The position numbers and the translations under genes were made by a program. Positions 1-35,999 of a stretch of DNA of 35,999 nt are shown here, one piece after another. The stretch lies in the IMG/VR virus record IMGVR_UViG_3300015206_000007, positions 1 through 35,999 of that record, one strand, 5' to 3'. This DNA is from a virus. The notes beneath the pieces are model-generated. The model searched no databases. It was not told the origin of the DNA and was given only the letters and a program-made list of their open reading frames with translations. Every line of letters begins with the position of its first letter. The stretch's first letter is position 1.

Positions 1-54
1 GAACGCCGACCATGTCATGCCGCCGGCCGAGACGGTGACGGATTCAGGTCCCAT
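1..54 (-). CDS. Baseplate hub protein, Mu gpP-like (N-terminal fragment, runs off window)
   Basis: Only the first 18 codons are present, beginning ATG at 54 and leaving the window at base 1. The peptide starts MGPESVTVSAGGMTWSAF, which resembles the N-terminus of Mu gpP-type hub proteins (a short beta-strand, a GG turn, then a W). Position supports this, because in Mu the DNA-circularization protein N is followed directly by P. The start lies inside the last codons of the preceding 37-aa gene, an 11-base overlap. The family call rests mostly on gene order. Confidence 0.45.
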   Translation of the reverse strand, partial: MGPESVTVSAGGMTWSAF

Positions 55-157
55 GAATGAACGTCCACGCGATCAGAAACATAGAGGCTGCAACAAGGAG
101 GACAGCAATTGTCGCCCATGGTTCCGGAAGGTTTCGTTGATTGGGGCGATACGTCAT
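44..157 (-). CDS. Small single-pass membrane protein, 37 aa
   Basis: ATG at 157, TGA at 44-46. The product starts MTYRPNQRNLPEPW and then has one hydrophobic stretch (about residues 15-34, rich in A, I, V, L, M and F), so it is probably an inner-membrane peptide. It starts 15 bp after the stop of the DNA-circularization gene and overlaps the start of the gpP-like gene, so it fits the operon without disturbing it. No family is recognised. A small membrane protein among tail genes could be a lysis or superinfection-exclusion factor, but nothing in the sequence decides that. Confidence 0.5.
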   Translation of the reverse strand: MTYRPNQRNLPEPWATIAVLLVAASMFLIAWTFIHGT

Positions 158-172
158 GCAGCCGCGACTCTT

Positions 173-1543
173 TTACAACGGTGGCGCCGGCCATGCGGTC
201 GGCAGGCCCGGCGCGGCGAAGCCCGGCGCCAGAGCCAGGAATTCGCGCGGCATGAATGACGGATGCCGCACATTGTTGCGCAGCGTCAGATCGACCGCAC
301 GCGTCGCGTCCTGATAGAGCCGCCACGCCCATACCAATGCCGGCAGCGATGCCCTCGCCTCGACGGTGACGATCGGCGCCAGATTGGCGATCAGTTGCGT
401 CAGGAACTGCACCACGCTGCCCTGCAGCGCCTCGATCGCGAGGTAAAGCCCGGCGAACGCTGCACCCGGGCAGTTGTTGAGTTCGATCTCGAAACGCTCG
501 GAGGCTTCCGCGCGCGCCGAGACGCCGCTCGGCCGGTCGGTATAGGTGATGTTCAAGAGCGCCGTCGCCCATGCGGTCAGCGCGGCAAGCCGCACCAGCT
601 GCTGCGCGCCGAGCACGTTCTGCGCGGCATTGGCCGCATTCTCCGAAAGTGCCGCCGCGATTCCGGCCTTCGTCGCTGCCAGCGGCGGTCCGAACACATC
701 GACGATCGAGGCCATCGCATCGCGCGCCACCGGCGGCGACATGCCGGCCGCGAGCGTGCCGACCGTCGAGACAACAGCCGAGGCCAGCGCTGTGATGCCG
801 GCATTGACCGGCAGGGTCGGATTCGGCGTGGTCGGCGCAGGCGTGCCCATGCTGGCGGCGAGGTTCGCCACATCCGAAGTGTTCGGCCCTGCCGGATCGA
901 GCAGCAACGGCGCGGCCAGCGCGATCGCCTGGTCTTGTGCGGCGACAGTTTGCGAGGTCGCAACCGCGACCGCATTCGACGTGCGCACCACGTCGACGGT
1001 CGCAATGCCGGCCTGCACTTCGTTGGCGGCGGCGGCCGCGACATATTCCGGCTGGTCGGCGATCGTGAACAGCCGGGGCGAGACGCTGACGATCGCGGCG
1101 GCGAGCGCCTGCGCCGCGGTGACCGCCTGCTGCGCCAGAAACGGCGCCGAGACCAGCGGCGTCGGTGCACCCTCTTTGACGAACTTGAGATCGAACCCGA
1201 TGCGGCCCATGCGGTCTTTTTCGAAAGTCCGCTTGAAGGGCTTCATCGCCCGCACCAGCACCGGGCCATCGGTCGGCAGCACCAGCAGTCCTGGACCGTG
1301 CGATTCCAGCACGGCCACGAAGGCATTCGCCTGGGCGTCGGCGGTGTCGCCGGTGAGGTACGCGGTGCCGGAATAATACCGCGCCGACAGTCCCATATCC
1401 TCGTTGAAGTTCTGATCCGATCCCGGAAATTCGTGCACGACGATGTCGGGCCCGCCTTCCAGCTCGTTGCTCTCGAAAAAGAACGGGAAGCCTTTAAAAC
1501 TTGCGCTCCATAATGTTTGAGACCAGTTCCTCACTGCTGGCAT
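173..1543 (-). CDS. DNA circularization protein, Mu gpN-like (tail/baseplate)
   Basis: 456 aa. The N-terminal ~110 residues match the DNA-circularization N-terminal domain of Mu gpN: an opening W-x(5)-W-x-ASFKG, then HEFPGSDQNFNEDMG, and further on a stretch with LPTDGPVLVRAMK and KDRMGRIGFDLKF. The rest is long, Ala-rich and mostly helical. In Mu this protein is a tail/baseplate component made after the tape measure protein. Here it follows the tape measure gene, with a muralytic-candidate gene and an HNH gene between. The ATG at 1543 overlaps the HNH stop by 13 bases. Family call is strong; the virion location is inferred from Mu. Confidence 0.88.
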   Translation of the reverse strand: MPAVRNWSQTLWSASFKGFPFFFESNELEGGPDIVVHEFPGSDQNFNEDMGLSARYYSGTAYLTGDTADAQANAFVAVLESHGPGLLVLPTDGPVLVRAMKPFKRTFEKDRMGRIGFDLKFVKEGAPTPLVSAPFLAQQAVTAAQALAAAIVSVSPRLFTIADQPEYVAAAAANEVQAGIATVDVVRTSNAVAVATSQTVAAQDQAIALAAPLLLDPAGPNTSDVANLAASMGTPAPTTPNPTLPVNAGITALASAVVSTVGTLAAGMSPPVARDAMASIVDVFGPPLAATKAGIAAALSENAANAAQNVLGAQQLVRLAALTAWATALLNITYTDRPSGVSARAEASERFEIELNNCPGAAFAGLYLAIEALQGSVVQFLTQLIANLAPIVTVEARASLPALVWAWRLYQDATRAVDLTLRNNVRHPSFMPREFLALAPGFAAPGLPTAWPAPPL

Positions 1544-2478
1544 GATGGCGCACCCACTCGCTTTTCGAATTCTTCAGCGTCGGTATCACGCTTCCGAAAA
1601 TTACAGGGAGCGCAGAGCCCTTGAAGGTTGTTAGGCCAATTTGAACCGCCTTTGGCTAGCGGCTTTATATGATCGATATGGCGGTTCTGGCCGCTAATGT
1701 CGGTGCTGCAGTAGTTGCAGCGGAAGTTTTGCCGCACGAGAATTGCTTCGATGTCATCGGCGGTATGGAAACCCTCGGCGGCTTTGCTCCGCGCCCGATA
1801 GTTTCGGCCGGCCGACCGCGCAACTTCCCTGCCCCTCCGGGTCGACATACGTCTCCGATGCTCATCGAGCCGTTGCTTTTTTACAGATGGAGAGCTTCGT
1901 CGGAGTCTTTGATATTCCAAGCGCTCTGTCCGATAGGTTTCATCCGTTGCATAACGCACTCTGTTTCGTTCGCTCAAGGCCTTTCGCACCTCGGGCCTCG
2001 CCTGCCGCTCCCGGCTCTTGCGATCCGCCTCACGACGAAAATCCGGATCGTTCCGGTATTTTTTTATGAATCGAGCGAGATTTTTCGCGCGTTCAACCGC
2101 GGCGTATTCGGGCCTCGATCTACGCTTCCTTTTTGCCGCGTAATAGGCCGCCCGAAATTCCGGATCAGTGGCGAGCCGCTCCCTTTGTCGCGTGTTGCGC
2201 GCAACCCTGGCTGACGGCTGTTGTTGATATGCCCTAACCTTCTCGCGCTGTGCGTCCCGCCAAGCCGGGTCTTCCCGCCGCTTGTTTTTCTGCCAAGCTT
2301 TTGAGTGTTCAACGGAACAGACGATGCAGGTGAACGTGGAAACGAGCCGCGGCGCGACATGACCATGCTTGCAGGCTTGCCCCGTAAAATACTGCTTGAG
2401 GCCCTTGGTCCGAGCATCTTTCCGGGAAATTATTTGCATCGAACCAATATATCTGAGGTTGCACGCCGTGGCCATCAT
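1531..2478 (-). CDS. Free-standing HNH endonuclease (homing type)
   Basis: 315 aa. The C-terminus is a zinc-braced HNH nuclease: C254-x2-C257, then HIDHIKPLAKGGSNWPNNL from residue 267, then C289-x2-C292. The N-terminus (residues ~15-60) has an ISRKDARTKGLKQYFTG segment followed by C-x-HGH and C-x2-C, like the DNA-binding domain of phage homing endonucleases. The middle is a long Arg/Lys-rich helical linker with repeated RxxY/DPxFR-like units. It overlaps the preceding gene by ATGA (ATG 2478) and the next gene by 13 bases. A start at Met-14 (2439) is also possible. Its base composition is lower in GC than its neighbours. It is probably a mobile gene with no role in the virion. Confidence 0.9.
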   Translation of the reverse strand: MMATACNLRYIGSMQIISRKDARTKGLKQYFTGQACKHGHVAPRLVSTFTCIVCSVEHSKAWQKNKRREDPAWRDAQREKVRAYQQQPSARVARNTRQRERLATDPEFRAAYYAAKRKRRSRPEYAAVERAKNLARFIKKYRNDPDFRREADRKSRERQARPEVRKALSERNRVRYATDETYRTERLEYQRLRRSSPSVKKQRLDEHRRRMSTRRGREVARSAGRNYRARSKAAEGFHTADDIEAILVRQNFRCNYCSTDISGQNRHIDHIKPLAKGGSNWPNNLQGLCAPCNFRKRDTDAEEFEKRVGAPSCQQ

Positions 2479-3452
2479 CGTTCCTTTTCAACAATGATGC
2501 CAGGCAGATCGTGGCCCGTGTTTTTGTTTCCGCCTCCCTGGGCGGCAACATCCGGCTCGGCCATCGGCGCGCCGCGAGAACCTTGAAGCGCCTTGATCCT
2601 TTCTTCCGCCGCGCGAGCATTTGCCGCTGCATATTCACGCTGATGCCGCTCGTGAAAGGCTTCCGATCCCGCGAATCCCCAATTGTTGAAACGCTCGCGA
2701 TTGATGTTAACGCCGATGCCGCCTCGGGAGTAGTTAGGGTCGCCGGCGCTGCCCTGGTCGGTGTAACCCCTCACCACGTTGCTGCCGGCCAGCGCCTGAT
2801 CGATACGACCGTACATCGCCGATGCGTTGCCGAAATGCGAGTTGATCGAGCCATTTCTCATGGGACCATAGAAGCTCCGCCCGCCGCCAATCGACGGATG
2901 GCCGACGATCATGTCATGCAGCGTCAACGGCGCTTCACTACGTTTGGCGCGCGCCTCGTTCACCAGCTCGGTGCGGTTCATCAGGCTCTCGGCAACACCA
3001 GGGCCGGCTCCGGGATTTTCAGCGCTGACGATGGCGCCGAGCAATCGTTTGGTCACCGGATGCTCATCCAGCTCTTTCCTGAATGGGGCGCGGCGCGCCG
3101 AGAGGTAAGCAGCGCCGCCGGTTAGTGGTGCACCCAAGGCAGCGGACGAATCCGCTCGCGCACCATCGCCGCCGTCCATCGTCGGCTCGCTATAGGGCGT
3201 ATGGTGGCGATGATGCCGACGGCCCACCTCGCCGCCGCCGCGGAGATCGCCCTGCTCGCGCATCGCCAGCCGCGGCCCTGCGGCGATAGCTGAAGACGTA
3301 TCCGGAAGATCGCCCTCCAGGCTGTTCACCCCGGTCGCGCCGCGCGCGGTGCCGCTGCGGCCGCCGACGGTGATGCCGTTGCGGATATTGGACGCGACGG
3401 CGCTGTTGAAGCCGGAGCCGACATTGACCTTGAGCTGCAGATTGATGGCCAT
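2475..3452 (-). CDS. Tail-associated protein, candidate peptidoglycan hydrolase
   Basis: 325 aa from ATG 3452, which follows the tape measure stop by one base. Residues 1-40 (MAINLQLKVNVGSGFNSAV...) resemble the short leader of tail proteins after the tape measure gene. Residues ~120-290 form a compact globular segment with the pattern AIVSAENPGAGPGVAESLMNRT and later FYGPMRNGSINSHFGNA. These recall SleB-type cell-wall hydrolases, in which a conserved Glu near A-x-AEN begins the domain. The C-terminal ~45 residues are Ala/Arg-rich helix. A tail lysozyme next to the tape measure gene would be normal, but I cannot confirm catalytic residues. It could also be a plain structural protein. Confidence 0.5.
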   Translation of the reverse strand: MAINLQLKVNVGSGFNSAVASNIRNGITVGGRSGTARGATGVNSLEGDLPDTSSAIAAGPRLAMREQGDLRGGGEVGRRHHRHHTPYSEPTMDGGDGARADSSAALGAPLTGGAAYLSARRAPFRKELDEHPVTKRLLGAIVSAENPGAGPGVAESLMNRTELVNEARAKRSEAPLTLHDMIVGHPSIGGGRSFYGPMRNGSINSHFGNASAMYGRIDQALAGSNVVRGYTDQGSAGDPNYSRGGIGVNINRERFNNWGFAGSEAFHERHQREYAAANARAAEERIKALQGSRGAPMAEPDVAAQGGGNKNTGHDLPGIIVEKER

Positions 3453-3453
3453 G

Positions 3454-5379
3454 CTACGGCTGCGGCCCGGCTTCCGGCATCGACAACCCGGTCGATCCGG
3501 CGGTGCCGACCCCACCCCCAGGTGACGGACCGAACACGTTGATCTCGTTGCGCACGGCCTGCACGATGCGGCTGATGAAACTGTCTGATGGTTCGACCTG
3601 GACGCTGACATTGAGGTCGGCCGAGCCCTTGACTTCCGGCTGCGGTATCCCCGCCGCATAGGCGCTCGCAGGCTGCCACACACCGAACGGCAATGCGCCG
3701 CTCTGCTTGCCTCCCGGCGGAGGCGCAGGTGTCTCCCACGGCGCCGGCGCCATCTTGTCTTCGTCGGTTTCGGGGATGCCGAACGTCGATCGCAGATAGC
3801 TGCGCAGCGAATGATCGTGGTCGCGCTTCATTGCATCGAGCAGCTCGAATCCGCCGACGAGACCCGCATTCAAGCCGCCGCTTGCTGCGCTCAAAATAGT
3901 TCCGAGAAGAGAGGGGCCCGCTTCTGCCAATGCGGCCTCTCCCGCCGGGGCCGCGCCAGGGCGCAGCAAGCGGCCGATCCCGCGCACACCCCGATAACCC
4001 AGATACCCAGAAACGGCGGTAGCGGCCGCCGTACCGCCGGCCAGAGTCGCGGCACTGGCAACCGGATGTTTAGTCGCCGCATCCTCCAGCGCAACGAGCG
4101 CGGAGGCAATGGCATTGAGGCCTGCGGCAGCAGGTTCGGCCAACGGACCGCCGGCTATTGCCAACAGATTCTTGAATTGCTCGTTGACGCCCGCCCAAGC
4201 GATGAACGGATCCTTAGCTTGAAATGTATCCGCGGCCTCGAGTCCCTTGGCGCCATGCACAAGGGCCCAATCCTTTTCGATGCGGGCCTGTTGGGTCGCA
4301 AAGATCGCCGCCATCTGCGCCGCAGTGCCCTGCTGGAAGATGGTGGCAAGCACCGCCTGGATTTCGTCCGGCTTGGTAATGCCGTGCTTGGTCAGCGCCG
4401 GCAGCAGCCGCTCATTGACCCAGGCGTAGGGATCGGACGCCGCGAGGTCCGCGCCCTTGACCCCTCCCGGCAGCAATCCCTTGATTGAGCCGGTCTTGGT
4501 ACGGACCACCTTGTCCTCGTTGATGAGGCCAAGCTTTTCCATTTCCTTGACCGACTGTTCCTTGATGCGGCCGCCGACGATCGCCTGATAGAAGCTCGAC
4601 ATCGCCTTGCCGGCCGAGGAGCCGCCGAGTTCCTGCGCCAGCGTCGGCGCGGTCTCCAGCATGAATTTTTCCGACAGGTTCTGGGTAGACTGCCGGCCGT
4701 ATTTGAACATCTCATAGTAATCGGTCGGCCGCAGCGTATCGCCGAACACGTTGATGGCCTTCGCCATGCCCTGCAGATACGACCGGAATTTCTCGGGGTC
4801 CATGGTGACGCCCTTGATCTCCATGCCCTTCACCAGCTTGTCGAAGTCCTCGGCGAGCTCCTCGGCGTGCTCGGGATGAGCGCCTTGGGCTGCCACGCGC
4901 AGCTTCAAAACAGGATCGAGGATCTTGGCAGCCTCTTCATAGGTGCCGACGATCGCGCGCATGTTGCGCATGCTGTGCATGATCGTGGTCTGCGAGAGCG
5001 ACTTGTAGCGATGCGACAATTCGCCGGAGAGCTTTTCGGACTCGGCGATTTCGTTCTCGGACATGCCGGACACATCCATGCGCACCGCCTCGTGCGCCCG
5101 TTCGGCGGCCGCCTTGACGGTGTTGTGGATCAAGGAATGGACGCCATGGAATCCGCCGGCGCCGCCGGCTGTCGCCGCTACAGGCGCCAGCGTATGCATA
5201 GTCTTTTGCAGAGTTCCGATGGTGTGATTGACGCGACTGACGCCAGACGACGTGATGCCCTGCAGCGACCTCATCGCCGACGATAGGTTCTTCGCGCTCC
5301 TGGCAACATTATCGAAGACACGACTCGCTCCGCGATCCTCGCCTATGATTGCGGCGACTGATGTAATCTCTCGCGACAT
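3454..5379 (-). CDS. Tail tape measure protein
   Basis: 641 aa from the ATG at 5379, chosen because it lies one base after the preceding stop (TGA-A-ATG); the reading frame is open further upstream but only over the coding end of that gene. The protein is long, Ala/Gly-rich and mainly helical, with a hydrophobic stretch near residues ~440-480 (GGTAAATAVSGYLGYRG). Near its end is a short tail-protein signature, LNVSVQVEPSDSFISRIVQA. Its size, its position after the tail chaperone and before the DNA-circularization gene, and its composition all fit the tape measure protein that sets tail length and enters the cell with DNA. The length is short for a Mu-type tail but reasonable. Confidence 0.85.
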   Translation of the reverse strand: MSREITSVAAIIGEDRGASRVFDNVARSAKNLSSAMRSLQGITSSGVSRVNHTIGTLQKTMHTLAPVAATAGGAGGFHGVHSLIHNTVKAAAERAHEAVRMDVSGMSENEIAESEKLSGELSHRYKSLSQTTIMHSMRNMRAIVGTYEEAAKILDPVLKLRVAAQGAHPEHAEELAEDFDKLVKGMEIKGVTMDPEKFRSYLQGMAKAINVFGDTLRPTDYYEMFKYGRQSTQNLSEKFMLETAPTLAQELGGSSAGKAMSSFYQAIVGGRIKEQSVKEMEKLGLINEDKVVRTKTGSIKGLLPGGVKGADLAASDPYAWVNERLLPALTKHGITKPDEIQAVLATIFQQGTAAQMAAIFATQQARIEKDWALVHGAKGLEAADTFQAKDPFIAWAGVNEQFKNLLAIAGGPLAEPAAAGLNAIASALVALEDAATKHPVASAATLAGGTAAATAVSGYLGYRGVRGIGRLLRPGAAPAGEAALAEAGPSLLGTILSAASGGLNAGLVGGFELLDAMKRDHDHSLRSYLRSTFGIPETDEDKMAPAPWETPAPPPGGKQSGALPFGVWQPASAYAAGIPQPEVKGSADLNVSVQVEPSDSFISRIVQAVRNEINVFGPSPGGGVGTAGSTGLSMPEAGPQP

Positions 5380-5380
5380 T

Positions 5381-6256
5381 TCAGGCCCTCGCCTCGATGT
5401 CGCGGGAGCGCAGCACGATGCCGTTGCCGGCATTGCCGCGCCAATGTGCCTCCACCCACACGAAGACCGGCTCGACCCGACCGGCAGTCAACAGGCGCAG
5501 ATGGCCGATGACCTGATGCAGGCGAATGCCGTGGCTGTCATTACCAACACGCGATGGCCCGCGGCTTCGTTCTGGTTTTGGCAGCTTCAGCGACACGCGG
5601 TTGAACGAAAGCAGCGGCAGGCGCCCGCGACGAAGGCGAGCCTTCCGAAGTTTCGCCGGCGGCTCATACCCTTTTATCTCGACGGCGCGATGCAGATTCA
5701 ACAGCGCGCAGGCCGCCATGAAGAAGCGCAGATAGTTCGAGGAGATCACCTCAATGAGATCTTCCTTGGAATCAAACGCCGCGTCGACCAAATCGCTGAA
5801 GCTTATTTTCAGCCCCGTCGTCCCGAATTGGTAGTGGGGCAGAGCCGCGAGAAGGATGGGATCCTCACCGCACGCAAAGCAGACAAAGAAGCAAACGCTC
5901 ATGAAACCAGCATCGAGCGATTGCCACCACAGTCCTAAACGCTTGCCTTCGAACGACCATTCGAACCAGCCACATGGAACGGGCGGCTTTGCTATTCGGC
6001 CTGCTATCTCGAAGGAGACGTTGTCCTCAATGATGTTGAAACTGCTCTGAACGACATTCTGATCAAAACTGAACCGCGCCGCCGCTTGCCGGGCCTCGGC
6101 GGCATAGACCGCACCCATGCTCCGATGCGGAAGCATGACGTGATTGCGTTGCCAGGGAAGGCCGAGTGACGTTCGCACACGCTGCAGCAATGACGTCAGA
6201 TCGCCGCCATCAGTATATGGCATCATCGCAAGCAAATCGTCAGCAAGAGATGTCAC
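5381..6256 (-). CDS. Unknown phage protein between tail chaperone and tape measure genes
   Basis: 291 aa, GTG start at 6254-6256. This GTG overlaps the TGA that ends the -1 frameshifted chaperone product (GTGA), good evidence for the start. No family is recognised with certainty. The C-terminal ~50 residues carry a G-H-x-R ... V-W-V-x-A-H-W-R-G pattern that I recall from other alphaproteobacterial phage proteins. The middle contains a Cys/Phe-rich hydrophobic stretch (SVCFFVCFACGED). GC is lower than in neighbouring structural genes. In Mu the chaperone is followed directly by the tape measure gene, so this looks like an inserted cargo gene that has become translationally coupled. Confidence 0.7.
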   Translation of the reverse strand: MTSLADDLLAMMPYTDGGDLTSLLQRVRTSLGLPWQRNHVMLPHRSMGAVYAAEARQAAARFSFDQNVVQSSFNIIEDNVSFEIAGRIAKPPVPCGWFEWSFEGKRLGLWWQSLDAGFMSVCFFVCFACGEDPILLAALPHYQFGTTGLKISFSDLVDAAFDSKEDLIEVISSNYLRFFMAACALLNLHRAVEIKGYEPPAKLRKARLRRGRLPLLSFNRVSLKLPKPERSRGPSRVGNDSHGIRLHQVIGHLRLLTAGRVEPVFVWVEAHWRGNAGNGIVLRSRDIEARA

Positions 6257-6710
6257 TTTATAACCTTATTTTTGAGACCGCGCCCAATCCAGTAGCGAAT
6301 ATCAGACAGCGACAATTTCGCCGCCGATACCGCGTCGACCCAGCGCAGTTCGATCAGGATGTCGACGTGCCGTCGGATTTCTTCGACCGGATCGCGGCCT
6401 CTTGGGAGAGCCTCGACCGGGCCGTGGTAAAAAAATCGAGCACAGCATCTTTCAGCTTGAGGGTGTCGAGAATACCGAACTGCCGCACCAACAGCCCGTC
6501 GAATGGCTCCTGCACCAGGGCCTCGATGTAGCCCCTGATCGCATCGGTGTTTTCCGCCGAGTAGACCACGCTGCCGTCGGTTGCGTAGCCGCGCGAATAT
6601 GGTTCGCCGAACTTCATGATCTCAGCGAATCCGGGCTCGCGCAGCGTCACGCGCGAGGCCGGACTCCCATGGACCATGGCCGGCTTCTCTAGATCAATGG
6701 TGATGGACAT
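6253..6710 (-). CDS. Tail assembly chaperone, -1 frameshift fusion product (gpGT-like)
   Basis: If ribosomes slip back one base at 6429-6435, the first 94 codons join 58 more codons and end at TGA 6253-6255, giving 152 aa. The added tail starts YHGPVEALPRGRD and continues with EEIRRHVDILIELRWVDA and LSLSDIRYWIGRGLKNK. That is a helical segment with normal composition, as in the T part of other phages. The shifted frame is open exactly up to the start of the next gene, and its stop overlaps that GTG start as GTGA. The zero frame instead ends 99 bases earlier with no coupling. This makes the fusion very likely to be the functional second product. Confidence 0.85.
6354..6710 (-). CDS. Tail assembly chaperone, zero-frame product (lambda gpG / Mu gp41 type)
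   Basis: 118 aa from ATG 6710, with AGAGG just upstream as ribosome binding site. It opens MSITIDLEKPAMVHG, then VTLREPGFAEIMKFGEP, typical of the small chaperones that coat the tape measure protein during contractile tail assembly. It lies between the tail tube gene and the tape measure gene (one cargo gene intervenes), the standard position. At codons 92-94 the mRNA reads GAT TTT TTT, a T TTT TTT slippery heptamer, so this product is the unshifted form. Family identity comes from position, size, N-terminal pattern and the frameshift. Confidence 0.85.
   Translation of the reverse strand: MSITIDLEKPAMVHGSPASRVTLREPGFAEIMKFGEPYSRGYATDGSVVYSAENTDAIRGYIEALVQEPFDGLLVRQFGILDTLKLKDAVLDFFTTARSRLSQEAAIRSKKSDGTSTS
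6429..6435 (-). promoter_or_regulatory. Programmed -1 ribosomal frameshift site (T TTT TTT)
   Basis: The - strand reads CTC GAT TTT TTT ACC in the chaperone frame. A seven-T run placed as X XXY YYZ lets both tRNAs re-pair after slipping by one base. Downstream bases TACCACGGCCCGGTCGAGG are GC-rich and may pair with later sequence, but I could not establish a defined stimulatory stem or pseudoknot. Conservation of such sites in tail chaperone genes is established for long-tailed phages. Confidence 0.85.
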
Positions 6711-6762
6711 AGGACCTCTAACTTCAATGCAAAAAGTGACGACGCTACAAGCCCGGTCGCGC

Positions 6763-7149
6763 CTAGCTGTTGGTCAGCCGCTGATAGGTGCCGCCGCGGA
6801 TGCTCAGTCCGTCGACCTCGCCTGTCGAGGTGTTGACCTCGGCGGTGCCAATGAACCGCGTGCGCGTGAACAGATGGGTGCGCCCGTTGGTGAGCTCGGT
6901 CACCGTGACGTTGCCGATCAGCAGCATGATCGCCGCCCAGTCGATGTCGCCGACGTTGCGAAACTTGATCTTGACGCCCGGCGACTTCGGCTTCATCTCG
7001 TAAGATTCGGTGCCATCCTGGTTGGTTTTCGACGAAACTTCAAACGTGCCGGGATCGATCGTGATCTCGGCGTCCGACGGCGGAATCACGATCGCGCCGA
7101 ACTTGAAGGTGATCAGGCCGCCGAACTGGCCGGAGACTTCTGCGGGCAT
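6763..7149 (-). CDS. Tail tube protein, Mu gpM-like
   Basis: 128 aa from ATG 7149 with GGGAG about 10 bases upstream. It is a small beta-rich protein starting MPAEVSGQFGGLITFKFGAI, with later PGVKIKFRNVGDIDWAAIM and NGRTHLFTRTRFIGTAEVN, a pattern I associate with the Mu-type tail tube (inner tube) family. It follows the sheath gene and precedes the chaperone gene, the fixed order in contractile-tailed phages. It would polymerise on the tape measure protein to form the DNA channel. Confidence 0.88.
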   Translation of the reverse strand: MPAEVSGQFGGLITFKFGAIVIPPSDAEITIDPGTFEVSSKTNQDGTESYEMKPKSPGVKIKFRNVGDIDWAAIMLLIGNVTVTELTNGRTHLFTRTRFIGTAEVNTSTGEVDGLSIRGGTYQRLTNS

Positions 7150-7209
7150 TTAAGTCGCTCCCAATGAATGAGGTGAAGATTGATCGTTTTCGCGCGGCCG
7201 AACGGCGCG

Positions 7210-9045
7210 CTAGCCGTTGAAGCCCGGCGCCGAGGGCACCAGCGGCGCGCCGCCCGGCGAGGTGAAGCTGCGGAACGCGGTGACGTTGGCGGCGAACACC
7301 CGCAGCTGCCCGACCACGTTGATCGGGATGTACGCATCGAGCCGATCCGGATCGAGTGCGTTGATCACCACCACGACATATTGAACGAACAGCTGGGGAT
7401 TCTGCGCCAGGCCGAGCGCGCAGAGATCCTGATAGGCGTTGATCAGCGTATTGGCGACCGCCTGCGGGGTTGCGACGTTGGGCAGGTTGAACGGATTCTC
7501 GCCGGCCAGGGCCGCGCGGCCCCATTCGTTGGTCACCGCGGTCCTTAGAAAGCGCATCGCAAACATGCCCTGCGCCATGGTCTCGATATCGAGGAAGGTC
7601 TGATCCGGCACGCCTTGCGCCGTCTGCTGATAGGTCGTCACCATGCGGTCGATCTGGCAGGTGCCGTCGACCGCGACTTTTCCCGCGGCGATGCCGTCGG
7701 CATACAGCGCCTGGCGCTCGGTCGTCGTCCACCAGGTGGTCGGATCCCGCGGCGGCAGGATGCCGGGCAGCGCCAGTGTCTGCAGCGGCCGCGACAATTC
7801 CGGCGGATTAGCGAGGTGCAGCACTTCCTGGCCGACCAGGGAGGCCGCCACTTCCCAGGGCGCCGACGGCGAAGGACCGGAGCCAAAGCCGCCGAACACC
7901 GTCACGTGTTGATCGTTGCGGCTGTTGCCGAAGGTCACCAGCGTCGACAGCGTCTGGCCGAGATCCGCCGTGGTGTAATGGCCGAACAGCTGCTGAGCCG
8001 GCGACCAGCGGCCGCTCTGATCGTTCAGAAACGCCTTGATCTCGTTGACCGAGCTGATGTCAGCGTAAGGACCGGCGATCCAGTCATATTGCGTCGAACC
8101 GAGGGCAGCCAGCGGAGCCGCGAGATCCGACGTGCCGGTGCCGCCGCTCATCGGGGTCGCTAATGCAACCGATGAAGACGCGGTCACCGCGGTGCCGGCG
8201 GCGGTCGCGGCGATCGCCGAGCCGCTGACGGTGGCGGAAAGCTCGAAGGTGCCGGTCATGGCGTTGATCGAAACCACGTAATAGGTGGTGCCGGCCGTGA
8301 AGCCGGCCGGCGCCGTGGTGCCGCCCAGCACCACCGGCGAGCCGTTGGCCAGGAATGACGGCAGCCCGCCCGCAGCCGTAAACACCGCTGGAGCCGCAAC
8401 CGTCGCCGTGACGTTGAGGGTCGCGCTGGTGTTGAGCACGTTGGGCGTGCTGGTGTCGACGATGGTCTCCAGCCCGTTGCCGAGCAGGCCCTTGTGCGCG
8501 CAGGTCAGATCCATTTTGGCCGAGTTGGTGCCGTCGACGGAAGCAATGATCGGCACGTTCTGGCCAGGCAGCGCATTGGGGCCCGACAGCGCGTTGACCG
8601 CCGCGACCGCATTGGCGCACATCATCGCCCCCGTATCCGACGAATTGACCTGAAACGTCACCTCGCGGCCCATGATGTCGAGAATGGCCGCCGCCGTGAT
8701 CCCTGGCGCCGAGAAGATGATCGAGCATGATGCGGCCGAGCCTGCCGGATCCGCCAGCGGCAGCGCCCAGAACGGCTGCAAGGGTGCCGCGGCCGCGGCC
8801 TTGTCGTACATGCCGACCAGCATCGAGTTCGGACCGAACTGCGCGACCGCGTCGTTGTGCGACATGATCGGTCCATAGGGCTTGCCGGCGGCGGCGCTGC
8901 CTTGGCTCGTCGTCTGCCCTATCAGCAGCGGCCGCGGAAAATTCTCGAACGGCGAGCCGCCGGAATTGAACTCGCCCCAGAAGAACGGGACCAGTATATT
9001 CGACGGGACCTCGTTGAACGGAACGGCGGAGAGTGAACCGGCCAT
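7210..9045 (-). CDS. Contractile tail sheath protein, Mu gpL-like, with an inserted beta-rich domain
   Basis: 611 aa from ATG 9045, ribosome site AAGGAG upstream. The N-terminus (FNEVPSNILVPFFWGEFNSG) and the MSGGTG motif at about residue 299 are typical of Mu-type sheaths, as is the C-terminal half with the PPRDPTTWWTTTERQALYADGI segment and QIDRMVTTYQ. Sheath subunits surround the tube and contract on infection. Mu gpL is about 495 residues. The excess here is largely an insertion at about residues 208-290, rich in T, A, G and V, with GFTAGTTYYVVSINAMTGTF. That domain probably decorates the sheath surface. Sheath identity is firm. Confidence 0.92.
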   Translation of the reverse strand: MAGSLSAVPFNEVPSNILVPFFWGEFNSGGSPFENFPRPLLIGQTTSQGSAAAGKPYGPIMSHNDAVAQFGPNSMLVGMYDKAAAAAPLQPFWALPLADPAGSAASCSIIFSAPGITAAAILDIMGREVTFQVNSSDTGAMMCANAVAAVNALSGPNALPGQNVPIIASVDGTNSAKMDLTCAHKGLLGNGLETIVDTSTPNVLNTSATLNVTATVAAPAVFTAAGGLPSFLANGSPVVLGGTTAPAGFTAGTTYYVVSINAMTGTFELSATVSGSAIAATAAGTAVTASSSVALATPMSGGTGTSDLAAPLAALGSTQYDWIAGPYADISSVNEIKAFLNDQSGRWSPAQQLFGHYTTADLGQTLSTLVTFGNSRNDQHVTVFGGFGSGPSPSAPWEVAASLVGQEVLHLANPPELSRPLQTLALPGILPPRDPTTWWTTTERQALYADGIAAGKVAVDGTCQIDRMVTTYQQTAQGVPDQTFLDIETMAQGMFAMRFLRTAVTNEWGRAALAGENPFNLPNVATPQAVANTLINAYQDLCALGLAQNPQLFVQYVVVVINALDPDRLDAYIPINVVGQLRVFAANVTAFRSFTSPGGAPLVPSAPGFNG

Positions 9046-9096
9046 GCTGGTGGCTCCTTGGAATGCGTTGCGGGGTGAGAAAAAAGAGGGTGGCGT

Positions 9097-9753
9097 CTAC
9101 AGCGCGTTCAGTTGTTTGGCGTCATAGGCAGCCGACGCGCGCTTGCGCCAGGCGCGGACATATCCGCGCAGCACTTCCGACTGGTTTTGGTTGGCCTCGA
9201 AGGCCGCAAACCCCATGCCGGCCTGGTCGACCGTCACGGCCGCCAGCTGGTTGAGCTGGCGAATTTCGATCGGATCCCTGACCGTGGCAGGCAGGCCGGT
9301 GAACTTGGCATCGTTGGTGTAATTGAGCAGCACATGGTGCTTGGCGCCCTCGACCAGTTTGGCGGTCGACTCGACTTCATCGAACGAAGCCTTGTTCGAC
9401 CCGATGACGTGCACCACCGAGATGCGCAAGCGACCTTCCTTGACACCGTCCAGGAACCCGATCTCCGACAGCGTGCGCAGCGTCTTGGAGAGAAGCCCGG
9501 CGCGGATATCGATCAGCGTCACTTGTGCATCGCGCAGGTTGTCGAACACCTCGACCTGGTCGTCGCTCTCCTCCAGATTGACGATCCTGGTCTTGTCGGG
9601 ATGGAAGCGATGCAGCACACCTTGCGGGTGCTCGGTATCGCGCGCGCGAACGCTGATGCCGTGGCCCTCATAATAATCCACCAGGGTGCGGGAGATCGTG
9701 GTCTTGCCGACCCCGCCCTTGTCCGCACCCACGATGACGACATGCGGACTCAT
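9097..9753 (-). CDS. ParA/MinD-type P-loop ATPase
   Basis: 218 aa. Residues 12-19 are KGGVGKTT, the deviant Walker A motif with the signature first Lys that defines the ParA/MinD/SIMIBI class. The segment VTLIDIRAGL (~residues 77-86) fits the Walker A' Asp. The protein is shorter than plasmid ParA, has no N-terminal HTH, and is closer in layout to TraL/VirC1-like ATPases. It sits between DUF2635 and the sheath gene, overlapping the former by ATGA, so it is co-translated with tail proteins. A role in partition, in positioning assembly, or as a non-structural cargo gene is open. The nearest ParB-domain genes are 18-22 kb upstream. Confidence 0.85.
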   Translation of the reverse strand: MSPHVVIVGADKGGVGKTTISRTLVDYYEGHGISVRARDTEHPQGVLHRFHPDKTRIVNLEESDDQVEVFDNLRDAQVTLIDIRAGLLSKTLRTLSEIGFLDGVKEGRLRISVVHVIGSNKASFDEVESTAKLVEGAKHHVLLNYTNDAKFTGLPATVRDPIEIRQLNQLAAVTVDQAGMGFAAFEANQNQSEVLRGYVRAWRKRASAAYDAKQLNAL

Positions 9754-10070
9754 CGCGCCGGCGCCTTGCCAACCAGAAGCGGCTTTGCGGCGTTGTCAGC
9801 CACTTCGCCGGACTGGAGCGCCACCTCCGGCAGCGGCCGCTCCTTCACAGACGCTGTCATCGGCATCTCTTTCGCCGCGGCCGGCGGATTCTTCTGCCGC
9901 TCGAGCTGGGCCGCAGTCTCGTCAATGACATCGCCCTGCACGATGCGGCGGACCCAGAACTGCGTTTTCGATTTCCACTCGCCGGTCGCCAGCAGCGGCT
10001 TCCCATTATTGGGATCACGCACCAAAGCGGGCTTGTCGTCGATCAGGCATGGCTTGACGAAAACGTTCAT
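9750..10070 (-). CDS. DUF2635 protein, Mu gp38-like
   Basis: 106 aa from ATG 10070, GGAG upstream. It begins MNVFVKPCLIDDKPALVRDP, then LLATGEWKSKTQFWVRRIVQGDV. This matches the short DUF2635 fold seen in Mu gp38: a K-P start, R-D-P, and a W-x-R-R-x-x-x-G-D-V ending. The last ~50 residues are an extra Ala/Pro-rich tail. In Mu-like tails the gene lies just before the sheath gene; here only the ParA-like gene intervenes. Its biochemical role is not known. Confidence 0.8.
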   Translation of the reverse strand: MNVFVKPCLIDDKPALVRDPNNGKPLLATGEWKSKTQFWVRRIVQGDVIDETAAQLERQKNPPAAAKEMPMTASVKERPLPEVALQSGEVADNAAKPLLVGKAPAR

Positions 10071-10082
10071 CGGAAAACTCCG

Positions 10083-10940
10083 TTAAGTTGGAGGAATGAG
10101 GGAAGAGTTGCCCTCATCTGAGAAATCGAGTTGGCCCGCCGCCGGCGGCACCGGAACGCCGTCGAGAGTGGCCGAGCCTGAAACATTCGGCGTGCCGGTG
10201 CGCTGCTGGCCTGGCGGCACGATCTCCTGGCCGATCGTCACGGTCTTCAGCGGCACGGCGATCGGCATGGTCGGCATGGTGAGACCCAGCGCCTGCGCAA
10301 TCGCAACGCCATAGGATGTATCGATCAGCTGCTCGGCGACGCCGCGCAGCGGCTGCGGCAATCGATTGAGGCCGACCGGATTCTTCAGCGGCAGCGCATC
10401 GAAGGCGTCGTCCGGCACCTGCACCTTCCACACCATGCTGCGCCAGGCGAGCCGCGCGCCTTCTTCCGAGTCGCGATGCGGCGTGGTGCGCGGATCCGTC
10501 ACCATGTTGCCGGTGAGATGGCGCCAGATCTTGCCGACCGGCGCATAGAGCAACGCAAACCCGATCTCGGACTCGATACGGTCGAGCTCGGCCTCGAGCT
10601 CGGCGTCGGTCAGCGGAATGCCCGCTACATATTGACCGGGCTCACCCTCTGCCGGCTGCCAGGCGATCTGCGAGATGTCGAAACACAAATCGACGACACG
10701 CCGGAACGGCGGCCCGCCGCGATGCTGTGATCCATAACCGAGATCGCCGTCGGTATAGACCGCGATCGCCGCGCGCGGCTTGCCCTGGCGGATCAGATCA
10801 TCCTCCAAAGGATCGATGCGGCTGTCGAACACCCAATCGGCCGCGAGCGTCGGCCACACCGGCGTCTGCGCCGTCAGCTGCGCGGTCGGCCGCAGTGCTT
10901 CCAGCGTGGCCAGGCGAAGGGCTGTTCGATAGAGACCCAT
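10083..10940 (-). CDS. Putative tail terminator / tail completion protein
   Basis: 285 aa from ATG 10940, starting one base after the previous stop (TGA-C-ATG). The N-terminus is MGLYRTALRLATLEALRPTA, followed by WVFDSRIDPLEDDLI and RAAIAVYTDGD. Small head-to-tail completion proteins often begin like this, with a helix, then a target name for organising ends of the tail. The region after residue ~200 is Pro/Val-rich and probably flexible. It occupies the slot between the gpFII-like connector and DUF2635 where Mu carries its gp37-type protein. I did not recognise a Pfam family, so the functional call is by position. Confidence 0.5.
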   Translation of the reverse strand: MGLYRTALRLATLEALRPTAQLTAQTPVWPTLAADWVFDSRIDPLEDDLIRQGKPRAAIAVYTDGDLGYGSQHRGGPPFRRVVDLCFDISQIAWQPAEGEPGQYVAGIPLTDAELEAELDRIESEIGFALLYAPVGKIWRHLTGNMVTDPRTTPHRDSEEGARLAWRSMVWKVQVPDDAFDALPLKNPVGLNRLPQPLRGVAEQLIDTSYGVAIAQALGLTMPTMPIAVPLKTVTIGQEIVPPGQQRTGTPNVSGSATLDGVPVPPAAGQLDFSDEGNSSLIPPT

Positions 10941-10941
10941 G

Positions 10942-11202
10942 TCAGTTCAAACTTTCCGCCGGCATGTCCGGCGGCTCGCCGTGCATGCCTTCCGCGAAAA
11001 TGAAGCCGCTGCCCCTCGGTCCCTGGATGGCCGTGAACCACGCGCCGCATTTGCAGCGCGGCCACGCATCCCCATCTGCCAGTTTGAATCCCTCGACCGC
11101 GTCGCCGGGAGCCGGATCGCCGACGTCGAGATCGCGCGTGATGCGGCCGATCTCGTGGCCCTTTTCGCAAAAGACCATTTCGCCTTTGAGAGCGTAGCGC
11201 AT
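10942..11202 (-). CDS. Small putative zinc-ribbon protein, 86 aa
   Basis: 86 aa from ATG 11202, two bases after the connector gene stop. Cysteines are arranged as CEKGHEIG near the N-terminus and RCKCGAWF in the middle, a likely metal-binding ribbon (C-x2-GH ... C-x-C). The remaining sequence is polar with no membrane segment. No family is recognised. Its place between the connector and tail-completion genes suggests a morphogenesis role, but a cargo gene is equally possible. Confidence 0.6.
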   Translation of the reverse strand: MRYALKGEMVFCEKGHEIGRITRDLDVGDPAPGDAVEGFKLADGDAWPRCKCGAWFTAIQGPRGSGFIFAEGMHGEPPDMPAESLN

Positions 11203-11204
11203 CG

Positions 11205-11639
11205 TCAGTTTCCTGCCGCCGGCGTTCCGGGTGTCAGTAGGTTGAGATCGAGCGCCGCACGCCCTACCCCATTGGGGCGCGGCTCCGCGATTTTGAAAAC
11301 GTCGCCGGTCTTCAGCCTGACCACATGGTCACCGTTCTTCGGCAGATAGGGCAATCGACACAGCGCGAGATCGCAGACCGGGCGATTGGAAGCATGGCCG
11401 GGATGTTCCGGCTTCAGTCCCTGCTTGCGCGTTTCGGCCGAGAAGGCGCGGGCGTAGGCTCCCTGGTAGACGGCGATGAAACAGGGAACGATGGCGCGGA
11501 TCGTATCCGCGACAGCGCGGCTATTGACGTCCGGCGTCGCCATCGGCAGGTATTGCCAGGCTTCGCCGAACACGTCGTCGATGCCCTCCGAGGCCACCGC
11601 GAAGCTTTCCTCAAACAGGCTCGCGCCGAAATCGCTCAT
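11205..11639 (-). CDS. Head-tail connector, lambda gpFII-like
   Basis: 144 aa from ATG 11639, which overlaps the preceding stop as ATGA; the open frame continues upstream only through the preceding genes. The opening MSDFGASLFEESFAVASEGI resembles lambda gpFII (MADFDNLFDAAIARADETI as I remember it). The end has VVRLKTGDVFKIAEPRPNG, matching the FII-type stretch on gate loading and the final beta-strands. gpFII forms the ring at the head base where the tail docks. The extra central ~40 residues (Ala-rich helix, then KPEHPGHASNRPVC) are longer than lambda's. Good but not certain. Confidence 0.7.
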   Translation of the reverse strand: MSDFGASLFEESFAVASEGIDDVFGEAWQYLPMATPDVNSRAVADTIRAIVPCFIAVYQGAYARAFSAETRKQGLKPEHPGHASNRPVCDLALCRLPYLPKNGDHVVRLKTGDVFKIAEPRPNGVGRAALDLNLLTPGTPAAGN

Positions 11640-11908
11640 GAAACGACCGGCCAAGCCCAGCTGCAGGATGGAAATCCTTTCGGCGTCTTGCCGGTGCCTT
11701 GCCGCGACACATTCAACCGCGGCACCGGCATGCCACCGTTCGGAAACACGATCAGGTTGACGACATCGCCCGATACCACGCCGGTGATCTTCGCGGCGTG
11801 CTCGGAACTGCCGTTCCATTGTTCGTCGCCATGACTGGTGCGATACAGCACGTCCCGGCACAGCGACGGCCGCCGCGGTGCGCGATTGCTCGTTTCCGGC
11901 TTCGACAT
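11636..11908 (-). CDS. Small conserved phage protein, 90 aa
   Basis: 90 aa from ATG 11908. The core VVSGDVVNLIVFPNGGMPVP preceded by YRTSHGDEQWNGSSEHAAKI matches a pattern I know from small phage proteins of many genera: an EHPAIV-like start, V-N-L-x-V-F-P-D/N-G-G, and a W-x-W-P ending (here SWAWPVV). Function is unknown. It lies directly after the capsid gene, overlaps the connector gene by ATGA, and may be a head accessory protein. Confidence 0.65.
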   Translation of the reverse strand: MSKPETSNRAPRRPSLCRDVLYRTSHGDEQWNGSSEHAAKITGVVSGDVVNLIVFPNGGMPVPRLNVSRQGTGKTPKGFPSCSWAWPVVS

Positions 11909-11929
11909 TTTTTCTTCCTGCCACCAAAG

Positions 11930-11953
11930 CCCTCTCCCGCCAGCGGGAGAGGG
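11930..11953. repeat. Perfect palindrome, likely dispersed extragenic repeat
   Basis: Two 11-base arms, CCCTCTCCCGC and GCGGGAGAGGG, separated by CA. It lies in the gap between the capsid stop and the 90-aa gene. The same type of element (CCCTCTCCCGC, two bases, then its complement) recurs in Bradyrhizobiaceae genomes to my knowledge. On the transcribed strand it forms a very strong hairpin but lacks an immediate U-run, so it may stabilise or segment the capsid mRNA rather than terminate. Confidence 0.75.
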
Positions 11954-11971
11954 GCACGATCTCTTGCGGAA

Positions 11972-13054
11972 TCAATCGGTCGAGGCGCGCTTGCCGGAGA
12001 GCAACGCGCCCGGCATCGTGCAAACGAACAGCGGATAGCTGAACACCTCGACGTCGGCCCACATGTCGCGCTGCTCATCCATCACGATCCACGAATAAGC
12101 GTCGAGGCCCGGCGTGTTGACGAATTCGAACCGCGGCGCCGGGGCATAGGCCTCCTGGAAGATGCCGGCATTGATCGGGAAGAACTTTGCCCGCGTGGTC
12201 GGCACGCCGACGACGGGCGTCGGGCTGGTGGTCGAGCCCGCATTGGCGCCGACGGGCGGCACAGGATCGGCATCGTCGGTCGAGCGATAGTTGATCCAGT
12301 TGATGCCGCCGAAGTTGAAGGCGGTGAACGCATTGGCGTCGCGCAGCTCAGCAGCCGCCGACCAGTTCAGGAAGGTCTGCCGCACTTCGGAATGGGCGGT
12401 GAAGGCGTCGAAGAATTCATCGCCGCAGAGCGCGCCGATCTTGACGTTGTCGCCGCCGACGCCGAGCAGCTTGCGCTTGACGTGGCGGATGGTCTGGTTG
12501 CACATCTCGCGGATGATGCCGGATGCCGGCGAGACGTTCTGCAGGTCCCAGTTCACTTCCGCGGACTGCGGCTGGTTAAATTCATTGTTCCAGTTGTAGA
12601 TGACGGAACCGTCGGCATCGAGCAGCGCACCCTGCAGGCAGGTCAGCCGCCAGTTTTCCTTGGTCAGTTCGAAATCCTTGCCGATCAGGAACTGGCGCCG
12701 CGCGACTTCCGTCATCAGCTGCTTCATCTCGGTCTCGGAACCGAAGGCGCGAATGCCCTGCAATTCGTCGGCCATGACGCGCGAGCCTTCGCCGAGCGCC
12801 TTGGCGATGAAGGAACGCGCGTCGCGAATATCAACGCCCCGCTGTTTCGGCGGCGCGGAGCGCGGCTGCGTCAGGATCAGCGCGGGACCGTTGGAGCGTT
12901 CTTCGATCCACACCGCGGTGGTGCGGACCGGACGCTTTGTGAACAGGCCGGGAATGGTGCCGAGCAGGCTCGGCGTGAACGCCATCTTGTCGACGGCGGC
13001 AGTGAGTGAGACCGCGGCGAAAGCATCCGCGCGGAAGGCGTCCATGGTGAGCAT
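11972..13054 (-). CDS. Major capsid protein, lambda gpE-like
   Basis: 360 aa from ATG 13054, with AGGAGAA as ribosome binding site; the frame is open upstream only through non-coding DNA and the decoration gene. The start MLTMDAFRADAFAAVSLTAA, then KMAFTPSLLGTIPGLFTKRPV and the segment with QRGVDIRDARSFIAKALGEGSRV are hallmarks of lambda gpE-type capsid subunits. Lambda gpE is 341 aa, so the size fits. It assembles the icosahedral shell with the portal and nested scaffold encoded upstream, stabilised by the decoration protein. Confidence 0.93.
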   Translation of the reverse strand: MLTMDAFRADAFAAVSLTAAVDKMAFTPSLLGTIPGLFTKRPVRTTAVWIEERSNGPALILTQPRSAPPKQRGVDIRDARSFIAKALGEGSRVMADELQGIRAFGSETEMKQLMTEVARRQFLIGKDFELTKENWRLTCLQGALLDADGSVIYNWNNEFNQPQSAEVNWDLQNVSPASGIIREMCNQTIRHVKRKLLGVGGDNVKIGALCGDEFFDAFTAHSEVRQTFLNWSAAAELRDANAFTAFNFGGINWINYRSTDDADPVPPVGANAGSTTSPTPVVGVPTTRAKFFPINAGIFQEAYAPAPRFEFVNTPGLDAYSWIVMDEQRDMWADVEVFSYPLFVCTMPGALLSGKRASTD

Positions 13055-13071
13055 GGTGGTTCTCCTGAAAA

Positions 13072-13101
13072 GGCGGGGGTTGTTTCCCCGCCTTCGCGGG
13101 G
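13072..13101 (-). promoter_or_regulatory. Hairpin immediately upstream of the capsid gene ribosome binding site
   Basis: On the - strand the sequence reads GGCGGGG-AAACAAC-CCCCGCC-TTTT and then AGGAGAACC before the capsid ATG. It is a 7-bp GC stem with U-run, so terminator-like. A competing stem uses CCCCG with CGGGG at 13096-13101. Lying in the gap between decoration and capsid genes, it may be an attenuator, an mRNA-processing or stability element, or an extragenic repeat. Confidence 0.55.
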
Positions 13102-13163
13102 AGTGGATGGGACGACGAAACGCGAGAGCAGGACGCGCCGGCGACAAACGAAGACGTTTGCGC

Positions 13164-14105
13164 CTAGCGAATAACGATGCCGAGCGGGGGGGCGAGCAGC
13201 GCGGCGTTGATGGCCGCGATCTGGGCGGCGCTGGCGCCGGCCGGATAGGTGATATCGACGCCGCGGACTTCCGCCTCGCGCACGATCGCGGTCGCGGTCG
13301 TGGTCGCACCCGACGTGACGGTGTTGACATTGGCCCAGTTGATCGCGGCCGGATTCTGCGAACCGTCGTTCGCGGTGAAGGTGATGGTGTCACCAGACAC
13401 GACGCCGCCGGCGGCAGCGTTCGCCGACATCGTTACCGTGTTGTTCGCGGTGTTGACCGACAGCACCGTGGTGCCGGCGGGAATGACGCCGGAGGTCGTC
13501 AAGTCGGCGACCACCATACCGGGGATGATCGCGGGCACGCTCACATTGCCGGGTGCATTCAGCGACGGAATGCCGCCCGCGAAAGTCAGCACGGCGCTGC
13601 CGGAGGCGGTCGCCGCGGTGGTGACCGCCGACGATACGCCGAGCGCAACGAACTCGCCAGCATCCGAGGGATCGGTTTCAGTGACCGCGATGGTGAACGA
13701 GTCGCCTGCGACAAAAGCGGTCCCGCCAGCTGTGATGGTGAAACCGATCTGACTGGCGAAGGCCGTGGCCGTCTTCGCGATGGCGACGAGATTGCCGAGG
13801 GGATCGAACACCTCGAACTCGGTTGCCGAGATCGCCACGATGCGATAGCTGCCGGCCTGGACGCCGACCTCGACGGCCGGCGTGGAAACCGTGCCGTTGC
13901 CGGTATTGCCGGACGCTGCCGCCGCAGCACCCGCCGCGAAGCTGCCGTCGCCCTTGGTCGCCATGCCGAGAATCTGGCCGGCAATCAAATTCTGGTTCGC
14001 CGCGATCAGGATCGCCTGGCGCGAATAGCGGCCAGGCGCCTCGGAAACCATGAAGCCGCCGGCGTGACGGTTTTCGGTGAGGACAATGCCAGAGTTCGTC
14101 GTCAT
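13164..14105 (-). CDS. Head decoration protein, lambda gpD-like, enlarged
   Basis: 313 aa from ATG 14105, with GGAG seven bases upstream (a TTG four codons earlier is less likely). The N-terminal ~60 residues (VLTENRHAGGFMVSEAPGRY, then ILIAANQNLIAGQILG) match the family of lambda gpD-type decoration proteins that sit on the capsid 3-fold axes and stabilise the shell. Lambda gpD is about 110 aa. The extra ~200 residues consist of T/A/G/V-rich beta repeats, including a segment with IPAGTTVLSVNTANNTVTM. These are likely displayed on the capsid surface, as in other enlarged decoration proteins. Confidence 0.78.
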   Translation of the reverse strand: MTTNSGIVLTENRHAGGFMVSEAPGRYSRQAILIAANQNLIAGQILGMATKGDGSFAAGAAAAASGNTGNGTVSTPAVEVGVQAGSYRIVAISATEFEVFDPLGNLVAIAKTATAFASQIGFTITAGGTAFVAGDSFTIAVTETDPSDAGEFVALGVSSAVTTAATASGSAVLTFAGGIPSLNAPGNVSVPAIIPGMVVADLTTSGVIPAGTTVLSVNTANNTVTMSANAAAGGVVSGDTITFTANDGSQNPAAINWANVNTVTSGATTTATAIVREAEVRGVDITYPAGASAAQIAAINAALLAPPLGIVIR

Positions 14106-14191
14106 GTCAGGCTCCAATCATGGGCAAGAGGTGCGAGGGGTTGAAGGAAGGTCGTGAACGGCGCGGTGGCGACGGGCTTGCGCCCGCGCCG

Positions 14192-14698
14192 TCAGCGCCG
14201 GGTGTTTCTGGTCTGCTCGGCGTTGATCTTGCCGACGACGTCGTCCCATTCGGCGGAGACCTTCGCCTCGGCCGAGCCGTCGGGCTTTGGCGTGGGATCG
14301 ATCGCATCGGTGTCGGCGGCATCGGCGGCACGCTGGGCCAGGGTGGCGCGCACTTTTGCGATCGGCGTCTTGGCCCCGATGAATCCGGAGGCGAGCTGCG
14401 GCGCCTTCGCGATTTGGCAGAGTTGCGCAGTCTCGGTCGCGTCTTCGACCGAATAGGCCGTCGCGGCGGCCTGGGGCGCCTTTGCTCCCGGCGTCTTTGC
14501 CACATACTCTTCCTGGTCGTCGGCCTCGGCGCGGGTATGACCGCACAGCTCGCATTTCTCGCCCGGTCCCGGCGCCGACATGGTCTTGGCGGGAACGGCT
14601 GCAGCAGCCGCAGCCGCGCCGGCAGCCGGTGCGGCCGGATCGACTTTTGCCGCGGGCGCCGGCAGCGACGTGGACGAATTCAGTTTCTCGGTGTTCAT
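14192..14698 (-). CDS. Nested scaffold protein (Nu3-like), in-frame internal start
   Basis: An ATG at 14698 in the protease frame is preceded by AAGGGA seven bases upstream, giving a 168-aa product, MNTEKLNSSTSLPAPAAK... It would be identical to the C-terminus of the protease. In lambda, Nu3 is the in-frame C-terminal part of gene C and acts as scaffold. Here the Ala/Pro-rich linker then CELCGH and a helical C-terminus suits that role. The site is judged by ribosome binding site quality and the lambda parallel only. Confidence 0.6.
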   Translation of the reverse strand: MNTEKLNSSTSLPAPAAKVDPAAPAAGAAAAAAAVPAKTMSAPGPGEKCELCGHTRAEADDQEEYVAKTPGAKAPQAAATAYSVEDATETAQLCQIAKAPQLASGFIGAKTPIAKVRATLAQRAADAADTDAIDPTPKPDGSAEAKVSAEWDDVVGKINAEQTRNTRR

Positions 14699-15625
14699 GC
14701 TGTTTCCCTTCGATGTTGGGTTTACAAAATCGGAAAGCGCCGACAGCGCCTGATCGAACGTCATCACCTCGTCAGCGAGGCCAGCCGCGACCGCGGCATC
14801 GTCGGTGAACATCGCGGCCTCGGTATCGATCGCCGCGGCCTTCGACATCCGGCCCTGGCGACTGACCAGCGCAGCAAAGGCCTCGCGCACATGGTCGACA
14901 TCGCGCTGGGCTGACGCGCGGGCGCTTTCCGACAGCGGCGCATGGCCCCAGCCGTCGATCTTGTGGGTGCCGGCATAGACGGCGGAGTATTTCAGGCCCT
15001 GCGATTTGTCGGCCGCCGACTGATCGACGTGAACGATAACGCAGCCGATTGAGCCGACCTGCGCCAGTCGCGGCAGCACCAGGCGCGACGCGCTGCCCGC
15101 GATGCCATAAGCCGCCGAGGCCGCACACGGATTCGCCACAGCCCATATCGGCTTTTCCTGCCGCGCCGCCAGGATGGCGTCGGCAATGTCGAGCATGCCG
15201 GAGGCCTCGCCGCCGGGACTATCGACATCGAGCAGGATCGCCCTCACCCGATAATCCTCGATGGTAGCCGCAAGCGTCGCCTTGATCGCATCGTAGGTGG
15301 TCCAGCCGCACAACGCGGCGAGCCAGTCGAATTTTTGCGTCAGCACGCCGGCGACGGGAAGGATCGCGACGCCCCCATCCGTCAACGCGTATTGCACGAG
15401 ACCGTCGCGGCTCGCGATGGTCTCGGCGCCGGCGAGCGCCAGAAGGCGATCGCGGCGGAAGTCGCGCGAGGTCTTGCCCTTCTTGCCGCCCTTGGCCTCG
15501 ATCGGCTCGCCGGCGAGGATGCGACGCCCGGCCGGCCCTTCGACGATCGCCTGCAGCGCGACCGGCTCGATCGCATGCGGACGGCCGAACAGCCGATCGG
15601 CAACATGGGGAAGCGACGCGGACAT
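14192..15625 (-). CDS. Capsid maturation protease, S49/ClpP-like, lambda gpC-like
   Basis: 477 aa. Residues ~85-255 are a serine peptidase of the SppA/S49 class: the DVDSPGGEASG oxyanion motif, the nucleophile at about Ser170 in NPCAASAAYGIAG, and the catalytic Lys at about 222 in YAGTHKIDG. The protease cuts head proteins and scaffold during maturation. The C-terminal third is Ala/Pro-rich with a CELCGH motif and a conserved-looking end, and contains an internal start for a scaffold protein. It follows the portal gene as in lambda (B then C). Confidence 0.9.
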   Translation of the reverse strand: MSASLPHVADRLFGRPHAIEPVALQAIVEGPAGRRILAGEPIEAKGGKKGKTSRDFRRDRLLALAGAETIASRDGLVQYALTDGGVAILPVAGVLTQKFDWLAALCGWTTYDAIKATLAATIEDYRVRAILLDVDSPGGEASGMLDIADAILAARQEKPIWAVANPCAASAAYGIAGSASRLVLPRLAQVGSIGCVIVHVDQSAADKSQGLKYSAVYAGTHKIDGWGHAPLSESARASAQRDVDHVREAFAALVSRQGRMSKAAAIDTEAAMFTDDAAVAAGLADEVMTFDQALSALSDFVNPTSKGNSMNTEKLNSSTSLPAPAAKVDPAAPAAGAAAAAAAVPAKTMSAPGPGEKCELCGHTRAEADDQEEYVAKTPGAKAPQAAATAYSVEDATETAQLCQIAKAPQLASGFIGAKTPIAKVRATLAQRAADAADTDAIDPTPKPDGSAEAKVSAEWDDVVGKINAEQTRNTRR

Positions 15626-15631
15626 TCTGGC

Positions 15632-17296
15632 CTATTGAGGGTTGACGTGCGGCGGTTGCGGCTTCGGGCCCTTCTCGGCCGGCGGCGGTTTTCCGGAATC
15701 GTCCTGCGATGGATCTTCGGCGATCTCGGCCTTCACTGAATCGGTACCGGCGAACACCAGGCCGAGCCCGTCGGCGCGATCCTTGTCTTCCTTGATGCGC
15801 CGGTCGGTCTCGACGGGATCGCGGCCCATCTCCTCGACCACCATGCTGCGCGCCTTGAAGCCTGAGTTGACCGAGATCACTTCCGCCTGGATATCCTTCA
15901 GCGGATCGACCCACATCCACTTCGGCGGAATGTGCTCGACATTCTGCCAGGGCGTCGGATCCTCGGCGTAACCTTCAAGCTCAAGGGCGCCGCCGATGTG
16001 AGCCGCGGCGAGAAACCAATACACAACCGGCCGGCAGAACTGGAAGATCATGCACATGTCCTGCAGTGCCTCGAAACGCCGCCGCGCGTCGATCTGGGCC
16101 GAGCGCTCGTTGGAATAATTCGCCTTCTGCTTGTCGCCGGTGACGCCGGAATAAGGCAGCCCGAGCGCCGCGCAGATCCGCGTCAGCGTCCGATACATGA
16201 ACGGCTCATAAGACGCGCCGGAATCCGCCGGCGCCGCCACCTGAATTTCCTCGCCCGGCATCAAGACCTGCGCGGAGCCAGGCTCGAGCTTCACGTCAGC
16301 GACCGCGGAATCGCCGGAGCCCGGGCCCGCATCCTTCAGACGCTGTTGCTCCTGGGCGAAGAACTCACCATCGGGATCGGCGCGCTTGATGAATAGCGAA
16401 AACAGCGCCGCGGTTTTCTTGCGGTCGAGCTCGGCGTCGTCATAGAGGTCGAGCATCCACAGCGAGATGATCGCCGGCGTCAATCGCGACAGGCCGCGTA
16501 TCTGGCCGGCTTCCATCGGCGCGAACACGTGCAGGATCTCGGAAGCCGGAATCCTTACCCGCTCACCCCATTTCGGAATCACCGTCTGATCGCCCGGATG
16601 GGCCTTCCAGAAATGATAGGCGATACGGCGGCCGCGCTTGTCGAATTCAATGCCCTGGCGAATGACATTGCCGTTGTCGAGCGGCATGGTCAGCCAGATC
16701 GGCAGCATCTCCGCCGGCAGCAGCTGCAGCTGCAGCGGCACCGCCAGGTGGTCCGTCAGCCGCCGCGGGCGCCGGCGCACGAACACTTCGCCGGCGACGA
16801 ACAACTCGGCGGCAACACGGCGCTGCATGCCGTAGAAATCGCCAACAGCATCGGCATCCGCTTCCGCGACGAAGCGGTTCCAGAGATCCTGGACGTCTTT
16901 CTTCTGCTTGGCCGCCGCATCGCTGTCGGCGATCGGCGATTTCCAGTTGAGCAGAATGCCGGGGCCCACCAGACTCGACGCAAAGCATTCGACCGCCGAC
17001 GTCGCATAGGCGTTGTTGCGGGCCAGAAATCTCGCCCGCGCAAGCGTGGTCTCGCCGGATTGCGAGATCAGGCTGTTGATATGGACTCGAGTCGGCAGCC
17101 ATCCCCGCAACCGCCGGCCCATGCGGCCGGCCTCGAGTCCGACGCCATCGGCGACGCTGCCGAACTCGCCGCCGAGCATGGCGCGCATGCCGGAATAGCC
17201 CGACTTGATCGCAGCCGTGGCGGCGCGGCCGATGCGGTCGCTCAACGTCGCGCGCGGCTTCAGATTGCCCCAGGACGCATCCAGGCCTCGCGCCAT
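15632..17296 (-). CDS. Portal protein, lambda gpB-like
   Basis: 554 aa from ATG 17296, adjacent to the gpW-like stop (TGA then ATG). Matches to the lambda portal family include the long N-terminal helical part and the GPGILLNWKSP region, then FYGMQRRVAAELFVAGEVFVRRRPR, WGERVRIPASEILHVF, and GQIRGLSRLTPAIISL followed by LYDDAELDRKKTAALFSLFI. It forms the dodecameric ring at one vertex through which DNA is packaged and ejected. Lambda gpB is 533 aa, so the length is normal. Confidence 0.93.
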   Translation of the reverse strand: MARGLDASWGNLKPRATLSDRIGRAATAAIKSGYSGMRAMLGGEFGSVADGVGLEAGRMGRRLRGWLPTRVHINSLISQSGETTLARARFLARNNAYATSAVECFASSLVGPGILLNWKSPIADSDAAAKQKKDVQDLWNRFVAEADADAVGDFYGMQRRVAAELFVAGEVFVRRRPRRLTDHLAVPLQLQLLPAEMLPIWLTMPLDNGNVIRQGIEFDKRGRRIAYHFWKAHPGDQTVIPKWGERVRIPASEILHVFAPMEAGQIRGLSRLTPAIISLWMLDLYDDAELDRKKTAALFSLFIKRADPDGEFFAQEQQRLKDAGPGSGDSAVADVKLEPGSAQVLMPGEEIQVAAPADSGASYEPFMYRTLTRICAALGLPYSGVTGDKQKANYSNERSAQIDARRRFEALQDMCMIFQFCRPVVYWFLAAAHIGGALELEGYAEDPTPWQNVEHIPPKWMWVDPLKDIQAEVISVNSGFKARSMVVEEMGRDPVETDRRIKEDKDRADGLGLVFAGTDSVKAEIAEDPSQDDSGKPPPAEKGPKPQPPHVNPQ

Positions 17297-17512
17297 TCAC
17301 AGCCCCTTATGGCTGGTGAGGTTGTAGGTGCGCGTGATCTTGGTGCCCTGCAGATCGGCGATGTCGGTATCGACGTCCTTGATCGCCGCCTGGATTTCCG
17401 CGACCGAACGGAATGTGTGATGATAGTCGCCGACGCTGACGGCATGGGCGCCGGTGCCGATCGCGCGCTTGAGCGCTTCACGGCGGCGATACAGGATGTC
17501 GAGATCGGGCAT
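17297..17512 (-). CDS. Head-tail joining protein, gpW-like
   Basis: 71 aa from ATG 17512. A TTG six bases upstream (17518), overlapping the terminase stop as TTGA, is an alternative start. It is a small helical protein with MPDLDILYRRREALKRAIGT, then VSVGDYHHTFRSVAEIQAAI. The family binds the portal ring or helps join tail to head and lies between large terminase and portal genes in lambda (A-W-B), exactly as here. Lambda gpW is 68 aa. Confidence 0.82.
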   Translation of the reverse strand: MPDLDILYRRREALKRAIGTGAHAVSVGDYHHTFRSVAEIQAAIKDVDTDIADLQGTKITRTYNLTSHKGL

Positions 17513-17514
17513 GC

Positions 17515-19476
17515 TCAATCCATGTAGCCGGAGCGCGACACGCGGCGCGCCAGGCGCGCCGGCGCGGGCGTTGCCGGCGGTGCCGACGTAGTCACGGGCG
17601 CAGGCGCAGGAGTCGGCGCCGGCGCGCGGAGCAGGTCCTCGAGGTCGCCCTGGGGCGCGGCCTTCTGGACTTCGCGCTCGGCCTCGAGCCGGCTCCAGAT
17701 TTCATCGGGCAAACCGCGCACGCCCCATTTGATCGCGGCCGCTTCGGCCTGCAGATGGGTGTCGAGCGCCTCGTTGGCCTGCGACGGGTCCTTGGTCCAG
17801 CGATAGACCACAAAGCCCTGGCGGTTCTTTTCCGGCGTGCGGCGCTCGGCGGTGAACTGCCGGAAATATTCATCGTCGAGGCCGCGGGGAAACGCGACAT
17901 AGCCGCGGGCCAGCGGATCCGGCTTGGCGACGTTGCGGTAGAGCGCCATCTTCAGCACGGAGGTGCCGAAGTTGAAAAAGCGACTCGAATAGCGCAGCAG
18001 CTTGCCGGACTTTTCGTTGCGCTCCTTCTTGACCTTGGCGAGCAACGGTGCCGAGTCCTCGCCCCGGCCGCGCACCATGATCAGCTTCGATGCCGGATGG
18101 CGTTTGGCGAAGCTCCAGACTTCCTCGGTCCAGGCATTGCCGTCGATCGCGGTCATCTCGATGCCGATGCGGTGGCCGAACGCGTTCAGCCAGGTCTGCT
18201 TCTGCATCGCGTCGAGCCGATCCTGGCAGACCGGCTCCGAGATGTGGCCGGGGATGACGCCGTAATCGACTATGAAACGCCGGCGCTCCCTGCCGAAGGC
18301 AACGGCCTGCCATTCGACGCGGTCGAGCTGGCAGTCGATGCCGAGAAAGATCACCAGTGCGCCTGGCGGCAGCGTGCCGCGCGCATAATCCGATTGGGCC
18401 GCGCGATCGCGCAAGGACTCCCATGGCGGCGACTCGCCCTTGGTGCGATAGGCGCGCCCGGCGGTGTCGTTCGAAAAGGTCTGCTCGGAGGCGGCGTCGC
18501 CCGAGGCCTTCAGCCATTCGCGCGCGATCCGCTCAAAACTCTGCAGGTACGAATAAGCCGACCAGATCCAGAACGAGCGGTGCTGGCGTCTCGCATTCTC
18601 GTTGCTGGCGCGCCATTCCAATCGCGCCAGCATCGCCGGCCGATGGTGTTCCTCAATCTCGCAGCCGCACGCCGTGCAGGTAAAGTGGGCCAGCTCCGGA
18701 TGGTCGAGGTCGAGCCCGGAAAGCATGTTCTCCCATTCCAGCACCTGAAATTCATCGCAGTGTGGACAGGGAACATAGGGCTTTTCCTGCGAGCCCAATT
18801 CATAAGCGCGGGTGATGCGGCAGCCCGGCATCACCAGCGGCGTGCCGAGCTTCAAAATTTTCGCAAACTCATGAGCGCGCGAGCGGCTATCGGCCTGCGC
18901 TTCCGGATCGCCGGCGGAATTCATCTCCCACTTGGAGAGATCGTCCTGCGCCTGGCGACGCATCGAGACCTGCGACAGCGACGACGGCGAATTGGCGCCC
19001 GAGATCAGGATGCAGCCGAGCCCGCTGATGTGTTCCTTCATCAGGATGGCGTCGGAGCCGTCGCGCGACTTCTGCGGAAAGATTTTCGCCAGCGCCACTG
19101 TGCCGCGCAGCATCGGCGCCAGCTTCAGCTTCGACCAGCGCCGCGCGTTGTCCTCGGTCGGATGCGTGTACAAGAAATCGCAAGGGTCGAGCGCCAGCGA
19201 GCCTGCGGTGAAGACGTTGCCGACGACGGTCTTGCCTACCTGGGCGGATCCGAGCACCGTCACCGTGCGGCACGGGTCATCGGGACCGAGCGCGCGGAAC
19301 ACTTCGTCGAAATACGGAAACAGCGTCCGGTTGTAGGGGCCGGGAAACGGCGACTCCCGATCGGTGAAGACGATATTGGCTTCCGCCCAGGCGATGAAAT
19401 CGACCGGCGGCGGCGGCTCGATGGCGAGCGCGGTCGCTTCCATCGCCAGGCGTTCGGCGTTTGAAATCTGGATCAT
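17515..19476 (-). CDS. Large terminase subunit, lambda gpA-like
   Basis: 653 aa. The ATPase has a Walker A-type loop GSAQVGKT at residues 76-83. It is followed by the SGANSPSSLSQV segment, a Gln-rich version of the coupling motif, and DDLSKW (~178-183) in the Walker B region. A zinc ribbon follows with C237-x2-C240 and C267-x2-C270. The nuclease part contains IFLGIDCQLDRVEWQAVAFG and an acidic EMTAIDGNAW. Lambda gpA is 641 aa and works with a Nu1-type small subunit to cut concatemers at cos and pump DNA. The start overlaps the small subunit stop by ATGA. Confidence 0.93.
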   Translation of the reverse strand: MIQISNAERLAMEATALAIEPPPPVDFIAWAEANIVFTDRESPFPGPYNRTLFPYFDEVFRALGPDDPCRTVTVLGSAQVGKTVVGNVFTAGSLALDPCDFLYTHPTEDNARRWSKLKLAPMLRGTVALAKIFPQKSRDGSDAILMKEHISGLGCILISGANSPSSLSQVSMRRQAQDDLSKWEMNSAGDPEAQADSRSRAHEFAKILKLGTPLVMPGCRITRAYELGSQEKPYVPCPHCDEFQVLEWENMLSGLDLDHPELAHFTCTACGCEIEEHHRPAMLARLEWRASNENARRQHRSFWIWSAYSYLQSFERIAREWLKASGDAASEQTFSNDTAGRAYRTKGESPPWESLRDRAAQSDYARGTLPPGALVIFLGIDCQLDRVEWQAVAFGRERRRFIVDYGVIPGHISEPVCQDRLDAMQKQTWLNAFGHRIGIEMTAIDGNAWTEEVWSFAKRHPASKLIMVRGRGEDSAPLLAKVKKERNEKSGKLLRYSSRFFNFGTSVLKMALYRNVAKPDPLARGYVAFPRGLDDEYFRQFTAERRTPEKNRQGFVVYRWTKDPSQANEALDTHLQAEAAAIKWGVRGLPDEIWSRLEAEREVQKAAPQGDLEDLLRAPAPTPAPAPVTTSAPPATPAPARLARRVSRSGYMD

Positions 19477-20180
19477 GCGGCGGCGTCGGACTCGTCGGAT
19501 GAATCGGCGGCGAGCTCTTGCTCGACGGTCTCGGGCATTGCCGTGGCGACGCGGCGGACGGCGGCGGAAGCGTCGCCGCGGACTTTTCGAAAATCACTTC
19601 TCAACAAATGCAGCACGTCACGCTGCGGCACCTGGAAACGCGCAGAGATCGAAGCGGCAAAACTCGACAACGAACCTTCGAAGATGGTCACGAGCTGCAC
19701 GGCGATCTTTCCAAACTGCTGCTGAGAGATTTCAGCGTTGACCAGGAGGCCGGCGCGTGTCGCCTCCTCCTCGGAATTCTTTCGGTTCTGGCGACGCAGC
19801 TGCTCCAGGCGCTCGCGCTTGATCTGTTCCTCGATCGGATCGCGCGCCGGCTCGGTGGATCCCGCAGCTGGCGGCGGGATCGGCGGCGGCGGCGCGATCG
19901 GCTCAGTGGCCGTAGGTGCTGGCGCCGGCAGATCGAGCCTGGTCATCAGCCCATTGCCGGTGCGCTGGACGATGTCGAGTTTCTGGTTGAGCTGCGCGAC
20001 CGCGACGCTCTCCCGGATCAGCGCGGTGCGCCCCTCACCCACCAGCGCCGCGCCGGAGATCTTTCCTTCCGAAATCCACTGTGAAACGCGGCCCTTCGAG
20101 ACATTCCGGCGCAGGGCGAAGACGCTTTTGGGAATGACGTCGGGATCGGGCGTTGCCGCCACTGCGGCCGCGGATTCCAT
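19473..20180 (-). CDS. Small terminase subunit, Nu1-like
   Basis: 235 aa. The N-terminus has a winged-helix-type reading, PKSVFALRRNVSKGRVSQWI, then EGRTALIRESVAVAQLNQKL, as in lambda Nu1. It is followed by a Pro-rich linker and a coiled-coil EEQIKRERLEQLRRQNRKNSEEEATRAG region. The C-terminus continues as a helical oligomerisation segment with RDVLHLLRSDFRKVRG. Nu1 binds the cosB repeats and recruits the large subunit. It overlaps TerL by four bases. TTTAGG repeats just upstream are candidate binding sites. Confidence 0.78.
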   Translation of the reverse strand: MESAAAVAATPDPDVIPKSVFALRRNVSKGRVSQWISEGKISGAALVGEGRTALIRESVAVAQLNQKLDIVQRTGNGLMTRLDLPAPAPTATEPIAPPPPIPPPAAGSTEPARDPIEEQIKRERLEQLRRQNRKNSEEEATRAGLLVNAEISQQQFGKIAVQLVTIFEGSLSSFAASISARFQVPQRDVLHLLRSDFRKVRGDASAAVRRVATAMPETVEQELAADSSDESDAAA

Positions 20181-20193
20181 CGTGTTTCTCGAA

Positions 20194-20241
20194 TTTAGGC
20201 CCGTTGTTTAGGGTTTAGGCCGCCGCAACCCGTCGTTTAGG
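20194..20241. repeat. TTTAGG repeat cluster, candidate packaging/terminase-binding site
   Basis: Four copies of TTTAGG on the + strand start at 20194, 20207, 20214 and 20236. Two of them extend to the 12-mers CCGTTGTTTAGG (20201-20212) and CCGTCGTTTAGG (20230-20241), differing at one base. They lie in the 162-bp gap upstream of the small terminase gene, which is where lambda keeps cosB with its Nu1-binding repeats. The cohesive-end cut site is not visible by eye. Confidence 0.5.
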
Positions 20242-20342
20242 CAGCAAAAACCCGCTGTGTCTGCCGAGATCTCGGGAGCCGCGCGGTCGCAGTGGGAGGG
20301 GGCCCAGCGGAGGACCCGCGGCCCTCCTTTTGGACACCCAGC

Positions 20343-20897
20343 TCAGCCGCCGGGCGCGCGACCACCGAGGATGGCGTTCACCTCGACCATCAGCCGAGCT
20401 GGCAGTTCGGTCGCAACGGTTCGTTCGAAAGCAGCTTTGCTTTCGGCCTTGACCATTTCGGCGGGGAGCGCTGGCCCCCACAGCTTATGGATAGGCCCGT
20501 GCCCTTTGCCCTTACGGATGAACACATGGCCACCGAGGGACGGGGCGATGAAGGCATGCAGGAAAAGGCGTCGTTTCCCCCAAGGAGAAGCACTGACGCC
20601 CTTCCTAGTCTGACGGGCACCGAACTCCTTGAGCGACGTGTAGCCGCCCCGCGCAATGATGCGATAGACCAGCGACGCCGTGCTGGCCGGCATGGTCCGC
20701 AGCGCCTGGCGCACCTTGCTGTATTTGAGCCCGGTCTGCTTCACCAGCACGCGGCTGATCTGGGTGCGCGCCTTGTCGCCTGTATGGTTGATCGCCCGCC
20801 GCAGCGCCGGTTTGATGTTGCGACCGGCTTGCTCGAATTGCACGGCCATTTTCTTGAAGCCGCTTGTGTCGATGCTGACCTTGAGTTCGCTCGCCAT
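20343..20897 (-). CDS. Minor tail protein Z (gpZ-like)
   Basis: 184 aa from ATG 20897, overlapping the upstream stop as TGATG (a GTG one codon earlier is the alternative). Features include KMAVQFEQAGRNIKPALRRA, then GDKARTQISRVLVKQTGLKY. Near the end, GHGPIHKLWGPALPAEMVKAE is a strong signature I know from the prophage minor tail protein Z family. The protein is normally involved in tail completion. Its position upstream of the terminase genes, instead of after the connectors, is unusual but seen in some prophages. Confidence 0.75.
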   Translation of the reverse strand: MASELKVSIDTSGFKKMAVQFEQAGRNIKPALRRAINHTGDKARTQISRVLVKQTGLKYSKVRQALRTMPASTASLVYRIIARGGYTSLKEFGARQTRKGVSASPWGKRRLFLHAFIAPSLGGHVFIRKGKGHGPIHKLWGPALPAEMVKAESKAAFERTVATELPARLMVEVNAILGGRAPGG

Positions 20898-21082
20898 CAC
20901 CGCTTCCGAAATGTTGCGAGCCGCGCCACGGCCGCGCGGGCCAGCGCGCCACTTCGCACGTCCTCGCGAAAGGTGCGGCCGACCAGCGACAGCTCACGGC
21001 CGATATCGCGCACATCACCGGATTTGCCGGCCTCGACCGCGCGTCGCAGCGCAGCCCGTCGCTCGGCACATTTGCAGCCCAT
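20897..21082 (-). CDS. Unknown 61-aa protein
   Basis: 61 aa from ATG 21082; the stop overlaps the gpZ-like start (TGATG), good evidence that it is real. It begins MGCKCAERRAALRRAVEAGK, has two N-terminal cysteines (C-x-C) and is Arg-rich and helical. No family is recognised. It is the first gene after the intrinsic terminator, so it is the first of the late operon. Confidence 0.55.
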   Translation of the reverse strand: MGCKCAERRAALRRAVEAGKSGDVRDIGRELSLVGRTFREDVRSGALARAAVARLATFRKR

Positions 21083-21203
21083 CGACCACTTTCCGGATAG
21101 ATCGGCTCGCCCATGTCGCCATAGGCGAGCCAGTCAAAGGGAGGAAACGCCCAAGGAGGGCAGCGATAATGCCGAGGCAATACCGCACACCCTATGCGAC
21201 ATG

Positions 21204-21237
21204 AAAACGCCGCCCGCAGGGTGAACTGCGGACGGCG
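21204..21237 (-). terminator. Intrinsic terminator upstream of late genes
   Basis: On the - strand the arms CGCCGTCCGCAG and CTGCGGGCGGCG (one mismatch-type pairing, six-base loop) end in a U-run TTTT. It is by far the best terminator-like hairpin in the window and lies in a 307-bp gap (21083-21389) that I see as otherwise non-coding, after the NusG-like and GcrA-like genes and before the head genes. A short open frame upstream of the 61-aa gene in this gap has no coupling or good start and is not called. Confidence 0.8.
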
Positions 21238-21389
21238 TGATGGCTCGGGCGTTGCAAGAGCTTTGGGCACATTGCCGGATTGATGAAGCGCGCTTTTCGC
21301 TTCGAGGGTTTCCGTTCCTGCAATCCGTGATGCGGCTGGTACTAGGAAAGACCCAAGGCGCGCATCAAGGTCTGATTCTCTAGTCGGTT

Positions 21390-21758
21390 TCAACCCTGCC
21401 GCACGATTAAGCTCACAGCTTGTCTGGTCACGCCCACCAGATTACCGATTGCGACAAGCCGGGCACCATCGCGAAATGCATGCTTGATCGCAGCGTTTCT
21501 CTGAACACCCCCGTCCAATTCCTTTCGGAATTTAGCGAGCGCCGCAACCTCTCGCTCATGCCTTTGTTTTTTCGCTTCCGCGACAAGTTGTCTCCTTCGA
21601 AGCTTCCACTTGCTCGGCCGATCCACATAGGTTCGATTGATCCTGTGCATCCGGCCTATTACCGCATTACGCGTTTTGCCAAGCTTCGCAGCGATTTTAC
21701 TCGCACTCGACGTAGGCCATAGCCGGATGAGTTGCCGGTCTTCATGGTCGGTCCACAT
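21390..21758 (-). CDS. GcrA-like DNA-binding protein with a second C-terminal HTH
   Basis: 122 aa from ATG 21758, chosen because it gives MWTDHEDRQLIRLWPTSSAS, overlaps the NusG-like stop (TGATG), and aligns with GcrA. The N-terminal ~45 residues match GcrA (pattern W-T-x-x-x-x-x-x-L-x-x-L-W, then SASKIAAKLGKTRNAVIGRM). GcrA is the sigma70-associated regulator of alphaproteobacterial cell-cycle genes, acting at CcrM-methylated GANTC sites. The middle is basic and helical. The end (DGARLVAIGNLVGVTRQAVS) reads as another HTH, not GcrA's usual C-terminus. It lies just before the late-gene terminator, so a late-promoter regulator is likely. Base composition is below neighbouring genes. Confidence 0.75.
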   Translation of the reverse strand: MWTDHEDRQLIRLWPTSSASKIAAKLGKTRNAVIGRMHRINRTYVDRPSKWKLRRRQLVAEAKKQRHEREVAALAKFRKELDGGVQRNAAIKHAFRDGARLVAIGNLVGVTRQAVSLIVRQG

Positions 21759-22399
21759 CAAGCACACTCCTCTAGCCCGAGAGCTTTCCGTAGTGTCTGA
21801 TTCCGCCCTTCACTGTCTAGTTCTATCAGATCGTCGAAGGCCGACCATGCACGGGTTGTTATGATCTCGTTGCGCAGATCGGCTTCCGTGATCGGCTTTG
21901 GCTTGGCGGCTTTAGCCGATTTGCGGTTTTTCCAGCGACGTTTCTTTTTCGACCTGCGCTGCACAGGCTCGGGATCAGCAGGCGGGATTTCGATGTAAAT
22001 CGGCCGTTCGCGGTTTTCGACCTTTCGCACGATATCGATTTCATCATCGCTCAACGAGCCTACGATCGTGACGACGCCCGGCGTATCCGCCAACCATCGC
22101 CAATGCTGATCGCTAGGCCACATAAACACGAACAGATAGCCCGAAAACATCGGCGCGCGGCGGCCGATCTTGCGACCGCGCTTGACGATGGTTTCGTCGA
22201 CCTCGGGAATGTAGATCCCGAAGCGATGGCCGGCGAGTTCCTCAGCAACGGAAGTTTGTTCGGAGGCGTAAACCTCGACCACGTACCACCTTGGCGATTT
22301 GCCTTTGACGATTTCAGCATTCCGTGGATCACGCGGCTCGTAAGGCCTAGACAGTTCCGCCACGACTTCCGGCGAGAACGCATCCGACAGCGGTTTCAT
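21758..22399 (-). CDS. NusG/RfaH-like NGN-domain protein, candidate antiterminator
   Basis: 213 aa from ATG 22399 with GGAG upstream. Residues ~37-115 form an NGN domain: PRWYVVEVYASEQTSVAEEL, FGIYIPEVDETIVKRGRKIG, and APMFSGYLFVFMWPSDQHWRW, then PGVVTIVG. NGN proteins clamp RNA polymerase and control pausing or termination. The following ~45 residues are very Lys/Arg-rich (QRRSKKKRRWKNRKSAKAAK), and I see no KOW domain, so interaction with NusE/Rho as in cellular NusG is in doubt. The end is acidic-helical. Its place before a strong terminator and the late operon suggests read-through of late transcription. Confidence 0.85.
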   Translation of the reverse strand: MKPLSDAFSPEVVAELSRPYEPRDPRNAEIVKGKSPRWYVVEVYASEQTSVAEELAGHRFGIYIPEVDETIVKRGRKIGRRAPMFSGYLFVFMWPSDQHWRWLADTPGVVTIVGSLSDDEIDIVRKVENRERPIYIEIPPADPEPVQRRSKKKRRWKNRKSAKAAKPKPITEADLRNEIITTRAWSAFDDLIELDSEGRNQTLRKALGLEECA

Positions 22400-22443
22400 T
22401 CAATAGCTCCAACATCTCGATTTCCCCTCGATTTGCTGGCCGT

Positions 22444-22514
22444 CCGGCTTCCGCCGGTCTCACGTCACGAAACGGTTCCTGCCGAGAACCGTTTTTCTTG
22501 TTCCGATCCGGAAC
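22444..22514. promoter_or_regulatory. Inverted-repeat cluster upstream of the NusG-like gene
   Basis: Three short inverted repeats lie upstream of the start at 22399: CCGGC-TTCC-GCCGG (22444-22457), AACGGTTC-7 nt-GAACCGTT (22471-22493), and GTTCCG-ATC-CGGAAC (22500-22514). The second is followed on the + strand by a T-run (22492-22496) and resembles a + strand terminator, although no + strand gene precedes it. On the - strand they could be operator or leader hairpins for NusG expression. I could not assign -35/-10 boxes. Confidence 0.4.
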
Positions 22515-22523
22515 ATGAAACTT

Positions 22524-22780
22524 TGGGAGGGTTGGGAGGATTGATTTTGCTTTTAAAAATCCTCCCGTTCATAAAACCCTTGGTAATCAATGGTTTCTTT
22601 AATTAATGGGAGGGTTGGGAGGATTGGGAGGGTTTTTCATGGTGATGTCCCGTGCGCGCCCGCGCACACGCGCATGTAGGTATAGAAAAACGCTCCCAAT
22701 TGTCCCAACCCTCCCAAACGCAACGAATTCAATGGCTTAATTTTTCGCAATCCTCCCATTCTTGGGAGGGTCGGGAGGAT
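22524..22780. repeat. Array of twelve 9-bp iterons, candidate replication origin
   Basis: The unit is TGGGAGG(G/A)T. Direct copies start at 22524, 22533, 22607, 22616, 22625, 22763 and 22772; inverted ones at 22559, 22690, 22699, 22708 and 22750. They come in tandem runs with an exact 9-base period and are separated by AT-rich stretches (for example 22545-22559, 22595-22606, 22734-22747). Between them is a GC hairpin GTGCGCG-CC-CGCGCAC (22652-22667). The array starts at the stop codon of the P4/D5-type helicase gene. Iterons plus AT-rich DNA next to an SF3 replicase is typical of phage origins such as P4. The trimer at 22607-22633 also fits a G-quadruplex motif. Confidence 0.65.
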
Positions 22781-24948
22781 CAGAACTCGACATCGCCCGC
22801 ATCCTTCGCTCCTTTTTCCTCGTCCCGATCGACCCGGATCGGGTTTCCATTGCTGTCGACGAAGTCGTTCACGCTGCGCGTCAGCTTGACATCGAGGAAC
22901 CACATCACGCTCGATTGCATGCGCATGTAGCCGCGCTCTTCCATCGCCATCGAGAAGCCTTTTTGTTTCCACGCGGTCTCGCCAGATGATTTGCACCAGG
23001 CTTCAAACACCTGGTAGAGCACGCTCGACTGCACCCGATCGCTCGGGCTTTCGACGAGACATGCCGATAGAAAACGCCCGAGCGGATCCGACGCGCTGCG
23101 ATATTGCGCGGTCGCGGCCGTCACGGCGTCCGGCTCGATCAATCCCTTGTCGCACCACAGTCGCAAGCCATCGAGCAGCCGGTTGAGAATGCCGCTCGCC
23201 TCCGCGCGCAGTTTTTCCGCCAGATGAATGTCGCGCTCTTCCTTCGGAATGAAGACGTTGAAGGGCACCAGCCTCAAGCGTCGCCAGATGCCTTCATCGG
23301 CGCCGGAGATCGTGGGGCGGTAATTGCCGGAGATCGTCAATTTGAACTGCGGATAGAACTTGAAGAAATCGCGATTGAGGTGGCGCGCCTGGATCGGCTC
23401 GCCGCCGGTGACGAGCTTGACCATGGCCTCAGCAAGCCGCGAATTCTTTTCCGGCTCCGAGGTGCGCAGCATGCGCACGCCGGGCAGGATCGCGAGATCC
23501 GGCGTGGCTTGTCCCGCGTTGCGCGATTTGCCGTGGTCGAGGAAGGTCTCGATCGGGACCGTCTCGCCGTAGTCGCCGGCGACATAGCTGACCGCGTCGA
23601 CCAGCACCGATTTGCCGTTCGAGCCCTTGCCGTACAGAAACGCCAGCTTTTGTTCGGAGACATCGCCGGTCAGCGACAGGCCGAGCCATTGATGCAGGAA
23701 CACGCGCATCGCGTCCTGTGGCTGTACCCGGGCGATGAACTTGTCATAGTCCGGGCAAACGGCTTTCGGATCGTAATCGACCGGCGAGAGCTTGGTGATT
23801 AGGTCGTCCGGATCATGGCTACGGAAACTGACATAATCCTCGCCGTCGCTTTTCCGCGCAACGACCAGCGTGCCGTTGTTGACGTTGACCTTCATCTTGT
23901 CGGCATCGAGCTTTTCGACGCCGATCGCGAAGTAAGGTGCGCCGCGCTTGGACAATGCGCCGAGCTTGTTGAGGGCTTCCGAGGATCTGCCCCAGCTCGC
24001 GATCTTGTCGGAATAGAGCAGGCCCTTCTTCTCATCAAAGACGAAGTCGCGCGCGCCGGTGTCCGTGCCCTTGATGCCGCTCGATCGAACCTCGTAGGCT
24101 TCGTCCTGGATCGCCCGCACCGTGTCGTGCTCGGCGATCTTGACCAGATCATCGGCGCCGTCGCGGCTCCAGCGCTTGCCGTCCCAGGCGAGCCAGCCCA
24201 GCGCCGGGCACCACAATAGCTTGTCGAGATAGCGCTCGCGAAAGCGCTCAGCGTTGCCGAGGTCGGTGAGCGGGAAAAAAGCGAGCCGCATGTTGCGACG
24301 TCGTTCGGTTTCCACAGCGCGTGGCGGCTTGCGGCGCCCCCCTGCACCCCCCGCAGCGGAAGTTTCCGGCGACAATGCTCCCGTTTGGGAGGGTTGCTCC
24401 GATTCGCCCCCTTCGTCGGGGGGCGCGGGGGCGGCGGCAAAAAAAGACGACGACGGCGAGCCCTCAGAAGAATCCGGAGCATCCACGTCGGCCGAGGGAG
24501 AGGAAGGATCAGTGTCGGCCGCTTCGCGCGGCCGTCTCTCTGAGTGAGGTGCGCGAAGCGTGGCTTGCGCCACGCCGCGCACCTCCGATAAATCGCGAGG
24601 CTGTTTCTTGCCGAGCTTCACGCCGGCTGCGATCGCCGCTTTCACCGCCTTGAGGCCATCGTCGCGGATCAGCTGGCAGGCACTAGCGGCATCCTCGAGG
24701 GCGGCCTTGGCAAAGCCCTCATGCAGCGCGCCGGCGCCGACGAGCTGGCCCAGGCGCTGCGCGGCGCCCGACAGCACCACGCCCCGCCCATCGCCCTCGG
24801 AGCTGCGCACCAGCGCGATCGCGGCGTCGAGCTCGGCCAGGCCGAACTTGCGGATGGCTTCCGCTCGAGCTGCAGGATCCTCGACCACGTCGACGAACAC
24901 CGGCGCGGAATCGACGATCGACAGGATGGCATTTGCGCCGACGGTCAT
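22780..24948 (-). CDS. P4/D5-type primase-helicase (SF3 helicase)
   Basis: 722 aa. Residues ~220-400 are a D5 N-terminal-type domain (LLWCPALGWLAWDGKRWSRD, later SFRSHDPDDLITKLSPVDYD). The SF3 helicase follows, with Walker A GKGSNGKS at 440-447, then VPIETFLDH, DLAILPGVRM, a Walker B-like RTSEPEKNSRL, and KLTISGNYRPTISGADEGIW. The latter is typical of phage/plasmid P4-family initiator helicases. The first ~210 residues (Ala-rich, then an acidic/Ser/Pro linker) have no recognised domain. The CHC2/Toprim primase is a separate gene at 25475-26698. It would unwind at the iteron array just downstream. ATG at 24948 has a weak ribosome site. Confidence 0.92.
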   Translation of the reverse strand: MTVGANAILSIVDSAPVFVDVVEDPAARAEAIRKFGLAELDAAIALVRSSEGDGRGVVLSGAAQRLGQLVGAGALHEGFAKAALEDAASACQLIRDDGLKAVKAAIAAGVKLGKKQPRDLSEVRGVAQATLRAPHSERRPREAADTDPSSPSADVDAPDSSEGSPSSSFFAAAPAPPDEGGESEQPSQTGALSPETSAAGGAGGRRKPPRAVETERRRNMRLAFFPLTDLGNAERFRERYLDKLLWCPALGWLAWDGKRWSRDGADDLVKIAEHDTVRAIQDEAYEVRSSGIKGTDTGARDFVFDEKKGLLYSDKIASWGRSSEALNKLGALSKRGAPYFAIGVEKLDADKMKVNVNNGTLVVARKSDGEDYVSFRSHDPDDLITKLSPVDYDPKAVCPDYDKFIARVQPQDAMRVFLHQWLGLSLTGDVSEQKLAFLYGKGSNGKSVLVDAVSYVAGDYGETVPIETFLDHGKSRNAGQATPDLAILPGVRMLRTSEPEKNSRLAEAMVKLVTGGEPIQARHLNRDFFKFYPQFKLTISGNYRPTISGADEGIWRRLRLVPFNVFIPKEERDIHLAEKLRAEASGILNRLLDGLRLWCDKGLIEPDAVTAATAQYRSASDPLGRFLSACLVESPSDRVQSSVLYQVFEAWCKSSGETAWKQKGFSMAMEERGYMRMQSSVMWFLDVKLTRSVNDFVDSNGNPIRVDRDEEKGAKDAGDVEF

Positions 24949-24964
24949 ATGTAAGATTTCGTGA

Positions 24965-25003
24965 TTGGACGGATTGAAATAAATGTCCTATCTTTAGGAC
25001 ATT
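24965..25003 (+). promoter_or_regulatory. Palindromic operator overlapping a putative divergent promoter
   Basis: AATGTCCTA-TCTT-TAGGACATT (24982-25003) is a perfect inverted repeat with 9-base arms and a 4-base spacer. It sits in the 98-bp gap between the - strand helicase gene and the + strand pair. Candidate + strand promoter boxes are TTGGAC (24965-24970) and TATCTT (24989-24994), spaced 18 bases, so the operator covers the -10. The likely ligand is the HTH protein encoded at 25236. The promoter boxes are weaker evidence than the palindrome. Confidence 0.65.
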
Positions 25004-25046
25004 GGATGGGGATTAGCCCCGCCAAACCTGGGCAAGGAGACCCGAA

Positions 25047-25235
25047 ATGACCAAGATCGAAATCCGCAAGATCATCCGTAACCACGCTGAGACGCAGGGC
25101 TGCGCATATCGGATCACAGCTGAGGACGAGGTCCATTATTACGGCCGCATGCCCAACAGTACCGCCAACGGCTGGTACTTCATCGGTCACGGAGCCAAGA
25201 CTATCGCTAGCGAAATCAAAAATGGGCGCCGCTAG
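25047..25235 (+). CDS. Small phage protein, first gene of the rightward pair
   Basis: 62 aa. ATG 25047 has AAGGAG at ideal spacing (GGCAAGGAGACCCGAA before it), so the start is firm. The protein contains ETQGCAYRITAEDEVHYYGR and NSTANGWYFIGHGAKTIASE, a compact mixed alpha/beta pattern without recognised family. Its stop is followed at once by the next ATG, so they form one operon transcribed against the rest of the window. Because it is co-transcribed with an HTH gene, it may be a regulator or immunity partner. Confidence 0.75.
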   Translation: MTKIEIRKIIRNHAETQGCAYRITAEDEVHYYGRMPNSTANGWYFIGHGAKTIASEIKNGRR

Positions 25236-25466
25236 ATGTCCAGCCGCCTCCTCAAACGTTGCGGCGAGGCTCTTTATGGGCCCCGCTGGCAATCCGAAAT
25301 CGCCCGCGATCTCGGCGTGGCCGACCGCACCGTCCGCAGATGGGTTGACGGATCGAGTGACGTGCCCGATGGTGTCTATCTGGAATTGCTCGGGCTTTGC
25401 ACCGAGCGCGCGGCCGAACTCGACGAACTGATTGCCAAGCTGCCGCGTGCTGCCGCACCGCGATAA
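25236..25466 (+). CDS. HTH transcriptional regulator (YdaS/Cro-like), 76 aa
   Basis: 76 aa, ATG directly after the upstream stop. An HTH lies at about residues 18-38: WQSEIARDLGVADRTVRRWV, then DVPDGVYLELLGLCTERAAE, which resembles small Cro/YdaS-type DNA-binding proteins. It is one of two rightward genes in a leftward region, downstream of the AATGTCCTA palindrome, so it may autoregulate that promoter and control the replication genes that flank it. A lysogeny regulator is possible. No classic CI repressor is seen. Confidence 0.75.
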   Translation: MSSRLLKRCGEALYGPRWQSEIARDLGVADRTVRRWVDGSSDVPDGVYLELLGLCTERAAELDELIAKLPRAAAPR

Positions 25467-25474
25467 ACGATCCC

Positions 25475-26698
25475 TCATGGCGCCGCCCCCTCCTCGCGCA
25501 GCACGTCATTGAAATCTCGCCCCGCCGGCGCGAACGCGATCCGGATTCGCCGGCCCTCTTTCGCGTAGCGCCGCGCCGCGCGCTCCATCGCGCACTCGGT
25601 CAATAGCTGTTCGCTGTCGCCGTCGCCGAGCAGGATCAGCTCTTCGACGCTGTCGGGAATCGACAGGCCTTGATCGTCCGGATCGGGATAGCGATCGGGC
25701 ACCGTCATCGCGCGGCCGTTCGGCCGCTTCAGGGTCGGATGGTTGATGGTTTTGGTGGCGCGGCCGGCGAGATTGCCGAGGTCGCCGGCGGCCCAGAACG
25801 CCATGTCGGAGATAGGCCGGCCCGCCGCCTGGTGCGCGGTCCATACCGCGAGCACCGTCTCGATGCCCTCGCCGATCACCAGGCGCCGCGGCGTCGGCAA
25901 TTTTACGATCGCGATATGCGCTCCAGTTTTCGATCCGCGCATCTTCTTCGCGTTCAAGATCTCGCCGGTCGCGGGGTCCGTCAGCTCGATCTTGCGGAAC
26001 AGCCGCAATGTCTGCTGCTTGGCCCCGACGAATTCAAGCCGCGCGCCATAATCTTCCAGCCATGTCATGTGCAAACCGCCAAACGTCCCGTCGGCGCGAA
26101 TGAAGGCGGCCAGCATTGCCGGCCCCGAATGGATCTTGATCGGCGATTTGCGGCCGCGCTCGTCGACGCTTTCGCCATGGAAATACGGCGCGCTCGGCAG
26201 ATAGCGGATCCCCGGGCACCGCGCCGGCAGCTGCAACCCGCGGCCGGCGAGATACGCCTCGACCGGCGTGCCGGCGAGATCCTTCACCGCGGCCTCCCAG
26301 GTGTGCCAAAGCCGCTTGCGCTCGGCCTCGCGGTACCCCACAGCGGTTTTCTCGCGCGCCAGGCGCTTGCGCTCGCGTTCATCGAACAGCTTCCCTGCGG
26401 CCTCCGGATCGGGCGTAGCGCGGCCGCCGAGCCGCTCGATCGCGCCTAAGAAATCGCAACCGTCGACCAGCTGCACCAGGCGAATGACGTCGCCGCCATC
26501 AGGGCAGACCGCACATACCCAGCTTTCGCCATTGTCGAGGATCTCAAAGCGCTGCGAGGTTGCGCGGCCGCCGCAGATCGGGCATGGGCCGACCAGGCAC
26601 CCGCCGGCGCGGCGCAGCTTGACGTAGCCGCCGGCAACGTCAGCCAGTGAATTGCGCGCCTTGATGTCGTCGAGATCCTGCGGGGTGAAGCGGCTCAA
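25475..26698 (-). CDS. CHC2 zinc-finger / Toprim primase
   Basis: 407 aa. The start is TTG at 26698, which overlaps the previous stop as TTGA and is needed to give SRFTPQDLDDIKARNSLADV. A DnaG-type zinc finger has C39-x2-C42 (GPCPICGG) and C62-x2-C65 (VCAVCPDGGD). Residues ~140-215 contain VEAYLAGRGLQLP, then SGPAMLAAFI and FGGLHMTWL, typical of the Toprim-containing primases of phages and plasmids. The Toprim core follows with GEGIE at 276-280 and LGDGDS at 357-362. It would make RNA primers alongside the SF3 helicase encoded next in the replication block. Confidence 0.9.
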   Translation of the reverse strand: MSRFTPQDLDDIKARNSLADVAGGYVKLRRAGGCLVGPCPICGGRATSQRFEILDNGESWVCAVCPDGGDVIRLVQLVDGCDFLGAIERLGGRATPDPEAAGKLFDERERKRLAREKTAVGYREAERKRLWHTWEAAVKDLAGTPVEAYLAGRGLQLPARCPGIRYLPSAPYFHGESVDERGRKSPIKIHSGPAMLAAFIRADGTFGGLHMTWLEDYGARLEFVGAKQQTLRLFRKIELTDPATGEILNAKKMRGSKTGAHIAIVKLPTPRRLVIGEGIETVLAVWTAHQAAGRPISDMAFWAAGDLGNLAGRATKTINHPTLKRPNGRAMTVPDRYPDPDDQGLSIPDSVEELILLGDGDSEQLLTECAMERAARRYAKEGRRIRIAFAPAGRDFNDVLREEGAAP

Positions 26699-26994
26699 GC
26701 GTCGGCCCTCGCGTCGATCGAGACGTCATCTTCGACTGCGATCGGCACCGGCGGGGCCACGCTGGCCTTCGCCATTCGCTCCTGCAGGCGCTGCAGCAGC
26801 ACCTGGTCGCTCATGATCAGGTCGATCAGGCGGACGATGCCGGCATAATCGTTGCGCGTCTCGACCATGTGCGGCGCCGGCTCTTTCAGACGGCCTTCCC
26901 GGACCCAATGGTCCTGGCTGATCTCGATCCGCTCGGCCTCGAGCATCGCGGTGTGCTGCATCCGCGCCAGTGTGGTGGTGCCGGGCGGTTTCAC
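26695..26994 (-). CDS. Unknown 99-aa protein, replication block
   Basis: Start chosen as GTG 26994, which overlaps the preceding TGA (GTGA) and has CGGAAA upstream. This gives MKPPGTTTLARMQHTAMLEA. An ATG eleven codons in is the alternative. The core IEISQDHWVREGRLKEPAPH, then MVETRNDYAGIVRLIDLIMS and VLLQRLQERM is helical. No family is recognised. Its 3' end overlaps the primase start, so it may be a replication accessory factor. Confidence 0.55.
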   Translation of the reverse strand: MKPPGTTTLARMQHTAMLEAERIEISQDHWVREGRLKEPAPHMVETRNDYAGIVRLIDLIMSDQVLLQRLQERMAKASVAPPVPIAVEDDVSIDARADA

Positions 26995-27155
26995 TTGCGG
27001 TTTCCGAGCAAGATTCCGGCGACGAGGGCGACCGGCCAAAGGACTATCGAGGCGAGTTCCCAGCGCCAATCTTTGCCGCAAGGCGCGTGGAAAAATTGCA
27101 GCGATATCCAGTGAAGGACAAAACCGACGAGCAGATAAGTAAGTAGTGGCGTCAT
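26991..27155 (-). CDS. Small two-helix membrane protein, 54 aa
   Basis: 54 aa from ATG 27155, overlapping the preceding micro-ORF as ATGA. Two hydrophobic helices flank a polar loop: residues ~3-22 (PLLTYLLVGFVLHWISLQFF) and ~31-49 (WELASIVLWPVALVAGILL), loop HAPCGKDWR. This is a class II holin-like layout, but no endolysin gene is near and the gene lies in the replication block. A longer upstream frame lacks coupling and is rejected. Confidence 0.55.
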   Translation of the reverse strand: MTPLLTYLLVGFVLHWISLQFFHAPCGKDWRWELASIVLWPVALVAGILLGNRK

Positions 27156-27199
27156 GTTGTCAGCCCGACGTCGATCTTCATTTCGTAAAGCGACATCAT
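27152..27199 (-). CDS. Micro-cistron, 14-15 aa, coupled on both sides
   Basis: Two consecutive ATGs (27199 and 27196) are preceded by GGGAGGAC and start MMSLYEMKIDVGLTT. The upstream gene stop overlaps the first ATG (ATGA) and touches the second (TGATG). The micro-ORF stop overlaps the next gene's ATG (ATGA). Both junctions match the rule used throughout this operon, so it may be translated as a coupling relay or real peptide. Without expression data it stays tentative. Confidence 0.35.
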   Translation of the reverse strand: MMSLYEMKIDVGLTT

Positions 27200-27525
27200 G
27201 TCCTCCCGAGATTGGTTGTCCGCGCCGGCGACAAGCACGTGTTCGCGCCGGTCGCGTCGGGCATGATGCCAATCGGCGTCAGCCCGGCCGCATTGAGCCA
27301 GTCATTGATTTTCACGAGCGCCAGGCGTCTGGCGTCGGCGATGTTCTTCGCAGGGTGCCAGGCGGCCGCGCTGACCTCGGGCAAGAGCAACCGGAAACAG
27401 GCCTGATGCCGGCCGCCGGCGGTCGGCATGATCTCGCCGACCGTGACGCGGCCAAGCATCACCGCTTCACGGCCAAGCGTCAGCGGCCGAAACGCCACCA
27501 CGCCGTCGTGAGATTCCCCTGCCAT
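27196..27525 (-). CDS. Unknown 109-aa protein
   Basis: 109 aa from ATG 27525. It contains GRVTVGEIMPTAGGRHQACF and later HPAKNIADARRLALVKINDW, a small alpha/beta layout, with an N-terminal SHDGVVAFRPLTLGREAVM. No family is recognised and no membrane segment is present. It follows the ParB-like gene by 23 bases and overlaps the next micro-ORF. It may be a DNA-modulating accessory factor, but only its context suggests so. Confidence 0.55.
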   Translation of the reverse strand: MAGESHDGVVAFRPLTLGREAVMLGRVTVGEIMPTAGGRHQACFRLLLPEVSAAAWHPAKNIADARRLALVKINDWLNAAGLTPIGIMPDATGANTCLSPARTTNLGRT

Positions 27526-27548
27526 CTGCGGATTCCGGTTGATTGCTA

Positions 27549-29468
27549 TCAGCTGGCCTTGCGCTTTTTCGCCGTCGCTTTCTTTGCGGCCTTTTTTGCC
27601 GGAGCGGCCTTGCGCGCCGGCTCCTTCTTGCGATCGGCCGGTTTTGCCGCGGGAAGCGCCTTCCCCTTCGCGACCGGAGGGCCGTCATAGCCCTTGGCGC
27701 GCAGCGGCAGCGGCAGCCAGCCGGTCGACGGCACGTTGGCGATCGCGAACGCGACGATGTCGAGCTTTGTGTTCTTGGCTTGCTGACGCGCCAGATCCGG
27801 ACCGAGCGCCTCCTCGATGGCTTTGAGGTTGAGCATCTTGCTGACGCCGGCAAAATAATCCTTGGCGTCGAAGGCACCGCGCGCCGCCGCGTTGAACGCT
27901 TTAGCGTCGATTGCATTGCAGATCGACATCGGCCCGTCGCGCTTGTCGGCGGCGTCTAGCGACGAGCCCTGGAAATCGAGCGCGTTGGCCGCGAGCTGCG
28001 TCAGCAGCGCGATGCGTTCGGCCGGCTTGAGGCGCTGGGCGAGCGGCAGGGCCTTTTCCATGTCTTCCGAGCCCAGGAGACCACGCCCGTCGCGGCTGCC
28101 GATGCCGCTGACTGACACCTTGACGCCGCAATCGGCATAGCAGCCAAAGCCGGCGATCAGGATCGAGAGCGCCAACTGCTCATCCTGGATGATTGCGGTC
28201 GCCGCGGCTTTTGTCAGCTGCAGCGAAAGACGTTGGGTAAGCGCCTGGGAAATATCCTCTTCGTCCGCGTCAGCCGGCGTCACGGGCTTCGTCGACTTTG
28301 CCGGCTTAGCGCTGGAGTCGTCGGGCGCCGGCGACTTCGCCTCTGCCGGTCGTTTGACGCCGTAGAGAATAACAAGGGAGCCATCCTCGATGTCGATGAT
28401 GCAACCGGTTTGTTTCTTTTTCTTGGCATCGAAGCTGCGGGCCCGGGCGGCATTGTCGATCGCCTCGAGGTCCGCCTGCAGCTTTTCCAGCTTTTCTTCG
28501 TCGTCCTGTAAATAAACTGCTTCAGCATCATCGAGTACTTCGATCTCGGCTCGCAGTTTGATGGCGCGCTCTTCTTCATCGCCTTCATAGAGGATCTCTT
28601 TCGGCTGCGATCGCGGCCACCATTGCGCGCCATGGGGCAGGTCGGACTCGATCTCGGCCCAGGCCCAACCGTCGGCTTTCAGACGCTCGCACTCGGCATC
28701 GAGCGCGCGCCGTGCCATTTGCTTGAGCAAGGTTTCGTCGCTGATGATATGCGAGTTGCCAAACAAATCCTCAGTGACGATGCCGCCGGCCGCACGGTAG
28801 GCATCAGCGCCGACATAGCCGAGCAGTTGGGCTACCTTCTCGTCGACGCCTTCGGCCCCGAGTTCGCGCTTAACATAGCTCTCGAAGATCGTGCCGCCTT
28901 TCGAAAGCTTGCCGTAGACCTTGTCCTGCGTCTTGTGATCGAGGCCGAGCGTGAACGCCTTGGCAATGTCTGCCTTGATCGTTCCCTCGCGCCAGGCGTC
29001 GCGGATCTTCGGCGAAAGGCGCCCGAGCGCGAGCGCCTGGCGCACTTCCTTCTCGGTCATGCCGTACTGGCGCGCGATCTCCTCATGGGTCTTGCCGTGC
29101 TCCTCGAGCCGCGCGAAGGCCTCGTATTGATCGACCGGATGCAGCTGCCGCGCCGTGATCGCCGTCGTCAGCGAAAACTCGAATGCCTTGGTCTCGTCGA
29201 TCTCATGCAGCGTGCAGCCGATCGGCTGGCTCGAGTCCGCGCCATAGATCATGTGGAACGCTGCCAGGCGCCGGTTGCCGTTGCTGACCGAATAGAACTG
29301 ATCGTCGAATTTTTTGACGATCAGGTCCTCGATCTGGCCGTTGGCATGAAGATTCGCGGCCAGCGCCTCGATGCCGTCGAGCCGGCCGGCGACGCGGGCA
29401 TTGATGCCGGCACCGTCTTCCTGGCCGAATTTTAGGCGGTTGAGCGGAACGTCGATATGCATGGTCAT
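27549..29468 (-). CDS. ParB-domain DNA-binding protein, large plasmid-type
   Basis: 639 aa. The N-terminal ~100 residues have the ParB/sulfiredoxin-type core: IEALAANLHANGQIEDLIVK, then FYSVSNGNRRLAAFHMIYGA. An HTH follows at ~130-155 (THEEIARQYGMTEKEVRQAL). The middle is a long mixed region. The extreme C-terminus is a histone-H1-like KxAxKKA tail (RKAAPAKKAAKKATAKKR), probably for non-specific DNA binding. Such ~640-700 aa ParBs occur on rhizobial plasmids and integrated elements. No adjacent parA exists; the only ParA-like ATPase is in the tail operon. It overlaps the gene upstream by ATGA. Confidence 0.85.
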   Translation of the reverse strand: MTMHIDVPLNRLKFGQEDGAGINARVAGRLDGIEALAANLHANGQIEDLIVKKFDDQFYSVSNGNRRLAAFHMIYGADSSQPIGCTLHEIDETKAFEFSLTTAITARQLHPVDQYEAFARLEEHGKTHEEIARQYGMTEKEVRQALALGRLSPKIRDAWREGTIKADIAKAFTLGLDHKTQDKVYGKLSKGGTIFESYVKRELGAEGVDEKVAQLLGYVGADAYRAAGGIVTEDLFGNSHIISDETLLKQMARRALDAECERLKADGWAWAEIESDLPHGAQWWPRSQPKEILYEGDEEERAIKLRAEIEVLDDAEAVYLQDDEEKLEKLQADLEAIDNAARARSFDAKKKKQTGCIIDIEDGSLVILYGVKRPAEAKSPAPDDSSAKPAKSTKPVTPADADEEDISQALTQRLSLQLTKAAATAIIQDEQLALSILIAGFGCYADCGVKVSVSGIGSRDGRGLLGSEDMEKALPLAQRLKPAERIALLTQLAANALDFQGSSLDAADKRDGPMSICNAIDAKAFNAAARGAFDAKDYFAGVSKMLNLKAIEEALGPDLARQQAKNTKLDIVAFAIANVPSTGWLPLPLRAKGYDGPPVAKGKALPAAKPADRKKEPARKAAPAKKAAKKATAKKRKAS

Positions 29469-29806
29469 GCTCCTTGTGGGGGTTGTTCGATCAGAAACGC
29501 CGCCGCGCGGCCGAGCGGCGACGCCGGAGACCCGTCGAGATTCCGCTTCATGGATCGGGCGATGTCCGCCGGCGGGCAGCCATATTGCAGCAGCATCGAG
29601 ATCAGGATCGCCCCGTCGCTGGCCAATACATCGAGCGGCGAATTGACCTTCTGCGCGTTGAGGAACACCTCGACGACCGAGCCGAGGATGCCATGCTCGA
29701 TACAGGCCACCTCGCGGCCGAGGCCGACCTTGTAGCGCTGGCCCTCATGCTCGATGGCGATGGTTTCGTGGGCCCGGCGGTTGGCGACGCGATGGCGATG
29801 GGTCAT
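29465..29806 (-). CDS. TSCPD-like small protein (RNR-terminus-related fold)
   Basis: 113 aa. After an N-terminal HTH-free RRAHETIAIEHEGQRYKVGL segment, the rest reads GILGSVVEVFLNAQKVNSPL, then SDGAILISMLLQYGCPPADI and NLDGSPASPLGRAAAFL. This matches the TSCPD-type domain found at the C-terminus of some ribonucleotide reductases and as stand-alone phage proteins (G-x-x-x-E-V-F-L ... LQ-x-G ... SPLG). Here it stands alone without a reductase gene. Its role in a phage is not known. It overlaps its neighbours by ATGA. Confidence 0.65.
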   Translation of the reverse strand: MTHRHRVANRRAHETIAIEHEGQRYKVGLGREVACIEHGILGSVVEVFLNAQKVNSPLDVLASDGAILISMLLQYGCPPADIARSMKRNLDGSPASPLGRAAAFLIEQPPQGA

Positions 29807-30012
29807 GCCGGCACCTTGCGCTTGCGGCTGTTCCAGCTGCGCGTCGCGAGGACACGGGCTCGATCCTCCTCAAGATCGGCGTCGCAAACATTGGGGCCGT
29901 GCGCATAACAATCATTGCAGACATACTGCCATGACGATAAATCCATGCGCTCGACAAAGCCGTCCGTCGATCGGCAAAAGGGGCATGCCTTCGCTTTAGG
30001 GATGCGCGTCAT
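29803..30012 (-). CDS. Lar-like restriction alleviation protein
   Basis: 69 aa with two zinc-type pairs, C10-x2-C13 (KACPFCRS) and C32-x2-C35 (YVCNDCYAHGP), and the final TRSWNSRK. The spacing and the C-x2-C-x-A-x-GP ... WN-x-R pattern are those of the Lar family, named for a lambdoid protein that lowers host type I restriction by promoting DNA modification. Whether this copy is active cannot be told. It is coupled by ATGA to both neighbours. Confidence 0.8.
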   Translation of the reverse strand: MTRIPKAKACPFCRSTDGFVERMDLSSWQYVCNDCYAHGPNVCDADLEEDRARVLATRSWNSRKRKVPA

Positions 30013-30206
30013 CGCTGTTTCTTTGCGATCTCGCCGGCGGCGAGGATTAGGTCCATCGAGAGGCTCCAGATCCGCTCGCCCTCGTCGCGCTGGTTAATCG
30101 GCTCGATCTCGATTTTGAAATCGTGGCCTTCGCGCGTCATGGTGACCCGGCGCCCATAGCGATCGCGGCCGAGCTCCCATTTGGTTGAGATCGGGCGCGA
30201 GCTCAT
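30009..30206 (-). CDS. Unknown 65-aa protein
   Basis: 65 aa from ATG 30206, coupled by ATGA on both sides, so probably a real gene. The sequence is KWELGRDRYGRRVTMTREGH followed by a helical stretch with QRDEGERIWSLSMDLILAAG, amphipathic. No family is recognised. Confidence 0.55.
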   Translation of the reverse strand: MSSRPISTKWELGRDRYGRRVTMTREGHDFKIEIEPINQRDEGERIWSLSMDLILAAGEIAKKQR

Positions 30207-31327
30207 GTGGCCACTCCCTTGGTGCCGGCGCGGCGGGCAACGGGATGCTGCGTGAAACGAATGGCATCATCCGGCTTGGAAAGAGTTTCCCGGCAGCCGG
30301 GAGGAATCCAGAACGGCGCCCGCGGTGAAGCGCCCTTGACCCAAAGCAGCCAGATGTACGCCGTTGCCGTCGATCCCTCAGGGTCCCAGCGCCCCTTGCA
30401 GAGATTGACCCTCTCGGCGAAGAACGCGATCAGCGTCGGCGGATTGTCCTTGAAGACGCGCTCATAACGTCCGCCGGTTTCCAACCATTGCAGCCGCACG
30501 AACATCGCGGCGCCGGACCGTGCGAGCTCAAGCGCCCTCAGAACGAATTTTTCGGAATTGTCCCCAAAGGGAGGATTGGTGATAATCCAGGCTGCATCCT
30601 GGTCGCGCCGGTTGAACTGCTCGCACTCCAGAAAATCGACCGTAAAGTCGCTATAGCCGTAGTCGTGAATGTCGCTGGCGGTTACGTCGTCAAAATATTC
30701 GCGCAACACCTCGGCGATATGGCCCTCCCCGCATGCCGGCTCCCATGCGATCTGGCGACGGCAATCGCCGCGCCGTCCAATCTGCGGGAACACGCGCTCG
30801 ATCAGCGCCCGCGTGGCCCAGGGCGGCGTCGGAAAATAATCGAGGCTGTCATCCGGCTCAAGGCGCGATGCCATGATCGCGCGGCCGCTTTCCATGCTGC
30901 TACCGCCCATCGGATCGACGACAATCGCCTTTCCTGATGCCATTCGCGAGCGCATGCCCGTGATAGCAGCCGTGAAATCATCTTCGGAGAGTTTGGCGGC
31001 CGACTGCGCCTGCATCGACAGTTTCTTGTCGACGCCGATGTCCTTCAGCGACGCCGGCGGGATCTCGCCTTCCGACACCTTGACCGGGCGCCCCTCGCGC
31101 AGGTGGCCGGCTTCCTTGGCCCGCTGCAGCAAGACGCCGAGCCAGCGCTCGACCCTCATCTGGAATTCGGTCGCGTCCGCCAGGAGTGCCCGATCGCGCA
31201 CTTGTTTGGCATGCAGCTTGACGTGGTCGAGCTCGTCCCGGCTTTTCAAGACCACGTCGACCGCCGTCGACTTCAGCGCTGTCGCCAGAGCCGCCATGGC
31301 GCGATCGTAATGGGCGAGCATGGTCAT
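30203..31327 (-). CDS. DNA adenine methyltransferase-like protein with extra N-terminal domain
   Basis: 374 aa. Residues ~150-330 form a class I methyltransferase: SAM motif EPACGEG (196-202), an acidic ASDIHDYG loop, then the catalytic NPPF (251-254), as in N6-adenine enzymes with motif I first. An FPTPPWATRALIERVF segment precedes motif I. Residues 1-140 form a separate helical domain (DRAMAALATALKSTAVDVVL, then RVERWLGVLLQRAKEAGHLR), like the DUF3102-type regions of phage/plasmid proteins. The enzyme may protect phage DNA or alter regulator binding. Target sequence cannot be predicted. Confidence 0.82.
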   Translation of the reverse strand: MTMLAHYDRAMAALATALKSTAVDVVLKSRDELDHVKLHAKQVRDRALLADATEFQMRVERWLGVLLQRAKEAGHLREGRPVKVSEGEIPPASLKDIGVDKKLSMQAQSAAKLSEDDFTAAITGMRSRMASGKAIVVDPMGGSSMESGRAIMASRLEPDDSLDYFPTPPWATRALIERVFPQIGRRGDCRRQIAWEPACGEGHIAEVLREYFDDVTASDIHDYGYSDFTVDFLECEQFNRRDQDAAWIITNPPFGDNSEKFVLRALELARSGAAMFVRLQWLETGGRYERVFKDNPPTLIAFFAERVNLCKGRWDPEGSTATAYIWLLWVKGASPRAPFWIPPGCRETLSKPDDAIRFTQHPVARRAGTKGVAT

Positions 31328-31707
31328 GCCGCCCTCGCCTGGTCGAGGAGTGCCGCGACTGCCGCCTTCGATCTCGCAGGCATTCGATAGCCTTGGCCCC
31401 AGACGGTTTCGACTTCAACGGCGAAGGGTTTGAGCTTCTTGCGCAGCCTAGAGATAAAGACGTCGACAATCTTGATGTCGGGCTCCAGATCGACGCGGTC
31501 GCTGTAGAGCGCGTTCATCGCGTGCTGCTTTGTCAGCATCTCGCATTTGAACAGTGCGCCTAACATTTTGCTCTCGTATGCCGTAAGCTGGAAAACGAGC
31601 GGCGCCTCGAGGCGAAGGCCCATGGTTTCCTCGAGGGCGCGAATTTTCTCGCGAAGCTCCTCGTTCTCGGTTTCGAGCATCTGGACGTATTCGTCTCGGA
31701 GCGTCAT
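31324..31707 (-). CDS. CtrA-like winged-helix DNA-binding protein without receiver domain
   Basis: 127 aa from ATG 31707, coupled as ATGA to the upstream gene (the frame is open 11 codons further up). Residues 1-31 form a short coiled coil (MTLRDEYVQMLETENEELRE). The rest is an OmpR/PhoB-type winged helix: LTAYESKMLGALFK, LTKQHAMNALYSD, DIKIVDVFISRLRKKL and VETVWGQGYRM. The recognition-helix region is very close to CtrA from memory (E-P-x-x-K-I-x-D-V-F-I-x-x-L-R-K-K-L). CtrA is the essential alphaproteobacterial cell-cycle response regulator. Losing the receiver would make binding independent of phosphorylation; the coiled coil may replace it for dimerisation. Confidence 0.85.
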   Translation of the reverse strand: MTLRDEYVQMLETENEELREKIRALEETMGLRLEAPLVFQLTAYESKMLGALFKCEMLTKQHAMNALYSDRVDLEPDIKIVDVFISRLRKKLKPFAVEVETVWGQGYRMPARSKAAVAALLDQARAA

Positions 31708-32519
31708 GTCGCCCCGCTTCGCGCGAGCCTGCGCAGCCATCGGTTCGCGACCTCGCGAAAGATCGGCGTCACGTCGGATTTAGCCTTGGCATGTGCTTTG
31801 TTGAGCCCGTCTGTTCCCTCGATTCGAATGGCCGCGGTCAACTCTTCGAGGTCGACGTCTTTTAGCTCGACGCAAATGATGCGCTCCGCTGCCTGTATTT
31901 CGGCGGCGCTGATCGGCGCGCGCTTGGCCTTGGCCAGGCACTGCAGCACCTTACGGGCGGGGATCACGCCGCGCCGCTTCACTAAAGATCTGATGAGGCC
32001 GATGCAGCCGCAATCGCCTTCGGCTATCACCGACTGCGGGGAGATGTTGCGGATTCGGACGCCGGCGCGCCGGCACACGTTGTCTACGTCTACTGCATCC
32101 GGATCGCCAGAGGCCAGCAGCGCGCGATAGATATCCATCGGCGAAACCACAACGCGGTCAGTGTTGTGACCTACGAAAGCGCGCGCACGTTCGTCAACGC
32201 CGTCGGCCTGGACGATGAAGACCGGGATTTGAGGGATGCCCAGCGACGCAGCGACGATGGCGGTATGCTGGCCGTCGACGATATGGAGCGATGCGGGCCC
32301 GGCTTGCACGACGATCGGCGGCTTCAACCTATTCCAGGAAAACTGCTCGATCATCTTGCGGATCAACGCGATCGAGCGCCGTGACAGATCGCGCTGGTAG
32401 GTGGCGTCGACCAGCAGATCGGTCGGGGCGACCCATTTCAACGATGGTTTCACGCCATCGAAAGCCGCCGGCTTGAGGTCCGGGAAGTTCATCGGCTTGA
32501 TGGCGCGGAGCTGCGTCAT
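31704..32519 (-). CDS. ParB-like nuclease-domain protein, short form
   Basis: 271 aa. The core is ParB-type: VDATYQRDLSRRSIALIRKM, then PPIVVQAGPASLHIVDGQHT and ARAFVGHNTDRVVV, with H-I-V-D-G-Q-H as the hallmark. It has no clear HTH near the domain as in full ParB; the C-terminus is helical (LEELTAAIRIEGTDGLNKAH). Such proteins are frequent in phage accessory blocks and their roles differ from segregation. It is a second, unrelated-looking copy besides the large ParB at 27549. ATGA overlaps occur on both sides. Confidence 0.82.
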   Translation of the reverse strand: MTQLRAIKPMNFPDLKPAAFDGVKPSLKWVAPTDLLVDATYQRDLSRRSIALIRKMIEQFSWNRLKPPIVVQAGPASLHIVDGQHTAIVAASLGIPQIPVFIVQADGVDERARAFVGHNTDRVVVSPMDIYRALLASGDPDAVDVDNVCRRAGVRIRNISPQSVIAEGDCGCIGLIRSLVKRRGVIPARKVLQCLAKAKRAPISAAEIQAAERIICVELKDVDLEELTAAIRIEGTDGLNKAHAKAKSDVTPIFREVANRWLRRLARSGAT

Positions 32520-33607
32520 GGCCGCCCCGGCATCGCGTTATGCAAAACGCCGTCGAGATGCCGGCCGGCGGCTTTCTTGCCGACGCGCTGTAACGTCGAC
32601 CGGGAACCAAACTTTGTGAACTGGCGGGGATAAGCGTCGACCTGCACCATTTCGGTCCGGTCATGCTCGTAATCACCGAAAGCGAAGCGACCAGGCGTGC
32701 CGGCCGGCACGACTCCAGCGGGGTGCCATTCGCCCCACTGTTTAAAAAAGTAGGGTACGCCCGCGGCACTGCACTGATCGCGCAACTCGCGCACCCATTG
32801 AATGCTCATCGGCCGCGCGCCGGGGCCGCTCTCGCCGCCGACGATCACCCAATCGAGCTTGCGGCGCTCACTAACTGGTGGCGAGGGGCCGTTAACATCC
32901 CAATCGCCGGTATAAGGCACCCCGCTTTCGCAATAGTTGCCCTTTAGCGCATTTAGGTGAATCCCGGCGCGGACGCTGCCGGGCTTTTGTGGGAGGATGC
33001 AAAGCTTGGTCAGATCAATGGGCCCGAGCAATGGCTCGGCCGAAATGAACCGGACCGCCGCCGGCGTATCAAGTAAACTCCGAATCCGCTCATCGGCTTC
33101 CTGCTGGCGTTCGGTCGAGACGCCGAGCCAGACGTTTCGCGCCGGCCATGCCTCAGTCGCGAGACGGCAGCTATTCCAGGCCCTACAACCATGCTCGCTG
33201 ACCCATCGCTGCATCCGGTCGGCGCGCTTTGTCAGTATCTGGAACGTGTGACCGATCCCGTCGCGATCGCAGGCGCCCATCACCGCGAATATTTCGTACA
33301 GCCATGCGTCGCTGACAAAATCTGCAAACAGGTCCGTCATCGAGCCGACAAAAATCGTGCGTGGCTTTTTCCAGCGCAGCGGTTGCCGCAGCATCTTCTC
33401 GTCGAGGAACAACTCGATATCGTTGCGATGCCCCGGCTTGAACGGCAGCCCGGTGCCCAGGCGCTTATTGAATCCTTCGGCGTAACAAAACTCGCAGCCG
33501 GTGGTGGCATGCTCGCAATGCCAGCCGATCTTGCCGGTCTTGATGTTGCGGGCCCGGATCGGATTCCAGGTGGCGTCGGTCCATTCGATCGAGGAGTTGT
33601 CGGCCAT
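32516..33607 (-). CDS. Gp37/Gp68-family (DUF5131) protein, radical-SAM-like
   Basis: 363 aa from ATG 33607, which forms TGATG with the upstream stop (a GTG one codon earlier is possible). It opens MADNSSIEWTDATWNPIRAR and has C31-x6-C38-x2-C41 in HCEHATTGCEFCYAEGF, a radical-SAM-like Cys motif. Later come FVGSMTDLFADFV, FQILTKRADRMQRW, VWLGVSTERQQEADERIRS, and WVIVGGESGPGARPM. This matches the widespread phage Gp37/Gp68 family. The family's substrate is not established; it may act on nucleotides or protein. Confidence 0.9.
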   Translation of the reverse strand: MADNSSIEWTDATWNPIRARNIKTGKIGWHCEHATTGCEFCYAEGFNKRLGTGLPFKPGHRNDIELFLDEKMLRQPLRWKKPRTIFVGSMTDLFADFVSDAWLYEIFAVMGACDRDGIGHTFQILTKRADRMQRWVSEHGCRAWNSCRLATEAWPARNVWLGVSTERQQEADERIRSLLDTPAAVRFISAEPLLGPIDLTKLCILPQKPGSVRAGIHLNALKGNYCESGVPYTGDWDVNGPSPPVSERRKLDWVIVGGESGPGARPMSIQWVRELRDQCSAAGVPYFFKQWGEWHPAGVVPAGTPGRFAFGDYEHDRTEMVQVDAYPRQFTKFGSRSTLQRVGKKAAGRHLDGVLHNAMPGRP

Positions 33608-33795
33608 CACTCGGCCCTCGCCGCGTCTCGGATGTCCAGGCGGCGCGCCGCGATCAGCAGCGGGCAGTCATCGCATACCCGGGCGGTTGCGGTGCCGCGT
33701 TCGTCCCATTTCAACTTGCCGCAGCACTCGGAGGTTTCGGCCAGCGATATCTGAAGGATCGAGCGTTGCGATAATTGCTGCTGGGTGAGGCTCAT
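33607..33795 (-). CDS. Small Cys-containing protein, 62 aa
   Basis: 62 aa from ATG 33795, overlapped on both sides (ATGA before, TGATG after). It contains ETSECCGKLKWDERGTATAR followed by VCDDCPLLIAARRLD: two Cys pairs (CC and C-x2-C) that could bind zinc. An N-terminal SLTQQQLSQRSILQISLAET helix precedes. No family is recognised. Confidence 0.55.
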   Translation of the reverse strand: MSLTQQQLSQRSILQISLAETSECCGKLKWDERGTATARVCDDCPLLIAARRLDIRDAARAE

Positions 33796-34184
33796 ACTGC
33801 CTCGCTCTCGTCTTCGGTCGCCGTGAGGATGACGAGCCTTGTCTCGATGCTGTGCGCCGTCCGAGGGATGCCAAATTCGGCGGTGAGAGCCGCGGCAATT
33901 TCACGCCGCGACTTCCGCTGCGTTCGGAGTTCGATCAACCGCGCGTCGCACTCGCGAGAATAAGGATAGATAGTCTGCCCGTTGCGGACGTAGACCTTCT
34001 GGCTGTATCGCGGCGGGGGCTTATTGACGAGGTTCCGCGAAAGCAAAAACCAATAGACCGTCCCCTGCTTCAGGCCGAGTCGCCGCGCGATCTTTCCAGC
34101 GGTCGGTTTCTCCATCGTCTCGACTAACGTTTCGATTTTGCGAGCAACGTCCTGGGTAATGACCGGATTCCGCCGTTCGCTCAT
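33792..34184 (-). CDS. Two-HTH DNA-binding protein
   Basis: 130 aa. The first HTH at ~residues 20-50 (IETLVETMEKPTAGKIARRL, LKQGTVYWFL) has the reading of a small winged or MarR-like domain. The second, ~78-118 (RECDARLIELRTQRKSRREI, AAALTAEFGIPRTAHSIETR), has the W/Y-x(5)-L-x-x-L plus R-x-x-x-I-A-x-x-L layout of Myb/GcrA-type domains. It lies in the accessory block with ATGA junctions. It is probably an early regulator, but its target is unknown. Confidence 0.7.
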   Translation of the reverse strand: MSERRNPVITQDVARKIETLVETMEKPTAGKIARRLGLKQGTVYWFLLSRNLVNKPPPRYSQKVYVRNGQTIYPYSRECDARLIELRTQRKSRREIAAALTAEFGIPRTAHSIETRLVILTATEDESEAV

Positions 34185-34513
34185 GACGACCCCCTCGCCT
34201 CTTTCTCGTTGCGGCGCGCCTGCCAGGCCTCGCCGCGCAGCCAGGGCAGGTCGTTGCCGACCTTTCCGAGGAAATGCGAGGTGGGCTCGCGATCGCTGGC
34301 AAAGAACTCCTCGAGGTAGATCACCACCACGAGCCCCGCGCGCGTGGTGCGCTTACCTTCCGCCGGCATCGAGTCGGCGTGGCGGATCTCGACGGCCAGC
34401 ACGGCGAAGCGCGGATCGACGTAGGGGCCATAATGCTTCGACGGCTTCGTGATGACGTCCTCGGCAAAGCCGATCAGGTCGATGAGGGTTTCGGATAACG
34501 ACCTCATGATCAT
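34181..34513 (-). CDS. Unknown 110-aa protein
   Basis: 110 aa. Start chosen as ATG 34513, which overlaps the stop of the gene upstream as ATGA (other in-frame ATGs lie at 34519 and 34507). The body starts MRSLSETLIDLIGFAEDVIT and contains DPRFAVLAVEIRHADSMPAE and AGLVVVIYLEEFFASDREPT, a mixed alpha/beta pattern, then a basic end (RGEAWQARRNEKEARGS). No family is recognised. Confidence 0.6.
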   Translation of the reverse strand: MIMRSLSETLIDLIGFAEDVITKPSKHYGPYVDPRFAVLAVEIRHADSMPAEGKRTTRAGLVVVIYLEEFFASDREPTSHFLGKVGNDLPWLRGEAWQARRNEKEARGSS

Positions 34514-34968
34514 TCGCATCCCCGGCCGATTTTGCCGTTGTCTCGGTCGTCGACAAATTGCTTCCATGGGCGCCAGCCAGCGGGGCAGTGGAATCCCCAC
34601 TCGCGAATATTTGGCCCGGTGATGAACAGCGACCAGCACGGACCATCGGTAAGCTCGATGCGATGCGCGTAGAACGCGCCGCGAAACTTGAACGCGCCGG
34701 CTGCATATTCCTTTTTTCGATGGACGCCGCCGGCTGCGATCGTGTGCTCGGTATATTTGCCGTCGAGCAGGATCGAGCAATTCAGCCACGGATGATCGTG
34801 CAAGGCGCGATCATCATCGGAGCGCAGGAAATGATGCAGATAGACGTTGAGAAAACGGTTGCGCGGGATAATCCACCAGCGAAGCATGTAGGGCTGCTCG
34901 GCGCCGCCGATGATGAAATCAGGCGGCCGCGAATCGGCGATGCGTTTGAAGAAGCGGAAGATCGTCAT
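34510..34968 (-). CDS. Cupin-like phage protein, possibly metal-binding
   Basis: 152 aa from ATG 34968, with GAGGG as ribosome site (an ATG at 34986 is also in frame). It contains VYLHHFLRSDDDRALHDHPW, then NCSILLDGKYTEHTI, FYAHRIELTDGPCWSLFITG and REWGFHCPAGWRPWKQFV. The HDH cluster, later H-R-I and W-x-x-F-I-T-G-P are typical of a cupin barrel with a metal site, seen in many phages and bacteria. The role is not known; enzymes such as 2-oxoglutarate-type oxidoreductases or sugar isomerases are options. Confidence 0.78.
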   Translation of the reverse strand: MTIFRFFKRIADSRPPDFIIGGAEQPYMLRWWIIPRNRFLNVYLHHFLRSDDDRALHDHPWLNCSILLDGKYTEHTIAAGGVHRKKEYAAGAFKFRGAFYAHRIELTDGPCWSLFITGPNIREWGFHCPAGWRPWKQFVDDRDNGKIGRGCE

Positions 34969-35366
34969 GACGCCCTCCCCCGCCATGATCTAAAGGGGTT
35001 GCGGGCAGCGGCTCGCCCCGAGGGGAAAGGTCCGCCGCTACCCGCGTCCGGCCGGAGGGCAGGACCGGATGGTTTTGCGAATGACCGCCGCAGCGGATCG
35101 GCCGTCACAACCGGCGGCGCCACCTGGCACAGCTGCTCGGTAGTGAAGCCGGTTGAGGAACGGGCGAAGCCGCATGGCTCCGGCGCGTCGCCGAACGGTT
35201 CGGAATAAGGATCGGCCGGCGCGGAGCTGGCCCGTTTCGCTCCCGGCGAGGGGCCACCGAAGTGGCCGGACTGCGGGGGCGCGCGCCGGCCGATGGTCAC
35301 CGCGCAACAAAGACTAAGCGCGGCGAACACGGATGCGATGACGAGGAGGATCTTGGCGATGATCAT
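34965..35366 (-). CDS. Membrane-anchored or secreted small protein
   Basis: 133 aa from ATG 35366. The N-terminus (MIIAKILLVIASVFAALSLC) is a signal-anchor or lipoprotein-like stretch with two Cys after it. The rest is Pro/Ser/Arg-rich and low complexity, with no recognised domain. Its start overlaps the 17-aa ORF stop (ATGA) and its end overlaps the ATG of the cupin gene's longer frame. The product could act at the envelope, for example in superinfection exclusion, but nothing shows this. Confidence 0.55.
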   Translation of the reverse strand: MIIAKILLVIASVFAALSLCCAVTIGRRAPPQSGHFGGPSPGAKRASSAPADPYSEPFGDAPEPCGFARSSTGFTTEQLCQVAPPVVTADPLRRSFAKPSGPALRPDAGSGGPFPSGRAAARNPFRSWRGRAS

Positions 35367-35416
35367 TTGAGGTCACCATCGCTCTCAAAAAGATCTTCAG
35401 GACGATCATTTGACAT
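35363..35416 (-). CDS. Micro-ORF, 17 aa, coupled to next gene
   Basis: ATG 35416 to TGA 35363-35365, reading MSNDRPEDLFESDGDLK, acidic and polar. Its stop overlaps the next ATG (ATGA). The ribosome site is weak. It may serve as a translational relay or leader peptide. The ~100-bp gap to the next gene (35417-35518) shows nothing I can name. Confidence 0.3.
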   Translation of the reverse strand: MSNDRPEDLFESDGDLK

Positions 35417-35518
35417 AGCTGTATCACTCGCTCGGAAGGGTCCGTTCGACGACGCGGTAATAATGAAGATCGGGATACGCAAAAACGCTACGGATACGAA
35501 CGCGAGACAGCCGTCAGT

Positions 35519-35647
35519 TCAGAGCGGCCGGTGATGCTCCCGGGTCGCGGGAGGAAGCTTTGAATAGGGACGCGGATTCCAGAACAGCGCGACCGCCAGA
35601 AGCGAGAGTGGCGTCGTTAAAGCCACGGTGATCAAGAAGGTGGTCAC
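35519..35647 (-). CDS. Small membrane protein, 42 aa
   Basis: GTG start at 35647, overlapping the previous stop as GTGA, supports this frame over longer upstream ones. The product MTTFLITVALTTPLSLLAVA continues with ALFWNPRPYSKLPPATREHH, a single N-terminal membrane helix with a short polar tail. No family is recognised. Confidence 0.5.
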   Translation of the reverse strand: MTTFLITVALTTPLSLLAVALFWNPRPYSKLPPATREHHRPL

Positions 35648-35910
35648 GCGGCCTCCGCAAGACGTTGCGAAGCCTCGACGATGGATCGGATCAGAAGCCA
35701 ACCGATCTCGGTTGGCCGGAAGAATGGCCCGCGTGTGCGCTCGCCTGGCATCTGGCGATTCCAAATCTCAATCAGTTCGCGTCGCCATAGCGGTACCATC
35801 GCCTCGCGTTGATCGCGAGTCAGGGTGACCTGACCGCCATTGGCGCAGCAGACCGCGAGGTGCTTCAAGGTCGCGATCTGCCGGTTTGAGAGACGTTCTT
35901 TCCGCGACAT
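35644..35910 (-). CDS. Unknown 88-aa protein, HTH-like composition
   Basis: 88 aa from ATG 35910, overlapping the upstream stop as TGATG. It opens MSRKERLSNRQIATLKHLAV, then VTLTRDQREAMVPLWRRELI, a helical sequence with winged-helix flavour but no assigned family. Ends with TEIGWLLIRSIVEASQRLAE. It is the first complete gene on the right. Confidence 0.6.
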   Translation of the reverse strand: MSRKERLSNRQIATLKHLAVCCANGGQVTLTRDQREAMVPLWRRELIEIWNRQMPGERTRGPFFRPTEIGWLLIRSIVEASQRLAEAA

Positions 35911-35999
35911 CAGGCAGCCTTCAAGAGTTCAACGAGTTTTTCCGACTGTCGCCGGTAAGCTTCCTGCCGAGCGCGCGCACCCGCGCGCGAGGCGTCGGC
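35910..35999 (-). CDS. C-terminal fragment of an upstream gene (runs off window)
   Basis: 29 codons are open from the right edge to a TGA at 35910-35912, ending ARQEAYRRQSEKLVELLKAA. The stop overlaps the next ATG (TGATG), consistent with the coupling seen in this operon. The fragment is amphipathic helix; no function can be given. Confidence 0.45.
   Translation of the reverse strand, partial: ADASRAGARARQEAYRRQSEKLVELLKAA

Follow-up and report, generated by a model that had tools for sequence, protein, structure and literature searches.

The late region of phage lambda is laid out in the order Q, PR', short RNA, tR' and late genes. NusG paralogs of the LoaP type bind RNA in a sequence-specific manner and antagonise NusA. 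To our knowledge, little has been learned of how late genes are turned on in temperate phages that infect rhizobia and related bacteria. LoaP of Bacillus velezensis is a NusG paralog whose gene lies close to its target; it overcomes an intrinsic terminator only if a hairpin in the leader precedes it (PMC12691694). In Stx phages, the short RNA of the late unit is a working Hfq sRNA, StxS (PMC7873438). Antiterminators are reported to be general in phiLM21-like prophages (PMC12429752), and NusG-annotated antiterminators placed before the terminase are already known from Sinorhizobium prophages. In the literature searched, no paper on a phage-encoded NusG and no report of alphaR8/MmgR in phage late regions was found.

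In the window, by which we mean the whole stretch of 35,999 nucleotides analysed here, the minus strand carries an NGN (NusG-like) gene, a GcrA-like ORF, a leader element, the terminator T1, an alphaR8 sRNA and the virion genes, in this order. The features are the following:

21758..22399, minus strand: KOW-less NusG-family (NGN) gene, 213 amino acids (Pfam, AlphaFold, alignments)
21390..21758, minus strand: GcrA-like (half) gene, 122 amino acids, N-terminal GcrA/Myb-type HTH only (Pfam GcrA, 1e-8)
21342..21377, minus strand: displaced, noncoding relic (NQTLMRALGLS*) of the 3' end of the NGN gene, behind the GcrA-like stop
21260..21324, minus strand: putative nut/dfn-like leader element, hairpin plus linear TGTGCCCAAA (covariation, covariance model)
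21207..21238, minus strand: intrinsic terminator T1
21183..21194, minus strand: TAGGGTGTGCGG motif, signature of NusG-linked alphaR8 copies, directly behind T1
21092..21186, minus strand: alphaR8-family sRNA (RF00519, suhB/MmgR; MmgR/SisA-type; Rfam match)
20343..20900, minus strand: tail completion/neck protein (Minor_tail_Z), the first clear late gene
17515..19476, minus strand: terminase large subunit, GpA type

The virion genes leftward of T1 span about 21 kb, as had been noted before, and encode neck and tail completion proteins, the small and large (GpA) terminase subunits, portal, protease, tail sheath and baseplate hub.

As in the LoaP system, a NusG paralog gene lies beside its presumed target, and a putative leader hairpin followed by an intrinsic terminator precedes a long operon. 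However, the LoaP hairpin is of the UNCG type, while the one found here is GAAGNN-NNCTTC with loops of 4–7 nt, accompanied by a linear TGTGYCCAAA; the window NGN protein lacks KOW and has a basic arm, and the putative target is a phage late operon. With the lambda Q/PR'/6S RNA/tR' region the locus shares the placement of an antiterminator gene, here a putative one, immediately before a short terminated RNA and the late operon, but with a NusG fold, an alphaR8-family sRNA and a putative RNA leader, where lambda has a DNA Q-binding site; no Q-family protein was found, the window protein matching NusG families only. The likeness to lambda N and nut (an arm rich in basic residues, and a hairpin with a linear element in the nascent RNA) is by analogy only: N is small, disordered and uses the host NusG, while here the phage protein is itself NusG-like. 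GafY and GafZ of the Caulobacter gene transfer agent (GTA) also control an alphaproteobacterial phage-like late cluster by antitermination, with a separate activator, although GafZ is no relative of NusG and has its binding site in the promoter DNA that separates -35 from -10. Sinorhizobium phage phi3LM21 encodes a NusG-type 'transcription antitermination protein' at the end of its early region, before the terminase, but this NusG is 23% identical to the window protein and no alphaR8 is found there at the Rfam cut-off. The window sRNA has the core hairpins, the TTTCCTCCCT 10-mer, the terminator and the host-like 5' hairpin of the alphaR8 family (RF00519; MmgR, SisA-D); unlike host copies, the NusG-linked copies are without the host promoter and are placed between T1 and the terminase genes.

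We judge the chances to be slightly better than even that the NGN protein is a late antiterminator, which would read through T1 and the sRNA terminator T2 with LoaP-like parts in a Q/6S-like layout. Control by NGN read-through ahead of the late operon had been proposed in the earlier note together with a role for the GcrA-like protein; the first part has strong comparative support, while the GcrA half is unsupported.

The NGN protein matches the Pfam NusG family over residues 37–121 (1.9e-16), in keeping with its earlier description as a KOW-less NGN protein. No KOW was found by the Pfam search, which does detect this domain in the phage NusGs of loci L021 and L179. In its AlphaFold model, residues 31–120 form an NGN fold with high confidence (pLDDT about 90), and its C terminus, where a housekeeping NusG carries KOW, is made up of low-confidence helices. 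Foldseek matched the model to NusG/RfaH structures with E down to 7e-8, and a profile of the window NGN relatives matches NusG and RfaH chains in the PDB. Behind the NGN domain, a Lys/Arg-rich arm (residues about 149–168, RSKKKRRWKNRKSAKAAKPK) is found, as well as a C-terminal helical module, WSAFDD..LDSEGRNQTL..ALGL. The number of Lys/Arg per 20-residue stretch behind the domain is 7–13 in all KOW-less NGNs, against 5–8 in the KOW-type proteins. Full-length NGN proteins 67–74% identical to that of the window are encoded by eight IMG/VR contigs and one Hyphomicrobiales genome, and a degenerate prophage gene with an internal stop, apparently a decaying window-type copy, is present in Bradyrhizobium glycinis (L138 5001–5224/L154). 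Three classes of NusG occur upstream of alphaR8: the window type, shorter KOW-less proteins and KOW-bearing proteins.

The association of NusG genes with alphaR8 was assessed by scanning IMG/VR for a 14-base sRNA motif, a search blind to NusG, which gave 120 contigs (1.07 Mb, 5892 ORFs), 22 extended alphaR8 cores being present among them. NGN-profile matches were obtained for 13 of the 5892 ORFs, and 12 of these 13 end 107–468 nt upstream of a same-strand alphaR8, against about 0.07 such placements expected by chance (arithmetic from the sample counts); 12 of the 22 alphaR8 copies adjoin a NusG ORF. The L032 match in this set is the L001 contig. When bacterial genomes were searched family-wide by NGN only, the window-type loci L148–L152 and L155 all had a downstream alphaR8 at the Rfam cut-off; in L153 the copy downstream of the NGN gene is degenerate. 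The order NusG, leader, terminator, sRNA and terminase recurs in about 25 loci with different terminases; as in all our counts, these loci are related and their number overstates independence. Across loci, the next large ORF after alphaR8 encodes the terminase large subunit, of at least four Pfam classes in all (TerL_ATPase/TerL_nuclease, Terminase_6 and Terminase_3, and GpA in the window). KOW-bearing NusG genes are also accompanied by T1-TAGGNTGTGCGG, alphaR8 and varied terminases. Because many related phages have the same set of NusG gene, hairpin, T1 and sRNA, this set has the look of a late-gene switch that is widespread and undescribed. A cos site at the alphaR8 element was considered and rejected: the element is an Rfam sRNA, and the several Pfam classes of the adjoining terminases disfavour this explanation.

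The leader hairpin, GAAGCG-AAAAGCG-CGCTTC in the window (21285–21303), follows the consensus GAAGNN-(4-7)-NNCTTC and then TGTGYCCAAA. Both parts are found at 15 KOW-less loci and at none of the 10 KOW-type loci; the linear part has diverged in L094 and L096, and the hairpin is missing from three divergent KOW-less loci (L011, L153 and L155). In the alignment, 89.1% of cells are paired (78.3% when shuffled) and the covariation score is 0.307 (0.125 when shuffled). None of 500 shuffles matched the pairing or the covariation, and the signal was lost when the partner strand was slid. A model built from seven close relatives recovers the held-out window leader, whose outer stem has a mismatch, at the same place (E 5e-11), and likewise recovers L137, L001, L151 and L150 in place, while a covariance model of all 15 leaders gave no further match above noise in 701 kb. 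The hairpin tracks with the arm-bearing NGN class, and from its composition the arm is predicted to bind RNA, presumably the hairpin. Since the KOW-type NusGs and L011, L153 and L155 are without the hairpin, recruitment would not be uniform across loci. A weak promoter-like sequence, TTGATG-16-CCTAGTAC, lies in the relic of the NGN 3' end and ends at 21339; it could be a putative promoter serving the leader. It is absent from the other NusG classes, and the relatives vary less at synonymous sites in the 3' end of their NGN genes.

According to the antitermination reading, for which LoaP is the nearest precedent that has been tested, NGN would accumulate late in the early phase, its arm would bind the leader hairpin in the nascent RNA and its NGN domain would sit on the RNA polymerase clamp. 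The polymerase modified in this way would read on across T1 and T2 and enter the virion operon of 21 kb. Without NGN, early transcription would end at T1, and the alphaR8 region would give a short RNA only. The Caulobacter alphaR8 sRNAs SisA-D are Hfq-dependent repressors of many mRNAs, acting via their anti-Shine-Dalgarno 10-mer (PMC12559287); for this reason the phage sRNA, in which the 10-mer is intact, may itself be trans-acting, with mRNAs of the host or the phage as targets.

More tentatively, and with a probability that we place well below even, a class of late switches widespread among alphaproteobacterial phages would use NusG paralogs, rather than Q or N, to antiterminate through a captured host gene of the alphaR8 family, with the sRNA as the short RNA made by default from the late region and directed in trans at host mRNAs, and the KOW-less NusG joining the roles of N and NusG. 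If this is true, a KOW-less NusG brings its own nut-like RNA recognition (basic arm and hairpin), an RNA-guided NusG paralog is added to phage antitermination, and a host regulatory sRNA family has been rebuilt into a phage control region, comparable to StxS in Stx phages. As a module with defined parts is found beside different terminases, the question of the late switch can be tested directly with reporters.

Terminator T1 consists of 13 pairs, of which 10 are G-C, followed by a U-rich tail, with -26.7 kcal/mol for the folded stretch. It had been called the only strong terminator; among minus-strand sites it does fit the terminator consensus best, but a second 13-bp stem is present at about 21104–21131, the terminator position of the alphaR8 sRNA, which the earlier note does not mention. 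The total of terminator-like matches in the window is no greater than in shuffles. Another 13-pair inverted repeat, with a poor T tail, is located on the other strand, inside the primase gene (25713–25745, plus strand).

With up to two mismatches, TAGGNTGTGCGG is found in 23 of the 25 NusG-linked sRNA copies and in none of the 38 unlinked viral and host copies (Fisher 3e-15, a value that ignores the relatedness of the sequences). Boxes of the CATATT type at -10 show the opposite distribution, in 23 unlinked copies and no linked one, and host copies of alphaR8 have a CTTGC/CATATT promoter. As T1-TAGGNT marks the linked copies and CATATT boxes the unlinked ones, the phage copies thus keep the transcript body, with the host -35/-10 promoter swapped for T1-TAGGNT. 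When all loci were searched for TAGGNT following a terminator, hardly any sites but the known ones came up; control hexamers also occur behind hairpins at some rate, so that a hexamer plus terminator was not taken as evidence by itself. Tandem units of terminator and YNTAGG are present upstream of the alphaR8 sRNA in L003, L137, L153, L155 and L178, as if the T1-TAGG unit duplicated as a module.

The motif could alternatively be the -10-like element (TAGGNT) of a late promoter behind T1. T1 would then merely insulate the early operon, alphaR8 would be a constitutively terminated leader, and NusG would get the polymerase past T2. Such an arrangement covers KOW-type and KOW-less NusGs alike and agrees with the near-universal presence of TAGGNTGTGCGG in linked copies of every NusG class and its absence from unlinked ones; the gene order fits that from Q through PR', short RNA and tR' to the late genes, and StxS derives from exactly such a PR'-tR' unit (PMC7873438). 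We nevertheless regard it as doubtful, if possible. A consensus sigma70 promoter at TAGGNT was rejected, no -35 being present at a plausible distance; the hairpin that precedes T1 in KOW-less loci only is left unexplained, and in L003, L153 and L178 tandem T1 and TAGG units lie away from the sRNA.

An unlikely alternative is that NGN acts like RfaH, countering Rho and polarity and aiding coupling along the virion operon, with no effect on intrinsic terminators, and that T1 is simply the end of the early operon. RfaH is a close fold match and is inefficient at intrinsic terminators (review PMC7819879), and the operon downstream is long; against this, the KOW domain, through which RfaH contacts the ribosome, is missing from NGN, a leader hairpin lies upstream of T1, and no ops-like element is specific to the NusG-linked copies. 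The candidate ops site, GCGGTAGCG, resembles the core of GGCGGTAGCGTG, but it also occurs in host sRNA copies without NusG, in which it forms one side, the first, of the covarying 5' hairpin.

The Rfam match of the window sRNA (21092–21168) covers the full length of the family model, 1–77, at 38.0 bits (E 8.9e-7), short of the gathering cut-off of 41, and a run of Rfam on the whole window at the gathering threshold gave no match; the alphaR8 copies of syntenic relatives score 42–73 bits, above the cut-off. The 5' hairpin is located at 21163–21186, and its arms GCGGTAGC...GCTATCGC, common to linked and host copies, covary. The TTTCCTCCCT 10-mer is exact at 21138–21147, so that the UUUCCUCCCU 10-mer characteristic of RF00519, unpaired in the family model, is present. 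T2, at the terminator position (21104–21131), has a strong stem of 13 bp and a degenerate U tract (GATCTATCC), and both in T2 and in sRNA score the window ranks last within its group. In L137 (5909–6017), a long insertion enlarges the loop of the alphaR8 5' hairpin, and a lengthened complementary stem is preserved.

Viral contigs also carry alphaR8 with no NusG nearby (L019:9686, L084:2329, L087, L030, L118 and L119). The copies of L019 and L084 lie beside apparent structural genes, so the sRNA has been captured by phages in other settings too. The alphaR8 core is found as well in two 'Microcystis phage' records, PP395640.1 (42325–42360) and OM681334.1 (26415–26454; L180 and L181); as alphaR8 is an alphaproteobacterial sRNA, these phages may in fact infect an alphaproteobacterium that lives in company with Microcystis. 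About half of the viral alphaR8 copies have no NusG nearby, and sRNAs of the family repress many Caulobacter mRNAs (PMC12559287), which would suit a set of independent passengers at the early/late boundary, the sRNA being a regulator taken from the host, with outer-membrane receptors as one conceivable target, and the leader an autoregulatory element of NGN. This we consider quite improbable, given the placement of 12 of 13 NusG ORFs directly upstream of alphaR8 and the specific promoter replacement that the linked copies have in common.

The GcrA-like ORF starts with the ATG at 21758, and the TGATG overlap with the NGN stop is present as described. An N-terminal DNA-binding HTH like that of GcrA is found, but the Pfam match covers positions 2–64 of the 155 in the profile, so that the name given to this protein holds for its DNA-binding half only. 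The GcrA structures 5yiu and 7ye1 match over residues 2–49 only, and in a single-sequence fold model the HTH alone is confident. For the C-terminal sigma70-interacting domain, there is no match past profile position 64 or residue 49, while the viral GcrA homologues L129 and L131 still have a C-terminal region with Cys/His, missing from the window protein.

The two genes had been taken for a pair, yet the GcrA-like gene is absent from this place in all 23 other loci, no GcrA-like gene follows NGN in the eight IMG/VR contigs and the Hyphomicrobiales genome with 67–74% identical NGN proteins, and the window alone of 24 NusG-alphaR8 loci has an ORF of at least 90 amino acids in the gap between the NusG gene and the late region. 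The relic behind the GcrA-like stop (AATCAGACCTTGATGCGCGCCTTGGGTCTTTCCTAG, 36 nt) is identical to the gene end of L007 at 35 of 36 positions and to those of six others at 34 of 36, and the noncoding block of the relatives resumes after it. As this copy of the NGN end sits behind the GcrA-like stop, the GcrA-like gene is most simply explained as a local, lineage-specific insertion at the NGN 3' end by recombination; judged by this comparison, it is a local addition outside the conserved core and unsupported as a partner of NGN. GANTC occurs 87 times in the window, against 122 expected from base composition, with two sites within 20500–23000 and no clustering at the late region in a scan of the window. 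Viral contigs contain only remote relatives of GcrA, with 38% identity or short matches, and none has an NGN in its locus. These results lend no support to the action with sigma70 at methylated promoters that had been supposed.

A two-part switch, in which NGN antiterminates and the GcrA-like protein activates a late promoter with sigma70 at methylated GANTC, is very improbable: the genes overlap, a GcrA-type HTH is present and activator-antiterminator pairs occur in alphaproteobacterial GTAs, but the second gene is an insertion missing elsewhere, it lacks the sigma-binding half kept in L129 and L131, and GANTC is under-represented. Nor would such a switch be new in kind for alphaproteobacteria, GafY/GafZ being known there (PMC11150451). 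In Bradyrhizobium phage ppBdUSDA122-1 (L179:5185–5691), a SANT/Myb-type HTH gene with a weak Myb match only is located in the early region, near the NusG gene and not adjacent to it. This prophage and ppBeUSDA76-1 each have a NusG gene together with the alphaR8 core.

At 22522–22782 of the window, in the interval that separates the D5-type primase-helicase gene from the NGN gene, there are four copies of a 20-nt TGGGAGGGTTGGGAGGATTG repeat and long inverted repeats of the CCTCCCAA type. This cluster could be a replication origin. Its CCTCCC/GGGAGG letters resemble or complement the 10-mer of the sRNA.

Follow-up and report, generated by a model that had tools for sequence, protein, structure and literature searches.

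An iteron array behind a P4-family helicase gene as a likely phage replication origin

Results

We identified an array of short iterons directly behind the gene for a P4-family SF3 helicase in a 35,999-bp virus contig from IMG/VR, the whole of which is called the window here. We observed directly the array, the conservation of its place and dyad plan, and the joint variation of its word with residue 681 of the helicase. We consider it very likely that the array is the replication origin of the phage, or the site at which its initiator is loaded, and that the SF3 helicase whose gene lies just upstream reads it. An earlier note on this DNA had proposed a phage origin here, and this remains the most likely reading of the sequence, supported by the P4-family helicase, by the position of the array in relatives and by the joint variation of iteron word and residue 681.

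Structure of the array

Twelve 9-bp units of the GGGAGG type fill positions 22524-22780, between the helicase stop codon and a NusG-like gene. All twelve units described in the earlier note were located in the letters, seven on the plus and five on the minus strand, and the exact 9-base register that it reported holds for the tandem members. The array and its neighbouring genes are laid out as follows.

21758..22399, minus strand: NusG-family antiterminator, next gene downstream of the array (neighbour only)
22524, 22533, 22607, 22616, 22625, 22763, 22772: iteron starts, plus strand
22559, 22690, 22699, 22708, 22750: iteron starts, minus strand
22524..22541, plus strand: outer iteron pair TGGGAGGGT TGGGAGGAT
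22559..22567, minus strand: single outer iteron CGGGAGGAT
22568..22606: AT-rich segment from the outer iterons to arm b, GC about 0.38-0.40
22607..22633, plus strand: core dyad arm b, three tandem iterons TGGGAGGGT TGGGAGGAT TGGGAGGGT (<<< in helicase sense)
22634..22689: central dyad spacer, 56 bp
22661..22678, minus strand: strictly alternating purine-pyrimidine tract of 18 nt, TACATGCGCGTGTGCGCG
22690..22716, minus strand: core dyad arm a, three tandem iterons TGGGAGGGT TGGGACAAT TGGGAGCGT, two of them degenerate
22717..22749: AT-rich segment, GC about 0.40-0.48
22750..22758, minus strand: outer iteron TGGGAGGAT
22763..22780, plus strand: outer iteron pair TGGGAGGGT CGGGAGGAT, its last base shared with the helicase stop codon
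22780..24948, minus strand: P4-family SF3 primase/helicase, 722 aa, proposed iteron-binding initiator
22876..23094, minus strand: predicted C-terminal winged-helix domain, about residues 619-691
22906..22908, minus strand: Val681 codon, in the wing turn; the residue co-varies with base 3 of the iteron core
25475..26698, minus strand: CHC2/Toprim DnaG-like primase, a separate gene in the helicase operon

Read from the stop codon in the sense of the helicase (minus strand), the units run << > ... >>> (centre) <<< ... > <<. The last copy had been placed at the helicase stop, and unit 22772-22780 does overlap the final base of that codon (TGA, 22782-22780). The exact hexamer is kept in 10 of the 12 units; the degenerate ones start at 22690 (TGGGAGCGT) and 22699 (TGGGACAAT). 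Exact GGGAGG or CCTCCC occurs 10 times in these 257 bp against an expectation of 0.11, calculated from the 15 copies in the other 35.7 kb, and exact TGGGAGG occurs eight times in 600 bp against at most four in 30 shuffles. A dyad scan of the window returned a gap of 56 with complementary bases at 24 of 27 arm positions. No second array was found across the window, in which the remaining matches are single and scattered. The 83-bp spacing of the starts at 22524, 22607 and 22690, also reported previously, is real in the window but is no invariant of the family, as spacer lengths vary in relatives.

The assignment of the neighbouring gene to the P4-type SF3 helicases was borne out by a score of 262.2 bits against TIGR01613 (cut-off 108.7), and the protein also matches D5_N (74.6, cut-off 22.4) and Pox_D5 (28.2, cut-off 21.4). 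It carries no primase domain of its own. A ParB-like protein of 639 aa (phrog_7783; window 27549-29468) is encoded in the same replication operon. On the other side, terminase genes lie about 3 kb downstream of the array, past the NusG paralogue. Two small elements stand between the array and the NusG-like gene. One is a terminator-like hairpin of 10 pairs at 22469-22495, and such hairpins recur at the same site in relatives with differing stem sequences. The other is the short element CCAGCAAATCGAGGGGAAATCGAGATGTTGG (22404-22441, minus strand) just upstream of the NusG-like gene, which is near-identical in many relatives; it could fold as a small hairpin and is possibly a leader of the NusG paralogue.

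The array in related phages

Related phages and prophages, well over a hundred of them, have the same layout behind this gene. In 13 IMG/VR relatives with helicases 64-80% identical to that of the window, the array again separates the helicase gene from the next gene downstream. Further loci were fetched by helicase alignment, 80 each from bacterial genomes and viral contigs, and arrays were found in them by de novo 7-mer counts in the 600 bp past the helicase stop codon. Most alphaproteobacterial loci contain arrays with a spacing of 8-11 bp, the mode being 9. The iteron word varies by lineage: GGGAGG is found mostly in Rhizobiales and GGAAGG mostly in sphingomonads, while other loci use GCAAGG, GGATAG, TGGAGC, GAGGGT, GGACCT, GGGACG and more.

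Arrow maps of these loci revealed a common core plan of three direct iterons, a spacer and three inverted iterons, with outer copies that vary. This dyad was called strictly in 34 of 70 non-redundant loci, with a median of 68 bp from a3 to b1 across the spacer (interquartile range 65-72); the full 3+3 dyad fails the strict scan in the other 36, although the plan is the same in looser maps. An ungapped scan for 27-bp dyads, which underestimates arrays with 9/10-bp spacing, gave a median of 20 versus 17 in controls, and 71 of 159 loci exceeded the 99th percentile of the controls. Sequenced phages whose helicases are only 34-38% identical (Nostoc phage Nsp-JY21, Pseudanabaena phage Pan4, Paracoccus phage Pthi1, RcapNL, phi105 and mycobacteriophage Findley) follow the same plan with words of their own, as judged by reading, and the archaeal virus Blf4 probably does so too. 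Very distant helicases, for example from Firmicutes and Deltaproteobacteria, gave mixed results, and RR1-A (L189) and Joemato (L192) have no array directly past the helicase gene. No direct DNA similarity was found in named phages.

Similar arrays far from replication genes, which the earlier note had named as evidence against an origin, were sought and none was seen; in relatives the array lies directly behind the helicase gene, and each of ten contigs scanned has tandem iteron pairs at a single place. One relative (L006) has an extra ORF between helicase stop and array, and the array is still present. This ORF (6213-6674) encodes 153 aa that look like a GIY-YIG nuclease by eye, with no NCBIfam match. 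In RcapNL (L187, 4150-4470) the array has the helicase on one side and the annotated cohesive end on the other, which would make origin and cos neighbours in that phage.

The gene beyond the array is more variable. A NusG/RfaH/UpxY/LoaP-like antiterminator stands between array and late genes in many Rhizobiales phages, a rough count since one seed was a spurious ORF and the window's own NusG was not scored in it. In sphingomonad phages a DUF6362 protein takes its place, and the NusG-like gene is not conserved beside the array in other lineages.

Co-variation of the iteron word with helicase residue 681

Helicases were sorted into classes by iteron word and every alignment column was tested for its association with class. 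In a first alignment, residue 681 was the top column among 560 aligned residues. With a more careful alignment of 70 non-redundant helicases, Gly681 was found in 29 of 29 proteins from GGAAGG loci and in none of the 41 from GGGAGG loci, 28 of which have Val681. A tree built without the C-terminal domain requires at least four independent changes between the two classes. Four loci with Gly681 (L036, L129, L124 and L114) nest among GGGAGG phages in the helicase tree, and at the other top-ranked columns they mostly match these GGGAGG kin. Column 681 is the only one of about 330 that separates the classes perfectly with all four isolated switchers following, and in none of the others do all four switch. 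Ten more loci with other words, some of which have common ancestry, obey the same rule: A as the third core base goes with Gly681, and G with Val681. All four GCAAGG loci also have Glu678 in common.

The last 170 residues of the window helicase were modelled with AF2 from 42 related sequences (mean pLDDT 85). The modelled winged helix matched the DNA-binding domain of RFX1 (1DP7) best, with a Z score of 9.4, followed by RFX5 at 9.2 and the origin-binding domain of phage P4 (1KA8) at 8.3 over 79 residues and 2.8 A; the C-terminal domain of the helicase is thus predicted to fold like the P4 domain. In the model, residue 681 (model residue 129) falls in the turn that joins strands 124-126 and 130-137, which would be the wing. 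RFX1 contacts DNA through its wing. Because residue 681 tracks the iteron word and lies in the predicted wing of a winged helix like that of P4, the window helicase very probably reads the iterons. The co-variation fits an initiator whose C-terminal domain sets iteron specificity, and a one-residue specificity switch would be new for such origins.

The spacer between the core arms

The earlier note described AT-rich segments and a GC hairpin between the clusters. The AT-rich flanks (GC 0.33-0.40), which sit outside the core arms, and the GC-rich centre (70% G+C at 22640-22679) are real, but the potential to form a hairpin is not conserved. As a conserved property of the centre the hairpin was ruled out (mean z 0.07 relative to shuffles in which the purine/pyrimidine pattern is preserved). 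Since hairpin energy does not differ from that of these shuffles, it is alternation and not self-pairing that is conserved. In the window, alternation picks up again past a GG and continues to about 22651. Among 94 non-redundant spacers the longest strictly alternating run averaged 16.7 nt versus 6.2 nt in shuffled sequences, and it beat all 100 shuffles in 59 of them; the mean is inflated because only spacers with runs of at least 8 had been admitted to the set. Unfiltered, the median run was 11 in spacers (upper quartile 18) versus 6 in control stretches (maximum 12). The tracts of relatives are often GC-rich and dominated by CG and CA/TG steps, with TA rare. The longest, in locus L032, alternates strictly over 44 nt at about 160-205 bp past the helicase stop.

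The alternating tract resembles Z-DNA-forming sequence, and we describe it as Z-DNA-prone on the basis of its base pattern. The tracts might also have arisen by expansion of short dinucleotide repeats. We tentatively suggest, as a conjecture more likely to prove wrong than right, that the arrays represent an origin variant of their own. In it, a Z-DNA-prone tract, not an AT-rich element, would lie between two hexamer-loading triplets, and a B-to-Z (left-handed) transition would store or set off the local unwinding required for opening.

Discussion

In the mechanism that we propose, the C-terminal winged helix of the helicase would dock on each 9-bp iteron, and three direct plus three inverted iterons, about 65-75 bp apart from start to start, would load two hexamers face to face. 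ATP-driven remodelling would then open the spacer, the separate Toprim primase would prime the exposed strands, and forks would depart in both directions. The binding itself, the loading of double hexamers, melting and the onset of synthesis are steps that we infer. GC skew, a check suggested by the earlier note, was flat and gave no usable origin signal in the window; it is uninformative and confounded because the genes lie mostly on one strand. Closed phage-plasmids with such a helicase (pP88_h and p5) were considered as proof of autonomous replication and dropped; they also carry partition and HTH replication-type genes, and so do not prove that the helicase alone sustains a plasmid. The Phaeobacter inhibens phage-like plasmid pP88_h (L199) additionally encodes an autoinducer-binding regulator and an acyl-homoserine-lactone synthase at 35384-36617.

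Several observations count against an origin: the conserved centre is GC-rich and not AT-rich, the array beside the P4 alpha gene is annotated as crr and not as ori, GC skew is flat, and 36 of 70 loci fail the strict dyad scan. It is conceivable, though unlikely, that the helicase binds the array as a helper or loading site required in cis while strands are opened elsewhere, as in P4. There, the type I iterons of crr (>> <<, 9-bp spacing) come immediately 3' of alpha, and the annotated ori is about 4.5 kb away. Against this, no second iteron cluster was found in the window or in nine related contigs, records that may be incomplete, and the relatives of the system in SaPI, PICI, SCC and pRN1 have a single site 3' of the gene.

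We regard it as quite improbable that the inverted repeats act as transcribed RNA, forming a structured leader or terminator that controls the NusG-like gene. In its favour, folding of the sense strand is much stronger than that of shuffled sequence (z -8.0), and many Rhizobiales phages have a NusG paralogue next to the array. Yet the array stays when the downstream gene changes to DUF6362, HTH or unknown proteins, and the reading as a NusG leader was rejected on the ground that this gene is not conserved with the array. Dyad partners are barely better matched than non-partners (1.65 vs 1.95 mismatches of 9), the best Rfam match lies far below the gathering score and is not credible, and the iteron word follows helicase residue 681. 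A packaging (cos/pac) site or a transcription operator for terminase or another phage protein is the least probable function of all: the terminase genes about 3 kb downstream, the annotated cos end beyond the RcapNL array and the ParB-like protein encoded at 27549-29468 would suit it, whereas co-variation is with the C-terminal domain of the helicase and the array keeps its place at the helicase stop, also in phage-plasmids and in non-alphaproteobacterial phages.

With the array read as an origin, its kind is already known from SaPI/PICI satellites, SCCmec and the archaeal plasmid pRN1, and P4 crr has the same position. What is new is its presence in full-size phages and, often, a GC-rich Z-DNA-prone tract in place of an AT-rich core. 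Our data suggest that a layout said to occur only in phage-inducible islands is common among ordinary temperate phages; origins could therefore be located in many uncharacterised phages and prophages from the DNA just past the helicase gene. One wing residue tracking one iteron base would amount to a natural specificity code, and the question arises why a Z-DNA-prone tract is kept where other such origins have an AT-rich element. A literature search, mostly without subscription journals, found no paper on the array in alphaproteobacterial phages.

Comparison with known systems

The closest parallels are the SaPI/PICI origins (PMC6092414, PMC7581432). These too lie directly 3' of the gene for an SF3 initiator, have short iterons in two sets on either side of a central region, use words that differ between elements, and are recognised via the C-terminal domain of the initiator, a feature indicated here by co-variation only. 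SaPI Rep and SCCmec Cch2 each use the C-terminal domain to bind iterons located 3' of the gene that encodes them (PMC7581432). The PICI centre is described as AT-rich, whereas here it is often a GC-rich alternating purine-pyrimidine tract, and arrays of the window type occur in full-size phages, unforeseen by the exclusivity to PICIs stated in one paper on these islands (SaPI/PICI sources: PMC6092414, PMC7581432). Because the AT-rich centre is missing, we do not file the array as a SaPI/PICI-type origin, though by analogy it would work like one.

Phage P4 crr resembles the array in having iterons 3' of a P4-family helicase gene, direct pairs at 9-bp spacing and inverted partners, and the P4 alpha protein has a related winged-helix DNA-binding domain (1KA8), predicted in our case. 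P4 crr differs as a duplicated 120-bp repeat with an AT-rich centre that acts with a separate ori, against the one array found here. The origin of the Sulfolobus plasmid pRN1 is a 100-bp stem-loop 3' of the replication gene and is required for replication, and a like stem-loop was proposed for Bordetella phage BIP-1 (PMC4234260). Both resemble the array as a dyad of about 100 bp (21-nt stem, 58-nt loop) that closely follows a primase-SF3-winged-helix gene on its 3' side; their authors found no iterons and proposed a stem-loop, whereas here the dyad consists of iteron triplets whose pairing is not strict. In the putative origin of SCCmec Cch2 (PMC7581432), the C-terminal domain of a D5-type helicase binds direct repeats 3' of its own gene, but these are only three 5-nt AAGTG iterons, in a staphylococcal element with a polymerase-based primase.

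Follow-up and report, generated by a model that had tools for sequence, protein, structure and literature searches.

A receiver-less CtrA-type protein with a predicted coiled coil is encoded beside a ParB-fold protein in a contractile-tailed phage

Phage-encoded CtrA proteins without a receiver are, as such, already known: the CtrA proteins of roseophages, e.g., RDJLPhi1, lack the N-terminal response-regulator domain and retain the activator domain, and the roseophage-type gene is located between homologues of GafA and rcc01866 (Fogg, 2019; PMC6363796). In addition, phiCbK-like phages are described as carrying homologues of GcrA (PMC3556154), which are likewise phage-encoded relatives of a Caulobacter cell-cycle regulator, albeit of GcrA and not of CtrA. 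According to a 2025 survey, mobile elements frequently encode ParB-fold proteins, which in phages are often joined to methyltransferase domains; the terms CtrA, OmpR, and winged are absent from its main text (PMC12704722). Besides, the KorB–KorA system of plasmid RK2 resembles the locus reported here in combining a ParB-fold protein with a small DNA-binding partner (PMC11790492). Among the titles and abstract openings of the open-licence literature, no recognisable account was found of a coiled-coil CtrA-type family or of a pairing with ParB-fold proteins. The coiled-coil CtrA-type family with a ParB-fold partner described below seems to be distinct, and new as a variant.

The stretch analysed here (the window) corresponds to the full length of a virus record (35,999 bases) that is possibly a fragment itself. 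It encodes a contractile-tailed phage, with tail sheath, tail tube, and baseplate hub genes as well as portal, head maturation protease, major head protein, and large terminase genes assigned by PHROGs; a ParA-like P-loop ATPase gene (9097-9753; PHROG 164, E 2.1e-4) is found within the structural cluster, beside the tail sheath gene. The CtrA-type reading frame (Table 1) was confirmed as a real gene. Its ATG overlaps the stop codon of the upstream gene (ATGA), and its stop overlaps by 4 bp the start of the methyltransferase-like gene, which thus follows immediately and not, as the sequence-only reading had it, one gene away. A longer form starting at the ATG at 31740 is unsupported by relatives: L052, L129, L130, and L208 are readable from an identical MTLRDDYV start in the alignment, and the open frame of the first three begins one residue ahead of it, so that the 127-aa start is preferred. 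The same gene block also contains a Lar-like restriction alleviation protein (29803-30012; PF14354, 31.4 bits, cut-off 28.6).

Table 1. Positions of the CtrA-type gene, its parts, and associated genes in the window
Feature	Position	Strand	Basis
CtrA-type receiver-less regulator, 127 aa	31324..31707	-	start ATG 31707; Pfam, NCBIfam, alignment
N-terminal helix, residues 3-29 (predicted coiled coil)	31621..31701	-	AlphaFold2 model; conserved in alignment
CtrA-type winged helix, residues about 40-109	31381..31590	-	Pfam, NCBIfam, tree, fold searches
Recognition helix, residues 79-95 (KIVDVFISRLRKKL region)	31423..31473	-	AlphaFold2 model; CtrA match
C-terminal Ala-Ala, possible ClpXP degron	31327..31332	-	family enrichment
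ParB-fold gene, 271 aa, recurrent upstream partner	31704..32519	-	PHROG 1033 ParB-like; model; Foldseek; adjacency
DNA methyltransferase-like gene, directly downstream	30203..31327	-	PHROG 799; gene order in relatives
GcrA-like N-terminal domain protein, 125 aa	21390..21767	-	PF07750 above cut-off
NusG-like antitermination protein, upstream of GcrA-like gene	21758..22399	-	PF02357 60.8 bits; PHROG 6386

The relation of the winged helix to CtrA is supported by several rankings. The window protein matches Pfam Trans_reg_C (PF00486) with 42 bits (gathering score 26.2), and NCBIfam places CtrA first with 45.5-45.8 bits and RpaB second with 27.2; the CtrA model is also matched by all 35 receiver-less family members, while the window protein lies far below the full-length cut-off of the CtrA equivalog NF045991 (45.8 vs 350 bits). 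In a Sinorhizobium meliloti (S. meliloti) record with nine OmpR-type domains, CtrA was the best match (38.7 bits; next 26). Conversely, a profile of the 35 receiver-less members picked out one domain per genome at 72-75 bits in ten member-carrying genomes; all nine of these domains that were fetched belong to full-length CtrA (453-464 bits with the CtrA profile), the tenth is an 88-aa frame at a contig end, and the matches under this top tier reach at most 46 bits, except for one of 66 bits in a 79-aa frame. A 30-row domain tree separates the window protein, 14 viral rows, and seven bacterial CtrA rows from eight OmpR-type paralogues, all from one S. meliloti record, with support of 99/92; the viral rows were partly fetched with a DIKIVDV pattern and are to that extent biased towards CtrA, which leaves the window and the cellular rows unaffected. 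Inside the CtrA side, the placing of the window protein is weak, its nearest neighbour being L009 (51% identity). A tblastn search against phages matched 30 of 50,697 records at E<=0.01, namely 29 Rhodobacter, Roseobacter, and Paracoccus phages, with the matches in RDJL Phi 1 and 2 annotated as CtrA, and one unassigned fecal phage. Among plasmids, 52 records were matched; in the best 30 of these, the annotated genes under the match are all named CtrA or response regulator, and the seven CtrA matches inspected are all full-length with a receiver.

That an ordinary OmpR-type DNA-binding protein resembles CtrA by chance appears highly improbable to us. Such a reading could invoke the shortness of the shared region, only about 70 residues, and the Foldseek search, where ArlR and SaeR led the PDB matches with E 1.2e-3 and no match fell under 0.001; two PDB sequence searches returned no chain named CtrA, and CtrA was therefore not comparable there. 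PDB families missing from the fold-search lists were given no evidential weight. OmpR-type domains came out on top against the PDB, with a realigned Z of about 10 for ArlR and CovR, and uncharacterised phage proteins were the best hits among viral models, where the CtrA of RDJL Phi 2 was matched at 4.9e-4 with 44% identity; this last match speaks against the ordinary-OmpR reading. The score leads and the tree have largely refuted it already: CtrA is ahead of the runner-up by 18 bits in NCBIfam, 13 in the S. meliloti record, and at least 26 with the 35-member profile (one short match apart), so that a plain OmpR-type domain is rejected by all three and by the tree. The sequence-only reading had quoted two stretches as CtrA signatures, both of which are present (EPDIKIVDVFISRLRKKL and VETVWGQGY); that the likeness goes beyond OmpR-type domains in general held up in NCBIfam and in the S. 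meliloti record, and the closest relatives did not turn out to be unrelated OmpR domains.

The window protein shares with alphaproteobacterial CtrA the winged helix, the recognition-helix pattern K-I-x-D-V-F, and the wing pattern W-G-x-G-Y, and differs in having neither receiver nor phospho-acceptor nor beta-platform, with a coiled-coil helix and a C-terminal helix in their place. A profile of seven CtrA sequences aligns with it only from position 149, by which the receiver is judged absent. No receiver is present either in the AlphaFold2 model (pLDDT 92.7 over 127 aa), which consists of a 27-residue helix (3-29), the wing-domain helices 43-54, 60-68, and 79-95, and an added C-terminal helix (111-126); the only modelled strands of at least three residues form the wing hairpin (100-102 and 106-108), and the four-stranded N-terminal sheet, or beta-platform, of OmpR/PhoB-type domains is missing. 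Computation thus shows the receiver together with the N-terminal beta-platform to be replaced, in the model, by a predicted coiled-coil helix. The earlier proposals that the phosphorylation domain is missing and that a short coiled coil stands in its place are both borne out, the latter by a conserved stretch modelled as one helix.

The CtrA proteins of the roseophages (RDJLPhi1 gp37 and RDJL Phi 2) are alike in that a phage gene encodes a CtrA-type winged helix without receiver. Their CtrA profile matches start at positions 120 and 133, compared with 149 for the window protein, the extra residues look like beta-strands by eye, and no coiled coil was seen by eye. They carry another C-terminal extension, and no ParB-like gene was found in the 4-6 kb fetched. 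In the window, the CtrA-type gene is flanked by a ParB-fold gene and a methyltransferase-like gene. A receiver-less CtrA-type wing domain is also encoded by Rhodobacter phage RcExplorer, Roseobacter phage RDJL3, and Paracoccus phage R3; by eye, their N-terminal stretch differs, and the proteins of RDJL3 and R3 are extended at the C-terminus. In another viral CtrA-type protein (L018:5437-6216), the match reaches back to CtrA-profile position 80, as would be the case with a residual part of the receiver.

The window protein has relatives in numerous viruses and prophages, the majority of them from Rhizobium-type bacteria. A first profile search of genome contigs with a two-sequence alignment found no relatives; scans with a four-sequence alignment gave 127 confirmed loci in genome contigs, of which 80 were kept, and 66 viral loci. 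The genome-contig loci are mostly alphaproteobacterial (Hyphomicrobiales, Mesorhizobium, Rhizobium, Shinella, Pleomorphomonas, and others), with a minority from Bacillota, and at least seven of 199 genomes of one order, including the centre genome chosen for having one, contain a match at E<=1e-25, with up to 22 candidates scored in each genome. The receiver-less loci number 89 with L009 included and 70 once near-copies are merged, a set that includes L155 and L197, which open at a contig end and could be normal CtrA, L158, whose principal match is the fragment of a frame, and the weak L267 (33.9 bits).

A partner missing from the sequence-only reading recurs in these loci, namely the ParB-fold gene that overlaps the CtrA-type gene from upstream. 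ParB-like genes of one sequence family were found in 44 of the 70 non-redundant receiver-less loci, using a profile derived from these loci themselves on the basis of sequence rather than position. In all 44, the gene is adjacent, i.e., within 800 bases on the same strand (3.4 expected by random placement), counting seven loci with a tandem second copy in between. It lies upstream in 36 loci, where 29 overlap the CtrA-like reading frame (with script-chosen starts) and the other seven are 233-387 bases off, the room being filled by the second tandem copy; in zinc-ribbon forms it is usually downstream, the coiled-coil and zinc-ribbon classes following a rough script rule under which several rows classed as other are coiled-coil by eye and the zinc-ribbon label of L232 is wrong. 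No ParB-like gene was found in the fetched stretches of the remaining 26 loci, roseophage rows among them, nor within ±3 kb in Rhodobacter and Paracoccus phages. A ParB-like gene without CtrA-like neighbour was present in six of eight cases among loci fetched by their methyltransferase, and the count was 0/37 in non-redundant receiver-bearing loci, which is a weak control because most of these loci are chromosomal, random placement within loci being the better one. The ParB-like protein of the window was modelled with a pLDDT of 93.5 and matched in Foldseek to ParB (1.4e-5), Noc (9.1e-5), and KorB (1.0e-3), with query TM-scores of 0.3-0.4 and identities of about 12-15%. The order ParB-like, CtrA-like, methyltransferase seen in the window recurs in L052, L120, L128, L129, L130, and L210.

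Tandem receiver-less wing-domain genes were observed in 14 loci, some of them near-copies (L134, L135, L158, L215, L221, L223, L227, L230, L231, L232, L234, L237, L248, and L258). In 13 of these, the first copy has no CtrA signature, with an ESH-type helix and a wing without WGxGY, whereas both copies are CtrA-like in L248; the divergent first copies hint at heterodimers. Furthermore, in L104, L106, and L111, a zinc-ribbon protein with a divergent wing domain is encoded directly upstream of the same methyltransferase family, and in L104 this gene follows one resembling Mu gp16/GemA, which we take to be roughly the position of mor in Mu.

The window protein ends in RAA, and a terminal Ala-Ala is found in 24 of 35 family members, itself among them, compared with 77 of 626 long background reading frames from the same loci. 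It is present in 12 of 22 members after merging at 60% identity, and the excess is seen both with the ATGA overlap (16/23 vs 39/179) and without it (8/12 vs 37/444). Such an ending occurs in 13 of 44 ParB-like proteins. Only five of 52 receiver-bearing CtrA-type rows, three of them being one S. meliloti gene, end in Ala-Ala, and the tail is thus not simply inherited from CtrA. Caulobacter CtrA is stabilised when its terminal alanines are changed to aspartate or its last three residues are lost (PMC4433202). By analogy, the Ala-Ala tail is a possible ClpXP degron, and turnover of the phage protein may be envisaged. Given this enrichment, it is doubtful that the protein is simply a constitutive factor, as had been suggested from the sequence.

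In a host take-over, which is the view of the sequence-only reading, the unphosphorylated protein would occupy CtrA boxes of the host, where it may block CtrA or mimic it (e.g., at sites for flagella, pili, division, or the origin), and the cell cycle would thereby be locked or uncoupled. One point in favour of this view is the recognition helix: over an 18-residue stretch from EPDIK, the window protein is identical to S. meliloti CtrA at 13 positions and the 35 family members at 9-16, in contrast to eight other OmpR domains with 3-8 matches to CtrA (4-9 to the window protein), and the CtrA-type wing Trp is kept in all 35 members. On the other hand, the wing Arg of CtrA is exchanged for Gln in the window protein and in 28 of 35 members, and the window protein has Ser-Arg at the Cys-Lys positions of the CtrA recognition helix, where relatives retain Cys (34/35) and Lys (33/35). 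With the beta-platform lost and the dimer geometry presumably changed, the spacing may not fit TTAA-N7-TTAA. This site was not found in the window with up to one mismatch (0 sites, 0.95 expected), so that any CtrA boxes targeted in a host take-over would have to belong to the host or to phage sequence outside the window. Binding of CtrA to phage DNA in vitro (PMC9437464) and a requirement of CtrA for infection by Jorvik (PMC10589892), also favour a role at host sites, whereas the linkage to the ParB-fold gene suggests a function local to the phage and the Ala-Ala tail argues against a lasting competitor. Overall, we consider a host take-over unlikely, and competition with host CtrA as possible.

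The other searches for binding sites gave little to build on. Sites similar to TTAACCAT are at chance level in the window (8 vs 6.2). In 59 receiver-less viral loci, seven CtrA boxes were counted against 1.2 expected, an excess not taken as support because L249 and L250, with two identical sites at identical distance, appear to represent a single phage twice and L267 belongs only weakly to the family. A direct-repeat scan for an operator found none, its top rows having only spacings of 9 and 12, which we attribute to codon periodicity. Four of 15 TTAA sites cluster in the gap at 22400-22779, and nothing is claimed from this in view of the higher AT content there (GC 0.50). CcrM methylation sites (GANTC) are depleted in the window (87 sites vs 192.5 expected).

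The window has 11 copies of [TC]CCTCCCA, and eight of them lie, in both orientations, in an array of short repeats (22524-22782) that occupies the gap between the primase/helicase gene and the NusG-like gene. The array is present at the corresponding position in L130/L293, and the motif repeats in the corresponding gap of L291 and L292. We regard the array as a candidate origin or regulatory leader. If the CtrA-type and ParB-fold proteins bound to this array, or to another origin, they would control phage DNA replication or the maintenance of a lysogen, for which the conserved placing of the array and the motif repeats can be quoted; CtrA is known to bind the Caulobacter origin, which counts in the same direction. 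Nevertheless, nothing directly links the CtrA-type protein to the array, whose 9-bp period is unlike the roughly 11-bp period of OmpR-type sites, and homologues of the window primases are found in only a few of the fetched stretches with a CtrA-like/ParB pair. A function in replication or partition is thus quite improbable in our estimation.

A GcrA-like gene is indeed present in the genome, as the sequence-only reading had stated, while the partnership with the CtrA-type protein that it proposed could not be substantiated. The gene is about 9.6 kb from the CtrA-type reading frame, and its product matches PF07750 with 36.2 bits (cut-off 26.9) over positions 2-64 of 155 only. GcrA domains above the Pfam cut-off were detected in three of 19 further records whose receiver-less domain is CtrA-like or divergent, compared with two of 40 methyltransferase records, picked from 80 methyltransferase loci, without such a domain in the fetched stretch (four of 40 at E<=0.01); co-occurrence is therefore unconvincing. 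In the relatives L291-L293, the fetched surroundings of the NusG-like gene (7-8 kb) yielded no GcrA-like gene. The NusG-like and GcrA-like genes overlap (21390-22399) and are located between replication and late genes, where they may form a late-gene switch.

We favour the reading that the effector half of CtrA has been made into a coiled-coil dimer which regulates transcription together with its ParB-fold neighbour, at a probability of roughly 45%. The CtrA-type gene overlaps the upstream ParB-fold gene and lies on the same strand as the replication genes, as computation shows, and the two would be co-expressed early. The coiled coil would pair two wing domains permanently, so that phosphorylation would not be needed, and the dimer may bind two half-sites related to the TTAA half-sites of CtrA. 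At these sites, the ParB-fold protein could work as KorB does with KorA, a phage promoter thereby being repressed or switched. KorA itself belongs to a different class of small DNA-binding proteins; of the clamp-lock likeness, the ParB fold is present in the partner encoded by the window, and CTP use and locking are hypothetical here. If the terminal Ala-Ala directs ClpXP-type turnover, the protein would be short-lived and its effect would follow its synthesis. In our preferred reading, the protein would act chiefly at promoters of the phage and might affect CtrA targets of the host as a side effect.

As quite a long shot, one may speculate on a widespread two-gene phage switch, in which a ParB-fold sliding clamp is combined with a coiled-coil CtrA-type lock that carries a ClpXP-type tail and forms tandem heterodimers. 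If this were true, phospho-control would have been lost and a ClpXP-type tail gained, which would tie the phage programme to the very proteolytic clock by which CtrA is cleared at the G1-S transition, and second tandem copies, whose recognition helix differs, would enter heterodimers that recognise composite sites. If the preferred reading of a coiled-coil dimer acting with its ParB-fold neighbour is right, phages of Rhizobium-type bacteria would have recruited the DNA-binding half of the master cell-cycle regulator of their hosts in a form free of phosphorylation. The pairing with a ParB-fold protein would then offer a concrete and inexpensive system in which to ask if the alphaproteobacterial cell cycle is read or rewritten by phages of this kind, and a test case for KorB–KorA-like clamp locking beyond plasmids.
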